Source of the DNA: Halopseudomonas xinjiangensis | GTDB taxonomy: Bacteria; Pseudomonadota; Gammaproteobacteria; Pseudomonadales; Pseudomonadaceae | Reading direction: 5' to 3' | Assembly: GCF_900104945.1 (NCBI RefSeq) | Contig: NZ_LT629736.1 | Coordinates: forward strand, 3,065,001 to 3,129,000 | DNA length: 64,000 bases | Part shown: one piece after another, positions 1-64,000 of the stretch | How positions within the stretch are numbered: the stretch's first letter is position 1 | Layout: every line of letters begins with the position of its first letter | Translations under genes and position numbers: made by a program | Notes under the pieces: model-generated | Databases searched by the model: none | The model's input: only the letters and a program-made list of their open reading frames with translations | Told to the model about the DNA's origin: nothing

Positions 1-1009
1 TTGCCTGAAGGCCGATCACATCGCGCCGCCCTACCAACTGGTGAAACGCGCGGTTGGCCAGCTCCACCACATGACGCGGGCCTTGCGTGACCGCAACGAA
101 ACCCGGCGCCTGGTGGAACAGCTGATATAGGTGCTGGTGCTCGGCGTGCATCAGCGCTTCGCTCGCAGCTCGCTGGGCGAGTACTGCCGATACGTCACGG
201 ATCATCAGCGAGACGCCCAGCGGCATGCCATTGGCATCGCGCACACTGGAGCAATGAATCTCCAGCGCCAATTCACGCTCGTTCAGTTGACAGGCCCGTT
301 CCACCACCATCGATCTGCCCCGACGGGCAAGCTCGTCGGGAACCGCCTCGAGTTCGTCACCCCAGAAGGGCATCTGCCTGACGCTGCATCCGACCGCTGC
401 GCGCGAATCGACGCCGAACAGCTCCTCAGCTCCCGAACTCCAGAACAGGACCTGGTAGTTGAGGTCGATACCGACAATGGCGTCCTGGGCGAAGTCGATG
501 AAGTTCGCCAGGTAATGATCGGCTACGTTGCTACGACCGGGGTCGCTGCCGAATAGGCGCAGCTGCAGGCTGGCATTGGCGCGGTCGAGCGTGGTGCGAA
601 AGCGCGCCCGGCGCCGGGCGGCCGAGGCGGCTTCGACCAGCACCGGGCCGAGCGATGCCGGATTGACTTCGACGATGGACCAGTAGGACCCCAGCATCGG
701 CGCCAGACCGAGGCTGCGGCGGAACTCCGCTGCGCGATCCGCCGACTGCAAAAAGATGATTTCACAGCGTGGCCAGTGCACCCGGGCCTGTCGGGCCAGG
801 GCGGCTGGACGCTGGGTCGTGTCCGGGAACAGCAGAACAGCGGGCTCCTTGTCCGCGGCCTCCAGCGGCTCGATGTGCGCGGCGAAGTCAGTTTCGCCGC
901 AGAGCGTCAGCGGCAGGTCGAGCGACGTGATGAGTTCCTTCAGCTGCCTGATGGTCGCGGCGTCCGGGTCGTGCTGTGGATGTATGAGAAATATGCGTTG
1001 GGTATTCAT
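1..1009 (-). CDS. PAS-domain sensory protein, C-terminus beyond the window
   Basis: Reading the minus strand from an ATG at 1009 gives an open frame that runs off the left edge, so only the N-terminal ~336 residues are visible. The first ~120 residues begin MNTQRIFLIHPQHDPDAA and resemble no domain I can name; they may be a degenerate receiver-like fold. A PAS domain follows (residues ~165-280, with FAQDAIVGIDLNYQVLFWS), and then a second PAS beginning at HLYQLFHQAPGFVAVTQG. That second motif is typical of soluble Pseudomonas hybrid histidine kinases, so a kinase core is expected downstream, but this is inference. The start lies 3 bases after the stop of the upstream acyl-CoA dehydrogenase gene, so the two are probably cotranscribed. 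No membrane segment is seen. Confidence 0.75.
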   Translation of the reverse strand, partial: MNTQRIFLIHPQHDPDAATIRQLKELITSLDLPLTLCGETDFAAHIEPLEAADKEPAVLLFPDTTQRPAALARQARVHWPRCEIIFLQSADRAAEFRRSLGLAPMLGSYWSIVEVNPASLGPVLVEAASAARRRARFRTTLDRANASLQLRLFGSDPGRSNVADHYLANFIDFAQDAIVGIDLNYQVLFWSSGAEELFGVDSRAAVGCSVRQMPFWGDELEAVPDELARRGRSMVVERACQLNERELALEIHCSSVRDANGMPLGVSLMIRDVSAVLAQRAASEALMHAEHQHLYQLFHQAPGFVAVTQGPRHVVELANRAFHQLVGRRDVIGLQA

Positions 1010-1012
1010 GTT

Positions 1013-2170
1013 CTATAACAGCGGCAGGCCGAGCAGACTTCGACCGGTCCAGAGTTTCAGCAGATCGGTGGTGGGCGACATAACATGGCTGGCGCGGGCA
1101 TCGCGCAGCATCTGCGCCACCCGACTGTTTTCCCGGTAGGCTGCCCCGCCGCACAGGGTCATGGCTTCGTTAGCCAGATGAACGGCCGTCTCGCCTGCTG
1201 CGGCCTTGCAGGCGAGGATATACGGCAGTGCTTCCGGGTGGCCGGCATCACCCATCTGCGCTGCCTCGCGAATCAACGCTCGCGTACGCGCCAGGTCGGT
1301 CCACATCTGCGCATAACGTGTCTGCAGGGTTTCGACATGGCGTAGCGTCTCGCCGGAATGCTCATAACGCCGGCTGCGCAGGTGCTCGCCTGCTGCGTCG
1401 AGTGCCGATTGGGCGATGCCCAGATAGGTCCCGGCCATCGCCATGAGAAAATACGGAGCGACCACCTCGAACACGTACCAGACCTGATCGCCGGATTCGC
1501 CCAGCAGATTGGCCATGGGCACTCGCGCATCCTCGAGCTGCAGCGCGCGCGACGAGTTACCGCGCATACCGAAGCCGTTCCAGTCGCCGACCCAGGTCAT
1601 TCCGGGCGTGTCTGCATCGAGAATCACGCAGCTGAAATCACCCGCTTCACCGGTGTCGCTGGCCACGGTCGACAGCACGTACGAGTCGGCATGTCCGCCA
1701 CTGGTAACGAACTGCTTGGTGCCACTGAGACGGTAGGCATCGCCATCGGCGACGAGGGTCGTTTCAGGAAGATAAAAGTGCGCGCCGGTACCACGCTCGG
1801 ACAGCGCCAGACTGGTCACGTGCTCGCCATGGGCAATCGCGCGTAGATAGTGCTCCTGTTGGTGCGCGGTGGCCTTGGCGGCGATCACCGCGGTGCCTAC
1901 GCAATGCATGCCGAAACACAGCGCCGAAGACGGACAGGCCTTGCCCAGCGTTTCGGTGATCACACTCAGCGCCAGCAAGCCCTGGCCTTGTCCGCCCTGC
2001 GCCTGAGGTACCTGCAGCCCCATCAGCCCGGCGTCGGCGAGCGCCCGCATCGAATGGGCGGGCCAGATGCATTCGCGGTCGACTCGTTCGGCCTGCGGCG
2101 CGACGACGCGCTCGACGATGTCTTCGGTCAGACTTCGCAGGGCGTTGAGCTTGGGCGTCAGATTGGGCAT
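1013..2170 (-). CDS. acyl-CoA dehydrogenase family flavoprotein
   Basis: The 385-residue protein has the full acyl-CoA dehydrogenase layout. An N-terminal helical domain runs to about residue 120. The middle beta domain contains ALSERGTG and the flavin-contacting stretch SGTKQFVTSGGHAD. The C-terminal helical domain contains the glycine-rich CGGAAYRENS and the conserved ending RDARASHVMSPTTDLLKLW. Such enzymes desaturate acyl-CoA thioesters using FAD; the substrate cannot be read from sequence. The usual YGGxGY motif is altered to CGGAAY, which suggests a divergent subfamily (some members act on branched-chain or xenobiotic-derived substrates). It is the first gene of a probable two-gene unit with the PAS sensor and diverges from the GAF kinase gene across a 242-bp gap. 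Confidence 0.85.
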   Translation of the reverse strand: MPNLTPKLNALRSLTEDIVERVVAPQAERVDRECIWPAHSMRALADAGLMGLQVPQAQGGQGQGLLALSVITETLGKACPSSALCFGMHCVGTAVIAAKATAHQQEHYLRAIAHGEHVTSLALSERGTGAHFYLPETTLVADGDAYRLSGTKQFVTSGGHADSYVLSTVASDTGEAGDFSCVILDADTPGMTWVGDWNGFGMRGNSSRALQLEDARVPMANLLGESGDQVWYVFEVVAPYFLMAMAGTYLGIAQSALDAAGEHLRSRRYEHSGETLRHVETLQTRYAQMWTDLARTRALIREAAQMGDAGHPEALPYILACKAAAGETAVHLANEAMTLCGGAAYRENSRVAQMLRDARASHVMSPTTDLLKLWTGRSLLGLPLL

Positions 2171-2412
2171 GCATGCTTTCCGTTTTGGATGACAGTCGTG
2201 CAGGCCTCACCCTGGCGAAATGGTACGCCTGCGGATGGGCCGATGAGCAATCGGGACAGAGTAGCCAAGCACAACGTATCGCGCCAGCTGAGGCGGTCGC
2301 GTCAAGCAGTCGCTTTGCGTCTCGCCATCGAAGCCATCATACTGCCAGACCTCGCGGCAGTGGTCTCGCAAAGTGCCGTTGAATCCAGCCCGATATAGCG
2401 AGTCGACTGCCC

Positions 2413-3585
2413 ATGCGGATGGACATTGGTGACGAATTGGCCATATTCGAGAAAATCGCGGCAGTACCGCGGATCCTCGATGTGGTGTGCAGGACTACAG
2501 GAATGGGCTTTGCTGCGGTCGCCAGGGTAAGCGAGGATCGCTGGGTGGCCTGCCAGGTGCTCGACCGCATCGACTTCGGCCTGAAACCCGGCGAAGAACT
2601 CGATATCAGCACCACGCTCTGTCAGCAGGTACGCCAGTGCAACGAGCCCGTGATCATCGAGCACGTCGCGCAGGATCCGGTCTATGCCGACCACGCGACG
2701 CCTCGCCGGTATGGCTTCCAGAGCTATGTTTCGATGCCGATCGTGTTGGCCGACGGCAGCTTCTTCGGCACGCTGTGCGCCATTCATCCTCATCCAACCA
2801 AGCTGAACACGCCAGAAACGATCGGTATGTTCCAACTGTTCGCCGAACTCGTTGCGCTGCACCTGGACGGGCATCTCAAGCTCGCCGAGAGCGAAGCCAG
2901 CCTGATTGACGAGCGCGCCACCGCCAAGCTACGTGAAGAATTCATCGCCGTACTCGGGCACGATCTGCGCAATCCGCTGGCCTCGATCAAGGCCGGAACG
3001 GCTTCGATTCTGCGATCCTCGGAGGACGTGCGCACCTCAAGCATCGCCAAACTCATGCTCAACAGCATCGCGCGCATGGAAAACATGATTACCAACGTGC
3101 TCGACTTCGCCCGCGGTCGCCTGGGCAGCGGGCTGGTCATCGACCCGCAGAGCCTGCCGCTGGAGCCAACGGTGATGCAGGTGGTCAACGAGTTGCGTAC
3201 CGCGGCGCCTGATCACCGTATCGAAACCGACATACAGGTTTCGCGCCCGGTTCGCTGTGATCACGACAAGCTCGAACAGTTGCTTTCCAACCTGATCGGT
3301 AACGCGATTGCCCACGGAGAGAGCGCAGAACCGATCCGTGTCCACGGCTCGCTGGATAATGATCAACTGGTGTTGAGCGTCAGCAATGCCGGCGAGCCCG
3401 TGCCCGAGACGGTGCGTACGCAGTTATTCGAGCCGTTCTATCGACGCAAGAGCGGGACCAGCCCCCAGGGGCTGGGGCTCGGGTTGTATATCTCGGCGGA
3501 AATAGCACGGGCCCACGACGGCACGCTGGATGTGGAGTCCGACCAGACGCTCACCACCTTCACGCTGCGCCTGCCGAACGTCTGA
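2413..3585 (+). CDS. cytoplasmic GAF-domain histidine kinase
   Basis: This is a 390-residue soluble sensor kinase. A GAF domain occupies residues ~15-160 and ends in the typical SMPIVLADGSFFGTLCAI segment. The HisKA dimerisation domain has the H-box VLGHDLRNPLASIK. The HATPase domain shows an N-box (LSNLIGNAIAHGE) and a G-box (GLGLGLYIS). No receiver or transmembrane segment is present, so it should phosphorylate a separate response regulator, none of which is adjacent. The signal bound by the GAF domain is unknown. The start at 2413 lacks a strong ribosome-binding site; the in-frame ATG two codons later is equally possible. It converges on the ArsR gene with a 20-bp gap. Confidence 0.87.
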   Translation: MRMDIGDELAIFEKIAAVPRILDVVCRTTGMGFAAVARVSEDRWVACQVLDRIDFGLKPGEELDISTTLCQQVRQCNEPVIIEHVAQDPVYADHATPRRYGFQSYVSMPIVLADGSFFGTLCAIHPHPTKLNTPETIGMFQLFAELVALHLDGHLKLAESEASLIDERATAKLREEFIAVLGHDLRNPLASIKAGTASILRSSEDVRTSSIAKLMLNSIARMENMITNVLDFARGRLGSGLVIDPQSLPLEPTVMQVVNELRTAAPDHRIETDIQVSRPVRCDHDKLEQLLSNLIGNAIAHGESAEPIRVHGSLDNDQLVLSVSNAGEPVPETVRTQLFEPFYRRKSGTSPQGLGLGLYISAEIARAHDGTLDVESDQTLTTFTLRLPNV

Positions 3586-3605
3586 TCAACCTGCCGCACG
3601 CTGGG

Positions 3606-3929
3606 TCACTCTGCTCCGAGCGGTGTCTCAGCCGGTGCGGCAAGCACCGCTGCAAGCAATCCCGGGAAACGACGATCGATCTCATCACGGCGCAGCGAGT
3701 TCATGTGCGTGGTGCCCACCCCTTGCGTACGGACCAGACCGGCGTCGCGCAGCACCCGGAAATGATGCGACATGCTCGACTTCGGCCTGCCGCCGTCGAG
3801 TTCGCCGCAGCTGGCCTCTTCCACTGCTGCCAGTCGCCGGACGATGTCCAGCCGCACGGGATCGCTCAAGGCATAGAGGACGCGCTCGAGGTTGAACTGT
3901 TCGGCGGAGGGATGTTTGAAGGGACGCAT
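3606..3929 (-). CDS. ArsR-family winged-helix transcriptional regulator
   Basis: The 107-residue protein has the ArsR/SmtB fold. LERVLYALSDPVRLDIVRRL forms the first helices, SSMSHHFRVLRDAGLVRTQ is the recognition helix, and a wing with GVGTTHMNSLRRDEID follows. It lacks the CxC metal site of ArsR and SmtB, so the ligand is probably not an arsenical or metal. It is divergently transcribed from the XenA-type reductase gene, and such pairs usually mean the regulator represses the enzyme and responds to its substrate. An imperfect inverted repeat in the shared 87-bp intergenic space is a candidate operator. The function as repressor of the reductase is inference from position. Confidence 0.85.
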   Translation of the reverse strand: MRPFKHPSAEQFNLERVLYALSDPVRLDIVRRLAAVEEASCGELDGGRPKSSMSHHFRVLRDAGLVRTQGVGTTHMNSLRRDEIDRRFPGLLAAVLAAPAETPLGAE

Positions 3930-3967
3930 GGACCGAATGATACACAGCGGTTTGCTTCGCGGCCATA

Positions 3968-3985
3968 GTACGAATATTATCGAAC
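3968..3985. promoter_or_regulatory. candidate operator between arsR-like and xenA-like genes
   Basis: The imperfect inverted repeat GTACGA-N6-TCGAAC (5 of 6 positions pair) sits about midway between the two divergent start codons. It overlaps AT-rich sequence that could hold the reductase -10 element. ArsR-family proteins bind such dyads as dimers. This is a candidate only; no binding data can be read from sequence. Confidence 0.35.
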
Positions 3986-4016
3986 TTACAAATTAACCGA
4001 CCTACAGGAAACTCTC

Positions 4017-5105
4017 ATGTCTGCGCTGTTCCAACCATTCAAACTGAAAGACATCGCCCTGCGTAATCGAATTGCGGTTCCGCCCATGTGCCAGTACTCG
4101 GCGATCGACGGGCTGATCAACGACTGGCACATGGCGCACCTGACCTCCCTCGCTCGTGGCGGCGCCGGTCTGGTTATCGTCGAGGCCACGGCTGTGTCCC
4201 CAGAAGGACGCATCACCCCTGGCGATGCCGGTATCTGGAATGACCAGCTGGCTCAGGCGTTCGTTCCCGCCGTGAAGGCAATCAAGGCCGCCGGTGCTGT
4301 ACCCGGGATCCAGATTGCCCACGCCGGTCGCAAGGCCAGCGCCAACCGTCCCTGGGAAGGCGACGATCATATTGCCAACGATGACCCGCGCGGCTGGCAA
4401 ACCATCGCGCCGTCGGCGATCCCCTTCGGTGGACATCTGAACAAGACACCCGAAGCGATGAGCAAGAAAGACATCCGCCGCGTACAGGGCGACTTCGTTG
4501 CCGCAGCCCGGCGTGCGCTTGATGCTGGCTTCGAATGGCTGGAGCTGCATTTCGCCCACGGTTATCTCGGCCAGAGCTTCTTTTCCGAGCACTCCAACCA
4601 GCGTACCGATGAATATGGTGGTAGCGCGGAGAATCGCGGACGCTTTCTCATGGAAACCTTTGCCGCTGTGCGCGAGGTATGGCCTGAGCATCTGCCGCTG
4701 ACCGCGCGCTTCGGCGTGATCGAATTCGACGGCCGCGACGAGCAGACCATGGCCGACTCGATTGATCTGGTGAAGCGGATGAAGGCCGGCGGCCTGGACA
4801 TGCTCAGTGTCAGCATCGGTTTCTCCACGCCTGAAGCGAAGATTCCCTGGGCACCGGCTTTCATGGGGCCGATTGCCAAGCGGGTGCGTGACGAGGCCGG
4901 CCTTCCGGTGTCCTCGGCGTGGGGCTTCGGCGAACCCCAGATAGCTCAGAAGGCCGTCGAAGCTGCACAGCTGGACCTGGTCATGGTCGGCAAGGCGCAC
5001 CTCGCCAATCCCCACTGGGCCTACCATGCCGCCCGCGAGCTGAAGATCGACCGCGCTTCGTGGACGCTGCCGGCGCCTTACGCTCACTGGCTCGAACGGT
5101 ACTGA
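4017..5105 (+). CDS. xenA: Old Yellow Enzyme family xenobiotic/enoate reductase, XenA type
   Basis: This 362-residue FMN-dependent NAD(P)H reductase is of the YqjM/XenA branch. Cys25 and Tyr27 in PPMCQYSA match the active-site pair of Pseudomonas putida XenA. HFAHGYL supplies the substrate-binding His-x-x-His-x-Tyr, SSAWGFG has the active-site Trp, and the FMN phosphate site lies in DLVMVGKAHLANP. The family reduces activated C=C bonds, nitro groups and nitrate esters in the cytoplasm. Start: ATG preceded by AGGAAA with good spacing. The divergent ArsR-family gene is the likely regulator. The length matches the family. No transfer or damage is apparent. Confidence 0.92.
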   Translation: MSALFQPFKLKDIALRNRIAVPPMCQYSAIDGLINDWHMAHLTSLARGGAGLVIVEATAVSPEGRITPGDAGIWNDQLAQAFVPAVKAIKAAGAVPGIQIAHAGRKASANRPWEGDDHIANDDPRGWQTIAPSAIPFGGHLNKTPEAMSKKDIRRVQGDFVAAARRALDAGFEWLELHFAHGYLGQSFFSEHSNQRTDEYGGSAENRGRFLMETFAAVREVWPEHLPLTARFGVIEFDGRDEQTMADSIDLVKRMKAGGLDMLSVSIGFSTPEAKIPWAPAFMGPIAKRVRDEAGLPVSSAWGFGEPQIAQKAVEAAQLDLVMVGKAHLANPHWAYHAARELKIDRASWTLPAPYAHWLERY

Positions 5106-5115
5106 GTATCCAACC

Positions 5116-5146
5116 CGCGCGTCCGTCTGCTGAGGATGGACGCGCG
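5116..5146 (+). terminator. GC-rich hairpin after xenA
   Basis: Nine-base arms CGCGCGTCC and GGACGCGCG enclose a 13-nt loop starting 11 bases after the xenA stop. No U-tract follows, so it may be a transcript-stabilising hairpin rather than an intrinsic terminator. Confidence 0.4.
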
Positions 5147-5191
5147 ACGGCTCAAGCTGTCATCTATGTGTAACAAAGCCCCCACCCATTC

Positions 5192-5235
5192 GTGCAATCT
5201 ACACGGCTGCATATGGCCATCCATGCAAATTGCAC
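5192..5235. promoter_or_regulatory. paired upstream activator sites, first small-protein gene
   Basis: Two 13-bp dyads, GTGCAATCTACAC (5192-5204) and ATGCAAATTGCAC (5223-5235), are 31 bp apart start to start, close to three helical turns. They lie 65-108 bp upstream of a consensus sigma-54 promoter. An equivalent pair with almost the same spacing precedes the paralogous gene at 6225. The spacing and position fit enhancer sites for a bacterial enhancer-binding protein. The identity of that protein is not known, and none is encoded nearby. Confidence 0.6.
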
Positions 5236-5299
5236 GAGACACGAAAAAACGCCTCACTCTATGTGCCTGATATAAAAGGGAATTTATTCGCCGCTGCGC

Positions 5300-5315
5300 T
5301 GGCACGCAGGTTGCA
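5300..5315 (+). promoter_or_regulatory. sigma-54 (-24/-12) promoter
   Basis: TGGCACGCAGGTTGCA matches the sigma-54 consensus TGGCACG-N4-TTGCA throughout, with GG and GC separated by 10 bases. It lies 62 bases upstream of the first small-protein start codon and downstream of the paired dyads, as expected for an RpoN promoter with upstream enhancers. Confidence 0.85.
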
Positions 5316-5376
5316 ACAGTTAATGTCCGCACGGGCCGAGAGGCTCCGCAACGTTCGCGACACAAGGGAGGTTCAG

Positions 5377-5610
5377 ATGAAGGCTCGCACTGTTCACTAC
5401 ACATGGATGGCATTTTCACTGGCCGCACTCGGCATGCTCGCTATCCAGAACGCCGCTCCAGAACAGTCGTACGAGCCGCAAACTTCTCTGAACTATTCCA
5501 TTCAGCATCAAGCCGGACATACCATCCAGCCGGTCTCGCTGCCGGTTGTGACGCGCCAAGTGAACCAGATCGATACTCAGGCGCACAGCCGCCAAACCTG
5601 GACGTTCTGA
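5377..5610 (+). CDS. unrecognised 77-residue single-span small protein (copy 1)
   Basis: I do not recognise this family. The ATG at 5377 is chosen because AAGGGAGG lies directly upstream and because the paralogue at 6225 begins at the same residue (MKA). Residues ~9-24 (TWMAFSLAALGMLAIQ) form a hydrophobic segment that could be a signal anchor or uncleaved signal peptide. The rest is polar, with the conserved blocks SLNYSI, IQPVSLPVVTRQV and RQTWTF. There are no cysteines. By hand alignment 49 of 77 residues match the second copy; the core IQPVSLPVVTRQV and the C-terminal RQTWTF are invariant. It has its own sigma-54 promoter and enhancer-like sites. Function is unknown; conditional expression of an inner-membrane or periplasmic small protein is inferred. 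Confidence 0.75.
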   Translation: MKARTVHYTWMAFSLAALGMLAIQNAAPEQSYEPQTSLNYSIQHQAGHTIQPVSLPVVTRQVNQIDTQAHSRQTWTF

Positions 5611-6038
5611 CAGCGTCTGCGCCTGATTTGTTCAGCCGCCACCGACCGTATCTGAAAAAATTTCAATAGCCCGTACTAACCGGCCGGACACCTGGCTCGT
5701 CTCGATCCGCTGACTGCCAATCGAGATCGGCTACCCCACCGTGCAATCTGCACGAAGTCCCGCGCACTCCCCCAGCCAGACGCATTTCTGATCGATCAAC
5801 ACTGCCTTCAGCGCCAGACCGCGTTCTAATCGAACCGGCGACTCGTCTCGGCTATTGGCCTAGCACGATAAGCATGGAGCGCTCTGAAAGAGGGAACTAC
5901 CGCGCAGCTGGCGTGTCGCGCCGCGCCGGTGCACCACTATAAGCTGGCCATTCGTAAAGACATTTTGATTAAGCGACTTGGCGGCGGCTCGCTGTTGGAA
6001 GACGTCTCTCCATTGGAGGAAGCTTCCGAAATGCTTCG
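5611..6038. other. non-coding spacer between the two paralogues
   Basis: I see no supportable gene here. The spacer holds one isolated dyad at 5741-5753 with no recognisable sigma-54 promoter at the expected distance. A minus-strand TTG-initiated open frame (5860-6081) crosses the second activator pair and resembles no family, so I do not call it. Confidence 0.5.
5741..5753. promoter_or_regulatory. isolated copy of the GTGCA-N3-TGCAC dyad
   Basis: GTGCAATCTGCAC is the most symmetrical copy of the motif in this region: both 5-base arms pair perfectly around ATC. It has no clear partner 30 bp away and no -24/-12 element at the usual distance. It may be a remnant of a third unit or an extra binding site for the same activator. 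Confidence 0.5.
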
Positions 6039-6081
6039 TGCAGATTACCTGAGCCCAAAAAGCCATTCGTGCAAAATGCAA
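6039..6081. promoter_or_regulatory. paired upstream activator sites, second small-protein gene
   Basis: GTGCAGATTACCT (6039-6051, degenerate right arm) and GTGCAAAATGCAA (6069-6081) are 30 bp apart. The distance from the proximal site to the -24 GG and to the start codon agrees within two bases with the first unit. Conserved geometry despite divergent flanking sequence supports a real regulatory role. Confidence 0.55.
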
Positions 6082-6145
6082 GGACCTCCATTCTCAGTGA
6101 ATTTATAACCTATTGATTTAAATATATTTTATCAATAAAGCACGT

Positions 6146-6161
6146 TGGCACAGCTGTTGCA
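6146..6161 (+). promoter_or_regulatory. sigma-54 (-24/-12) promoter
   Basis: TGGCACAGCTGTTGCA has GG and GC 10 bases apart and matches the consensus except for one position. It lies 63 bases before the ATG at 6225, matching the arrangement of the first copy. The AT-rich stretch just upstream (6100-6140) could aid bending. Confidence 0.85.
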
Positions 6162-6224
6162 ATTACTGTTAGCCGCACGACGCTTGGCGTCACGCAGACA
6201 CGGGCACAGCCAAAGGAGGTTCAG

Positions 6225-6458
6225 ATGAAAGCAAACACTGTTCAATTTACATGGATGGCATTTTCGCTGGCGGCCATCGTTATGCTGGGTCTGCAGGGCA
6301 CCGCAACCAAGCAGGCTTCCGAACAGAGCCCTTCGCTGAACTACTCCATCGAGCGAAATGCTGACCACAGCATTCAACCCGTCTCGCTTCCGGTAGTCAC
6401 CCGTCAGGTCAGCCAGACCGGTCCGCACGCGCAACAGCGCCAAACCTGGACGTTCTGA
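6225..6458 (+). CDS. unrecognised 77-residue single-span small protein (copy 2)
   Basis: This is a paralogue of the gene at 5377 with identical length and 49 of 77 matching residues by hand alignment. The start is supported by AAAGGAGG seven bases before the ATG. The hydrophobic segment is TWMAFSLAAIVMLGLQ; it is followed by a polar C-terminal part with SLNYSIERN, IQPVSLPVVTRQV and the invariant RQTWTF end. The leader sequence around the ribosome-binding site (GGAGGTTCAGATGAA) is shared with copy 1, so the duplication included the 5' untranslated region. The conserved C-terminus suggests a binding or targeting role, but I cannot assign a function. Expression should depend on RpoN. Confidence 0.78.
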   Translation: MKANTVQFTWMAFSLAAIVMLGLQGTATKQASEQSPSLNYSIERNADHSIQPVSLPVVTRQVSQTGPHAQQRQTWTF

Positions 6459-6629
6459 CCCTGCTGGTCAATTTTCGTTCTACAAGCCACGTCTAAATTT
6501 AACCGGCACCCGCCGGGTCCGTTTGTCGCAAGCCGCGAACTCCCTCCTGCTGTGCCACGTCTACCGCTGCGGATGCGCGCGGGTCATCTATCCGCTCGCA
6601 GGAACGTCTCACCCCTTGGGAGCCGCTTC

Positions 6630-7658
6630 ATGAATTCAGACGATTTTTCACCCTCACGTCGCACCATTCTGCATGGCGCAGCCGCAACCCTCGCGGCCGG
6701 CATGGTCGCGCCGGCCTTCGCTCAGTCTTCGGCCCAGTCGACCTCCAATAGCGGATCGGCGACTAGCCACGCTTCGCCACCCATGCGCAACCCACAGAAA
6801 ATGTATGCGCAGCCTCCGTTCGATCCCGAGAAGCAACCCTGGCCTGGCCTGGCTCAGAAGATGACGCCCAAGCCCGACCATGGCGAGGAAAGCTACCAGG
6901 GCACCGGCCGCCTGACTGGCCGCAAGGCGCTGATCACTGGCGGCGATTCGGGCATAGGTCGGGCCGCGGCGATTGCCTTCGCCCGCGAGGGCGCGGACGT
7001 CGCCTTCGGGTATCTGGAAGACGAGGAACCCGACGCCCAGGACGTGATAAAGCTGATCGAGGACGCCGGCCGCAAGGCGGTACCGCTACCCGGCGACATC
7101 CGCGACGAAAAGTTCTGTCAGGACATGGTCAAGCGCGCCGTCGAGGAGTTGGGCGGGCTGGATATCCTGGTCATCAATGCCGCGCGCCAGCAGAGCAATG
7201 ATTCGATCATGGATATCACCACTGACCAGTTCGACTGGACCGTGCGCACCAACCTCTATGCCATGTTCTGGCTGAGCAAGGCTGCTATTCCGCATATGCC
7301 CGAGGGTAGCTCGATCATCAATACGTCCTCGGTCGTCGCCTACGATCCGCCGGAAAACCTGCTCGACTATTCGATGACCAAGGCCGGCATCGTCAACTTC
7401 ACCAAATGCCTGGCCAAGCAGATGATCGGACGGGGCATCCGGGTCAATACGGTCGCGCCGGGGCCGTTCTGGACGCCGCTGCAGGTCAGTGGCGGCCAGA
7501 CCATGGAGAACCTGAAGACCTTCGGCAAGCAAACACCGATGGGTCGGCCCGGCCAGCCGGTGGAAATCGCCCCGCTGTATGTACAGCTGGCATCGACCGA
7601 AGCCAGTTATGTCACCGGCGAAATGTTCGCTGCCTCGGGGGGCATCATGCCGTATTGA
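6630..7658 (+). CDS. Tat-targeted short-chain dehydrogenase, YghA-like
   Basis: The 342-residue protein starts at the ATG at 6630, which has GGGAG upstream; this start places a twin-arginine signal (SPSRRTILHGAAATLAAG) at the N-terminus, with likely cleavage after PAFA. After a Gln/Ser/Pro-rich linker, the SDR core closely resembles E. coli YghA, an NADP-dependent aldehyde reductase. It has the cofactor motif TGGDSGIGRA, the structural Asn in VINAARQ, the catalytic Ser in INTSSVVAY, Tyr-x-x-x-Lys in DYSMTKAG, and the PG motif VAPGPFWTPLQ. E. coli YghA has no Tat signal as I recall it, so export of a folded, cofactor-loaded SDR is unusual. The substrate is unknown; aldehydes are likely. Confidence 0.88.
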   Translation: MNSDDFSPSRRTILHGAAATLAAGMVAPAFAQSSAQSTSNSGSATSHASPPMRNPQKMYAQPPFDPEKQPWPGLAQKMTPKPDHGEESYQGTGRLTGRKALITGGDSGIGRAAAIAFAREGADVAFGYLEDEEPDAQDVIKLIEDAGRKAVPLPGDIRDEKFCQDMVKRAVEELGGLDILVINAARQQSNDSIMDITTDQFDWTVRTNLYAMFWLSKAAIPHMPEGSSIINTSSVVAYDPPENLLDYSMTKAGIVNFTKCLAKQMIGRGIRVNTVAPGPFWTPLQVSGGQTMENLKTFGKQTPMGRPGQPVEIAPLYVQLASTEASYVTGEMFAASGGIMPY

Positions 7659-7758
7659 GTCATCGTCTACTCTGTAGGCAAGCCGCTTCGGTGGAGATGG
7701 GGCCGGCCAGATCGCCGGTCCTTCCGCCAAAGCATGGATCTTGTTGCCAGGAGACTCG

Positions 7759-8796
7759 ATGAACGCTGGTCTTACCGTCGTAATTGGCGCGTCGGCAGGC
7801 GGAATACCCAGTCTGCTCGATCTGGTCGCCTCACTGCCGCCTGATCTCGACGCCTCGCTCTTCGTCGTTCAGCACGTCTCGCCGAATTACCGCAGCGCTC
7901 TGCCCGAACTCCTGAACAAAAACGGGCCATTTCGGGCTGTGCATCCGACCGATGGTGATCGGATCGCACTGCGTACCATCTACGTCGCCCCGCCGGACCA
8001 CCATATGCTGATCGACGGCGATCAGGTGCTGGTCAAACGCGGACCCAAGGAAAACCGCTTCAGGCCTTCGATCGATGCGCTGTTTCGCTCGGCCGGCTAT
8101 TCGCACGGACAACGGGTGATCGGCATTGTGCTGTCCGGCGCGCTGGACGACGGGACATCGGGGCTGTGGAGCGTCAAGCGTCTCGGCGGTGTGACCGTCG
8201 TGCAGACACCCGCTGAAGCGGAATTCGATGGCATGCCACTTAGCGCACTGGAGCAGGTGGACATCGATCATTGCGTGCCCGCACGGGCGATCGGCAAGCT
8301 TCTCAAGACGCTGGCGGAGCAGCACAGCACGGCCTCCGTGGACATGCCTGAAGACGATCCCGACCGCAGGCGCGCCGGGCTGGAAACCAGGATTGCCGAA
8401 GACGCAGACGCGTTTCAGAAAGGCATCATGGAAGCTGGCAAGCTGACGCCGTTCACCTGCCCATCGTGCCATGGCGTGCTGGTGCAGATAGACGAAGGCA
8501 GTATATCCCGCTACCGCTGCCATACCGGACACGCCTACTCCCGCACCGCCCTGCTCTCGGAAATCGTGCAGAAAGTGGAAGAGACCTACTGGATCGCCAT
8601 GCGTAGCCTGGAAGAAGCGGCCATGCTGCTCGACCATACGGCCGACTCGCTCGGACGTATCGGAAAACCCGAACAAGCTGAGTGGTTTCGAAGCGAAGCC
8701 AAAGCAGCTGAATCCGAATCACGCGAGCTGCGTGACAACCTGTTGCGCCGCCGCCAGTTCAGCGGCAGCAATCTTTTCGGCAGGGAGGGTGGTTGA
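7759..8796 (+). CDS. stand-alone CheB-type methylesterase with C-terminal Cys/His cluster
   Basis: This 345-residue protein lacks the usual CheB receiver domain. The catalytic domain fills residues ~5-190 with Ser12 in GASAGG, His in VVQHVSPNYRSAL and Asp in LSGALDDGTSG, the CheB triad. The CheB fold hydrolyses methylglutamates on chemoreceptors. After a linker, residues ~234-262 contain CPSCHG and RCHTGHAYS, a possible zinc-ribbon. A helical tail rich in charged residues follows. The start at 7759 is chosen for AGGAG at the right distance. No CheA, CheW or receptor gene is nearby. It converges on the CheB-CheR hybrid gene, so the two may share a sensory pathway. This CheB architecture is seen in other proteobacteria outside flagellar chemotaxis loci. 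Confidence 0.85.
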   Translation: MNAGLTVVIGASAGGIPSLLDLVASLPPDLDASLFVVQHVSPNYRSALPELLNKNGPFRAVHPTDGDRIALRTIYVAPPDHHMLIDGDQVLVKRGPKENRFRPSIDALFRSAGYSHGQRVIGIVLSGALDDGTSGLWSVKRLGGVTVVQTPAEAEFDGMPLSALEQVDIDHCVPARAIGKLLKTLAEQHSTASVDMPEDDPDRRRAGLETRIAEDADAFQKGIMEAGKLTPFTCPSCHGVLVQIDEGSISRYRCHTGHAYSRTALLSEIVQKVEETYWIAMRSLEEAAMLLDHTADSLGRIGKPEQAEWFRSEAKAAESESRELRDNLLRRRQFSGSNLFGREGG

Positions 8797-8810
8797 GCTG
8801 CGCAGCCTGA

Positions 8811-11800
8811 TCAGCTGCGCGGCTCCTGCTGCGGCCCATCCAGCTTGAGCTCACGGATGGTTTCGACCAGCGCATCGTAGGTGACCGGCTTGCTCAGGTG
8901 CCGGTCGAAACCGCAGTCCAACGCCTTCTTAGCGTCCTGGCTGCCCCCGTAACCGGTCAGCGCTATCGCAGGCACCCGCGCATAGCCCGGCAGGGCTCGC
9001 AGCGCCTTGATCAGCTGATGACCGTCCATGCCCGGCATGCCGATGTCGGACACGATCAGATCGAAAACCCGCTCCTGGGCCGCGGCAAGCGCTTTCGAGG
9101 CGTCGGTGAACTCCGTCACTTCGGCCCCTTCGGCATCGAGCAGCATGCTCATGACTTCGACCACCTCGGGCGCATCATCGACGAGCAACACCTGCAGGCC
9201 TTGCAGGCGACCGCCTGCTTCGTCTGTCTGGCTCGGCTGCGAATCGCCTTGCTCCTGGGCATACAGCGGTAACCAGACGGTGAAGTGACTGCCCTTGCCA
9301 AGCCCTTCCGAACGCACCTGAACGTCGCCACCATGCGCTTCGGTCAGCTGACGTACCAGTGATAACCCGATGCCCAGTCCGCCCTTGTGCAGCTTCGCAT
9401 GGTGCGTGTCAGCCTGACCAAACAGATCGAATACCTTGTCGAGAAACTCGGCAGAAATGCCCACCCCGGTATCGATCACATCGAGCCGCGCACGGTCGCC
9501 CTCACGCGTCGCCTTGACTCGAACTTCTTCACCGGCGTCGGAGAATTTCAACGCGTTGTTGATCAGGTTCCAGGCGATCTGCTCGACGCGCAGCGGATCG
9601 GCATGCAGCGTCAGCGGCTCATCATCCTCGCTGATCTCCAGTATCAGCGGGTTTTCCTTGGCATCAGCCTCGACTACCTCGCGAATATCGCGCAGCAGTT
9701 TGCCCAGGTCGACGGGGGCCAGATGCAGGTTGAGTTTGCCGGTCACGATGCGTGAAACATCCAGCAGGTCGTCGATGATCCGGGCCTGGCTGCGTACCGC
9801 GTCTCCGATGGTCTTCACCGCCTTGCCCACCACCGGGACACTGCGGGTAACCGGCAAACGAGCAAGCAACTCGGCATTCAGTTGAACCAGGTTCAACGGG
9901 TGCTTGAGCTCATGCGACATCACGGCGAAGAACTCATTCTTCAGCTGCATGGCGGTTTGCGACTGGGCGAGCTGTTCCTGCTGCTCGGCCTGCTCGCGCT
10001 GCCGCTCGGTCAGGTCGCGCGCAATTTTCACGTAACCGCGGAACTCTTCGTCATTGAGGACGTTGACCACGCCACTGCAGTAAAAACGCGTCCCGTCCTT
10101 GCGCACATGCCAGCGCTCGTCCAGCGCGCGACCGTTTGCGCGCGCGCGACGCAGCTCGTCCGCCGGGGCGCCAGCTTCGCGATCCTCTGGTGTGAATATA
10201 CGATCGGTCGGCTTGCCCAGCGACTCTTCACGGGTATAGCCGAAGGTCAATTCGGCGCCCCGGTTCCAGCTGGTCACCAGCCCATCGGGATCCTGCACGA
10301 TGATTGCGTAGTCCTCGGTACTATCGGCCACCAGGCGCATCCGCTCCTCGCCGAGGCGTAGTTCCTGTTCGGCCGCGCGCCGGGCGGTGATGTCGATAAA
10401 GGTCAACACGGCGCCTTCGATATGATCTTCGCTGGTGCGATAAGGCAGCAGCCGCGCCAGATAACAATGACCGTTGCTGGCGGCTACTTCGCGCTCGATC
10501 GGGCGCAGGGACTCGAAGACGCGACCGGCATCGTCGGTCAGACCCGGATAGTCGAGGCGATGGGTAATGTCCATCAACGGGCGACCAGCGTCGACCGACA
10601 ATATGTTGAAGATGTCAGTAGCGCGCGGCGTGAACCATTTGATACGCATGCCGCGATCGACGAACACCGTGGCAATATCGGTCGAGGTGATCAGGTTCTG
10701 CAGGTCGTCGTTGACCTTGTCGGTTTCCTCGACCTTCATTTTCAGTTCATGGTTGACCGTGATTAGCTCTTCATTGATTGATTGCAGCTCTTCTTTGCTG
10801 GTTTCCAGCTCTTCGGTGGCCGAGCGAAGCTCTTCGTTGATCGCCTGTAGCTCTTCGTTGGATGCCTTGAGCTCTTCGGTCGAGACATGCGCCTGCTCGA
10901 CGGTGTGCTGCAATTCGAGCTTGGTGCGCTGCAGCTCTTCTTCGAGCTGCGCGAGCACGCTGTCCTTGGTCTCTTCGTGAGAGTCGGCGGACTCGCGGCT
11001 CATGATGTCTTCGACTTCATCGAACAACACCAGGACGAACTCGCTTCCACTGGCATCGTCACGGAAAGGCCGCGCCACCATGTTCACATAGAACACCCGC
11101 TCGTCCCGTTTCATCCGGACCCGGCGCGCCTCGACACTGCGCCCGGACTGCACCGCCTGGAACATCGCCGTGCGCAACTCCAGGCGCAGCTCCGGCTTGA
11201 CCAGTGTCAACAGGTTATGTGACGGCTCACCACCGACATAGCGCAGAAAGTGGCCGGCGCGGTCGGACATGTGCACGATTTCCGCATCCGGACCGACAAT
11301 CACACTGGGCGGGGCATACTGCTCGAGTACGCGCTGGTGAATCTCGGCGAATGACTGCTTGCGCGCGTCGCGGTTTGACGGTTGCGCAGGGACGTATGAG
11401 CGCTGCGCCGAATCGGCGCCGACTGGCAGCATCGGCACCGAGCGCTTCGGCGTGTGTCCTGCCTTGGCCCGGAAGATGCGGTTCTTCTTGTCTACCGGTG
11501 CGAACAAATTCGCGCAGAGGTCTGCCGATTCCGAACTGCCCAGAAAAAGGTAGCCACCCGGCCGAAGCGCGAAGTGAAACATCTGCAGAATTTCACGCTG
11601 CACATCACGGTCGAGATAGATCAGCAAATTGCGACAGGTGATCAGATCCAGGCGAGAGAATGGCGGGTCTCGCAGCAGGCTGTGCTGGGCGAGCAGCACC
11701 AACTCACGGATCTCCTTCTTCACCGAGTAGCAGCTCTGCTGCTTGACGAAGTATTCCCGTAACCGCACAGGCGGGATGTCGGTGAAGATGGATTCCGGAT

Positions 11801-13028
11801 AGATTCCCGTACGCGCTGTGGCAATGGCGCGATCGTCGATGTCGGTAGCAAACACCTGCAGCTTGGCTGGACTCTGCTCTGTACGCGCCTGTTCAGCCAG
11901 CAACATGGCCAGCGAATACGCTTCCTCGCCAGTCGAGCAGCCTGCGGACCAGGCGCGGATTTCCTGACTATGGCCGGATTCCGAGGCGCCAGCAAAGCTG
12001 AACAGCTGCGGCACGACATCCCGCTCCAGCGCTTCGAAGGCCTCCCTATCGCGGAAGAAATTGGTCACCCCGATGAGCATATCGCCGAGCAGCAGATCGG
12101 TTTCGCGCGGGGTGGCGTGCAGGAAGGTCAGGTAGGATGCGAGATCCGGCTGGGCGTTGACCTGCAAGCGCCGTTCGATCCGTCGCAGCACCGTGGCGCG
12201 CTTGTAGTGGCGGAAGTTGTGACCGGTGCGGCTGAACAGCAGCGCGAGAATATCGCGCAGCGCACGTTCAGCGACCGCCGCCTCTTCTTCGCTACTCGGC
12301 TGGCTGACGTGCGGTGGCGGGTCGAAGTTGCCCGGCAACTGCATGGCGCGGGCGTTGCGCCACAGCTCGATGAGTTTCTGCGGTATATCGGCTACCGGCA
12401 GCACAAGATCGACCATCCCAGTGGCAATGGCACTGCGTGGCATATCGTCGTATTCGGCGTCCATGGGCGCCTGGGCAATGGTTACACCGCCCCGCTCCTT
12501 GATCCGCGACAGCCCCACGGCGCCGTCGCTACCGGTACCAGACAGAACCAGGCAAAAGGATCGCTCGCGATGGGCATCGGCCAGGGTGCGGAAGAACAGG
12601 TCGATCGACGCCCGCTCACCGCGCTTGCGTGCTTCCTTGCGTACCTGCAGATGTCCATCGTTCATCGCCAACTGGTATCCGGGCGCGATGACATACACAT
12701 GGTTTTTTTCCAGCGGGACTGGCTTGGTCACCTGGGTGACCGGCATGCGCGTTGCGCGCTGGATGATCTTGTCGGCGTTGCTGTCGTGGGTCGGTGACAG
12801 ATGCAAAACGATGACAAAAGCCATGCCGTTGTCATTGGGCATGTGCTCGAAGAACCGCAGCAAAGCCTGCAAGCCCCCGGCTGACGCACCAAGGCCAACC
12901 ACCGGAAAAGTGAGATGACTCGGCGTGGTCTTGGTTAGGTTATTGGAGGAATCGCCATGTTCTGCCGAAGCCACTGAAGATTCAGCCATTTTTTCGTTAG
13001 CCCGTGTGTTAAGCGCATCGTCCATCAA
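8811..13028 (-). CDS. CheB-CheR-PAS-histidine kinase-receiver hybrid protein
   Basis: This is a 1405-residue soluble multidomain protein. In order it has a CheB methylesterase (~42-230: GLGASAGG, VLHLSP, LSGTGSDG) and a CheR methyltransferase (~260-510: IGVTNFFRD, WSAGCSTGEEAYSLA). A PAS region (~580-690) follows, then a coiled coil of repeated EEL heptads (~700-780) and two further PAS domains (~790-1020). Then come HisKA with phospho-acceptor His1039 (SHELKHPLN), HATPase (NLINNALKFS, GGLGIGLSL), and a receiver with Asp1328 (VSDIGMPGMDG) and SKPV. Enzymes that add and remove methyl groups fused to a kinase suggest the protein modifies itself or an unknown receptor. The family is widespread in Pseudomonas, but its biochemical outputs are little known. 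No output domain follows the receiver. Confidence 0.92.
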   Translation of the reverse strand: MMDDALNTRANEKMAESSVASAEHGDSSNNLTKTTPSHLTFPVVGLGASAGGLQALLRFFEHMPNDNGMAFVIVLHLSPTHDSNADKIIQRATRMPVTQVTKPVPLEKNHVYVIAPGYQLAMNDGHLQVRKEARKRGERASIDLFFRTLADAHRERSFCLVLSGTGSDGAVGLSRIKERGGVTIAQAPMDAEYDDMPRSAIATGMVDLVLPVADIPQKLIELWRNARAMQLPGNFDPPPHVSQPSSEEEAAVAERALRDILALLFSRTGHNFRHYKRATVLRRIERRLQVNAQPDLASYLTFLHATPRETDLLLGDMLIGVTNFFRDREAFEALERDVVPQLFSFAGASESGHSQEIRAWSAGCSTGEEAYSLAMLLAEQARTEQSPAKLQVFATDIDDRAIATARTGIYPESIFTDIPPVRLREYFVKQQSCYSVKKEIRELVLLAQHSLLRDPPFSRLDLITCRNLLIYLDRDVQREILQMFHFALRPGGYLFLGSSESADLCANLFAPVDKKNRIFRAKAGHTPKRSVPMLPVGADSAQRSYVPAQPSNRDARKQSFAEIHQRVLEQYAPPSVIVGPDAEIVHMSDRAGHFLRYVGGEPSHNLLTLVKPELRLELRTAMFQAVQSGRSVEARRVRMKRDERVFYVNMVARPFRDDASGSEFVLVLFDEVEDIMSRESADSHEETKDSVLAQLEEELQRTKLELQHTVEQAHVSTEELKASNEELQAINEELRSATEELETSKEELQSINEELITVNHELKMKVEETDKVNDDLQNLITSTDIATVFVDRGMRIKWFTPRATDIFNILSVDAGRPLMDITHRLDYPGLTDDAGRVFESLRPIEREVAASNGHCYLARLLPYRTSEDHIEGAVLTFIDITARRAAEQELRLGEERMRLVADSTEDYAIIVQDPDGLVTSWNRGAELTFGYTREESLGKPTDRIFTPEDREAGAPADELRRARANGRALDERWHVRKDGTRFYCSGVVNVLNDEEFRGYVKIARDLTERQREQAEQQEQLAQSQTAMQLKNEFFAVMSHELKHPLNLVQLNAELLARLPVTRSVPVVGKAVKTIGDAVRSQARIIDDLLDVSRIVTGKLNLHLAPVDLGKLLRDIREVVEADAKENPLILEISEDDEPLTLHADPLRVEQIAWNLINNALKFSDAGEEVRVKATREGDRARLDVIDTGVGISAEFLDKVFDLFGQADTHHAKLHKGGLGIGLSLVRQLTEAHGGDVQVRSEGLGKGSHFTVWLPLYAQEQGDSQPSQTDEAGGRLQGLQVLLVDDAPEVVEVMSMLLDAEGAEVTEFTDASKALAAAQERVFDLIVSDIGMPGMDGHQLIKALRALPGYARVPAIALTGYGGSQDAKKALDCGFDRHLSKPVTYDALVETIRELKLDGPQQEPRS

Positions 13029-13246
13029 TTATTACGGCAGTACCGACCCGTTCCCTGGCAATGTGCATGCCTGACGGCCTGCAGCCGACTGCTCTAAAGC
13101 CGAACACTCTATCGTGTCGGTAAGTCATATCCAATTCGACATCAGCGCGAGACGGCAACTGCCGTCACCGGGCTCAGTGCGCGCTGCAATCCCCTTCGAA
13201 ACCGCTACACTTGCCTTCAACCATTTCACAACGACGGGACCGCCTC

Positions 13247-14389
13247 ATGAATCGAGCCACCTCCATGGCCACGTCGGGCCCCGACAGCGCGCCGGCGCCA
13301 GGCGCGCAGCACTATCAGGATCTGCTGCGACAACTGAAACAGACTGATGATCTGCTGAGCGCGCTGACCGGCCCAAGCCGGAATATTGCTGATGTGCTGT
13401 ATTGCGACGCCGCCGCGGTGACCCTCGGCGGGAAAGCTGCCTGCCTCACAGACCACATCGATGGTCTGGCATTGCAATTAGCCGATGAACTGCATGCAGT
13501 CGAAGACCCAATCATATGTATTGCCAAGCGTATAGCAACACCCGGTGACGCGACCGGAGACACCGGGCAGTACTGGAGTATTCTGGCCTTACGCTTCCAT
13601 GGTGGCGAATCAGGCTGGCTGTTCTGGTTTCGCCGAGCCGATACCGGCACCGAGCACCGCGCTGCCTGGGATGACTCGGACTTCGCACTGGCGCGACAAT
13701 TGCGCGTCGATCTGATGGAGATATGCCTGGAGCGAGCCGGCCGCTACAAGCAGAGCCAGGCGCACCTGATACGCAAACTCGCCCATGATCTGGCCAACCC
13801 ACTGCAATCAATCTCCATGTCGGCCCCGCTGCTGCAATCGGAGGGCAAGCGCAACCTGGATCTACGGCGTCACATCACCGTGGCGGCGGGCAAGCTACAA
13901 ACGGTCGCGATCATGCTGCAAGAACTTGGGCGGCTGGAAAGCGACGGTCGGGCGGTGCTTGAGCCGACCCAAACCGACCTGTCCGCGCTGCTGACGGAGA
14001 TGCTGGAGGCGGTCCCCGACGTAGCGTGCGAGGCGGAGATCGACCCCGCGGTGCAAGCCGTCGTCGATCAACCACGGATCGAGAGACTCTTGAGCATCCT
14101 TCTCGACAATGCCCAGCGCTACCGAATAGGCGAAGCCCCCATACAGGTGTCGCTGCGTCAGCGTCAGCGGAGCGTGCAGCTCTCTGTAGCTAATCAGGCC
14201 CACGTAACGGGTGTGACGCACTCTTCCGGCACTCCGGCCGCGACCAGCGCAGACCGCAGACAGCTTCCTTACGCCAGCCAGGGCATGGGCCTGCGCCTGG
14301 CCACGGCGATCGCCGGGGCGCACGGCGGCGCTCTGGATGCTACCTCCGACGGTGGCTGGGTTCGCTTTACGCTTACCCTACCCCGCTAA
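13247..14389 (+). CDS. histidine kinase with a degenerate phytochrome PHY-like input domain
   Basis: From the ATG at 13247 (GACGGGA upstream), the 380-residue protein begins directly with a PHY-like module. CDAAAVTLGG and the segment YWSILALRFHGGESGWLFWF correspond to the PHY core of bacteriophytochromes. The upstream PAS and GAF domains that bind bilin are absent, and the PHY tongue (PRxSF motif) is missing. A HisKA-like helix pair follows with HDLANPLQSIS, then a compact HATPase with LLDNAQRY and GMGLRLATAIAGAHGG. It therefore cannot bind bilin in the usual way and may be a phytochrome derivative that senses something else or acts as a partner. The TTG at 13211 is an alternative start but lacks a Shine-Dalgarno sequence. 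It diverges from the CheB-CheR hybrid. Confidence 0.72.
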   Translation: MNRATSMATSGPDSAPAPGAQHYQDLLRQLKQTDDLLSALTGPSRNIADVLYCDAAAVTLGGKAACLTDHIDGLALQLADELHAVEDPIICIAKRIATPGDATGDTGQYWSILALRFHGGESGWLFWFRRADTGTEHRAAWDDSDFALARQLRVDLMEICLERAGRYKQSQAHLIRKLAHDLANPLQSISMSAPLLQSEGKRNLDLRRHITVAAGKLQTVAIMLQELGRLESDGRAVLEPTQTDLSALLTEMLEAVPDVACEAEIDPAVQAVVDQPRIERLLSILLDNAQRYRIGEAPIQVSLRQRQRSVQLSVANQAHVTGVTHSSGTPAATSADRRQLPYASQGMGLRLATAIAGAHGGALDATSDGGWVRFTLTLPR

Positions 14390-14539
14390 GCATTCAGCGC
14401 CGACGCTGCGCCATAGCGTAGCGGGGCGCCAGGGACCAACCGCGCTGATCGGACTTCCCTGTTCCTCGCCTGCAACTGCCCGTACAATACGCGGCCCGCC
14501 ATTGCCCGGCACCTCACTCTCCGCTTGCAGGATTCCGTC

Positions 14540-16129
14540 TTGATCTCTACCGCCAATATCACCATGCAGTTCGGCGCCAAGCCGCTGTTCGAAAACGTCT
14601 CCGTCAAATTCGCCAATGGCAACCGCTATGGCCTGATCGGGGCCAACGGCTGCGGCAAGTCGACCTACATGAAAATTCTCGGCGGCGAGCTGGAACCCTC
14701 CGGTGGCCAGGTGATGATTGAGCAGAATGTGCGTCTGGGTAAGCTGCGCCAGAACCAGTTCGCCTACGAAGACTTCAGCGTGATCGATACGGTCATCATG
14801 GGTCACGAGGAGCTGTGGAAGGTCAAGGCCGAGCGCGACCGCATCTATTCGCTGCCGGAGATGAGCGAAGCGGACGGCATGGCCGTGGCCGAGCTGGAAA
14901 CCGAATTCGCCGAAATGGACGGTTACACCGCCGAGTCGCGCGCCGGTGAGCTGCTGCTCGGCCTGGGTATTCCGCTGGAGCAGCACTTCGGACCGATGAG
15001 CGAAGTCGCTCCCGGCTGGAAGCTGCGCGTGCTGCTGGCCCAGGCGCTGTTTTCCGATCCGGACGTACTGCTGCTCGACGAGCCGACCAACCACCTGGAT
15101 ATCAACACCATCCGCTGGCTGGAAGATATTCTCAAGGCCCGTACCAGCACCATGATCATCATTTCGCACGACCGTCACTTCCTCAACAGCGTGTGCACGC
15201 ACATGGCCGACCTGGATTACGGCGAGCTGCGCCTGTTCCCCGGCAACTACGACGAGTACATGACCGCCGCCACCCAGGCGCGCGAGCGGCTGCTCTCGGA
15301 CAATGCCAAGAAGAAGGCACAGATCGCCGAACTGCAGACGTTCGTCAGCCGCTTCTCGGCCAATGCCTCCAAGGCCAAGCAGGCCACCAGCCGCGCCAAG
15401 CAGATCGACAAGATTCAGCTCGATGAGGTCAAGCCTTCGAGCCGCGTCAGCCCGTTCATTCGCTTCGACCAGCACAAGAAGCTGCACCGCCAGGCGGTGA
15501 CGCTGGACCGCGTCAGTCAGGGTTATGACGGCGAGGTGCTGTTCAAGAACCTCAGCCTGCAGATCGAAGCCGGCGAGCGCGTGGCGATCATCGGGCCGAA
15601 CGGTATCGGCAAGACCACCCTGCTGCGCACCCTGGTCGGTGAGATGCCGCCGCTATCCGGTGAAGTGAAGTGGACCGAGAGCGCTGATGTGAGCTACTTC
15701 GCCCAGGATCACGGCGAAGACTTCAAGGACGACTGCACGCTGTTCGACTGGATGTCGCAATGGACCCAGGGCGGCGAACAGCTGGTGCGCGGCACGCTCG
15801 GACGCATGCTGTTTTCCAACGACGAGATTCTCAAGTCTGTGAAGGTGATCTCGGGTGGCGAACAGGGTCGCATGCTGTTCGGCAAGCTGATCCTGAAGAA
15901 AGCCAACGTGATGGTTATGGACGAGCCGACCAACCACCTGGACATGGAATCGATCGAGGCGCTGAACCTGGCGCTGGACAACTACCCGGGCACGCTGGTC
16001 TTCGTCAGCCATGACCGGGAATTCGTCAGCTCGTTGGCCACGCGCATCATCGAACTGTCAGCCGATGGCGTGACCGACTTCAGCGGCACCTACGACGATT
16101 ATTTGCGCACCCTTGGCGTAGCAGTCTGA
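14540..16129 (+). CDS. ybiT: ABC-F family ATPase YbiT
   Basis: The 529-residue protein has two ABC nucleotide-binding domains without membrane segments, with Walker A motifs GANGCGKST and GPNGIGKTT. The Walker B/D-loop [11 protein letters not shown] is followed by a charged linker ([20 protein letters not shown]) typical of the ABC-F interdomain arm. The sequence tracks E. coli YbiT closely to the end ([14 protein letters not shown]). ABC-F proteins bind the ribosomal E site and relieve particular stalling events. The start is probably TTG at 14540 ([11 protein letters not shown]) with GCAGGA seven bases upstream, which gives the usual N-terminus; the TTG at 14525 is an alternative. It is monocistronic by context. 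Confidence 0.92.
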
Positions 16130-16144
16130 GGCCCACTGCGGCTG

Positions 16145-16471
16145 TCAGGAAAGCACCCACCACAGCGCCAGCGGGAGCGTTCCCGCTGGCAGCCACAATG
16201 CCAGACGCGGCGCGTACGGTGCCAGCAGCGCCAGCGTGAGCCCGGCCAGCGACATCATCCCGAACCAGCCAACCCAGGCCATCCCGACCGGCCAGATCAG
16301 GCTGTCGAGATACACGGCCAAAATCAGCAGCAACGCACCCGCCGGCCGGCAGACATGCCGCCAGCCTTCGCCGTAGCGGCTGAAACCAAACTGCTTCCAG
16401 TGGCGAGGCATCGCCAGACAGAAACACAGCATGCCGCTGTAAGCGATCAGCAGCGTTAACAGGAACTTCAT
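16145..16471 (-). CDS. DUF3325-like membrane protein
   Basis: The 108-residue hydrophobic protein begins with the ATG at 16471, which overlaps the stop of the PepSY gene by 4 bases (ATGA), a translational-coupling signature. It has about three membrane segments (MKFLLTLLIAYSGMLCFCLA, GALLLILAVYLDSLIWPV, WFGMMSLAGLTLALLAPY). Its size, topology and position as the last gene after a DUF3649 and a PepSY-associated protein match the DUF3325 family, found in iron-uptake operons. Its biochemical role is unknown; it may be an accessory subunit of a membrane ferric reductase. Confidence 0.75.
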   Translation of the reverse strand: MKFLLTLLIAYSGMLCFCLAMPRHWKQFGFSRYGEGWRHVCRPAGALLLILAVYLDSLIWPVGMAWVGWFGMMSLAGLTLALLAPYAPRLALWLPAGTLPLALWWVLS

Positions 16472-18108
16472 TGCGGTGCCTCCGTCGCCATCACCCGGGT
16501 TTTGCGTCGAACCAGTGTTTTGCCCGCCAACTGCTGCCGACGCACTTTCCTCGCCGCCCAGCCAGCCAGCAACGCCATGGCCACCGTGGTGGCATCCACT
16601 GCCAGGCGCGTTGCATCGATATAGTCTTCGCCGGTGAGCATGTTGAGCAGCGGCAGCGCCAGGCCCAACACGGTGATGGCATAGAGCTGTTCGCGCCAGG
16701 CCCTGAACGGCTCGCGCAGCCGGGCATGCAACAGCGACAGCAGCCAGCAACCGAAGAACAGCCGCATTTCCCATAGCTCGCGCTCGGCCAGACCCTGCGG
16801 CAGCAGGCGGTTGGTCCACAGCAACACCACACTGGCGAGCACCAGACCGGAGACTGCAGCGGTATTCAGGCTTTCTACCAGTCGCAGGAATGCCTTGCCT
16901 TCAGTGCTGCCAGGCTTGCTTTGACGGCGGCGTTTCACCGTATAGATCACCAGCCCGCTGGCAATCAACGCGCAGCTGACCATGCCACTGACAAAGTACA
17001 GCCAGCGCATGCCGTAGCCACCGAACTGGGCGAAGTGCAGGCCGGCAATCACGCGTTGAGTCAGCTTGGTGGGCCGCGACGGCTCGGGCAGATCAATCGC
17101 CTCACCGGTCACGCTGTTGTAGGTCAGGTGCTCACCCTTGGTGAGCTCGATACGACTGCCCAGCACCGGGCTCACCTCGACCCGCGCATTGGCCTGGCCG
17201 GGGTTGATCACCGTCAGGCTGTTGACCAGGCCTTCGCCGTAGAAGGCTTCACCACGCTCGATGAAGGCATCCAGCGGGAGCAAGTCAGCCGTTGCGACCG
17301 GTGCGCTCCCTTCCGCACGGGCACCGCTACGCTGCCCATTGCCGGCTGCGCCACGCTGTTCTCCACCGGCATTTGCTTCAGGATTTCCACCCTGCTCTCC
17401 TCCTCGTTCCCCGCCTCCGCGTACGTCTCGCATCATCGCCTGACGATCGCCGTCATACAGCACCTCGCTGGCCGCAGGCATATACACCTGCGCGAAGATC
17501 GCCAGACCGGTGTAAGTGATCATCAGATGGAATGGCAGCAGCAGAACTGCGGTGGCCGCGTGGCCATCGAGCCAGGTGCGCTGACCCTTGGCCGGGCGGA
17601 AGGTGAAGAAATCCTTGAAGATCTTCTTGTGGATGATGACGCCGCTGATGATGCCCACGAGCATGGTCATGCCAGCGAAGCCGACCAGCCAGATGCCGAT
17701 CGTGCGCGGCAGTTGCAGGGTATGGTGAAAGCGGAAGAAGAAGCTGCCACCGACCGTTTCCCGTGGTGCGATTACCTCGCCGGTCTGCGGGTCGAGCAGG
17801 GTACGCTGGCCCCGTCGCTGCTCTCCGGCGGAGACTGATAGTTGCGGCTCGCGCTCGGTCGGCAGGCCGATATTCCAGCGCTGGGCTTCGGGGTGCTCAG
17901 CTTGAAGCCAACGTTGAGCCATGGCTGCCGCGGTGCTCTGGTCGATCTGTCGGTCGACCAGTTCCGGCTGCATCCACCAGTTCAGTTCACGATCGAATAC
18001 GGCCAGCGTACCGGTGAAGAAGATGGCGAACAGCAACCAGCCGATGAGCAGGCCGGACCAGGTATGCAGCCAGGACATCGACTGGGTGAGGGATCGATGG
18101 TCTTTCAT
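16468..18108 (-). CDS. PepSY-associated transmembrane protein, putative siderophore-iron reductase
   Basis: The 546-residue inner-membrane protein has the PepSY_TM layout. A first membrane helix at residues ~15-38 (SWLHTWSGLLIGWLLFA) is followed by a periplasmic PepSY segment, and paired helices around 138-160 and 185-210 follow. A second periplasmic loop precedes C-terminal helices (YFVSGMVSCALIASGLVIY and three more). Histidines at the helix ends (HTWSG, FRFHHT, HLM, GLHFAQFG) fit a heme-bearing reductase like FoxB/FsrB; this is family knowledge plus inference. Residues ~227-270 are a Gly/Arg/Glu/Ala-rich low-complexity insertion. It overlaps the DUF3649 gene by 4 bases upstream and the DUF3325-like gene by 4 bases downstream, so the three genes form one tightly coupled unit. 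Confidence 0.85.
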   Translation of the reverse strand: MKDHRSLTQSMSWLHTWSGLLIGWLLFAIFFTGTLAVFDRELNWWMQPELVDRQIDQSTAAAMAQRWLQAEHPEAQRWNIGLPTEREPQLSVSAGEQRRGQRTLLDPQTGEVIAPRETVGGSFFFRFHHTLQLPRTIGIWLVGFAGMTMLVGIISGVIIHKKIFKDFFTFRPAKGQRTWLDGHAATAVLLLPFHLMITYTGLAIFAQVYMPAASEVLYDGDRQAMMRDVRGGGERGGEQGGNPEANAGGEQRGAAGNGQRSGARAEGSAPVATADLLPLDAFIERGEAFYGEGLVNSLTVINPGQANARVEVSPVLGSRIELTKGEHLTYNSVTGEAIDLPEPSRPTKLTQRVIAGLHFAQFGGYGMRWLYFVSGMVSCALIASGLVIYTVKRRRQSKPGSTEGKAFLRLVESLNTAAVSGLVLASVVLLWTNRLLPQGLAERELWEMRLFFGCWLLSLLHARLREPFRAWREQLYAITVLGLALPLLNMLTGEDYIDATRLAVDATTVAMALLAGWAARKVRRQQLAGKTLVRRKTRVMATEAPQ

Positions 18109-18410
18109 TGGCCGAGCACCTTTAACAGTTGCGGCCAGAAGCCGATCGCAGCGAATACGGCGCTGCTGGCCACGACCAGGCCTACCCGGCGCGACGACCG
18201 CGCCGCGAAGGCCCAGAGCAGGAAGACCAGATAGATAACGAACGAAACCAGCGTTACCACCACCGTGGTGTCCACCCGCTCGATCGGCAGCACCCGTGCC
18301 AACGCGGCAACCAGTGCGTAGGTAACGACATAGCCGCCGACGATCGCCAGCAGGCTGCGCACAATGACCTCGCGCCAGGCGCTGCCTTTGGATTGAGCTA
18401 CGTGTGTCAT
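18105..18410 (-). CDS. DUF3649-like small membrane protein
   Basis: The 101-residue protein has three or four hydrophobic helices (EVIVRSLLAIVGGYVVTYAL, TTVVVTLVSFVIYLVFLLWA, GLVVASSAVFAAIGFWPQLL). This matches DUF3649, a family that sits beside PepSY reductases and TonB-dependent receptors in iron-acquisition loci. Its stop overlaps the PepSY gene start by 4 bases. It lies 92 bp downstream of the TonB-dependent receptor gene on the same strand. Function beyond association with iron uptake is unknown. Confidence 0.78.
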   Translation of the reverse strand: MTHVAQSKGSAWREVIVRSLLAIVGGYVVTYALVAALARVLPIERVDTTVVVTLVSFVIYLVFLLWAFAARSSRRVGLVVASSAVFAAIGFWPQLLKVLGQ

Positions 18411-18453
18411 GTCAGGCCCTCACGTGAAATGTTCCGCCCTCCCGACGCACTAC

Positions 18454-18476
18454 GCCCGGACGATGACCATCCGGGC
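18454..18476 (-). terminator. hairpin between receptor and DUF3649 genes
   Basis: Arms GCCCGGA and TCCGGGC enclose a 9-nt loop, 26 bases past the receptor stop. Without a U-tract it may only attenuate or process the transcript rather than end it. Confidence 0.35.
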
Positions 18477-18502
18477 ACAGTGGTGCGGTTCGCGGGCTGT
18501 TA

Positions 18503-20536
18503 TCAGAAATCCAGCGTCAGCCCGACGTTGAGCCGGCGTCCATCGAGGACCACGCCGTAGGTATCGTTGGTGACTTCCCGGTTGGCAATGTTGTAGAGGC
18601 CAGCCTTGAGGTCGAGGTTATCGGTCACCTGATAAACGCCACCCACATCGACGAAGCCGTAACCCGGCGTGCCATCCGAGATGGCAGAGCGGCCCAGGTA
18701 ATCGCTGGTCTCACTGCGGTAGTTACCCTGCAACCAGGCATTGAAGCGGGGCGTCACACTCCAATCGAGCAGCGCATTGACCATGTGCTTGGGCTGCTTG
18801 GTCAGCGGCTCGCCCTTGAATTCGCCAGTCTTCTGCTCGGATTCGGTGTAGGTGTAGCTGGCCATGAAATCGAGGGACGGACGGATGAGGTAATCGAGGG
18901 TGACCTCCACGCCCTGCATGATCGCCTCGTCAACATTCTTCCGGGTGCCGACGAACGTATAGTTATTACCCCCAAACGGACAGGCCCAGGTAGAAGGATC
19001 GTTTCGGTCAGCGTTGGCCGTTTCGCAAAGACGCTCCTCGGCGATCTTGTCCTTGTAGACGGTGTGGAAAACCATGACGCTGGTGTTGAGGCCCAGCTCC
19101 GGCTTGTCGTACACGTAACCCAGCTCGTAACTGGTACTGGTTTCCGGATCCAGTTCAGGGTTACCGATGATCAGCGCGCGCGGGTGCGGTGCCGGCGAGC
19201 CGCCACCACCGGTACCCCGACCAAAGCCGGCAGTGGCATCGGCCAGGCTCGGCTGTCGGTAGCCCGTGGAGACGCCACCCTTGAACACCAGATCGGGGGT
19301 CATATGGTAGACGCTGTACAGCCTGGGCGAGAGATGGCCACCGAACAGCTCGTCATCGTTGTAACGCAGGCCGGTGGTCACTGACAGATCGCTTGTCAGG
19401 CTCCAGTCGATTTCGGTATAGAGCGCAGCGATCCATCGATCGACCTCGGACACGGCGCCCGGTACATTGGCGGTGAGCAGGCCGTTCGACTGATCGACGA
19501 ACTCCTCCTGCTTGTACTGGCCGCCGACAGTGATGACGTGCTCGCCCCAGAAATAGCTCGCCTGGGTATTGGCCAGACTGATTTCCTCTTTCTTGGTGAC
19601 GGCCAGGTCCCGGTCGGAAATATCGTGCTGCAGATAGCTGGTTACGATCACGTTGTCGTAGCGGCCATCGTGGCTCAGCACATACACGTCCTTGTCGTAG
19701 CGGGTGGTCGATTCGTCCGCAGTGATAGCAACGCTCTTGCCTGGCGTGTGAGTGTATTCAAGCGACGACTGGGTATAGCTGATGGCGAAGCGGTTGCGCT
19801 CATCCGGCGTCAGGTACAGTTCGGCGCCGGCCTGTTTGCGCGTGCTTTCCGGCATGCTGGCGGCACTGTCCCCGCCGCCTTCGTAATCGCTTTCGTCGGT
19901 GCCCGTGTACTGACCATTGAGTTCCAGCCCAAGCAGGCCCGGGACCAAGGGGCCGCCGACGTAGAGGCTGCCCTGATGGCCATCGGCGCTGATGTCGTTC
20001 ATTGCATGGGTGTATTCAGTGGAAACGGTACCGATCCACTCGTTCGCCGAACGGCGGGTGATGATGTTGATCACACCGCCCATGGCTTCCGAACCGTAGA
20101 GCGAGGACATCGGGCCACGCACGATCTCGATGCGCTCGACCATCGCCAGTGGCGGCAGCGCGATCTGCTTGCCGCCGTCGGAGCCGTTGGTATTGACCGA
20201 GCGGCCTGCGGAGATCGGCCGACCGTCAACCAGGAACAGCGTGTAGGAATCGGCCATGCCGCGGATGCTGATGTCCTGGGAGGTCCCGCCACCGGTGACG
20301 TATACGCCGGGGATATTCTTCATCGCATCGACGATATCGGTGTAGGACTGCTTCTCCAGCTCCTCTCGGGTGACTACCGAGATACTCGCCGGTGCATCGG
20401 CGATATTCTGCTCGTAGCCCGAGGCACTGATGACCGTGGTGGTCGGCAATACGAAATCGTCTTCAGCCTGGACTACGCCGGCCAGCGCCGCTGCGCCGAT
20501 CGCGCAAGCCAGTCTGGTTTGCCTGAACATCCCCAT
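18503..20536 (-). CDS. TonB-dependent outer-membrane receptor, catecholate siderophore type
   Basis: The 677-residue protein uses the ATG at 20536, which follows GGGAG, giving MGMFRQTRLACAIG and a Sec signal cleaved near VVQA. A TonB-box-like stretch (DFVLPTTTVISASG) leads to the plug (SISVVTREELEKQ, NIPGVYVTGGG, DISIRGMADSYTLFLVDGRP, RIEIVRGPMSSLYGSEA). A ~520-residue beta-barrel ends in the signature GLTLDF. The order regulator-kinase-receptor on one strand parallels pirRSA and pfeRSA of P. aeruginosa, which import ferric enterobactin-type compounds. The ligand here is inferred from that context. Fur-box-like sequence lies in the 144-bp upstream gap. A Gly-rich loop (GFGRGTGGGGSPAPHP) interrupts the barrel. 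Confidence 0.88.
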   Translation of the reverse strand: MGMFRQTRLACAIGAAALAGVVQAEDDFVLPTTTVISASGYEQNIADAPASISVVTREELEKQSYTDIVDAMKNIPGVYVTGGGTSQDISIRGMADSYTLFLVDGRPISAGRSVNTNGSDGGKQIALPPLAMVERIEIVRGPMSSLYGSEAMGGVINIITRRSANEWIGTVSTEYTHAMNDISADGHQGSLYVGGPLVPGLLGLELNGQYTGTDESDYEGGGDSAASMPESTRKQAGAELYLTPDERNRFAISYTQSSLEYTHTPGKSVAITADESTTRYDKDVYVLSHDGRYDNVIVTSYLQHDISDRDLAVTKKEEISLANTQASYFWGEHVITVGGQYKQEEFVDQSNGLLTANVPGAVSEVDRWIAALYTEIDWSLTSDLSVTTGLRYNDDELFGGHLSPRLYSVYHMTPDLVFKGGVSTGYRQPSLADATAGFGRGTGGGGSPAPHPRALIIGNPELDPETSTSYELGYVYDKPELGLNTSVMVFHTVYKDKIAEERLCETANADRNDPSTWACPFGGNNYTFVGTRKNVDEAIMQGVEVTLDYLIRPSLDFMASYTYTESEQKTGEFKGEPLTKQPKHMVNALLDWSVTPRFNAWLQGNYRSETSDYLGRSAISDGTPGYGFVDVGGVYQVTDNLDLKAGLYNIANREVTNDTYGVVLDGRRLNVGLTLDF

Positions 20537-20642
20537 CGCTTTTCTCCCAAATGCAGAACAATCCATGGTGCGCTATGCCCGGATCGACCCGGCCAGACGC
20601 TTCGAATGGCGGCAGCTCCTACGCCACACATCGCCGCAAATG

Positions 20643-20659
20643 GTATTCGTTCTTATTTG
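20643..20659. promoter_or_regulatory. Fur-box-like sequence upstream of TonB-dependent receptor
   Basis: On the minus strand it reads CAAATAAGAACGAATAC, very close to the better Fur-box match upstream of the response regulator (CAAATGAGAACGATTAT). It lies about 107 bp before the receptor start. Iron repression through Fur is inferred. Confidence 0.55.
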
Positions 20660-20662
20660 AGA

Positions 20663-20677
20663 GTAAAGTGCATTTAC
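20663..20677. promoter_or_regulatory. inverted repeat, candidate response-regulator site
   Basis: GTAAA-N5-TTTAC is a perfect 5-bp dyad just upstream of the Fur-box-like sequence relative to the receptor gene. An activator site for the adjacent PfeR/PirR-like regulator would be expected here. The assignment is a guess from position. Confidence 0.3.
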
Positions 20678-20680
20678 AAT

Positions 20681-22012
20681 CTATACAGCTTTCAGTCGCA
20701 CCGTGACTCGAAGCCCATTACCCGTGTTTTCCGCCCAGATCTGTCCCCTTTGCAGACGAATCATGCTGGCTGCGATGCTCAGTCCAAGCCCGAAACCACT
20801 TCCACCGGGACGATCCGGACTCAATCGGGTAAACGGGCGGAACATGACCGATAGATGCTCTTCAGCCACGCCACCGCCCTGATCCACCATGCTCAGGCAC
20901 CAGTCGGGCCCATCGCGGGCGGCAGCCAGACGAACCCGACCGTTTGGCGGAGAGTGTCGTATTGCGTTGCGCAATACGTTCTCCAATACCTGCGCTAGCC
21001 CGTTCACATCACCCATCACCTTGCACTCGGCCGGCACGGCGCTTTCGAGCCGCTCCTCCGGCCAGCCGGACTCGAATAGCGCGTCCTCACGCAGCACGTC
21101 CCACAGCAGCGCAATATCGATGGGCTCCAAGGTGACTCGGGCCTCGTCGCTGTCCAGCCAGGCCAGTTTCAAGGTGTTGTCGACCAGACGCTGCATGGCG
21201 TCAGTTTCACGTTCCAGCCTCTCGCGCAGTTCGACCAGCGCCAGATCGGTTTCGCTGGCTACCCGCAGCCGGCTGAGCGGTGTACGCAACTCGTGCGACA
21301 GGTCCTGCAGCAACTGTCGTTGCTGGATGACCGAATCACGCAGGCGTCGGGTGAGGTATTCCAATGCACGCCCCAGTTCGCCCAGCTCATCCCGTCGCCC
21401 GGCCATGGAGGCCGGTAGCAACGCTTCCAGCCGGTTGGCGCGCAAGGCGCTGGCCTGCCTGCGCAGACGTTCGAGCGGTGAGATCAGCAGCCAATAAAGC
21501 AGCGCGCAGAGCAGCATCGATAGGCACACCGGCAGCAGATAGAGCACCAGAGCATTGGACAACGCACGGTTTTTCCAGGGTCGGAAGCGCTCCGGCAGGC
21601 GCATGATCAGGTGCGCCCCGCTGTCTCCAAGCGGCACGGAAACCAGCGGAAGGTCGGGGCTGCGCAGGCTCATTGGCCACCGGTAGTCGCGCACGAAGGT
21701 CAGCCGATGGCGCTCTACGCTGTTCAGGCGTTGGTCGCCGAGCGGCTCCAGCGCATCATCCACCACTGTCAGCCACACCGGCTCGTGCACGGCCATGCGG
21801 GCTCGCCAGTCATCCAGCGCCGAAGATCCGATCTGCATCGCTGCGCGGGCCTGTTCGCCGTAGTGACCCAACGTCTCAAGGGCCCTCGGGGAGAGGTAGG
21901 AGGTAACCCGATCGATACGGGCAGTCAGGTAGTCAGTCGCAGCAATCATCACCAGGCAGAAGCCCGCAACCAGCAGGACCATCCGCCAGAACAGCGAATG
22001 CCTGCGCGGCAT
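20681..22012 (-). CDS. PfeS/PirS-like membrane sensor histidine kinase
   Basis: From the ATG at 22012 the protein has 443 residues. A first transmembrane helix (MVLLVAGFCLVMIAATDYL) is followed by a periplasmic sensor domain (~35-165) and a second helix (ALVLYLLPVCLSMLLCALLYW). Then come a HAMP domain, HisKA with LSHELRTPLSRLR, and HATPase with VLRNAIRHSPP and GFGLGLSIA. The ATG overlaps the regulator stop as TGATG, indicating coupling; an in-frame ATG at 22051 with GGAGG four bases upstream is a credible alternative giving 456 residues. Together with the regulator and receptor genes this resembles PfeRS or PirRS, which sense ferric catecholate siderophores. The exact ligand is not readable. 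Confidence 0.87.
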   Translation of the reverse strand: MPRRHSLFWRMVLLVAGFCLVMIAATDYLTARIDRVTSYLSPRALETLGHYGEQARAAMQIGSSALDDWRARMAVHEPVWLTVVDDALEPLGDQRLNSVERHRLTFVRDYRWPMSLRSPDLPLVSVPLGDSGAHLIMRLPERFRPWKNRALSNALVLYLLPVCLSMLLCALLYWLLISPLERLRRQASALRANRLEALLPASMAGRRDELGELGRALEYLTRRLRDSVIQQRQLLQDLSHELRTPLSRLRVASETDLALVELRERLERETDAMQRLVDNTLKLAWLDSDEARVTLEPIDIALLWDVLREDALFESGWPEERLESAVPAECKVMGDVNGLAQVLENVLRNAIRHSPPNGRVRLAAARDGPDWCLSMVDQGGGVAEEHLSVMFRPFTRLSPDRPGGSGFGLGLSIAASMIRLQRGQIWAENTGNGLRVTVRLKAV

Positions 22013-22713
22013 CAATCTGTCTGCCAGCGCAGTACGTAGCCCTGCCCCCATACCGCCTCCACACGCAGGCTGCTCAGCTCGGCACGGATCAGTTTGCGGC
22101 GGACATTGCTGACATGCATATCCAGACCGCGGTCATGCCGGGAATAACCGCGGTGCAGTACCTGTTGATAGAGAAACGCCTTGCTTAAAACTTCCCCTGC
22201 GTGGTCGCGAAGCAGCTTGAGCAGACGATATTCGGTTGGGGTCAGCTCCAGCCAGCGGCCGGCATGCAGCACATCGCAGCGCTCGACATCGAAGCCGTCC
22301 GGCTCGTCGACCGGCTGCCCCTGGCCGGCCTGTTCGTAGGCGACCCGGCGCAGAATGGCGGCAATCCGTACCTGCAGCTCATCAAGGCTGAAAGGTTTGG
22401 GCAGATAGTCATCGGCGCCATCCTCGAAACCCTGGATGCGATGACTCGCTTCGCCGAGCGCGGACATCATCAGTACCGGCGTCTGGCGGCTGCGCCGCAA
22501 TCGCCTGAGCACCTCCATGCCGTCCAGGCCGGGGAGCAGCACATCGAGAAGAATCAGGTCGTAGCGTTGGGTACTGGCCAACGCCAGTCCGCTACCGCCC
22601 TCGTTGGCCAGCGTCACCCTGAAGCCCCTGGCCTCCAGGGCACCCTTGAGGTGCTCGCCGAGCACCGGGTCGTCCTCGATGGCGAGTATCGATTGCATGC
22701 ATTGCTGGAGCAT
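22012..22713 (-). CDS. PfeR/PirR-like OmpR-family response regulator
   Basis: The 233-residue protein has an N-terminal receiver (acidic pair IEDD, phospho-acceptor Asp in LILLDVLLPGLDG, Lys in YLPKPFSLDE). A C-terminal OmpR winged helix follows (ELTPTEYRLLKLL, RGLDMHVSNVRRKL, GQGYVLRW). It forms a two-component pair with the kinase encoded directly after it, and probably activates the receptor gene. A clear Fur-box-like sequence lies 18 bp upstream of the start, so the pair should be iron-repressed. The ATG at 22698 is an alternative start but has no better ribosome-binding site. Confidence 0.9.
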   Translation of the reverse strand: MLQQCMQSILAIEDDPVLGEHLKGALEARGFRVTLANEGGSGLALASTQRYDLILLDVLLPGLDGMEVLRRLRRSRQTPVLMMSALGEASHRIQGFEDGADDYLPKPFSLDELQVRIAAILRRVAYEQAGQGQPVDEPDGFDVERCDVLHAGRWLELTPTEYRLLKLLRDHAGEVLSKAFLYQQVLHRGYSRHDRGLDMHVSNVRRKLIRAELSSLRVEAVWGQGYVLRWQTD

Positions 22714-22730
22714 TTCCGTTCAGCCAATAC

Positions 22731-22749
22731 AAATGAGAACGATTATTGT
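22731..22749. promoter_or_regulatory. Fur box upstream of the response-regulator gene
   Basis: AAATGAGAACGATTATTGT is close to known Pseudomonas Fur boxes built on GATAATGATAATCATTATC. It sits just upstream of the start codon of the PfeR-like regulator, where a repressor would block the promoter. This supports an iron-starvation role for the downstream cluster. Confidence 0.75.
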
Positions 22750-22808
22750 GTAGGCTGAATCAGTGAATGTCCATCGGGGTGGGCCAAGCGCTCGAAAGCA
22801 ATCTGCAA

Positions 22809-23528
22809 TCAATCCAGCAAAGGGCGGATCAGATGCCCGACATAACGTCCGTCCAGCGCCAGCCAGTCGATCCACAGCAACTGGTGTACGGCGATGATGG
22901 CCCAGAATATTGCCTGATAGGATGCCTTGCGGGTCTTGTGTCTGAGCAGCTGCTGCGCCACCAGCGCGCCAGGCCAGCCTCCGGTCAGCTCGGCGAAATG
23001 CAGGCTACTTTCCGGCGTGCGCCAGTTGCCCTTCATCGCTTTCTGCTTGTCTGACCAGTACATGAGAAAACAGCACAGGCTGATCAGCAGATAGGCGAGC
23101 AGCGGCCAGATGCTGCCGAGGAGGAGCAGTTGAGTCGCGCCTGCGACTGGCAGCGCCAACAGCGCGGCGAAGACGACCAGTTTGAGCGGCAGGTTGCGAA
23201 CCGAGGAGGACGAGGCGCTGCGTGTCCGAGCTCCCCCGGCAGTGCCACGCTGCGTGGGCGTGGTTTTGGCGGAGCGGCGATCCTGTCGCGGCTTGCGGCG
23301 TATCGCCAGCCGATCGACGGCGAGTGCTTCGCTACGCATATGTTCGGCGCGTGGCCGTCCCTGAGCGTCGCGTCCGGGTACGTAGAACACGGCATCGCCG
23401 GCAGCCGGCCTGGCATCGCCGCGCATTGCCGAAATATGCACGAATACCTGTTCGCCGCCCTTGTCAGGCTCGATGAAACCGAAGCCCTTCTGGTCGTTCC
23501 AGCTTTTCAATACGCCGCGCAGTTCCAT
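22809..23528 (-). CDS. cold-shock domain / DUF1294 membrane fusion protein
   Basis: The 239-residue protein starts at ATG 23528. Residues 1-68 are a cold-shock domain with both RNA-binding motifs (KGFGFIE and VFVHIS). A basic, low-complexity linker (~75-112) follows. The C-terminal half is a DUF1294 membrane domain with hydrophobic helices (LVVFAALLALPVAGATQ, LLAYLLISLCCFLMYWSDK) and the family motif KGNWRTPESSLHFAELTGGWPG. The fusion is common in Pseudomonas, but its role is unknown; tethering RNA to the inner membrane is a plausible inference. It diverges from the DksA-type gene at 23674 with a 145-bp gap. The longer open frame upstream is ignored because the cold-shock domain begins at this methionine. 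Confidence 0.88.
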   Translation of the reverse strand: MELRGVLKSWNDQKGFGFIEPDKGGEQVFVHISAMRGDARPAAGDAVFYVPGRDAQGRPRAEHMRSEALAVDRLAIRRKPRQDRRSAKTTPTQRGTAGGARTRSASSSSVRNLPLKLVVFAALLALPVAGATQLLLLGSIWPLLAYLLISLCCFLMYWSDKQKAMKGNWRTPESSLHFAELTGGWPGALVAQQLLRHKTRKASYQAIFWAIIAVHQLLWIDWLALDGRYVGHLIRPLLD

Positions 23529-23673
23529 CACCTGTCCCTGTGATCCGAGAGCCTCGCATTCTCCGTCAGCCCGCTGCGCCTGCCAAGCCAGGCCGGGGTC
23601 CGGCTTGAACAAACCCTTCTCATCAGTGTCTGTAATCGGCAACGCCCAAGCAAAAGACAGACCGGTGATTCCT

Positions 23674-24096
23674 ATGAACAAGCCCGTAATGACAGAAGAA
23701 CAACTACTTGCGCAACCTGCCGAAGCCTACATGAGCGAGGAACAGCAGGCGTTCTTTCGTGACCTGCTGACCCGCGAGCGCGAATCGCTGCGCGAGCGCA
23801 TCGACGAAGAATTCCAGGCGCTGCGCAACAACGACAATATTCCTGGCGACGCTGCGGATGTCGGCAGTGCCGAAGAGCACCGTCAATGGCAGCTGCGGAT
23901 GCTCGAGCGCGAAAAGAAGTTGCTCGACAAGATCGACGAGTCGCTTGATCGCCTCGCCAATGGCGACTACGGCTATTGCGAAGAAACCGGCGAGCCGATA
24001 GGCCTTCGCCGCCTGCTGCTGCGGCCTACCGCTACGCTGTCGATCGAGGCCAAGGAGCGCCAGGAACAGATCGAGCGTCACGTCGGCGAGACCTGA
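23674..24096 (+). CDS. dksA2: DksA2-like, cysteine-poor RNA polymerase secondary-channel factor
   Basis: The 140-residue protein has the DksA coiled coil (~20-95) with acidic tip DAADVG at 59-64, where E. coli DksA has DxxDxA, and a C-terminal globular segment. In E. coli four cysteines bind zinc; here only Cys102 remains and the others are Thr105 (CEETG), Ser123 and Ala126 (TLSIEA). This matches the zinc-independent paralogue DksA2 described in P. aeruginosa, made under zinc starvation. The factor helps ppGpp act on RNA polymerase. The tip Ala is Gly, which could alter activity. No Zur-box was recognised upstream. The ribosome-binding site is weak; the ATG at 23689 is an alternative start. 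Confidence 0.82.
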   Translation: MNKPVMTEEQLLAQPAEAYMSEEQQAFFRDLLTRERESLRERIDEEFQALRNNDNIPGDAADVGSAEEHRQWQLRMLEREKKLLDKIDESLDRLANGDYGYCEETGEPIGLRRLLLRPTATLSIEAKERQEQIERHVGET

Positions 24097-24176
24097 TCCT
24101 CGCTGTCATCAGCTCGTCATAGCCCGCAGGCCATGATGATCCCCGTTCCGAGTCCAACCTCAAACGGGGGTGCAGC

Positions 24177-24380
24177 ATGGCTTATGACCTTGATCCGGCA
24201 TTTGATGACGAGCAGAGCAGCAACAATGTGCGCCGCGCCAGGCGGCGTGAGCAGGACAAACAGCGCATGGCTTATCGCCGTGCGATCGAAGATTACCGCG
24301 ACAGCCAGGCACTCCACGCCGCGGTATGTGATTTCCCCGATCTGAGCGACCTGCGCCAGGGTGGACAGCCGCTGGTATAG
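24177..24380 (+). CDS. small highly charged hypothetical protein
   Basis: The 67-residue protein starts at an ATG with GGGGGTG upstream. It has an acidic N-terminus (DLDPAFDDE), a strongly basic stretch (NVRRARRREQDKQRMAYRRA), the IEDYRDSQAL helix and an acidic tail. There is one cysteine, no membrane segment and no signal peptide. The acidic/basic layout with RRAIEDY recalls small Pseudomonas proteins annotated as the PA3496 family, but that resemblance is from memory and weak. It converges on the LysR gene with an 18-bp gap holding a CCCCG-N4-CGGGG hairpin. Confidence 0.6.
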   Translation: MAYDLDPAFDDEQSSNNVRRARRREQDKQRMAYRRAIEDYRDSQALHAAVCDFPDLSDLRQGGQPLV

Positions 24381-24398
24381 CCCCCCGTTTCCGGGGTC

Positions 24399-25352
24399 TC
24401 ACCGCTCCGCCGGGCGTGGGTGCTCGAAGCGCCTGGCTATACGGCGGATCTCGGCGCGCTCTTCGCGCAGGAACGCAAGAAAGGCTTCAGCCACCGGGCT
24501 GAGCCGTTTGCCGCGCGCGTGGACGGCGCACCAGCTGCGGTAGAGCGGCAGATCGACGAAGTCGAGCCGGACCAGTTCGCCGCTGCGCAGGAATGTCGCC
24601 GCGGCATGAGCTGTCACCATTGCGATGCCCAGCCCCGCCAGTGCGCCCTGTACCAGCGCGTCCCCCGATCCGAGCTGGATGGTCTGTAGCAGGTGCACGC
24701 GTTTGTTCTGCAAAAATTCCTCGCAGGCCTTGCGCGTTCCCGAACCAGCCTCGCGATGCAACACCAGATGCTCTTCCAGCGCCTTGAGCGGCAGATCCGA
24801 TGCGGTCGCCAGCGGATGGTGGGGATGGGCAACCGCGATGATCGGGTTGTCGAGAAAGGGAAAGAATTCCAACGCCCGGTCCTGCGGTACCAGCGCCATC
24901 AGCGTCACGTCGTCCTTGTTGTCCTGCAGGCGGCGGATCGCATCGGAGCGGCGCATCACCTCCATGCAATAGGTCACCTCGGGGTGGCGCTCGCGAAACG
25001 CCGCCAGCAGATGCGGCGTCAGGTACTGGATGCTGCTCACCACACCGACCTTGAGCTCCCCACGCAAGGTACCCTGCAGCCGTGACAGGCTCATGTCCAG
25101 ATTGTCCAGACGGTCGAAAATGTCTTCGCTGGCGGCCAGCAGACTATTAGCCGCCTCGGTGAGGTACAGCTTGCGGCCAACGTATTCAAACAGCGGCTGG
25201 CCCAGCTGCTCTTCAAGCTGACGTATCTGCTGGCTCACGGCTGGCTGGGTAAGTGCCATTTCGTCCGCAGCGCGACTGTAGGACTGACTGGCGCAGACCG
25301 CACGAAACACCTGCAACTGGCGCAGGGTCATGCGGAGCAGGGACTTGCGCAT
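24399..25352 (-). CDS. pycR: LysR-family regulator PycR of pyruvate carboxylase genes
   Basis: The 317-residue LysR-type regulator has an N-terminal helix-turn-helix (LRQLQVFRAVCASQSYSRAA, ALTQPAVSQQIRQLEEQLG). A periplasmic-binding-protein-like effector domain from ~95 has GELKVGVVSSIQYLTPHLL and ends LRRE-like near 300. It is divergent from pycA as in P. aeruginosa, where PycR (PA5437) sits next to pyruvate carboxylase. The start at 25352 is supported by AGAGGA upstream. The intergenic dyad CATAAG-N6-CTTATG is a likely binding site. The effector is unknown. Confidence 0.87.
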   Translation of the reverse strand: MRKSLLRMTLRQLQVFRAVCASQSYSRAADEMALTQPAVSQQIRQLEEQLGQPLFEYVGRKLYLTEAANSLLAASEDIFDRLDNLDMSLSRLQGTLRGELKVGVVSSIQYLTPHLLAAFRERHPEVTYCMEVMRRSDAIRRLQDNKDDVTLMALVPQDRALEFFPFLDNPIIAVAHPHHPLATASDLPLKALEEHLVLHREAGSGTRKACEEFLQNKRVHLLQTIQLGSGDALVQGALAGLGIAMVTAHAAATFLRSGELVRLDFVDLPLYRSWCAVHARGKRLSPVAEAFLAFLREERAEIRRIARRFEHPRPAER

Positions 25353-25389
25353 GGTGATCTATCCTCTGATCAGGCTGGGCGGAACCGTG

Positions 25390-25407
25390 CATAAGCTATT
25401 ACTTATG
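25390..25407. promoter_or_regulatory. LysR-type operator dyad between pycR and pycA
   Basis: CATAAG-N6-CTTATG is a perfect 6-6-6 inverted repeat containing a T-N11-A core typical of LysR sites. It lies 100 bp upstream of the pycA start and 38 bp from the pycR start, fit for autoregulation and pycAB control. AT-rich sequence follows toward pycA. Confidence 0.65.
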
Positions 25408-25489
25408 CAAAGTAGAAATATTATTCATTTTTCTATATGCCTGGCTAGCCGTAACGTAAATGGCCCGATCACCACCACGAGGAACGGAC

Positions 25490-26905
25490 GTGATCAAGAA
25501 GATCCTCATCGCCAACCGTGGCGAAATTGCCGTACGCATCGTGCGCGCCTGCGCCGAGATGGGCATTCGCTCGGTCGCTGTCTACACCGACGCCGACCGC
25601 TACGCCCTGCACGTCAAACGCGCCGACGAGTCCTACAACATCGGTAGCGACCCGCTCGCCGGCTATCTCAATGCGCGCCAGCTGGTCAACCTGGCCGTGG
25701 AGACCGGTTGCGATGCCTTGCATCCCGGCTACGGATTCCTCTCGGAGAACGCCGAACTGGCCGACATCTGCGCACAGCGCGGAATCAAGTTCATCGGCCC
25801 CGAGGCAGAGGTGATCCGGCGCATGGGCGACAAGACCGAAGCGCGCCGCAGCATGATCGCCGCCGGCGTGCCGGTTACGCCGGGTACCGAAGGCAATCTC
25901 GCGGACCTGGGTGAAGCACTGAAAGAAGCCGAGCGCGTGGGCTATCCGATCATGCTCAAGGCCACATCCGGCGGCGGAGGGCGTGGCATTCGTCGCTGCA
26001 ACAGCCGCGAAGAACTGGAACAGGCCTGGCCACGGGTGATCTCCGAAGCCACCAAGGCATTCGGCTCGGCGGATGTGTTCCTGGAAAAGTGCATCGTCAA
26101 TCCCAAGCACATCGAGGCACAGATTCTCGCCGACAGCCACGGCAACACCGTGCACCTGTTCGAGCGCGACTGCTCGATACAGCGGCGCAACCAGAAGCTC
26201 ATCGAGATCGCCCCGAGCCCGCAGCTCACCCCCGAACAGCGCGCGTACATCGGTGACCTGTCGGTCCGCGCAGCACAGGCGGTAGGCTACGAGAACGCCG
26301 GGACCGTGGAATTCCTGCTCGCGGAAGGCGAAGTGTATTTCATGGAAATGAATACGCGGGTCCAGGTCGAGCACACCATCACCGAGCAGATCACCGGTAT
26401 CGATATCGTCCGCGAGCAGATTCGCATCGCCTCCGGCCTCCCGCTGTCGGTCAAGCAGGAGGATATCCATCACACCGGTTTCGCCATCCAGTTCCGGGTG
26501 AACGCGGAGGACCCGAAGAACAATTTCTTCCCCTCCTTCGGCAAGATCACCCGTTACTACGCACCGGGCGGCCCGGGGGTTCGCGTGGATACCGCGATCT
26601 ATACCGGCTATACCATCCCGCCGTACTACGACTCGATGTGTCTGAAGCTGATTGTCTGGGCATTGACCTGGGAAGAGGCGCTTGACCGTGGCCTGCGCGC
26701 TCTGGACGACATGCGCCTGCAGGGCGTGAAGACCACTACGCCTTACTACCAGGAAATTCTGCGCAATCCCGAGTTTCGTAGCGGCGTATTCAATACCAGC
26801 TTCGTCGACAGCCACCCGGAACTGTTGCAGTACTCGGTCAAGCGCAAGCCCGAAGAACTGGCCCTGGCCATCGCTACTGCCATCGCGGCGCATGCCGGAC
26901 TATGA
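25490..26905 (+). CDS. pycA: pyruvate carboxylase subunit A (biotin carboxylase)
   Basis: This 471-residue ATP-grasp biotin carboxylase of the two-subunit pyruvate carboxylase carboxylates biotin with bicarbonate and ATP. It has the N-terminal IKKILIANRGEIAVRI, glycine-rich ATP loop KATSGGGGRGIRR, metal site FMEMNTRVQVEH and C-terminal SVKRKPEEL. The start is GTG at 25490 with GAGGA nearby, giving the standard VIKKILIANRG; the upstream ATG at 25460 is not needed. pycB follows after 48 bp. Regulated probably by PycR. Confidence 0.95.
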   Translation: MIKKILIANRGEIAVRIVRACAEMGIRSVAVYTDADRYALHVKRADESYNIGSDPLAGYLNARQLVNLAVETGCDALHPGYGFLSENAELADICAQRGIKFIGPEAEVIRRMGDKTEARRSMIAAGVPVTPGTEGNLADLGEALKEAERVGYPIMLKATSGGGGRGIRRCNSREELEQAWPRVISEATKAFGSADVFLEKCIVNPKHIEAQILADSHGNTVHLFERDCSIQRRNQKLIEIAPSPQLTPEQRAYIGDLSVRAAQAVGYENAGTVEFLLAEGEVYFMEMNTRVQVEHTITEQITGIDIVREQIRIASGLPLSVKQEDIHHTGFAIQFRVNAEDPKNNFFPSFGKITRYYAPGGPGVRVDTAIYTGYTIPPYYDSMCLKLIVWALTWEEALDRGLRALDDMRLQGVKTTTPYYQEILRNPEFRSGVFNTSFVDSHPELLQYSVKRKPEELALAIATAIAAHAGL

Positions 26906-26953
26906 ACCCAGCGGCAGGCTTCACGCTTGAAGCTTGCGGTGAATGAGGAACGA

Positions 26954-28771
26954 ATGATGAGTAATGCACGGAAAATCACTGTCACCGACACCATTTTGCG
27001 CGATGCGCACCAGTCTCTGCTGGCCACCCGTCTGCGCACCGAGGACATGTTGCCGATTTGCCCCAAGCTCGATCAGGTCGGTTACTGGTCGCTGGAAGTC
27101 TGGGGCGGCGCGACCTTCGATGCCTGCGTGCGCTTCCTCAAGGAAGACCCGTGGGAGCGCCTGCGCCAGCTGCGCGAAGCGCTGCCCAACACGCGTCTGC
27201 AGATGCTGCTGCGCGGCCAGAACCTGCTGGGCTACCGCCATTACAGCGATGACGTGGTCCGCGCCTTCGTCGCCAAGAGCGCCGAGAACGGTATCGATGT
27301 GTACCGCATCTTCGATGCGATGAATGATGTACGCAATCTGGAAACCGCCATCGCTGCGGTCAAGGATGCCGGCAAGCACGCCCAGGGCACCCTGGCGTAT
27401 ACCACCAGCCCCGTGCATAACGTCGAAGCCTACGTGAAACAGGCCAAGGCGATGGCCGCCATGGGTATCGACTCGATTGCGATCAAGGACATGGCCGGCC
27501 TGCTCACGCCATTTGCCACCGCCGAGCTGGTCAGTGCGCTGAAGGCCGAACTCAGCCTGCCGGTGTTCATCCACTCGCACGACACAGCCGGCATGGCTGC
27601 GATGGTCCAGATCAAGGCGATCGAAGCGGGCGCCGACCACATCGACACCGCCATCGGCTCCATGGCCTGGGGCACCAGCCATCCGGGAACCGAGTCGATG
27701 GTCGCTGCCCTGCGCGGCACGCCTTACGATACCGGCCTGGATCTGGCGTTGATCCAGGACATCAGCCTGTACTTCCATGCCGTGCGCAAGAGGTACCACC
27801 AGTTCGAGAGCGAATTCACCGGGGTCGATACCCGCGTGCAGGTCAATCAGGTACCGGGCGGCATGATGTCGAACCTGGCCAACCAGCTGAAGGAACAGGG
27901 CGCTCTCAACCGCATCCAGGAAGTGTTCGAGGAGATTCCGCGCGTACGTGCCGATCTCGGCTACCCGCCGCTGGTGACGCCGACCTCGCAGATCGTCGGC
28001 ACCCAGGCAGTGTTCAACGTGTTGGCCGGCGAGCGCTACAAGACCATCACCAACGAAGTGAAGCTGCTGCTGCAGGGTCGCTACGGCCAGGCGCCTGGCA
28101 CCATCAACGAAGACCTGCGTCGCCGCGCGATCGGCAAGGAAGACGTCATCGACGTGCGCCCGGCCGACCTGATTCCGCCGGAGATGGACAAGCTGCGCAA
28201 GGAGGCAGGCAGCCTGGCGCAGAGCGAGGAAGACGTACTGACCTATGCCATGTTCCCCGACATCGGGCGCAAGTTTCTCGAAGAGCGCGCCGCCGGCACG
28301 CTCAAGCCCGAGGCGCTGTTGCCGATCCCGGACGGCACCGCGTCCAAGCCCATGGCTCAGGACGGCAGCCCCACCGAGTTCATCATCGACGTACATGGGG
28401 AGACCTACCGGGTCGACATCACCGGCGTCAGCGTCAAGGGCGACGGCAAGCGGCACTTCTACCTGAGCCTGGACGGGATGCCCGAGGAAGCGGTGTTCGA
28501 ATCGCTGAACAGTTACGCCGGCGGCAGCGGCGGTGCCCAGCGCAAGCAGGCCAGCCAGCCGGGCCACGTCACCACCAGCATGCCGGGCAACGTGGTCGAT
28601 GTGCTGGTGCAGGTCGGCGACACGGTCAAGGCCGGCCAGGCAGTACTGGTCAGCGAAGCGATGAAGATGGAGAGCGAGATCCAGGCCGGCGTCGACGGCA
28701 CGGTGAAAGCGGTCAACGTGGCGAAGGGCGACCGGGTCAACCCGGGCGAGATCCTCATCGAAATCGAATGA
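26954..28771 (+). CDS. pycB: pyruvate carboxylase subunit B (carboxyltransferase, biotin carrier)
   Basis: The 605-residue protein has the DRE-TIM carboxyltransferase domain (TDTILRDAHQSLLATR, IFDAMNDVRNLE, IKDMAGLLTP, FIHSHDTAG). A PYC_OADA central domain follows, and a C-terminal biotinyl domain carries the acceptor Lys in SEAMKMESEI. The enzyme transfers carboxyl from biotin to pyruvate, forming oxaloacetate. It is also similar to the oxaloacetate decarboxylase alpha subunit, but pairing with pycA and the absence of beta and gamma subunit genes support anaplerotic carboxylation. The start at 26954 has GAGGAACG upstream. The bicarbonate permease gene begins 32 bp after its stop. Confidence 0.95.
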   Translation: MMSNARKITVTDTILRDAHQSLLATRLRTEDMLPICPKLDQVGYWSLEVWGGATFDACVRFLKEDPWERLRQLREALPNTRLQMLLRGQNLLGYRHYSDDVVRAFVAKSAENGIDVYRIFDAMNDVRNLETAIAAVKDAGKHAQGTLAYTTSPVHNVEAYVKQAKAMAAMGIDSIAIKDMAGLLTPFATAELVSALKAELSLPVFIHSHDTAGMAAMVQIKAIEAGADHIDTAIGSMAWGTSHPGTESMVAALRGTPYDTGLDLALIQDISLYFHAVRKRYHQFESEFTGVDTRVQVNQVPGGMMSNLANQLKEQGALNRIQEVFEEIPRVRADLGYPPLVTPTSQIVGTQAVFNVLAGERYKTITNEVKLLLQGRYGQAPGTINEDLRRRAIGKEDVIDVRPADLIPPEMDKLRKEAGSLAQSEEDVLTYAMFPDIGRKFLEERAAGTLKPEALLPIPDGTASKPMAQDGSPTEFIIDVHGETYRVDITGVSVKGDGKRHFYLSLDGMPEEAVFESLNSYAGGSGGAQRKQASQPGHVTTSMPGNVVDVLVQVGDTVKAGQAVLVSEAMKMESEIQAGVDGTVKAVNVAKGDRVNPGEILIEIE

Positions 28772-28803
28772 GTGGGCTGACAGCGGTCTAGCGGAGGGAA
28801 AGC

Positions 28804-29742
28804 ATGGGGTTTGATCCGGTTGTATTGTTCTTTGTGTTCGGGTTGTTCGCCGGTCTGGTCAAGAGCGAACTGAAGCTCCCGCCTGGGCTCTACGATACGC
28901 TGTCGATCCTTCTGCTGCTGGCAATCGGTCTGCATGGTGGCGTGGAGCTGGCCGAACAGGCCAGTCCGGCACTGCTCGGCCAAACCGCGGCGGTGCTGGC
29001 GCTCGGCATCGCGTTGCCGCTGGTCGGCTTCCCGGTGCTACGCCTGTTGCGCTTCAATCGTACCGACTCGGCCAGTATCGCCGCTCACTACGGCTCGGTG
29101 AGCGCCGCGACCTTCGCGGTGGTCATCGCCTATCTGTTGTCTCAAGACATCGAGTTCGAGAGCTACATGCCGCTGTTCGTCGCGGTCCTGGAGATCCCCG
29201 CGATCATCGTCGGCATCCTCCTGGCCAAGGGTGTCAGCCGTGACACGGATTGGAAGTCGCTGAGTCACGAAGTCTTTCTCGGCAAGAGCATCATGCTGCT
29301 GCTCGGCGGCCTGGTCATCGGTGTGCTGGCCGGCAAGCAGGCCATTGCGCCGCTGGAGCCGCTGTACACCAGCATGTTCAAGCCGGTGCTGGCGTTCTTC
29401 CTGTTGGAAATGGGTCTGATTGCCTCGCGCCACTTTGGCAGCCTGAAGACCGCCGGGCTGCGGCTGGCTGTTTTTGCGCTGGGTTTTCCGCTGTTCGGCG
29501 CGCTGTGTGGCGCCTCGCTCGGTCACGTACTTGGCTTGTCCGTCGGTGGCATGACCGTGCTTGCTACGTTGGCGGCGAGCGGCTCCTACATCGCTGTACC
29601 GGCGGCCATGCGCCTGGCGCTTCCGGAGGCCAACCCGGCCCTGTCGCTCACCGCCTCGCTGGGCATTACCTTCCCGTTCAATATACTGGTCGGCATTCCC
29701 CTTTACCTGGCGCTGGCCCAATGGCTGAGCAACGGAGGCTAA
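28804..29742 (+). CDS. SbtA-family sodium-dependent bicarbonate permease
   Basis: The 312-residue inner-membrane protein has about ten hydrophobic helices in two inverted halves of the DUF897/SbtA family (N-terminal VLFFVFGLFAGLVKSEL; pore stretches AAHYGSVSAATFAVV and ASGSYIAVPAAMRLALPE). The cyanobacterial homologue imports bicarbonate with sodium. GGAGGG precedes the ATG. It directly follows pycAB and precedes an SbtB-like PII gene by 4 bp, so it probably supplies bicarbonate for pyruvate carboxylase. Transport of bicarbonate is inferred from the family, not shown here. Confidence 0.88.
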   Translation: MGFDPVVLFFVFGLFAGLVKSELKLPPGLYDTLSILLLLAIGLHGGVELAEQASPALLGQTAAVLALGIALPLVGFPVLRLLRFNRTDSASIAAHYGSVSAATFAVVIAYLLSQDIEFESYMPLFVAVLEIPAIIVGILLAKGVSRDTDWKSLSHEVFLGKSIMLLLGGLVIGVLAGKQAIAPLEPLYTSMFKPVLAFFLLEMGLIASRHFGSLKTAGLRLAVFALGFPLFGALCGASLGHVLGLSVGGMTVLATLAASGSYIAVPAAMRLALPEANPALSLTASLGITFPFNILVGIPLYLALAQWLSNGG

Positions 29743-29746
29743 CCCC

Positions 29747-30061
29747 ATGAGCATGCCTACCCGCACCCTACTGACCATCATCTGCGAGGCGCCACTGGAA
29801 TCGCGATTATTGCGCGACCTCGAACAGCACGGCGCGCCGGGCTGGACCATCTCCGACGCACGCGGCCGCGGCAGCCGGGGCGTGCGCAGCGCGGGTTGGG
29901 ACAATGACGGCAACATCCGCGTGGAGGTGATCTGCACCCATGAGATCGCCGAGCAGATTGCCCACCATGTGCAGGAGAAGTACTACGCCAACTTCGCCAT
30001 GGTCTGCTTCCTGTCGGAAGTCGAAGTCCTGCGGCCGCAAAAGTTTCAGCCACGCAGCTGA
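29747..30061 (+). CDS. SbtB-like PII signalling protein
   Basis: The 104-residue protein has the PII ferredoxin-like fold. The segment PGWTISDARGRGSRGVRSAG aligns with the nucleotide-binding region of cyanobacterial SbtB (KGSRNVRSSG), which binds cAMP and adenine nucleotides and controls the bicarbonate permease. The C-terminus ends at LRPQKFQPRS and lacks the redox CGPxGC loop of some SbtB proteins. The start ATG lies 4 bp after the permease stop (GGAGG within the permease end). The pair forms an SbtAB module attached to pycAB. Direct inhibition of the permease is inferred. Confidence 0.83.
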   Translation: MSMPTRTLLTIICEAPLESRLLRDLEQHGAPGWTISDARGRGSRGVRSAGWDNDGNIRVEVICTHEIAEQIAHHVQEKYYANFAMVCFLSEVEVLRPQKFQPRS

Positions 30062-30062
30062 C

Positions 30063-30078
30063 TGCCCGTGTGCGGGCA
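30063..30078 (+). terminator. short hairpin after the SbtB-like gene
   Basis: TGCCCG-N4-CGGGCA immediately follows the stop codon. There is no U-tract; possible weak terminator of the pycAB-sbtAB unit ahead of the purE promoter. Confidence 0.35.
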
Positions 30079-30114
30079 ACCTTGATGTTGGTGGCTTGTG
30101 TCCGGTGCCTGGCT

Positions 30115-30120
30115 TATAAT
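30115..30120 (+). promoter_or_regulatory. -10 element of a probable purEK promoter
   Basis: TATAAT is a perfect sigma-70 -10 element 56 bp before the purE start. No -35 element with standard spacing is obvious. A TGCCGCG-CTTT-CGCGGCA hairpin at 30138-30155 would form in the leader. Confidence 0.5.
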
Positions 30121-30175
30121 TCCCCGCTTTTCGTTTCTGCCGCGCTTTCGCGGCATCACTGAGCGAGGCACCGCG

Positions 30176-30667
30176 ATGACCGCACTGGTAGGCGTGATCA
30201 TGGGTTCGAAGTCCGACTGGTCCACCCTGAGCCACACGGCCGACATGCTGGAACAGCTGGGGATCCCGTTCGAGGTCAAGGTGGTGTCAGCTCACCGCAC
30301 CCCGGACCTGCTGTTCCAGTACGCCGAAGAGGCCGAAAGCCGCGGCATTGAAGTGATCATCGCCGGTGCCGGCGGCGCGGCTCATTTGCCGGGTATGTGC
30401 GCGGCCAAGACTCATTTGCCGGTTCTCGGCGTACCAGTCCAGTCCTCCATGCTCTCGGGTGTCGATTCGCTGCTGTCCATCGTGCAGATGCCCGCCGGCG
30501 TTCCGGTGGCGACGCTGGCAATCGGCAAGGCAGGCGCGATCAATGCCGCGCTGCTGTCGGCGAGCATCCTCGGGGCCAAGCATCCGCACTACCACCAGGC
30601 ACTCAAGGACTTCCGCACCCGCCAGACCGATACCGTGCTGGACCACCCCGACCCACGTCAGGCCTGA
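30176..30667 (+). CDS. purE: N5-carboxyaminoimidazole ribonucleotide mutase
   Basis: The 163-residue class I PurE has the N-terminal [13 protein letters not shown], active-site [13 protein letters not shown], the [14 protein letters not shown] loop and [11 protein letters not shown]. It converts N5-CAIR to CAIR in purine synthesis. The start at 30176 follows GAGCGAGGC and gives the family N-terminus; a longer frame from 30098 would include the promoter -10 and leader and is rejected. purK follows after 11 bp, the usual operon. Confidence 0.96.
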
Positions 30668-30678
30668 GGAATCGAATC

Positions 30679-31764
30679 ATGAAGATCGGCGTCATTGGTG
30701 GCGGCCAGCTCGGCCGCATGCTGGCTCTGGCAGGCACCCCGCTGGGTCAGCAGTTCGCGTTTCTTGATCCTGCTCCCGATGCCTGCGCCCAGGCGCTGGG
30801 CGAGCATATCCGGGCCGACTACAGTGATCGTGATCACCTGCGCCAGCTGGCGGACGAGGTTGACGTGGTCACCTTTGAATTCGAGAGCGTGCCGGCCGAC
30901 ACGGTCGCCTTCCTGTCCCAGTTCGTACCTGTTTATCCGAACGCCGAGTCGCTGCGCATCGCCCGTGATCGCTGGTTCGAAAAGTCGATGTTTCAGGAGC
31001 TGGGCATTCCGACTCCGGAATTCGCCGATATCCAGTCGCAGGAAAACCTCGACCTGGCCGTCAAGCGCATCGGCCTGCCGGCAGTAATGAAGACCCGCAC
31101 GCTGGGCTACGACGGCAAAGGCCAGAAAGTCCTGCGCACACCGGAAGATGTCCATGGCGCCTTCGCCGAGCTGGGCAACGTCCCCTGCCTGCTGGAAGGC
31201 TTCGTACCCTTCACCGGAGAGGTTTCGTTGATTGCAGTGCGTGCCCAGGATAGCCAGACCCGCTTCTACCCGCTGGTACACAACACCCACGACCAGGGCA
31301 TCCTGCGTCTGTCCGTGGCCAGTTCGGCGCATCCCATGCAAGCGCTGGCCGAGGACTATGCCAGTCGGGTGCTGGACAAACTCGGTTACGTCGGCGTGCT
31401 GGCGTTCGAATTCTTCGAGATCGACGGCGGGCTGAAGGCCAACGAAATCGCTCCGCGCGTACACAACTCCGGCCACTGGACCATCGAAGGCGCCGAGTGC
31501 AGCCAGTTCGAGAACCATCTGCGGGCCATTGCCGGCCTGCCGCTGGGCTCAACCGCCAAGGTCGGCGAAAGCGCCATGCTCAACTTCATCGGCGCGGTGC
31601 CGCCCGTGGCCGAAGTGGCGGCAATCGACGACTGCCACGTGCATCATTACGGCAAGGCATTCAAGGCCGGTCGCAAGGTCGGCCATGCGACACTACGCTG
31701 TGCCGACAGCGCCACCTTGCAGGCGCGCATTGCTGACGTCCAGGCTTTGATCGACCGTCACTGA
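30679..31764 (+). CDS. purK: N5-carboxyaminoimidazole ribonucleotide synthase
   Basis: The 361-residue ATP-grasp enzyme has N-terminal MKIGVIGGGQLGRMLALA, ATP-binding MKTRTLGYDGKGQ, and the metal/substrate segment NEIAPRVHNSGHWTIEGA. It condenses AIR with bicarbonate and ATP to make N5-CAIR, the substrate of PurE. The ATG at 30679 has TGAGGA upstream, near the purE stop. Note that PurK also consumes bicarbonate, like PycA encoded upstream. Confidence 0.96.
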   Translation: MKIGVIGGGQLGRMLALAGTPLGQQFAFLDPAPDACAQALGEHIRADYSDRDHLRQLADEVDVVTFEFESVPADTVAFLSQFVPVYPNAESLRIARDRWFEKSMFQELGIPTPEFADIQSQENLDLAVKRIGLPAVMKTRTLGYDGKGQKVLRTPEDVHGAFAELGNVPCLLEGFVPFTGEVSLIAVRAQDSQTRFYPLVHNTHDQGILRLSVASSAHPMQALAEDYASRVLDKLGYVGVLAFEFFEIDGGLKANEIAPRVHNSGHWTIEGAECSQFENHLRAIAGLPLGSTAKVGESAMLNFIGAVPPVAEVAAIDDCHVHHYGKAFKAGRKVGHATLRCADSATLQARIADVQALIDRH

Positions 31765-31893
31765 TACCCACCGGTCGAGCCGATAGACTGCACTCCGGCG
31801 GGCTTGCCCGCTGGTTGCGGATCGCCGAGCATAGAGCACCTCGAATGGATCCGGCGCGCCACGCCGGGACTGCTCCCCTCCCCACGGTGCCTC

Positions 31894-32421
31894 ATGCGAA
31901 TTATCCGTTTCATTCTTCCGCTGCTGTTCTCGAGTCTGGCAAGCGCCGCCCCGACCGAAATCGACTGGCTCGATCTGCTCCCGCAAGAGGACTACCAGGC
32001 CATGCTCGACATGCCCGAGATTGGCCATGACTCGGGCGATGAAACGCCCGGCGATTTCACCGCCGGCATGCGCCAGCGTGACGAATCGCTCCCCGACGTG
32101 ATGTATTCACGGCGGGTGGTCGATAGCTATGACGGACAGGCCGTGCAGATCGGTGGCTACCCGGTACCCCTGGAAACTAGCGAAACCGGTGCTTACACGC
32201 TTTTCTTTCTGGTACCGTACGCAGGCGCATGTATCCATGTACCACCGCCGCCGCCCAACCAGATCATTCTGGTGGAATACGCCGATGGCATGCGTATCGA
32301 TGACATCTATGTGCCGTTGTGGGTAAGCGGTACGCTGCAGGTGGATCAGACCAGCAATGAACTGGCGGACGCGAGCTATCGGATCGTCGCACAACGAGTG
32401 TGGCCCTACGACGGCGAGTGA
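31894..32421 (+). CDS. DUF3299 secreted protein
   Basis: From the ATG at 31894 the 175-residue protein has a Sec signal (MRIIRFILPLLFSSLASAAP). The mature part has EIDWLDLLPQEDYQAML, the segment GGYPVPLE and CIHVPPPPPNQIILVEY, which are hallmarks of DUF3299. Homologues are periplasmic proteins sometimes next to ABC-transporter genes; the function is unknown. The ribosome-binding site is weak. The longer open frame from 31804 is unlikely because it would bury the signal sequence. The 130-bp gap before it holds no other gene. Confidence 0.8.
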   Translation: MRIIRFILPLLFSSLASAAPTEIDWLDLLPQEDYQAMLDMPEIGHDSGDETPGDFTAGMRQRDESLPDVMYSRRVVDSYDGQAVQIGGYPVPLETSETGAYTLFFLVPYAGACIHVPPPPPNQIILVEYADGMRIDDIYVPLWVSGTLQVDQTSNELADASYRIVAQRVWPYDGE

Positions 32422-32511
32422 GCGTCGCAACTATTCACCCAGCCGGGCGATTCGATCACAGCGTCGGATCGGTATGCTGTCGATGAGTCACTATCAAAGG
32501 ATGGAGTCGCA

Positions 32512-33444
32512 ATGGAAACGCTCATAGGCCTGATCGGCCTGGCCATAGTCGTCGTGGTCTACCTGCGACAATGGCTGTTGAAAAAGGACATTCCCCAGCA
32601 GCAAACCACCAGCTATCGTGGCGAGTTGTACCAGGTTGGCGAAGCATGCATCGCCCGACGCACGAACACTGAAGCCAGGACGACCGTTGTCGTGGTCCAC
32701 GGCTTTGTCGAAAACTTCATGTATTTTACCGAGCACTATGACGACCCGGCGATCGAGCTGATCAAGCTCACCTGCGCCGACTATCACGTGCCGGTGAGCC
32801 AGCCGACCTACACCACTGCGAACTGGGCGCGAACGCCGGACTACCGCGCGGGCACCATCGCCTATGACGCGGCGATTCTCAACCTGGCCCTGGAACACCT
32901 CGTCACCACGCGCCAGGTTCGCGTGCACGGGCATTCCCGCGGTGGCGCGGTCGCCCTGGAAGCCGCGCGGCAACGACCGGATCTGTTCGAGTCGGTCGAG
33001 GTGATACTCGAGGCGCCGGTACTACCGCAAGGCAAGCCCTATGCACAGGTGCCGGCCATCGCCCGCTGGCTGTTCCCCTTCTTCCTGGTGGCGTGGCAGC
33101 AGCAGCCGATCTCGGATCGTAATCGCGCGGTCTGGGGGTCGCTGGAGAATCCGCGCAAGCGCGAGCTCATATGGGGCTTCCCGTTCAACGGGCGTCACTG
33201 CAGTACGCTGGTTACCAACATCAAGGATATGAACCGGTGGATGGCGGAAACCGGCACCGACAGCTACCGCTGCGTGCAGCGAGGCGCCATCGTGGTGCCT
33301 GCGCGGGACCGGGTGCTGGATCCGCGCGCCATGCTGAGCAGCGCCCGGCAAGCAGAGAACTTGCAGATCATCGAGGTTGAAGAGTGCAGCCACTTCGTCA
33401 TACTCGACCAGCCCGAAGCCATCCCGCCTCTGCAGCACGGCTGA
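32512..33444 (+). CDS. membrane-anchored alpha/beta hydrolase
   Basis: The 310-residue protein has an N-terminal membrane helix (LIGLIGLAIVVVVYLRQWLL) followed by an alpha/beta-hydrolase fold. VVVHGFVENFMYF forms the oxyanion region and GHSRGGAVALEAA the nucleophile elbow with the Ser. An acid is probably in VPARDRVLD, and the catalytic His is in VEECSHFVILDQP. GGATGGAG precedes the ATG. The substrate is unknown. The stop is one base before the trmO start, so the two are likely cotranscribed. Confidence 0.82.
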   Translation: METLIGLIGLAIVVVVYLRQWLLKKDIPQQQTTSYRGELYQVGEACIARRTNTEARTTVVVVHGFVENFMYFTEHYDDPAIELIKLTCADYHVPVSQPTYTTANWARTPDYRAGTIAYDAAILNLALEHLVTTRQVRVHGHSRGGAVALEAARQRPDLFESVEVILEAPVLPQGKPYAQVPAIARWLFPFFLVAWQQQPISDRNRAVWGSLENPRKRELIWGFPFNGRHCSTLVTNIKDMNRWMAETGTDSYRCVQRGAIVVPARDRVLDPRAMLSSARQAENLQIIEVEECSHFVILDQPEAIPPLQHG

Positions 33445-33445
33445 C

Positions 33446-34138
33446 ATGACCTACAGCTTCGAGCCCGTCGGCATCGTCCGGTCCTGCTTCGTCCAAAAAT
33501 TCGCCATCCCCCGGCAACCGCTGCTGGCGCCGGCGGCGCGGGGCACGGTTCAATTGCTGTCACCCTACGACCAGCCCGAAGCCCTGAGCGGGCTGGAACA
33601 GGCTTCCCACCTGTGGCTATTGTTCGTCTTCCATGCCGCGCCAAGCGGCCCCGAACATCTGCGGGTGCGCCCACCGCGCCTGGGCGGCAACAAGCGTATC
33701 GGCGTGTTCGCCAGCCGCGCGACACATCGTCCTAACCCGATCGGCCAATCGGTGGTGCGCCTGGATGCGGTCGGGGACGGTTGTCTGCACATATCCGGGA
33801 TCGATCTGCTCGACGGCACACCGGTGCTGGATATCAAACCCTACGTTCCCTACGCAGATTCAGTGGCGAACGCTCACTATGGATTGGCCGACGCCGCGCC
33901 GGCATTGCTTGAAGTCGACTGGCAGCCGGATGCACTGGTCGCCGCACAGAGTCAGGCCCAGCGGTTGGGCGAACCGGTGATCGCACTGATCGAGCAATGC
34001 CTGAACCAGGACCCCAAGCCGGCGTATCAGACGCCAACACCGGAGCGGGAATACGGGGTACATCTATGGGACCTCAACGTCAGCTGGCATTACCCCTGTC
34101 CCGAGCGCATTCGTGTCCTGACAGTGACTCGTCGCTGA
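33446..34138 (+). CDS. trmO: tRNA (t6A37) N6-methyltransferase TrmO
   Basis: The 230-residue protein of the TsaA/TrmO family has the N-terminal EPVGIVRSCFVQKFAIPRQP, LEQASHLWLLFVFH, and the conserved RPPRLGGNKRIGVFASRATH followed by RPNPIGQSVVRL. It uses S-adenosylmethionine to methylate threonylcarbamoyladenosine at position 37 of tRNAs. The C-terminal extension (~150-230) is typical of gammaproteobacterial forms. The start follows the hydrolase stop by one base. Confidence 0.93.
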   Translation: MTYSFEPVGIVRSCFVQKFAIPRQPLLAPAARGTVQLLSPYDQPEALSGLEQASHLWLLFVFHAAPSGPEHLRVRPPRLGGNKRIGVFASRATHRPNPIGQSVVRLDAVGDGCLHISGIDLLDGTPVLDIKPYVPYADSVANAHYGLADAAPALLEVDWQPDALVAAQSQAQRLGEPVIALIEQCLNQDPKPAYQTPTPEREYGVHLWDLNVSWHYPCPERIRVLTVTRR

Positions 34139-34161
34139 GCCCCGTCGACCCGGCAGATTCT

Positions 34162-34190
34162 TTGACAACTCGGCGCTTCTGGTTTGTTAT
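34162..34190 (+). promoter_or_regulatory. sigma-70 promoter of the glutamine-synthetase-like gene
   Basis: TTGACA and TGTTAT are separated by 17 bp and lie 31 bp upstream of the ATG at 34221. The -35 is perfect and the -10 matches 4 of 6 positions, indicating its own promoter. Confidence 0.7.
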
Positions 34191-34220
34191 CAGTGCACAC
34201 CGATGCCCAGAGGACCCGCC

Positions 34221-35579
34221 ATGTATCGCGCTGCCATCGAAGAGCTGGATGTCTTTCTCTCGACTCATCCCAACATAACCACCTTTCAGCTGCTGCTCTG
34301 CGACAGCGGCGGCGTACTGCGTGGCAAGCATCTGCGCCGCGAGGAGATGCGCGCGCTCTACGAACACGGCCGCGCCTTGCCGAGCTCGCTGATGGGGCTC
34401 ACCCTTCGCGGCGAGGATGTCGAAGAGACCGGCCTGGTCTGGGACGTTGGCGACGCCGACGGCATCGCCTTTCCGGTGACCGGAAGCCTGCGCCTGGTGC
34501 CATGGCTCACCGACACCGCCCAGGTTCAGGTCATGCTCGATACCGAGCAAGGCGGATTCGGCCGACACGCCGATCCGCGGGCACTGTTGATGGACGTCAT
34601 CGCCGAATTGCAAAGCGACGGCCTGCATCCGGTGATGGCCGGCGAGCTTGAATTCTATCTGCTGGAGGAGGACGAGGACGGACGCGTCCTGCCGGCACGC
34701 CTGACCAATGGCCGTCGACCGCAGGATCCCGGGGTATACGGCATCGATGAGCTGGAGGGCGCCATGCCGTTCCTCGACGCACTCTATAGTGCATGCGAGG
34801 TTCAGGGCGTACCGGCACGCACGGCCATTTCCGAATACGGCTGCGGTCAGCTGGAAATCACTCTGGAACATCGTAGCTGTGCGCTCCAGGCGATGGACGA
34901 AACGATGCTCTACAAGCGGCTGATCAAGGCCGTTGCTGCTCAGCAGGGACTGATTGCCTGTTTCATGGCCAAGCCGTTCGCCGGGCTGGTAGGTAATGGA
35001 TTCCATCTGCACATCAGCCTGGCTGATGAGAAAGGCAATAATCTGTTCGCCAGCGATGAGCCTGAAGGGACACCGCTGCTTCGCCATTCGATCGCTGGCC
35101 TGCAGGCGAGCCTCGCCGACAGCATGGCGCTGTTCTGCCCCAACGCCAATTCCTATCGGCGGTTCCAGAGCCACAGTTATGCGCCGGTTGCGCCGACCTG
35201 GGGCGTGAACAACCGTACCGTGGCCTTCCGCGTTCCCCTCGGTCCTCCCTTCAGCCGGCACGTCGAACATCGCATATGCGGCGCCGATGCCAATCCGTAC
35301 CTCGCCGCCGCTGCGGTGCTCGCCGGCATGCACCTGGGCATTCGACAGCGTCTCGATGCCGGGCCTGCCATCGTGGGCAACGGCTACGCCCAGGCTGGCC
35401 AGGCCATGAGCCTCGACTGGCATTCCGCACTGGAGCGTCTGGCTGAATCGGAATGGGCGCGCAACATGCTCGGCGCTCGCTTCCTGGATATCTTCCTGGC
35501 CGTCAAACGAGCCGAATACCGCCAGTTCATGGGCGAAGTGGGCCAGCAGGATTATGACTGGTACCTGCATCGCGCCTGA
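34221..35579 (+). CDS. glutamine synthetase family, gamma-glutamylputrescine synthetase-like
   Basis: The 452-residue protein has an N-terminal beta-grasp (TTFQLLLCDSGGVLRGKHLR) and the catalytic domain with metal-binding GELEFYLLE, YGCGQLEITLEH and NGFHLHISL. ATP/glutamate-binding NNRTVAFRVP and the family ending RICGADANPYLAAAAVLAG follow. The N-terminal part (RGKHLRREEM) places it among PuuA-type enzymes that ligate glutamate to putrescine or similar amines, rather than GlnA. The adenylylation tyrosine loop of GlnA is absent. It stands alone with its own promoter. The precise amine substrate cannot be told; other Puu genes are not nearby. Confidence 0.88.
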   Translation: MYRAAIEELDVFLSTHPNITTFQLLLCDSGGVLRGKHLRREEMRALYEHGRALPSSLMGLTLRGEDVEETGLVWDVGDADGIAFPVTGSLRLVPWLTDTAQVQVMLDTEQGGFGRHADPRALLMDVIAELQSDGLHPVMAGELEFYLLEEDEDGRVLPARLTNGRRPQDPGVYGIDELEGAMPFLDALYSACEVQGVPARTAISEYGCGQLEITLEHRSCALQAMDETMLYKRLIKAVAAQQGLIACFMAKPFAGLVGNGFHLHISLADEKGNNLFASDEPEGTPLLRHSIAGLQASLADSMALFCPNANSYRRFQSHSYAPVAPTWGVNNRTVAFRVPLGPPFSRHVEHRICGADANPYLAAAAVLAGMHLGIRQRLDAGPAIVGNGYAQAGQAMSLDWHSALERLAESEWARNMLGARFLDIFLAVKRAEYRQFMGEVGQQDYDWYLHRA

Positions 35580-35621
35580 GTCCTCCGGCATGGCATACTG
35601 GTTGTCACTTATCTGAGGACC

Positions 35622-35999
35622 ATGAACATGTTCGATCTCGGCCACGTCGCCCTGATGCTGCTGGGCGGTGTCATCGTCGCCTGGCTTTGGCGGGGTCTGG
35701 GCGCGCGCGACCGGGCGTTGACCATGGTCCGGCAGCATTGCCAACGCAGTGACCTGCAGCTGCTCGACGAGAGCATCGTGCTGAATCGTTTGCGCCTTGG
35801 CCGAAACCAGCGGTCGAGGATTGGTTTGATCCGGCGCTATGGCTTCGAATTTACCGTCACCGGTGAGCGGCGATATCCGGGCTGGATCGAGCTTCATGGG
35901 CAGCGGTTTCTGCGTATCGAGCTGGCCCCGCACCCGTTTCCGAGCCCCCCGGGCGACGCACCGGTGGAGCCTCCGAGCAATGTCCACTATCTGCGTTAG
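35622..35999 (+). CDS. DUF3301 family protein
   Basis: The 125-residue protein has an N-terminal membrane helix (VALMLLGGVIVAWLWRGLG), then ARDRALTMVRQHCQRSDLQLLDESIVL split around a conserved Cys. The segment IRRYGFEFTVTGERRYPGWI is characteristic of DUF3301. The C-terminal tail is proline-rich. TGAGGA precedes the ATG. In Pseudomonas this family is commonly found beside a CobW GTPase gene, as here, but its function is unknown. Confidence 0.85.
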   Translation: MNMFDLGHVALMLLGGVIVAWLWRGLGARDRALTMVRQHCQRSDLQLLDESIVLNRLRLGRNQRSRIGLIRRYGFEFTVTGERRYPGWIELHGQRFLRIELAPHPFPSPPGDAPVEPPSNVHYLR

Positions 36000-36012
36000 A
36001 TTCGCTTCGCTG

Positions 36013-36028
36013 CGTTCCACGTGGAACC
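36013..36028. other. parS-like palindrome (14 of 16 positions)
   Basis: CGTTCCACGTGGAACC contains the full 14-bp core GTTCCACGTGGAAC of parS; only the outermost T and A differ. It lies between the DUF3301 and CobW genes, about 21 kb from the dnaA-side origin. ParB may bind it as an outlying centromere-like site. Confidence 0.7.
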
Positions 36029-36045
36029 CTTTGCACCCCGCCGCG

Positions 36046-37044
36046 ATGACCAACTCCATGCTCAGGCATATCCCAACGCATTTGATCGCCGGGCCGCTCG
36101 GCGCCGGCAAGACCAGCCTGCTACGCGCATTGCTTGCCCAGCGACCGGCGGGGGAGCGCTGGGCCGTGCTGGTGAACGAGTTCGGACAGGTCGGCCTGGA
36201 CGCAGCGCTGCTGGACAACGGACACGAGCCGGATCTGACCATTAGTGAAATCCCCGGGGGCTGCCTGTGCTGCATCAATGGTCTGCCCTTCCAGGTCGGC
36301 CTAGGACGGCTGTTGCGGCGAGCCCGACCCGACCGGCTATTCGTTGAGACCTCCGGGCTCGGCCATCCCCGGCCACTGCTTCGTCAGTTGTCCGAACCGC
36401 CCTGGGACACGGTGCTGCAATTACATCCGCTGGTAATGGTGCTCGATGCCGCGGCGCTGGCGGCCGGGACGAAGCTGGCTCCTTCGCAGGCGGACGCGCT
36501 GGAGCTGGCCGGCATGCTGGTCATGAACAAGGCCGAGACCGTGAGTGATCCGGCCCGCGAGCGCATCACGGAGACGCTCCCAGACGTCGAGACAATCTGG
36601 TGCTCCAACGGCGAGGTTCATCTGGCGTCGCTACCCTCACAGCAGGAATCCGAACCGCCGCGCGAATATGCCGAGGCTGATCTACCGACCGGTGCCGCGC
36701 CGCCAGCGAGACTGTGGCGGTCGACGCAAGACTGGCAACGGCACGAGCAAAGCTTCGAACAAGGCACCGGGACCGCGTTCAGTCTCGGCTGGATAGTCCA
36801 CCCTTCGGTCTGCTTTAACCGCTGCGCCATCGAACAATGGCTCGCCGCAGCTCGCTGGCTTCGCGCCAAGGGGGCAATCCGCACGGAGCAGGGTTGGCAG
36901 CGCTTCAACGCCTTGCAGGGCGGCGAGGTCGCGTGGTCTTTTGGCACCGCTCGCAGCGACAACCGTATCGAGCTGATTCTGTCTCAAAGGGCCGATGCAG
37001 GTGCCCTGGAAGCGGCCTTGCGAAAAACCGTTCGAGCCAGCTAA
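36046..37044 (+). CDS. CobW/COG0523-family GTP-binding metallochaperone
   Basis: The 332-residue protein has Walker A GPLGAGKTS, switch region VNEFGQVGLD, the family metal motif GCLCC and VMNKAE at the guanine site. A C-terminal CobW_C domain has FSLGWIVHPSVCFNRC. COG0523 proteins are GTPases that deliver zinc or other metals. The start at 36046 (MTNSMLRHIP) is chosen over longer frames; the ATG at 36058 is an alternative. The metal is unknown; no Zur-box was recognised. Confidence 0.85.
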   Translation: MTNSMLRHIPTHLIAGPLGAGKTSLLRALLAQRPAGERWAVLVNEFGQVGLDAALLDNGHEPDLTISEIPGGCLCCINGLPFQVGLGRLLRRARPDRLFVETSGLGHPRPLLRQLSEPPWDTVLQLHPLVMVLDAAALAAGTKLAPSQADALELAGMLVMNKAETVSDPARERITETLPDVETIWCSNGEVHLASLPSQQESEPPREYAEADLPTGAAPPARLWRSTQDWQRHEQSFEQGTGTAFSLGWIVHPSVCFNRCAIEQWLAAARWLRAKGAIRTEQGWQRFNALQGGEVAWSFGTARSDNRIELILSQRADAGALEAALRKTVRAS

Positions 37045-37071
37045 TGTACTCATTTTTGCGGCGAGCTTTCG

Positions 37072-37440
37072 ATGACTACCCGACGTTTCACCCTGCCCTG
37101 CCTGCTGCTCGCCGTCTGCCCCGCCCTGGCCAGCGCTGAAGCCTGCCTGATCGAATCGAACGATGACGGCCTGCCGATTCGGATGTGCCAGCAGAACATC
37201 AGTATTCCGCCGCACTTGTTCGAAAGCAGTTTCTGTCAGCCAGAAATCCCGCAGCGCACTTTCCATGTAAGCATGGTCGACGCCTGTCCCACCGAGGCAT
37301 ACGGCATATGCGAAGGCTCGCGCACGGAAGGCGTCGCTTATCAGCAATCCATTCATTACTACAGCGAACCCGACGACGCGCCGGTTCTACGCGCCTATTG
37401 CGAGAAGATCAGCCAGGGTGTATGGCGCTTTCCAGACTAG
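37072..37440 (+). CDS. secreted cysteine-rich hypothetical protein
   Basis: I do not recognise this family. The 122-residue product has a Sec signal (TLPCLLLAVCPALASAEA), giving a mature protein of about 98 residues with six cysteines (ACLI, MCQQ, FCQPE, ACPTE, ICEG, YCEK). The even number suggests three disulfides in a small periplasmic domain. No membrane helix follows. The stop overlaps the convergent DUF192 gene by 4 bases. Confidence 0.7.
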   Translation: MTTRRFTLPCLLLAVCPALASAEACLIESNDDGLPIRMCQQNISIPPHLFESSFCQPEIPQRTFHVSMVDACPTEAYGICEGSRTEGVAYQQSIHYYSEPDDAPVLRAYCEKISQGVWRFPD

Positions 37441-37898
37441 TCACGCGGTGCGGGTCTGTTCTGCCGCGCCTGTAGGTCGACGGTGTCACCTGGCTCGAGG
37501 TTCAGGCGGTCGATGGTGCCGGCAGGCACTTCGATGACGAAACGAAGGGGACGATCGGCTCGATACAGGGTGCAGGGCATGGCCTCGCACGGCGGTACCT
37601 GCCGAAACAGGTGGGTGATGCGCGCCTCTTCATCGAGATAGATCAGGTCGAGCGGGATATGCATGTTGCGCATCCAGATCGCGGGCGTGATACCGGGTGG
37701 GAAATCGAACAGCATACCCGCGTTCTGCTTGAGTTCGGTGCGACCCATCAGACCCTGGCGTCGTTCCTCCGGGTCATCGGCTAGCTCGAGGCTGAAGGTT
37801 TCGCCTGCGAGTTCGGCTGTCAGGTCTTCTGCGCTGACCAAACCAGCCGCCAGCAGACCGGCGAATAGCGTGCTGAGCCATATCAGGCGAAGGGTCAT
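37437..37898 (-). CDS. DUF192 secreted protein
   Basis: The 153-residue protein has a Sec signal (LIWLSTLFAGLLAAGLVSAE) and the DUF192 core: ELADDPEERRQGLMGR, GMLFDFPP, WMRNMHIPLDLIYLDE and RFVIEVPAGTID. The family fold is a small beta-barrel of unknown function, commonly exported. Its start overlaps the PilZ gene stop by 4 bases, so it is translationally coupled downstream of PilZ. It converges with the secreted cysteine-rich gene. Confidence 0.88.
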   Translation of the reverse strand: MTLRLIWLSTLFAGLLAAGLVSAEDLTAELAGETFSLELADDPEERRQGLMGRTELKQNAGMLFDFPPGITPAIWMRNMHIPLDLIYLDEEARITHLFRQVPPCEAMPCTLYRADRPLRFVIEVPAGTIDRLNLEPGDTVDLQARQNRPAPRD

Positions 37899-38773
37899 AC
37901 GGTATCCTTGAGCAGGTTCTGGTACACCATATTAGTCAGGTACAGCCGTTCCTGCTCGCTCAGGCTGTAGAACTCCACGCCCGTCGCCACAACATCGGGG
38001 CGACTCTCATCCCGCTGTACCGTCCGCACCCTGCCACGCAGTGTCAAATGAACGTCCAGCCCCGCCGGATTGATGCGAAAAGCCATCTTGATCTCGTCGT
38101 CTTTCTTCGCCAGCACTCGGCTGGACAACATTCGCGCCCCACCGACGCTGAGGTCGGCGATTTTCCCCGAGGCCGTACCGGTCGGTGACGTCACCGAGGC
38201 AGCCAGATTCACCGCCACTCGCGCGGTACTGCGAATTCGCATGGACTGAACCGTTTCCGGGTAAGCCAGGTGCAAATAGGGAAACGGAGCGAGTTGAGAC
38301 TTGATTACCCGGGTGCGATAGGCGACAGCGTCCTTGCCGACGAAACCGCGAACCAGAAACTGCTGGCCTTCCTTGATGAAAACCAGCCGGCCATTCACTA
38401 GCGGCGCGGTGACCATCAAGCTTACCGGGGCGTGGCATCCGATCATCCGCACCTGGTAACGCTCGGCAGAGCTGCCATGCAGGCACTGCAGCTGCACATG
38501 GTCGCCGGGCGCAAGCTGAATCTGGGCCATGCTGCAGGTCTGAATTTCAGGCGCTGCAGGCTCGGGCTTCTCCTCCTCGACAATAGCCGGGACACAACGA
38601 TACAACCCGAGTTTGAGCAATTGAGCCAGTAATGCCGGATTGTCGATGATGGTCGACCGCTGGAAGAGCACGGTGCCCTCTGCGTCCAGCAGGTTCCACG
38701 GCAACGGCACGTCGACGGCGACTTCGTCGTCCTTGAGCATAATCAGGGGCAAGCTTGCTTCTCCGTAGGCCAC
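37895..38773 (-). CDS. PilZ-domain c-di-GMP receptor, YcgR-like
   Basis: The 292-residue protein has an N-terminal region (residues ~90-185: QLAPGDHVQLQCLHG, FIKEGQQFLVRGFVG) of the YcgR-type, then a C-terminal PilZ domain. The PilZ domain carries the c-di-GMP motif RxxxR (RSTAR) and DLSVGG. YcgR-type proteins slow flagella or regulate envelope functions upon c-di-GMP binding; the target here is unknown. It lies downstream of glmU on the same strand with an 87-bp gap and is coupled to the DUF192 gene. Confidence 0.83.
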   Translation of the reverse strand: MAYGEASLPLIMLKDDEVAVDVPLPWNLLDAEGTVLFQRSTIIDNPALLAQLLKLGLYRCVPAIVEEEKPEPAAPEIQTCSMAQIQLAPGDHVQLQCLHGSSAERYQVRMIGCHAPVSLMVTAPLVNGRLVFIKEGQQFLVRGFVGKDAVAYRTRVIKSQLAPFPYLHLAYPETVQSMRIRSTARVAVNLAASVTSPTGTASGKIADLSVGGARMLSSRVLAKKDDEIKMAFRINPAGLDVHLTLRGRVRTVQRDESRPDVVATGVEFYSLSEQERLYLTNMVYQNLLKDTV

Positions 38774-38860
38774 CGTTCCCTCGAGCGCTAAATGTTACAG
38801 CGCATATGGCACTCTGATACTACGGAAGTTCCCTTGCTATTGCCCGGACAAACGCTTTTT

Positions 38861-40228
38861 TCAATCGCTGGACTTTACCGGCCGCTTCCAGCTGTCGATG
38901 TTGCGCTGGCGGGCCCGCCCGACCGCCAAGGATCCATCCGGGACGTCCTGCGTGATCGTGGAGCCGGCACCGGTCACCGCGCCCGCGCCGACGCGTACCG
39001 GAGCGACCAGTGCCGTGTTAGAGCCGATAAACGCGCCATCCCCCAACTGCGTAACGAACTTATTCACGCCGTCGTAGTTGCAGGTAATGGTGCCCGCCCC
39101 GACGTTGACCTCCTTGCCCACCACGGCATCGCCGATATAGGACAAGTGGTTGACCTTAGAACCTTCGCCGATTTCCGCCTTCTTGGTCTCGACAAAGTTA
39201 CCGATTCGCGCCTTGCGCTGCAGACGGGTTCCGGGACGCAGACGCGCATAGGGCCCTATATCGCACTCATTGCCCACGTCGGTACCGTCGATGTGACTGA
39301 ACGCCTTAATCACGCTGCCGGAGCGGATAACGCTGTCGCGAATCACGCAATGGGCGCCGATCTCGACCTGGTCTTCGATCACAACACGGCCCTCGAAGAT
39401 CACGTTGATATCGATGAACACGTCACGGCCCACCTTGATATCGCCGCGAACGTCTACCCTTGCCGGGTCGGCGAGGGTTGCGCCCTCTTCCATCAACCGC
39501 GAAGCCTGACGGCTCTGATAGCTACGCTCCAGCACCGCCAGTTGCTGGCGGTTGTTGGCACCCATCACTTCAATCTCGTCCACCGGCTGGGCAACTTCGA
39601 CCGGAACCGAATGCTCGACCGCCATGGCCACAACATCGGTCAGGTAATACTCCCCCTGAGCATTGTTACTGGACAAGCTGTTCAGCCAGGCTGCGGCCCG
39701 GCTGCCAGGCAGAGCCATGATCCCGGTGTTCACTTCGGTGACCTGGCGTTGCTCTGGCGAGGCATCCTTCTGTTCGACGATAGCCTGTACGCGGCCAGCG
39801 GCGTCGCGGATGATCCGTCCGTAGCCGGTAGGATCGATCATGTCGACGGTGAGCAGCCCGAGCGCCTGCGCACCGGCCTGCGCGCTCAGCGCTTCGAGTG
39901 TCGCCACTTGCAGCAAGGGCACGTCCCCGTAAAGCACGAGAATCTGGTCAGCCGCGTCGATAGCCGGCAGCGCCTGAGCGACGGCATGACCGGTGCCGAG
40001 CTGCTCGGTTTGCATGACCCAGTTGATATCCTCGGCGTCCAGCGTCTGCCTGACCAGGTCGGCGCCGTGCCCGATCACCACGTGAATACGCGTCGGTGAC
40101 AGGCCGCGCGCGCAATCGATGACGTGGCCCAGCATAGGCTTGCCGGCAACAGCATGCAGGACCTTGGGAAGCGCCGAGCGCATGCGAGTGCCCTGGCCGG
40201 CGGCGAGGATGACGACGTGAAGATTCAT
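38861..40228 (-). CDS. glmU: bifunctional UDP-GlcNAc pyrophosphorylase / GlcN-1-P acetyltransferase
   Basis: The 455-residue protein has an N-terminal nucleotidyltransferase ([48 protein letters not shown]). A C-terminal left-handed beta-helix acetyltransferase has [16 protein letters not shown] and [12 protein letters not shown]. It makes UDP-GlcNAc for peptidoglycan and LPS. The ATG at 40228 gives the family N-terminus [13 protein letters not shown]. It follows the ATP synthase operon in the usual Pseudomonas order, separated by a terminator. Confidence 0.96.
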
Positions 40229-40390
40229 AGAAAATGGAGCCCGATCAGCGAACGAATGCACGGATGATAGCAAAGCTGCAAGGTATGAAGGGATAGCTGT
40301 GCCGGTTGGGACCGAAGGCGGAACCAGCGAGGCGGAAACTCATTCACCCGCCTGTATGAGACGTCGACCTGGATTGCGCGCAATAAAAAA

Positions 40391-40406
40391 GGCAGCCTGA
40401 GCTGCC
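40391..40406 (-). terminator. intrinsic terminator of the ATP synthase operon
   Basis: GGCAGC-CTGA-GCTGCC is flanked by A-runs on one side and T-runs on the other, so it can terminate from both directions. It lies 10 bp beyond the atpC stop and before glmU. Confidence 0.85.
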
Positions 40407-40416
40407 TTTTTTCGGT

Positions 40417-40860
40417 TTACCGGTTGTTCAGGGCCGGTCCGCCGTATTTCTTGCGCAGTTCCTGCACGGTACGAAGCTGAGCGGATGCTTCAGCCAGGCG
40501 GGCGGAGGCTGAGCCGTAATCGAACTCTGCTCCTTTTTCGCTGAGCGCGCGCTCGGCTGCCTGCTTGGCTTCTGCGGCCGCGGCCTCGTCGATGTCACCA
40601 GCACGGATGGCCGTGTCGGCAAGCACCTTGACCATGCCTGGCTGGATCTCGATGAAGCCGCCGGAGATGTAGAACACCTCTTCGCCGCCTTCCTGCTTGA
40701 TGACCCGAACCGGACCCGGTTTGAGGTCGGTGAGCAGCGGAGTGTGGCCCGGCAGAATACCCAAGTCACCCATGTTGCCGTGCGCCACGACCATCTCGAC
40801 CAGGCCGGAGAACAGCTCTTCTTCTGCGCTTACGATATCGCAGTGCACTGTCATAGCCAT
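40417..40860 (-). CDS. atpC: ATP synthase F1 epsilon subunit
   Basis: The 147-residue protein has the N-terminal beta-sandwich ([33 protein letters not shown]) and a C-terminal helical hairpin ([16 protein letters not shown]). Epsilon inhibits wasteful ATP hydrolysis and is part of the rotor stalk. It is the last gene of the atp operon. Confidence 0.96.
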
Positions 40861-40902
40861 ATCATTGCCTCGGTTCAGCGCCCGTTTGAACGGGCGCGCC
40901 CA

Positions 40903-42315
<1,413 letters not shown>

Positions 42316-42330
42316 TTATACCGGGTCGGG

Positions 42331-43191
42331 CTAGACCGCGGAGGCGCCGCCAACGATTTCCGAAATTTCCTGGGTGATCGCAGACTGGCGAGCCTTGTTG
42401 TAGATAAGCTGCAAGTTCTTGATGAGGTCACCGGCATTGTCGGTGGCGCTCTTCATTGCAATCATCCGGGCAGCCTGTTCGCTGGCATTGTTCTCGACCA
42501 CTGCCTGATATACCTGCGATTCGATGTAACGAACCAGCAGACCATCGAGCAGCTCGCGCGCGTCGGGCTCGTAAACGTAGTCCCATTGACCCTTCAGCTC
42601 GGCCTTGTCGGCCGGAACCAGCGGAATCAACTGTTCCACCGTGGGCTTCTGCACCATGGTGTTGACGAACTCGTTGGATACCAGATACAGACGATCGATA
42701 CGACCTTCGTTGTAGCCGTCGAGCATGACCTTGACGCTACCGATCAGATCACTCAGCGAGGGCTTTTCACCCAGGCCGTTGATCGCCGCGACGACATTGC
42801 CACCGTAGCTGCGGAAGAACGCAGCGCCCTTGCTGCCGATGACGCACAGCTCGGTTTCAACGTTACGATCACGCCACTCTTTCATGTGCTGCACGAGGGC
42901 CTTGAACAGGTTGGTGTTCAAGCCACCGGCAAGACCACGATCCGTGCTGACCACGATATACCCGACCCGCTTGGTTTCACGCTCTTGCATGAACGGATGG
43001 CGGTACTCCGGGTTGGCGTTGGCCAGATGGCCGATTACCTGACGGATCCGCTCAGCGTAGGGACGGCTGGCAGCCATGCGCTGTTGTGCCTTGCGCATCT
43101 TGCTGACCGCCACTTTCTCCATGGCGCTGGTGATCTTTTGCGTGTTTCTAATACTCGCGATCTTACCGCGAATCTCTTTTGCGCCTGCCAT
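42331..43191 (-). CDS. atpG: ATP synthase F1 gamma subunit
   Basis: The 286-residue central-stalk subunit has the N-terminal [31 protein letters not shown] and the C-terminal helix [20 protein letters not shown]. It couples rotation to catalysis. Confidence 0.97.
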
Positions 43192-43265
43192 GTCACACCT
43201 ATAAGGTTAGCCTCAGGCCAGATCGCACGATGCGGGAGGCGACCAGGTCGCCTCCCGCCTTCGGC

Positions 43266-44810
43266 TTACCAGCTCTGGGTCGACTTGAAGTTCTCGATGC
43301 CAGACTTGATGCCGGCTTCGATCTCGTCGTTGTAGTCGCCCTTCTCGTTGATCTTGGCCAGCAGATCGGCCTTCTCACGCTTGAACCAGGCGAGCATTGC
43401 CTTCTCGAAGGTGCCAACCTTGGCGATTTCGACGTCGGTCAGGAAACCTTTTTCGGCGGCATACAGGCTGATAGCCATTTCACCGACGGACATCGGCGAG
43501 TACTGGTCCTGCTTCATCAGCTCGGTGACACGCTGACCGTGTTCCAGCTGCTTGCGGGTAGCCTCGTCGAGATCCGATGCGAACTGCGCGAACGCAGCCA
43601 GTTCACGGTACTGAGCCAGAGCGGTACGAATACCACCGGACAGCTTCTTGATGATCTTGGTCTGGGCCGCACCACCAACACGGGATACCGATACACCGGC
43701 GTTGACCGCCGGACGGATACCCGAGTTGAACAGGTTGGATTCCAGGAAGATCTGCCCGTCGGTGATCGAGATCACGTTGGTCGGTACGAACGCAGATACG
43801 TCGCCGGCCTGGGTTTCGATCAACGGCAGCGCGGTGAGCGAACCAGTGCGGCCCTTGACGGCGCCATTGGTCAGCTTCTCGACGTACTCCTCGGAGATAC
43901 GCGATGCGCGCTCAAGCAGACGGCTGTGGAGATAGAATACGTCGCCAGGGTAGGCTTCGCGTCCCGGCGGACGGCGCAGGAGCAGGGAAATCTGGCGGTA
44001 GGCCACGGCCTGCTTGGACAGATCGTCATAAATGATCAGCGCGTCTTCGCCACGGTCACGGAAGTATTCGCCCATGGTGCAGCCAGAGTACGGAGCCAGG
44101 AACTGCAGGGCTGCCGGCTCGGAAGCAGATGCCGCGACGACGATGGTGTTCGACAGTGCGCCGTGCTGTTCCAGCTTGCGTACCACGTTGGCAATGGTCG
44201 ACTGCTTCTGACCGATTGCGACGTATACGCAACGGATGCCGGAGTCTTTCTGGTTGATGATCGCATCGATCGCCATCGCGGTCTTACCGGTCTGACGGTC
44301 ACCGATGATCAGCTCACGCTGGCCACGGCCGATCGGGATCATCGCATCAACCGACTTGTAACCGGTCTGAACCGGCTGGTCGACCGACTTACGCCAGATC
44401 ACGCCCGGCGCGACCTTTTCAACCGCGTCAGTCAGCTTGGCATCGATGGCGCCCTTGCCGTCGATCGGGTTGCCCAGCGCGTCGACGACGCGGCCCAGCA
44501 ACTCCGGACCAACCGGTACTTCAAGAATACGGCCGGTACACTTGGCAATCATGCCTTCGGCCAGACCCAGATACTCACCCAGAACAACGGCGCCAACCGA
44601 GTCCTGTTCAAGGTTCAGGGCCATACCGTATACGCCGCCGGGGAATTCGATCATTTCCCCGTACATTGCGTCAGCCAGGCCGTGGATGCGGACAATACCG
44701 TCAGATACGCTGACGATGGTGCCGACGTTCCGCGCCTGCGGAGTCACATCAAGCTTCTGAATGCGCTGCTTGATGATTTCGCTAATTTCGGAAGGATTCA
44801 ATTGCTGCAT
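43266..44810 (-). CDS. atpA: ATP synthase F1 alpha subunit
   Basis: The 514-residue protein has the N-terminal [13 protein letters not shown], Walker [10 protein letters not shown], and the conserved [19 protein letters not shown]. It is the non-catalytic nucleotide-binding subunit of F1. Confidence 0.98.
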
Positions 44811-44825
44811 GCCATGTCCCTCAAA

Positions 44826-45362
44826 TCAGGATTTCAACGCCTCGGCCAGCTTGGCAAGCTTGCCGCGGACCGAACCGTCGATGACCAGGTCACCCGCACG
44901 AATCAACACACCGCCAATCAGAGACGGGTTGATGGTCACATGAGGAGTTACTGTGCGGTCTAACCGCTTGGATAAAGCGGTTGCCAGCGTCTGTTGTTGA
45001 TCTGCAGTCAGTTCGAAGGCGGATTCCACCTCAACCGAAACGCTGCGATCGTGTTCCGCCTTGTGCTGCTCATAGAGCTCGGCGAGGACCGGTATCAGGG
45101 GCAGACGATCATGCTCGGCAAGAGTACGCACCAGATTGGCGAACTCCGCATCGACATAACCTTCGCAAACCATCAGCAGGTCTTCGGCCTTGCGCTCGTC
45201 GGTCAAGGCCGGGTTGCGCACCCTCTCGGCAAAAACCGGATCGGAGACTACGCCAGCTGCCAAAGCGAGCATGGATGACCAGGCATCCAGCTTGTTGGCA
45301 GACGACGCAACTTCGAAAGCAGCTTTTGCGTAAGGCCGAGCTAGCGTATTGAAAGAAGCCAT
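44826..45362 (-). CDS. atpH: ATP synthase F1 delta subunit
   Basis: The 178-residue OSCP/delta subunit has TLARPYAKAAFEVA at the N-terminus and a C-terminal SLIGGVLIRAGDLVIDGSV. It joins F1 to the peripheral stalk. Its start is 12 bp after the atpF stop. Confidence 0.96.
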   Translation of the reverse strand: MASFNTLARPYAKAAFEVASSANKLDAWSSMLALAAGVVSDPVFAERVRNPALTDERKAEDLLMVCEGYVDAEFANLVRTLAEHDRLPLIPVLAELYEQHKAEHDRSVSVEVESAFELTADQQQTLATALSKRLDRTVTPHVTINPSLIGGVLIRAGDLVIDGSVRGKLAKLAEALKS

Positions 45363-45374
45363 CGCTCGCCTCGC

Positions 45375-45845
45375 TTAGAGTTGTGAGGCCAGTTTGTTGA
45401 CTAGCTCACTGTGGGCCGCGGAATCCACTTCGGACTCCAGAATTTGCTCGGCACCCATGACCGCCAGAACGGACACCTGGGCACGGAGTTGATCCTTCGC
45501 GCGATTCACTTCCTGTTCGATCTCGGCCTTGGCGGCCACGATCAGACGTTCACCTTCGGAACGTGCCTGCTCTCTCGCTTCTTCAACGATGAGGGTGGCG
45601 CTCTTGTTGGCCTGCTCGATGATCTGAGTAGCCTGTTCCTTGGTCTCACGCAGGGTCTGGGAAGCTTTTTCCTGGGCCAGGTCCAGGTCGCGCTGGGCGC
45701 GGCCGGCTGCGTCCAGGCCTTCGGCGATTTTTTTCTGGCGTTCCTGCATGGCCTGCGCAATCGGCGGCCACACGTATTTCATGGTAAACCAGACAAAAAT
45801 AGCGAAGGCAATCGTTTGACCAAACAGCGTCAGATTAATATTCAC
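45375..45845 (-). CDS. atpF: ATP synthase Fo b subunit
   Basis: The 156-residue protein has an N-terminal membrane helix ([20 protein letters not shown]) and a long charged coiled coil ([19 protein letters not shown]). As a dimer it forms the stator stalk. Confidence 0.97.
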
Positions 45846-45936
45846 AGCGATTTACCTCGTGCTATTCGTTGTATTCCCGGTAACGAGACGATTGATCTGG
45901 CGAGGCCTAGCCCCGCCAGGAATCCGTATCGCTCGA

Positions 45937-47106
<1,170 letters not shown>

Positions 47107-47511
47107 CTAATGCTTTGGAAAGCCTTTGACGATCAGTAGTGAACTGGCGCCTGTGGCCACTGCCGCGAAGTAGCCAGCGAAAAGTGCCAGCATCTCCAGC
47201 GGTTTCACTCCGATCAACACCAGCACGAACAGTGCGGCGGTCAATATCAGTTTGCCTGCCTCGCCGGAATACAGTTCCCGGACGATGGCACGGGCCGACC
47301 GGGCTCCGCTGTAGCGGTACACCCGATAGGCAAAATAGGCGTTGGGGATGACAGCAACCAGCCCGCCCAACAAACCGGAATATCCGGCAACGCGACCCTG
47401 GATTATCCACAGGGCCAGTGCAACCAGCACGGTCACAGCTGCTTGCACCAACAGAACGGGAAATGCGGGACGCTTGTGGAAAGGGGTGGTATTGGGCGTT
47501 CTTGCGTCCAT
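47107..47511 (-). CDS. atpI: ATP synthase assembly protein AtpI
   Basis: The 134-residue hydrophobic protein has four helices (LLVQAAVTVLVALALWIIQ, GLLGGLVAVIPNAYFAYRVY, LILTAALFVLVLIG, LFAGYFAAVATG). It begins the atp operon, aids assembly of the c-ring, and its start is 12 bp... before atpB across a short gap. GGGAT precedes the ATG, and a strong promoter lies 90 bp upstream. Confidence 0.93.
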   Translation of the reverse strand: MDARTPNTTPFHKRPAFPVLLVQAAVTVLVALALWIIQGRVAGYSGLLGGLVAVIPNAYFAYRVYRYSGARSARAIVRELYSGEAGKLILTAALFVLVLIGVKPLEMLALFAGYFAAVATGASSLLIVKGFPKH

Positions 47512-47603
47512 TTATCCCGCCTCGCCAGGTCTGCGCCGGGCCGTACGTCGGTCCGTTGGCTGCAACAAACTGGTGCAAATGCCCAGCTCTGACAGCGCGA
47601 GGG

Positions 47604-47632
47604 AGTATAGGTTGAATGCTGAACAGGTTCAA
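47604..47632 (-). promoter_or_regulatory. sigma-70 promoter of the atp operon
   Basis: On the minus strand TTGAAC and TATACT are separated by 17 bp, about 93 bp before the atpI start. Both elements match 5 of 6 consensus positions. Confidence 0.75.
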
Positions 47633-47717
47633 CAGCACCGGCGGAAAACCTCTTTGATTTCAACCAGACCGACACTTTTGACGGCCGTTTTGCGACAACT
47701 TGCCACATCCAAAAGCA

Positions 47718-48575
47718 CTACTTGATGTGCATCAGTACGCCGTCGAGCTCATCCAGCGAACTGTAGCTGATCACCAGTTTCCCCTTGCCCTTGGCGCCAT
47801 GCTGAATCCTTACATCGGCACCGATACGCTCGGCCAGATCTTGCTGCAGGCGCTCTATGTCGGGATTGGCGCGCATCGATGCCGGGTCACGCCGGGGGTT
47901 CAGCCACTGCCGAACCAGCGCTTCGGTCTGCCTAACCGTCAGGCCTTTTGCAACGACCTGCCGCGCCGCCGTGGTTTGCTGCTCGGCGGGTAATCCAAGC
48001 AACGCGCGAGCGTGACCCATTTCGAGATCGCCACGCTCCAGTAACAATTTGACATCATCGGGAAGCGACATCAGGCGCAACAGGTTGGTGATGGTTACCC
48101 GTGACTTGCCCACCGCGTTGGCGACTTCCTGCTGCGTCAGTTCGAATTCGTGCTGCAGCCGCTGCAACGCAATCGCTTCTTCGATCGGATTGAGATCTTC
48201 GCGCTGAATGTTCTCGATCAGCGCCATGGCAATGGCCGCTTCGTCGGGTACATCGCGAATGACCGCGGGGATCATGTCGAGTCCGGCCAGTTGCGATGCG
48301 CGCCACCGGCGCTCACCGGCAATGATTTCGTAGCGATCACCGGCTACCGGACGCACCACGATAGGCTGCATCACGCCCTGAACACGGATGGACGCTGCTA
48401 GCTCCTCAAGCGCTTGCGGGTCCATGTCGCGGCGGGGCTGGTACTTGCCGCGCTGGATCAGGTCGATTGGCAAATCCTTGAGCTGACGATCGGTCTGATC
48501 GGACTGGGAATTGCTCGCCGGCTGGCCGAGCAATGCATCCAGTCCTCTGCCCAAGCCGCGCTTCTTCACCGCCAT
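47718..48575 (-). CDS. parB: chromosome-partitioning protein ParB
   Basis: The 285-residue protein has the CTPase/box II motif GERRWRASQLAGLDMIPAVI, the helix-turn-helix ELTQQEVANAVGKSRVTITN and a C-terminal dimerisation domain. It binds parS sites, of which two perfect copies lie in recF and one imperfect copy at 36.0 kb, spreads, and guides origin segregation with ParA. It lies 23 bp after parA. Confidence 0.97.
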   Translation of the reverse strand: MAVKKRGLGRGLDALLGQPASNSQSDQTDRQLKDLPIDLIQRGKYQPRRDMDPQALEELAASIRVQGVMQPIVVRPVAGDRYEIIAGERRWRASQLAGLDMIPAVIRDVPDEAAIAMALIENIQREDLNPIEEAIALQRLQHEFELTQQEVANAVGKSRVTITNLLRLMSLPDDVKLLLERGDLEMGHARALLGLPAEQQTTAARQVVAKGLTVRQTEALVRQWLNPRRDPASMRANPDIERLQQDLAERIGADVRIQHGAKGKGKLVISYSSLDELDGVLMHIK

Positions 48576-48598
48576 GCCTGTATCGTCCTTATGTCCGG

Positions 48599-49402
48599 TT
48601 AATCGTTAGTATCGGCGACGGCAGCGGCGCGGGCCGCCTGCTTGGTCCGCCGAACCAGCTCGCCGGCGAGTGCCAGATAGGCGACCGCTCCCCGGGACTG
48701 CTTGTCATAGGTCAGCGCGGGCATACCGAAACTTGGCGCCTCGGCCAGACGCACGTTACGCGGTATCACGGTCTTGTACAGCTGCTCGCCGAAATGGTGG
48801 GCCAGCTGCTTGGATACATCCAGAGTCAGGCTGTTGCGCGGGTCGTACATGGTTCGCAGCAAGCCTTCGATCTTCAGCGACGGATTGAGCGCGGCGGCGA
48901 TTCGCTGAATCGTATTGACCAGGGCGGACAATCCTTCCAGCGCGTAGTACTCGCACTGCATCGGAATCAGCACGCCATCGGCAGCCACCAGTCCGTTGAC
49001 CGTCAGCATGTTCAGGGAGGGCGGACAGTCGATGAGGATGAAATCGTAGTGGGCACGTACCGGCTCAAGGGCCTGGCGCAAGCGGTGCTCCCTGGCCGGC
49101 AGGTCGAGCAGCTCGACCTCAGCCGCAGTCAAGTCACCGTTGGCCGGCAGCAGATCATACCCACCGTTGTCCGATCGGCAGCGCGCCTGGTCGAGTTCGC
49201 AGCGCCCGGTCAGCAGTTCGTACACCGAATCGTCCAGCTCGGACTTGTCGATGCCGCTGCCCATGGTGGCATTACCCTGCGGGTCGAGGTCGATTAGCAG
49301 CACCTTGCGGCGGGTAGCAGCAAGCGAAGCAGCGAGGTTGATGCTGGTGGTGGTCTTGCCGACGCCGCCTTTCTGGTTGGCAATTGCCAATACCTTGCCC
49401 AC
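48599..49402 (-). CDS. parA: chromosome-partitioning ATPase ParA
   Basis: The 267-residue Walker-type ATPase has the deviant Walker A KGGVGKTTTSINLAA, LIDLDPQGNA and FILIDCPPSLN. The start is GTG at 49402 with GGAG upstream. It is the chromosomal Soj/ParA, pairing with ParB. It follows rsmG by 9 bp. Confidence 0.97.
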   Translation of the reverse strand: MGKVLAIANQKGGVGKTTTSINLAASLAATRRKVLLIDLDPQGNATMGSGIDKSELDDSVYELLTGRCELDQARCRSDNGGYDLLPANGDLTAAEVELLDLPAREHRLRQALEPVRAHYDFILIDCPPSLNMLTVNGLVAADGVLIPMQCEYYALEGLSALVNTIQRIAAALNPSLKIEGLLRTMYDPRNSLTLDVSKQLAHHFGEQLYKTVIPRNVRLAEAPSFGMPALTYDKQSRGAVAYLALAGELVRRTKQAARAAAVADTND

Positions 49403-49411
49403 TCTGATCTC

Positions 49412-50059
49412 CTATCCGTTATCGGCTGCAGTCACCCGACGCAGTATCAACAGATGTCGTGTGCCCTGGCAACCGGGGACCGACAATTGTGCGCTTTCTG
49501 CCACGCGGAAGTCGACTGGAAGTGCATTCAACTCCTCCTGCGGATACAGACCCTTCATCGCCAGCCAGCTGGTGTCATCCGTGCCCAGGTGTCGGGTCAG
49601 TCGAGTGAAGTCTTCCAGCGAGCTGAAAGCCCGGGAGACGATCACATCGTATGGCTGCTCAGGCTGATGAGCTTCTACTCTGTCGTGGACCACCGCGAGA
49701 TTGTCCAGCCCAAGCTCGACGCGAACCTGGGTAAGGAAGCGGGTTTTCTTGCCATTGCTGTCAAGCAAGGTCAATGCGCGTTGAGGCGCCATGATCGCGA
49801 GAATGACGCCTGGCATACCGCCGCCGCTACCGACGTCAAGACAGCGATCACCCTGGACGAAAGGCATCACGCTCAGGCTGTCGAGAAGATGCCGGCTGAC
49901 CATCTCGTCCGGGTCTCTCACGGCCGTCAGGTTGTAAGCCTTGTTCCACTTCTGCAGCAGGCCGAGGTAGGCGAGCAGCTGGTCGGACTGCTCGGCAGAT
50001 AGGTCGATGCCCAGTTGCTCAGCACCGCTTCGTAGCTGACGTAGGTGATCGGCCGACAC
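49412..50059 (-). CDS. rsmG: 16S rRNA (guanine527-N7)-methyltransferase
   Basis: The 215-residue methyltransferase has the GidB family motifs [34 protein letters not shown] and [11 protein letters not shown]. It methylates G527 in 16S rRNA using SAM. It starts at GTG 50059, immediately after the mnmG stop, using a GGAGG inside the mnmG end. Confidence 0.96.
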
Positions 50060-51958
50060 TCAGGCCTCCTGTGCCAGTCGACTGCCACCCAGGGCGTTGC
50101 GCTTTTTCAGATGCACCAACAACAGGCTGACCGCCGCAGGCGTGACGCCGGGAATACGCGAGGCCTGACCAAGCGTCTCTGGCCGCACATCGGCCAGCTT
50201 GTGCTTGATCTCGTTCGATAGCCCGTTAAGCGCCTGGTAATCCAGGTCCGCGGGCAGGCGGGTTTCCTCGTTCAGCCGAAGCCGGTCGATTTCCTCCTGC
50301 TGGCGTTCGATATAGCCGGCGTATTTCGTGCGAATCTCCACCTGCTCTGCGGCATCAGCCGCGATTTCGACCTGGCCGGTCACTTCGCAGAGGCCCAAAT
50401 AGTCCACTTCAGGACGGCGCAGCAGATCCAGCAGGTTGTACTCGTGTGTCAAAGGCGTGGCGAAACGCTCGGAAAAGGCCTTGCCGACCTCGCTCTGCGG
50501 TTGAACCCAGGTGCTACGCAGGCGTTGATGTTCGCGTTCGATGGCCTCGCGCTTGGTATTGAATACCTGCCAACGATGGTGGTCGACTAACCCGAGCTCC
50601 CGACCCTTTTCGGTCAGCCGCAAATCGGCGTTGTCTTCACGCAGTACCAGGCGGTACTCGGCGCGAGAGGTGAACATCCGGTACGGTTCGCGGGTGCCCA
50701 TGGTGATCAGATCGTCCACCAGTACGCCAATGTACGCTTCGTCGCGGCGCGGGCACCAGGAATCCAGACCTTGCGCACGCCGCGCTGCATTGAGGCCGGC
50801 GAGCAGACCCTGGGCAGCCGCTTCTTCGTAACCGGTCGTGCCATTGATCTGGCCGGCAAAGAACAACCCGTCGATGACCTTGGTCTCGAGCGAGTACTTC
50901 AGGTCCTGCGGATTGAAGTAGTCGTATTCGATGGCGTAGCCCGGACGCAGGATATGTGCGTTCTCCATCCCCTGGATGGAGCGGACGATCTGTAACTGCA
51001 CATCGAAGGGCAACGAGGTGGAAATGCCGTTGGGATACAGCTCGTGGGTGGTCAGGCCTTCGGGCTCGATGAAAACCTGATGCTGGTCCTTGTCGGCAAA
51101 ACGATGGATCTTGTCCTCGATCGACGGACAATACCGTGGACCAATCCCTTCGATGACACCGGTATACATGGGCGAGCGATCGAGGTTCTGCCGAATGATC
51201 TCGTGAGTGCGCTCGTTCGTATGCGTGATCCAGCAATTGACCTGCTCAGGATGCTCCGAGACATCACCCAGGAACGACATCACCGGTAACGGCGTATCAC
51301 CCGGTTGCGCCGTCATCTTGCTGAAATCTACCGAGCGACCATCGATACGCGGTGGAGTGCCGGTCTTCAGCCTGTCGACACGCAGAGGCAATTCACGCAA
51401 ACGATGCGCGAGGGTGATTGCAGGCGGGTCGCCGGCGCGACCGCCTGAGTAGTTATCCAGGCCGATATGGATGAGTCCGCCGAGGAAGGTTCCGGTGGTC
51501 AGTACCACGTTGTCGGAATGGAAGCGCAGGCCCATCTGCGTCACCACACCGCGAACCTGACCTTGCTCGACGATGAGGTCATCGCAAGCCTGCTGGAATA
51601 TCCACAGGTTAGGCTGGTTTTCCAGAATGTGGCGGATCGCAGCCTTGTAAAGCACCCGATCAGCCTGGGCCCGGGTTGCGCGCACAGCGGGCCCTTTGCG
51701 GCTGTTGAGGACACGAAACTGGATGCCAGCCTGATCCGTGGCGCGCGCCATGGCGCCGCCGAGGGCGTCGATTTCCTTGACGAGATGGCTCTTGCCGATG
51801 CCGCCAATAGCCGGGTTGCAGCTCATCTGGCCGAGCGTCTCGACGTTATGGCTAAGCAGGAGAGTGCTGGAGCCCATGCGCGCGGCCGCTAGCGCAGCCT
51901 CGGTTCCGGCATGGCCGCCACCTACCACGATCACGTCGAATCGAGCTGGAAAATCCAC
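50060..51958 (-). CDS. mnmG: tRNA uridine-5-carboxymethylaminomethyl enzyme MnmG
   Basis: The 632-residue FAD protein has [45 protein letters not shown] and a C-terminal helical domain ([17 protein letters not shown]). With MnmE it modifies wobble uridines. The GTG at 51958 with GAGGTG upstream gives the usual N-terminus [15 protein letters not shown]; the ATG at 51970 lacks a ribosome-binding site. Confidence 0.96.
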
Positions 51959-52474
51959 ACTGCACCTCATTGCCGGGCGGGCCTGGCTTCGGGAAAAGGC
52001 GCTGATTATAGGCCCAGTAAGCGAAAAATACAGCCGAGAGCTGGATGTTTTTTGAGCAGCTCGGGGTCGAGGGCAAACAAGATATACAGAGAAGAAGATA
52101 TTTAAAAAGCTAGATATAGATGATGTAAATGAAGGAGCGGTTTTGTGTGCATAAGCGATAAAAGCACCGCTAATACATGGAGTTACGTGAGGTAAAAGGC
52201 TGTGTTAAGACTGCTTGTAACGTTGGGACGGATGGGTCCGTTTCCTGTGGATATGTCGCGCTGTTATCCACAGGCGATATTACCCCCTTTTTCTCTACAG
52301 GTTTACAAGGGTAGTCCAAGGGCGGTTGTACACAGAGTTTTGCGCGCTGCAAAAAGCGGTCCGTGACCCTGAATTCAGCCAGGTCAGCAACCGAACGAAA
52401 GGTGACGGATACAGAGCATACGAAGACGAAAGACTGCCGCGCCGGAGTCCGCGCGGTGTATGGTGGGGAATGGC
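51959..52474. other. mnmG-mnmE intergenic region with DnaA boxes and AT-rich segment
   Basis: This 516-bp gap holds no gene I can support. An AT-rich stretch lies at ~52080-52145. A perfect DnaA box TTATCCACA is at 52264-52272 and near-matches are at 52246-52254 (TGTGGATAT) and 52326-52334 (TTGTACACA). A short CCGCGC/GCGCGG hairpin at 52437-52456 lies just past the mnmE stop and may terminate mnmE. E. coli oriC also lies next to mnmG (gidA), so this could be a secondary or ancestral origin element, or DnaA-regulated promoter DNA. Confidence 0.5.
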
Positions 52475-53845
52475 TTACTTGCCGATGCAGAAGCTGGAGA
52501 AGATCCGTCCCAGGAGGTCGTCGGCACTGAACTCACCGGTAATTTCGCCCAGCGCGTGCTGAGCGAGCCGCAGGTCTTCGGCTAACAATTCGCCGGCGCC
52601 AAGTACAGTTAGCTGCTGATGACCGTGTTCAAGGAAGCGCGCGGCTGTGGATAGCGCATCGAGATGCCGTCGACGTGCACTGAACAGACCCTCAGACGTC
52701 TGCTCATAGCCCATGCAGGCTTTCAGATGCTGACGAAGCAGCTCGATGCCCTCCCCGCTACGCGCGCACAGACGCAACACGCTGCTGCCGCTCCGATCTT
52801 CGACTAGCGAAACGCTGTCACCGGTGAGATCGATCTTGTTGAACACCAGCGTCACCTTGTTCGGGTCCGGCCGCTGCAACAGAAACTCCGGCCACAGCTG
52901 GTCCATATCGACCCCTTGTGGTTGGGAAGCATCCACCACCAGCAGGATACGATCGGCCTCGCTGATGGCTGCCATGGCGCGCTCCACGCCGATCTTCTCC
53001 ACAAGATCCTCAGTGTCACGCAGTCCTGCGGTATCGACGATATGCAAAGGCATGCCATCGATATGAATATGTTCGCGAAGGATGTCCCGCGTCGTGCCGG
53101 CAATGTCTGTCACGATCGCGCTTTCGCGGCCTGCCAGGGCGTTGAGCAGACTCGATTTGCCGGCGTTGGGGCGGCCGGCTATGACCACGTTCATCCCTTC
53201 GCGCAGGAGCACTCCCTGGCCCGCTTCGCGTTGAACCCTGCCGAGTTGCTCCATGACCTGCTGCAACTGCTGCAATACGTGACCGTCCGCCAGAAAGTCG
53301 ATTTCCTCTTCTGGGAAATCAATAGCCGCTTCGACATAGATACGCAGCGCGATCAACGCTTCGGTCAACGCATGGACCCGCTGTGAGAACGCCCCCTGCA
53401 GTGATTGCAATGCGTTACGCGCCGCCTGGGTAGAGCTGGCTTCGATGAGATCAGCGATGGCCTCGGCCTGGGCAAGATCCAGCTTGTCATTGAGAAAAGC
53501 ACGCTCACTGAACTCGCCGGGGCGTGCCTGACGAGCTCCGGCGTCCAGGCACGCCTGCAACAACATGTCCATGACCACCGGCCCGCCGTGCCCTTGCAGC
53601 TCGAGCACGTCTTCTCCAGTGAAGGAGTTGGGTCCCGGGAAGAACAGCAGCAGGCCCTGGTCGAGCATGATTTCGTTCTGCCAGAAGGGTCCATAGTGGG
53701 CGTAGCGCGGACGCGGGCTGATCCGCCCGATGCGCAAGGCAAGCTCCTTTGCAGCCGGCCCGGATACCCTGACGATGCCCACCCCACCCTGACCGGGCGC
53801 AGTGGCAATGGCGGCGATGGTGTCGGCGTGATAGGCACGGGTCAT
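52475..53845 (-). CDS. mnmE: tRNA modification GTPase MnmE
   Basis: The 456-residue protein has an N-terminal formyl-THF-binding domain ([20 protein letters not shown]), an inserted G domain ([32 protein letters not shown]) and the C-terminal FCIGK. It works with MnmG. ATG 53845 is preceded by GGAG. A terminator precedes it on the yidC side. Confidence 0.97.
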
Positions 53846-53879
53846 GGCGGCTCCGAGACGCAAAGGGAAAGGCAGAAAG

Positions 53880-53907
53880 CAAAACGCCCCGAAACCGGGG
53901 CGTTTTG
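53880..53907 (-). terminator. intrinsic terminator after yidC
   Basis: A perfect 12-bp stem CAAAACGCCCCG/CGGGGCGTTTTG around a 4-nt loop lies 16 bases past the yidC stop, with T-rich arms on the minus strand. It separates the rpmH-rnpA-yidD-yidC unit from mnmE. Confidence 0.85.
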
Positions 53908-53923
53908 CTGCGATCAGGCCAGG

Positions 53924-55615
53924 TTACTGCTTGGCCGCGGCGCCTTCGATCTGGCGCGTAATGTACCACTGTTGCGCGATCGACAGGATGTTGTTGACCA
54001 CCCAGTACAGCACCAGACCAGCCGGGAACCAGAGAAAGAAGAAGGTGAAGACGATTGGCAGCATCTTCATGACCTTCGCCTGCATTGGATCCGGCGGCGC
54101 CGGGTTCAGCTGCTGCTGGATGAACATGGTCACGCCCATCAGGATCGGCAGGATGAAGTAGGGATCCTTGAGCGACAGGTCGGTGATCCAGCCGATCCAT
54201 TCGGCCTGGCGCATTTCGACGCTTTCCATCAAGGTCCAGTACAGGGCGATGAACACTGGCATTTGCACCAGGATCGGCAGACAACCACCCAGCGGATTGA
54301 TCTTTTCTTTCTTGTACAGCTCCATCATGCCCTGCGACATCTTCTGGCGATCGTCACCGTACTGCTCTTTCAACGCCTGAAGCTTGGGCGCGACGCGGCG
54401 CATATTGGCCATGGATCGATAGCTGGTTGCCGAGAGCGGAAAGAAAATCGCCTTGATCAGCACGGTCAGCAGAATGATGCTCCAGCCCCAATTGCCAACC
54501 ACACTGTGGATCATGCTCAGCACCCAGAACAGCGGCTGTGCGATCCACCACAGGAACCCGTAGTCGACGGTCAGCTCCAGGCCTTTCGAGATTTCTTCCA
54601 GACGATCCTGAATCTTCGGACCGGCATAGAAGTCGGCACTCAGCGAGCCCTGGCTGCCGGCAGCTACGGATGCTGCTGGGCTTACGAAGCCGACAATATA
54701 GTTGCCCTGCGTGTCCTTGCGCGTCTGGTAGACGTGGGTCTGCTCTTCGCCGGGTACCCAGGCACTGACGAAATAGTGTTGTAACCAGGCAATCCAGCCG
54801 CCGGTGTTGGTCTCTCGCAGGCGGGCATCGTCCATATCACCCATCGGGATTTTGGTGTAGTCGCCTTCTTTGCTCCAGTAGGCGGCACCGAGATAGGTCG
54901 CCATGCCGGTCGCGCTTGAGCTGGACGGGTCGGAGCTGTCGTCACGCTTGATCTGGCCGAACAGGTTGCCGGTCCAGGTTTCACCGCTCTGGTTGTCGAC
55001 CAGGTACTCGACACCGATCAGATAATCGCCACGCGTGAAAGTGAAACGCTTGGTGTAACGAACGCCGTTGTCTTCGAAATTCAGGTCGACGGTGAGGCTG
55101 TCCTGACCTTCGGCCAGTTCGTATCGAGTCGATTCGCTTTCATAGCGGGGGCGACCCACTTCTCGCGCGTCGGGCCCGTTGGCGCCGGCAAGACCGCTTT
55201 GAGCGATGTAGGTGCGGTTGCCGGACTGCTCGAGCAGCTGAAACGGCAGATCGGGACGGTCCTTGCGCATCGGATACTTCGGCAAAGACAGGGATACGAT
55301 GTCGCCACCCACCGGATCGATGCTGACATTGAGCGCATCGGTTCTCACCTGGACCAGTTGTCCGGCTGGAACCGCGGCAGCGTTCTCAGCCGAAGCGGGA
55401 GACTCGGTTGCTTCGGCGGCCTGGGGTACGTCCGAATCGGCCTGACCGGCTGCGGGCGCGCGGGGAACGTCGGGCAAGTCAGTGTTGGTGACTGGCGCAG
55501 CGGTGGAAGCGGCCGGAGGCAGCTCTTGCTGATCGTAATCCTTGTTCCACTGCAGGACCATGAGATAGGTAATCACGAGCAGGGCAGCGATCAGAATGTT
55601 TCTTTGCAGATTCAT
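53924..55615 (-). CDS. yidC: membrane protein insertase YidC
   Basis: The 563-residue protein has an N-terminal signal anchor ([19 protein letters not shown]), a large periplasmic domain (~100-345) and the C-terminal insertase core. The core has [55 protein letters not shown] and [18 protein letters not shown]. It inserts membrane proteins alone or with Sec. It starts at ATG 55615, 4 bases overlapping yidD. Confidence 0.97.
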
Positions 55616-55860
55616 GGTTCGTTGGCCATCTGGGAACGGTGAGCAGACTTGAGGGGTACCGGGTCGTAACCGCCTGGAGTCCATGGATGACAACGCCCGA
55701 GACGTCGGGCGCCGAGCACGGTTCCGCGCAGCAAGCCGTGTTCTTCAATGGCTTCCTGGGCGTAACAGGAACAGGAGGGGTAAAAACGACAATGGCTGGC
55801 CATCAGCGGACTGATAGCGTAGCGATAAACCTTGATCAGTCCGAGCGCGAGACTACGCAT
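55612..55860 (-). CDS. yidD: membrane insertion efficiency factor YidD
   Basis: The 82-residue protein has the YidD motif [20 protein letters not shown] and [14 protein letters not shown]-like ending ([13 protein letters not shown]). It aids YidC-dependent insertion. It overlaps rnpA by 8 bases and yidC by 4. Confidence 0.95.
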
Positions 55861-56257
55861 TGGATGACGGGGGTCCGGATTGGTTGGATCGGTTCTGTTT
55901 GCCGGCTGATTTCATCAGCCTGCGCCACATGTCCTGGAACAGGGCATGCAGCGCAGCGTTGTCAAGCTCGCCCAGTCCCTTGCGGGCCAGGACGACGATG
56001 TCAAGATTCCCCAGCGTCGCGCGGTGCGCTCTGAAGGATTCGCGAGCGATGCGTTTGACCTTGTTACGGTCTACCGCGCGCCGGACACTTTTCTTGGCAA
56101 TGACCAGACCAAGCCTGGCGTGCTCACACGAATTGGCGCGAGCCAGCAACAACAGGCTTGGGCCTGAGGCTTTGCAGGTAGCTCCATCGAATACCGCCTT
56201 GAATTGAGCAGGCGTCAGTAACCTGTATTCAGGGCTGAATCCGAGATCAACCTGCAT
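55853..56257 (-). CDS. rnpA: ribonuclease P protein component
   Basis: The 134-residue basic protein has the RNR motif region [20 protein letters not shown] and [12 protein letters not shown]. It binds M1 RNA to process tRNA 5' ends. It lies 8 bp after rpmH and overlaps yidD. Confidence 0.96.
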
Positions 56258-56265
56258 CCCGGGTC

Positions 56266-56999
<734 letters not shown>

Positions 57000-58481
57000 G
57001 TGTCTGTTGCACTCTGGCAGCAATGCATCGACTTTTTGCGTGATGAGCTACCATCCCAACAGTTCAATACCTGGATCCGTCCGTTACAGGTCGATGGCGA
57101 TAGTGGCGAGCTCCGTCTGTATGCGCCGAACCGTTTTGTCCTGGATTGGGTGAACGACAAGTATCTGAATCGCATTCAGGAGCTGCTCGACGATCTTTCT
57201 CAGGGCCAGGCGCCCTTGGTCTCGCTTCTTATTGGCAGCCGACGGGTGGGTGCGTCGCCAGTCACCGCGGGCGGGCCTGGCAGTGGAGCGCCGTCCCCTG
57301 CTCCGTCGGTCACCAACACCCCGGTATCGCCGCGGACCCAGGCAAGCGCGCCACCGCTTCGTGTCGAGCAGGAAACCTACCCGCCTGCCGAGAACAAGGA
57401 AGATATTCCGGCGCCGCAGCGGGCTGACCAGGCGTCACCCGGGTCGCCGGTGATCAAACATACCAGCTACCTGAACCGCAGCTTTACCTTCGAAAACTTC
57501 GTGGAGGGCAAGTCCAACCAGCTGGCGCGTGCCGCTGCCTGGCAGGTCGCTGACAATCCCAAGCATGGCTACAATCCGCTATTTCTGTACGGTGGCGTTG
57601 GTCTGGGTAAGACCCACCTTATGCATGCGGTGGGTAACCACCTGCTGAAAAAGAATCCCGCTGCCAAGATCGTCTATCTTCACTCCGAGCGCTTCGTGGC
57701 GGATATGGTCAAGGCCCTCCAGATGAACGCGATCAACGACTTCAAGCGTTACTACCGCTCGGTAGATGCACTGTTGATCGACGACATCCAGTTTTTCGCG
57801 AAGAAGGAACGTTCTCAGGAAGAATTCTTCCACACCTTCAATGCGCTCCTTGAAGGCGGGCAACAGGTGATTCTGACCAGCGACCGTTACCCCAAGGAAA
57901 TCGATGGACTGGAAGAGCGGCTCAAGTCTCGTTTTGGCTGGGGCCTGACTGTCGCCGTCGAGCCGCCGGAGCTTGAGACGCGCGTGGCGATTCTCATGAA
58001 GAAAGCCGAACAGTCGCGTATCGATCTGCCGCACGACGCTGCGTTCTTTATCGCCCAACGAATTCGGTCCAACGTGCGTGAGCTCGAAGGTGCCTTGAAG
58101 CGCGTGATCGCCAGTGCGCATTTCATGGGGCGGGATATTACTATCGAGCTCATCCGTGAGTCGTTGAAAGATCTGTTGGCGTTGCAGGACAAGCTGGTCA
58201 GCATCGATAACATTCAGCGTACAGTCGCTGAGTATTACAAGATCAAGATCGCCGACATTCTGTCCAAGCGGCGTTCACGTTCGGTCGCACGGCCGCGCCA
58301 GGTCGCGATGGCGCTATCCAAGGAATTGACCAACCACAGTCTGCCGGAGATCGGCGACGCGTTCGGCGGTCGCGACCACACTACGGTGTTGCATGCGACG
58401 CGCAAGATTGCTGAACTGCGCGAGATCGATGCGGACATTCGCGAAGACTACAAGAACCTGCTGAGGACGCTTACCACCTGA
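57000..58481 (+). CDS. dnaA: chromosomal replication initiator DnaA
   Basis: The 493-residue protein starts at GTG 57000 ([20 protein letters not shown]) with GGGGGA upstream. Domain I is followed by a proline-rich domain II (~80-155). The AAA+ domain has Walker [11 protein letters not shown] and Walker [10 protein letters not shown], and domain IV has the box-binding motif [15 protein letters not shown]. It unwinds oriC. Confidence 0.98.
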
Positions 58482-58534
58482 ATAGGTGGCGGGTTCAGCT
58501 TAGATGCCATCCTGCACGAGGTCGAAGGAAGACA

Positions 58535-59638
58535 ATGCAATTCACCATTCAGCGCGAAGCCCTGTTGAAACCCCTGCAACTGGTCGCAGGGGTAGTGGAA
58601 CGTCGGCAGACACTGCCCGTGTTGTCCAATGTTCTGCTGGTGGTCGATGGTAATACCCTTTCGCTAACTGGCACCGATCTTGAAGTCGAGCTGGTCGGGC
58701 GCATCCAGTTGGAAGAGGCGGCCGAAGCCGGCGAGATTACGGTTCCGGCGCGCAAGCTCATGGATATCTGCAAGTCGCTTCCCGATGACGTCGCCTTGAC
58801 GTTCAAGGTTGAAGAAAACAAGGCGCTGATCAAGGCCGGGCGTAGCCGCTTCACCCTGGCCACGCTGCCTGCGGCCGACTTCCCCAATGTCGAAGATGGC
58901 CCCGGGGCGATGAACTTCGCTATCGGCCAGAGCAAGCTGCGTCGCCTGATCGAACGAACCAGTTTCGCTATGGCTCAACAGGACGTGCGCTATTACCTGA
59001 ATGGCATGCTTCTGGAAATCAATCGCGGGCAGCTTCGTGCGGTTGCGACCGACGGGCACCGCATGGCCATGTGCACAGTCGATGCCGGCATCGACTATCA
59101 GGATCGTTACCAGCTGATCGTTCCGCGCAAGGGGATTCTGGAGTTGGCCCGTCTCTTGGGTGAGGCGGACGATCTGGTGAACATCGTACTCGGCACACAT
59201 CATATCCGCGCTACCACCGGCGACTTCACGTTTACGTCGAAGTTGGTGGACGGTAAGTTCCCGGATTATGAACGCGTGTTGCCGCGTGGCGGTGACAAAA
59301 TCGTGCTCGCCGATCGGCAAACGTTGCGCAACGCCTTCAGCCGTACCGCGATTCTTTCCAACGAAAAGTATCGTGGCATACGACTGATGCTCAGCGACGG
59401 GTTGCTCAAGATCCAGGCGAACAACCCGGAGCAGGAAGAGGCCGAGGAAGATATCGCGGTGGAGTACGCCGGCTCAGCGTTGGAGATCGGATTCAACGTG
59501 AGTTATCTGCTGGATGTCATGAGCGTGTTGAGCAACGAGCAGATCAAGATAGTCCTGGCCGACGCCAACAGCAGCGCGCTGGTACAGGAATCGGAGACCG
59601 ATGACAGCGTATACGTCGTCATGCCTATGCGCCTCTGA
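58535..59638 (+). CDS. dnaN: DNA polymerase III beta sliding clamp
   Basis: The 367-residue clamp has the N-terminal MQFTIQREALLKPLQLVAGV, DGHRMAMCT and the C-terminal VYVVMPMRL typical of DnaN. It follows dnaA by 53 bp. Confidence 0.98.
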   Translation: MQFTIQREALLKPLQLVAGVVERRQTLPVLSNVLLVVDGNTLSLTGTDLEVELVGRIQLEEAAEAGEITVPARKLMDICKSLPDDVALTFKVEENKALIKAGRSRFTLATLPAADFPNVEDGPGAMNFAIGQSKLRRLIERTSFAMAQQDVRYYLNGMLLEINRGQLRAVATDGHRMAMCTVDAGIDYQDRYQLIVPRKGILELARLLGEADDLVNIVLGTHHIRATTGDFTFTSKLVDGKFPDYERVLPRGGDKIVLADRQTLRNAFSRTAILSNEKYRGIRLMLSDGLLKIQANNPEQEEAEEDIAVEYAGSALEIGFNVSYLLDVMSVLSNEQIKIVLADANSSALVQESETDDSVYVVMPMRL

Positions 59639-59653
59639 TTCCTCTGCCATTAC

Positions 59654-60748
59654 ATGGCTCTGACACGTATCGACGTCACCGGTGTTCGCAACTTGCAACC
59701 GGTGACGTTGCACCCCTCTCCCCGCATCAACATCATTTCCGGCGCCAACGGTAGCGGAAAAACCAGCCTTCTTGAAGCTATCCATATACTGGGATTGGCG
59801 CGCTCCTTCCGCAGCACACGATTGCAACCTGTTATCCAATACGAAAAGCAGAGCTGTACCGTGTACGGTGAATTGCAGTCCGGCTCGTCCGCCAAGCATT
59901 CGCTTGGTGTCACTCGCGATCGCGAAGCCGATTATCAGATCCGCATCGACGGACGAACCGCTAATGCTGCCTCAGAGCTCGCGACCATCCTGCCCCTTCA
60001 ACTGATCAATCCGGATAGCTTCCGTTTGCTCGAAGGTGCGCCAAAGCAGCGTCGCCAGTTCCTGGACTGGGGTGTGTTCCACGTGGAACATCAATTCCTG
60101 GCTACCTGGCAGCGGTTGCAAAAAGCCCTCAAGCAAAGGAATTCACTACTGCGCCGTGGTAGAATCGACCGGTCCGTTCTGGCGGTGTGGGACTCGGAGT
60201 TGGTGGCGGCCGGTGAACGGATTGACGCCTTTCGCCAGCATTATATATCCCGCCTGAAGCCGGTTTTTGAAGCCACCCTAGGGTCTCTGCTCGATCTGGA
60301 AGGGTTGTCGCTGAGCTACAACCGCGGCTGGGACAAGGACCGCACTCTACAAGCAGTGCTCGAATCGCAGCTGGATAGAGACGTACAGATCGGTCATACC
60401 CAGGCGGGACCGCAGCGAGCCGACCTGAGACTTCGTATTCGGGGCCTCAACGCAGTTGAAGTCCTGTCGCGGGGGCAGCAGAAACTGGTCGTTTCGGCGA
60501 TGAAAATTGCTCAAGGCGTTTTACTCAAGGACCTGGGAAGAGGGTCGAGTTGCCTTTATCTAGTTGATGACCTGCCTTCCGAGCTCGATAAAAAGCACAG
60601 GGAGGCGCTATGTCAGCTATTGTCGAGCCTCGAATGCCAGATCTTTATCACCTGCGTCGAGGCGAGCCAGCTGCACGGCAGCTGGGATGGAGATACGCCG
60701 TTAGCCATGTTCCACGTGGAACATGGCCACATAATGCAGACCGAGTGA
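59654..60748 (+). CDS. recF: DNA replication/repair protein RecF
   Basis: The 364-residue SMC-like ATPase has Walker [14 protein letters not shown], signature [18 protein letters not shown] and Walker [13 protein letters not shown]. It loads RecA at gaps. Two perfect parS sites are embedded in it, both encoding FHVEH, at residues ~141-145 and close to the C-terminus. Confidence 0.97.
60075..60090. other. parS site 1, inside recF
   Basis: TGTTCCACGTGGAACA is a perfect 16-bp palindrome identical to the Pseudomonas parS consensus, about 3.2 kb from oriC. ParB encoded at 47.7 kb should bind it. Confidence 0.95.
60708..60723. other. parS site 2, 3' end of recF
   Basis: A second perfect TGTTCCACGTGGAACA lies 633 bp from the first, 25 bp before the recF stop. 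Closely spaced sites near oriC are the usual ParB loading arrangement. Confidence 0.95.
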
Positions 60749-60755
60749 TGTCTGA

Positions 60756-63182
<2,427 letters not shown>

Positions 63183-63207
63183 GCCCACCCAGGCAAGCAG
63201 CAAAAGA

Positions 63208-63227
63208 AACCCGGCGTAAGCCGGGTT
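63208..63227 (+). terminator. intrinsic terminator after gyrB
   Basis: AACCCGGC-N4-GCCGGGTT followed by TTCTTTATTT, 25 bases past the gyrB stop, is a classic rho-independent terminator. Confidence 0.9.
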
Positions 63228-63340
63228 TTCTTTATTTATCAGGCGCTTGCATATCTCATATCATAGCCTTTCGCTCGATTTCCAGGGTTTCGCCTGCGCC
63301 GCGCGTCGGACCCGGGAAACTCGTGCCCCCTCGCCTTTCT

Positions 63341-63356
63341 AAGTCGTATACGACTT
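63341..63356. promoter_or_regulatory. perfect 16-bp palindrome upstream of a metallo-hydrolase gene
   Basis: AAGTCGTATACGACTT is self-complementary over its full length and lies 17 bp before the GTG start. It could be an operator for a dimeric repressor; its position near the start fits repression. The cognate protein is unknown. Confidence 0.5.
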
Positions 63357-63373
63357 GATTAGGGGAAGCCAGC

Positions 63374-64000
63374 GTGCGAATCCATCATCTTAACTGCGGT
63401 TGCATGTGCCCGTTAGGCGGCGCGCTTTTCGACGGACATAGCGCCGGCACGACGGCTCAACTGGTCTGCCATTGCCTATTGATCGAGACCGCGCAGCACG
63501 GGCTGGTCTTGGTTGATACCGGGTTTGGCATGCAGGACGTCGCCAACCCAAGGCAGCGCTTGAGCGACTTTTTCATCGGCTTCAACAACATTCAGTTCAA
63601 CCACCGTTACACCGCCATACAGCAGATCCTCAACCTGGGCTTCGACCCGGCCGATGTTCGACATATCGTGCTAACACATTTGGATTTCGACCACGCGGGT
63701 GGGCTGGAAGACTTTCCTCAGGCGAAGGTTCACGTGATGCAGCGCGAAATCGACGCCGCTCGAACCGCCAGTGGTTTTCGCGACCTGCGACGTTATCGCC
63801 AGGCGCAATGGGACGAGGTGAGTGATTGGCAGTTTTACCAGCCACAGGGGGAAGGCTGGTTTGGGTTCGAGGCGGTACGTGAGCTATCCGGCCTCCCGCC
63901 GGAGATTCTGTTGATACCGCTTGCCGGACACACCGAAGGACATGCAGGTGTGGCCATCGATAGCCCTGAGGGCTGGCTGCTGCACGCGGGTGACGCGTAT
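63374..64000 (+). CDS. MBL-fold metallo-hydrolase, C-terminus beyond the window
   Basis: A GTG at 63374 preceded by AGGGGAA opens a frame that runs to the right edge (209 residues visible). It begins VRIHHLNCGCMCPLGGALFD. Metal-ligand motif THLDFDHAGG is a variant of HxHxDH with Asp at the second position, LVDTGFGMQD comes before it, PLAGHTEGHAGV supplies the next histidine and LLHAGDAY the bridging Asp. The family includes lactonases of the AttM/AiiA kind and other hydrolases; the substrate is unknown. No in-frame ATG lies just upstream. It is in a separate unit after the gyrB terminator. Confidence 0.82.
   Translation, partial: MRIHHLNCGCMCPLGGALFDGHSAGTTAQLVCHCLLIETAQHGLVLVDTGFGMQDVANPRQRLSDFFIGFNNIQFNHRYTAIQQILNLGFDPADVRHIVLTHLDFDHAGGLEDFPQAKVHVMQREIDAARTASGFRDLRRYRQAQWDEVSDWQFYQPQGEGWFGFEAVRELSGLPPEILLIPLAGHTEGHAGVAIDSPEGWLLHAGDAY

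Follow-up and report, generated by a model that had tools for sequence, protein, structure and literature searches.

In Pseudomonas aeruginosa, the protease AlgW is activated by the C-terminal WVF of the small protein MucE (PMC3819740, PMC8545111). Other tails can act through the same protease, since a truncated pilin (PilA108) ending in DITFTF, or OprF carrying FTF, raises alginate via AlgW (PMC3684759). MucE orthologues are stated to be confined to P. aeruginosa, and the restraint of alginate by KinB runs via AlgW-dependent proteolysis of MucA, according to a title cited in the same paper (PMC3819740). According to a review from 2026, AlgB 'activates AlgW', but no mechanism is given (PMC13001231). 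In the literature that we searched, which left most subscription papers and all preprints outside, no AlgW ligand ending in WVF was reported from other species, and no paper described an AlgW-ligand gene as a target of AlgB. In the DegS-RseA-RpoE system of Escherichia coli, a PDZ-bound C-terminal aromatic-x-Phe peptide switches on the site-1 protease, as is proposed here for AlgW. AlgW and DegS ligands imitate the C-termini of porins. Whereas the E. coli signal is a misassembled porin, the one proposed here would be a dedicated peptide, produced at the command of a sensor kinase.

The locus examined lies in a window of 64,000 nucleotides of Halopseudomonas xinjiangensis DNA, this being the whole stretch analysed. 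Gene 1 (5377-5610, plus strand) and gene 2 (6225-6458, plus strand) each encode a 77-aa protein with one hydrophobic span, ending in SRQTWTF and QRQTWTF, respectively; gene 1 is predicted to encode an AlgW-activating peptide, and gene 2 is its paralogue. The original prediction of two single-span proteins of this size was borne out: both open reading frames are present, their products match at 49 of 77 positions (64% identity), and the two share unchanged RQTWTF and IQPVSLPVVTRQV blocks. The ribosome sites read GGGAGG and AAGGAGG. The dN/dS ratios (NG86) were 0.22 and 0.12 for orthologues and 0.22 for gene 1 versus gene 2, and both proteins are under purifying selection. These genes are real and look functional. 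The list of open reading frames gives gene 1 as a 126-aa frame with a TTG start (5230-5610) that overlaps the promoter; this longer frame is an artefact, because the frame happens to stay open ahead of the true start codon, the ATG at 5377.

Like MucE (PA4033, 89 aa), the window proteins are small, with an N-terminal hydrophobic stretch and an aromatic-x-Phe end (PMC3819740, PMC8545111). However, BLASTP gives no alignment between MucE and either of them, the tail alone being alignable, and by sequence the pair are not MucE orthologues. They also differ from mucE, which is driven by AlgU (PMC3819740), in having sigma-54 promoters, two tandem copies and WTF tails. A search of Pfam and NCBIfam found no family above the curated cut-off for the window pair or its relatives; the idea of a known domain was dropped, and the earlier view that no described family covers these proteins holds for both libraries.

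By sequence, the gene pair was found in 2 of 37 genus genomes, and a scan of GTDB contigs gave no match. In the second genus genome, both genes and both promoters are present, in the same order and with the same neighbours as in the window, which by eye are a flavin-type oxidoreductase and an SDR-type dehydrogenase. A profile built from four rows also gave weak matches elsewhere in the genus (E 0.03-0.8), which we put down to chance. A single-genome oddity was also considered and dropped; although the pair occurs in only 2 of the 37 genomes, its architecture is family-wide, and the window pair represents extra copies of a family-wide type. Further along the window (7741-13028), a CheB-type methylesterase gene on the plus strand faces a 1405-aa minus-strand protein in which CheB, CheR, PAS, histidine kinase and receiver domains are joined (by eye).

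Both genes lie behind sigma-54 promoters. Exact TGGCAC-N5-TTGCA sequences stand at 5300-5315 (unit 1, plus strand) and 6146-6161 (unit 2, plus strand), as had been claimed, and are the only exact matches in the window; the 3.54-Mb genome contains 11 TGGCAC-N5-TTGCW sites, two of them at this pair. The GG and GC dinucleotides of the -24 and -12 elements, their spacing and the consensus flanks by which a sigma-54 promoter is recognised are present at both units, the distance from TGG to ATG being 77 and 79 nt for units 1 and 2, respectively. The second genome's copies also have exact sigma-54 sites.

Upstream of each promoter there are two 17-bp palindromes of the form TCGTGCA-N3-TGCACGA, spaced by 31 bp (three helical turns), and the second ends 62 bp before the -24 element at both units. 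In unit 1, the palindromes lie at 5190-5206 (TCGTGCAATCTACACGG) and 5221-5237 (CCATGCAAATTGCACGA) on the plus strand, and both are predicted AlgB sites; in unit 2, they lie at 6036-6052 (TCGTGCAGATTACCTGA, with a degenerate right half) and 6067-6083 (TCGTGCAAAATGCAAGG), also on the plus strand. The enhancer-promoter interval holds an IHF-like site, recognised by eye from a TGAT block that is conserved in the alignment of the four copies; it is a perfect YAANNNNYTGATW in unit 2 (6106-6118, plus strand) and has one mismatch to this sequence in unit 1 (5260-5272, plus strand). Conservation upstream of the four copies is mainly confined to the palindromes, the sigma-54 hexamers, the IHF-like block and the Shine-Dalgarno sequence. 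Together with the dN/dS values of 0.12-0.22, this agrees with the original prediction that the protein and the regulatory geometry are both under selection. The same prediction correctly described a duplicated sigma-54 unit, but it overlooked the paired enhancer palindromes and the family-wide type to which the unit belongs. Between the units, at 5739-5755, there is a fifth, nearly perfect palindrome (CCGTGCAATCTGCACGA) with neither a partner at 31 bp nor a sigma-54 site; it may be left over from the duplication or be a silencer site.

The palindrome pattern occurs 4 times in the window, where 0.44 matches would be expected, and none of 100 shuffles reached 4. Paired palindromes were found in 27 of the 37 genus genomes, and a reversed control pattern gave zero matches. 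In a sample of the order (n=391), the pair was present in 15 of 18 same-family genomes versus 1 of 373 others, and this lone match was also upstream of an algB-like gene. A chance origin of the paired palindromes was ruled out by these pattern controls together with synteny. At nearly every place examined, a sigma-54 element follows 61-64 bp after the second palindrome.

One class of these paired sites lies directly upstream of a gene for an NtrC-family response regulator with a GAFTGA motif (448-451 aa); a gene for a sensor kinase comes next, its product measuring about 590 aa, and both size and order are those of algB-kinB. The window's genome has such an algB-kinB-like operon, encoding a GAFTGA regulator and a HAMP-PAS kinase. 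Curated NCBIfam holds no model carrying the AlgB or KinB name; we use these names on the strength of the architecture, the order of the genes and the relatives found in named Pseudomonas species. Of 119 family genomes, 82 had a single match to the regulator at a strict cut-off; identity was 73-83% outside the closest relative, and among named AlgB proteins the nearest (86%) belongs to Halopseudomonas. Because the intergenic region between algB and its divergent gene contains the same paired-palindrome array across the Pseudomonadaceae, and both window units carry these algB-type pairs at a fixed distance from the -24 element, AlgB is very probably the activator of both units, to judge from the position of these sites. 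The array is also present in another family of the order (locus L104, genome G104), where an algB-like gene with paired palindromes has a divergent DUF1328-like gene, indicating that the sites are older than the family.

Paired palindromes with a sigma-54 element also precede further gene types in other genomes (loci L087-L098, L105-L124 and L131-L212). These predicted AlgB targets, named by eye, include BON-domain (OsmY-like) proteins, DUF1328-like proteins of 53-55 aa, DUF2383-like proteins of 143-147 aa, and proteins of 92-121 aa of no known type. The BON-domain, DUF1328-like and DUF2383-like targets suggest that AlgB serves more than AlgW ligands.

We surveyed 108 algB loci from about 13 genera, and 65 of them have a protein of 78-99 aa with one N-terminal hydrophobic stretch and a WVF-type end (WVF in 63, otherwise WIF or YVF); this count is a lower bound, because some flanks were short. 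Among 80 named algB loci, 79 have an adjacent small single-span protein of the WVF type, the one exception being a cut contig, and for 72 of these 79 small genes the upstream 400 bp contain both a sigma-54 site and paired sites. The named loci, which include a Halopseudomonas xinjiangensis MAG, P. putida, P. syringae, P. fragi and P. marginalis, are the most query-like and come mostly from one genus group, and so should not be counted as independent of one another. For the algB-divergent promoters of genomes G000 and G001, a small RNA was considered and dropped, as WVF genes of 82-83 aa are found there. In these two genomes (L131 and L132, minus strand), the leader of the WVF gene is unusually long, extending for about 225 nt from the sigma-54 start, and could hold a regulatory RNA element.

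The tails of these proteins were then compared. Both window proteins end in RQTWTF, and the second genome's copies end in QTWTF and PTFTF; among the 472 open reading frames of at least 60 aa in the window, only the gene pair has a [WFY]xF ending. Other genus members have, behind the same promoter architecture, small proteins of different sequence that also end in W-V-F: QQRWVF (81 aa), PQRWVF (70 aa), QQRWVF (82 aa) and PSWVF (75 aa). The window's own genome encodes, divergently from algB and behind a sigma-54 site with a paired enhancer, an 82-aa protein ending in RQSWVF, so that each of the three paired-site promoters found in this genome has a gene for a WxF protein behind it. A window protein and this 82-aa protein share weak similarity (E 0.007), which is consistent with duplication and relocation. 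In an alignment of nine sequences across genera, no residue is invariant except the W and the F in the tail. Small size, an N-terminal hydrophobic helix and a free C-terminal aromatic-x-Phe, which characterise a MucE-like AlgW activator in sequence, are all found in the window proteins.

The W-T-F tail is of the AlgW-ligand type and would be expected to activate AlgW, although no report of a WTF tail as an AlgW activator was found in the literature searched. WTF combines the W of WVF with the T of FTF. AlgW residue E285 limits the size of the ligand at position -1, and threonine is similar to valine in size. Among solved structures, the AlgW of the window's genome is closest to the AlgW-ligand complexes 7CO5, 7CO3 and 7CO2; the ligand-groove residues W281, L282, V284, E285, Y311 and M342 are conserved, and K287 is replaced by Q, a change shared with other pseudomonads that we examined. 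With a strict cut-off, AlgW was detected in 340 of 398 family genomes, and MucA was present in all five genomes tested. In the window's genome, algU-mucA lies beside nadB, and a MucD-like protease is encoded beside mucA.

Taken together, we consider it likely that the window pair are membrane-anchored, MucE-like AlgW ligands under the control of AlgB and sigma-54, with AlgU as the output. When KinB leaves AlgB active, AlgB would occupy the two palindromes of each enhancer and, together with sigma-54 and perhaps with bending by IHF, promote the transcription of both genes. The N-terminal helix is predicted to place the tail in the periplasm, where the free C-terminal W-T-F would dock in the PDZ groove of AlgW. 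AlgW could then cut MucA, thereby freeing AlgU and turning on the envelope-stress programme. The conditional envelope or signalling role proposed in the original prediction stands in general terms, but both the activator, AlgB, and the AlgW-ligand nature of the WxF tail had been missed.

An alternative explanation is that the products are small envelope proteins under AlgB and sigma-54 with a mainly structural or stress-protective job, and that WxF is a turnover or sorting tag for a different protease of the tail-specific or PDZ kind (MucD or Prc), or a blocker of AlgW. The stress-type envelope proteins among the other predicted AlgB targets (BON-domain and DUF1328-like) would fit this, as would the MucD-like protease gene adjoining mucA. 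On the contrary, WVF and FTF tails activate AlgW (PMC3819740, PMC3684759, PMC8545111), and almost nothing but the tail W and F is kept between otherwise unalignable proteins, as would suit a ligand whose function is its tail; we regard this alternative as unlikely. Less probable still, at about the level of an outside chance, is that another NtrC-type activator shares the palindromes and has algB as one of its targets, in which case the proteins may still be AlgW ligands. Pseudomonad genomes contain many NtrC-type regulators, and the binding of AlgB is read from position; however, the palindrome pair accompanies the algB locus in different genera and even in one other family, and sites next to a regulator's own gene, autoregulatory or divergent, are the usual arrangement. 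That aromatic-x-Phe is instead the outer-membrane insertion signal (beta-signal) of a tiny outer-membrane protein, its AlgW-ligand likeness being incidental, is very improbable, because although AlgW and DegS ligands mimic porin C-termini and the motif by itself cannot tell the two apart, a beta barrel could not fit into a 77-residue protein that has one hydrophobic helix, and the tail is kept while the remainder varies freely.

The comparisons suggest a new, family-wide AlgB/sigma-54 wiring of MucE-like AlgW-activating peptides. On balance, we favour the view that, throughout the Pseudomonadaceae, KinB-AlgB transcribes dedicated AlgW ligands via sigma-54 as the missing step to MucA degradation; MucE of P. 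aeruginosa, driven by AlgU, would then be a counterpart with different wiring. If true, an algB-adjacent AlgW-ligand gene under this type of control, as seen in the majority of the pseudomonads examined, would directly answer how AlgB 'activates AlgW', and the envelope-stress protease would be set off by a mimic of a misfolded porin that a sensor kinase makes itself. The analysis also provides a predicted AlgB motif (two TCGTGCA-N3-TGCACGA palindromes with 31 bp spacing, 61-64 bp before -24) with a predicted regulon, and exposes a large class of small proteins absent from HMM libraries.

Genome G521, of the P. aeruginosa group, is arranged differently. Its AlgW is 99% identical to the crystal protein, and its MucE ends in SVRDETRWVF; no sigma-54 or AlgB-type sites were found at its mucE. 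The algB-divergent sigma-54 operon of G521 encodes a DUF1328-like protein of 53 aa, a second protein of 155 aa and no WxF protein, so the KinB-AlgW link there differs or lies elsewhere. In genome G228 (L245, plus strand), a protein of about 100 aa ending in GPRWVF is encoded near and convergent with kinB, with no sigma-54 site recognised at its gene; it is possibly another AlgW ligand, brought to the locus by a different route.
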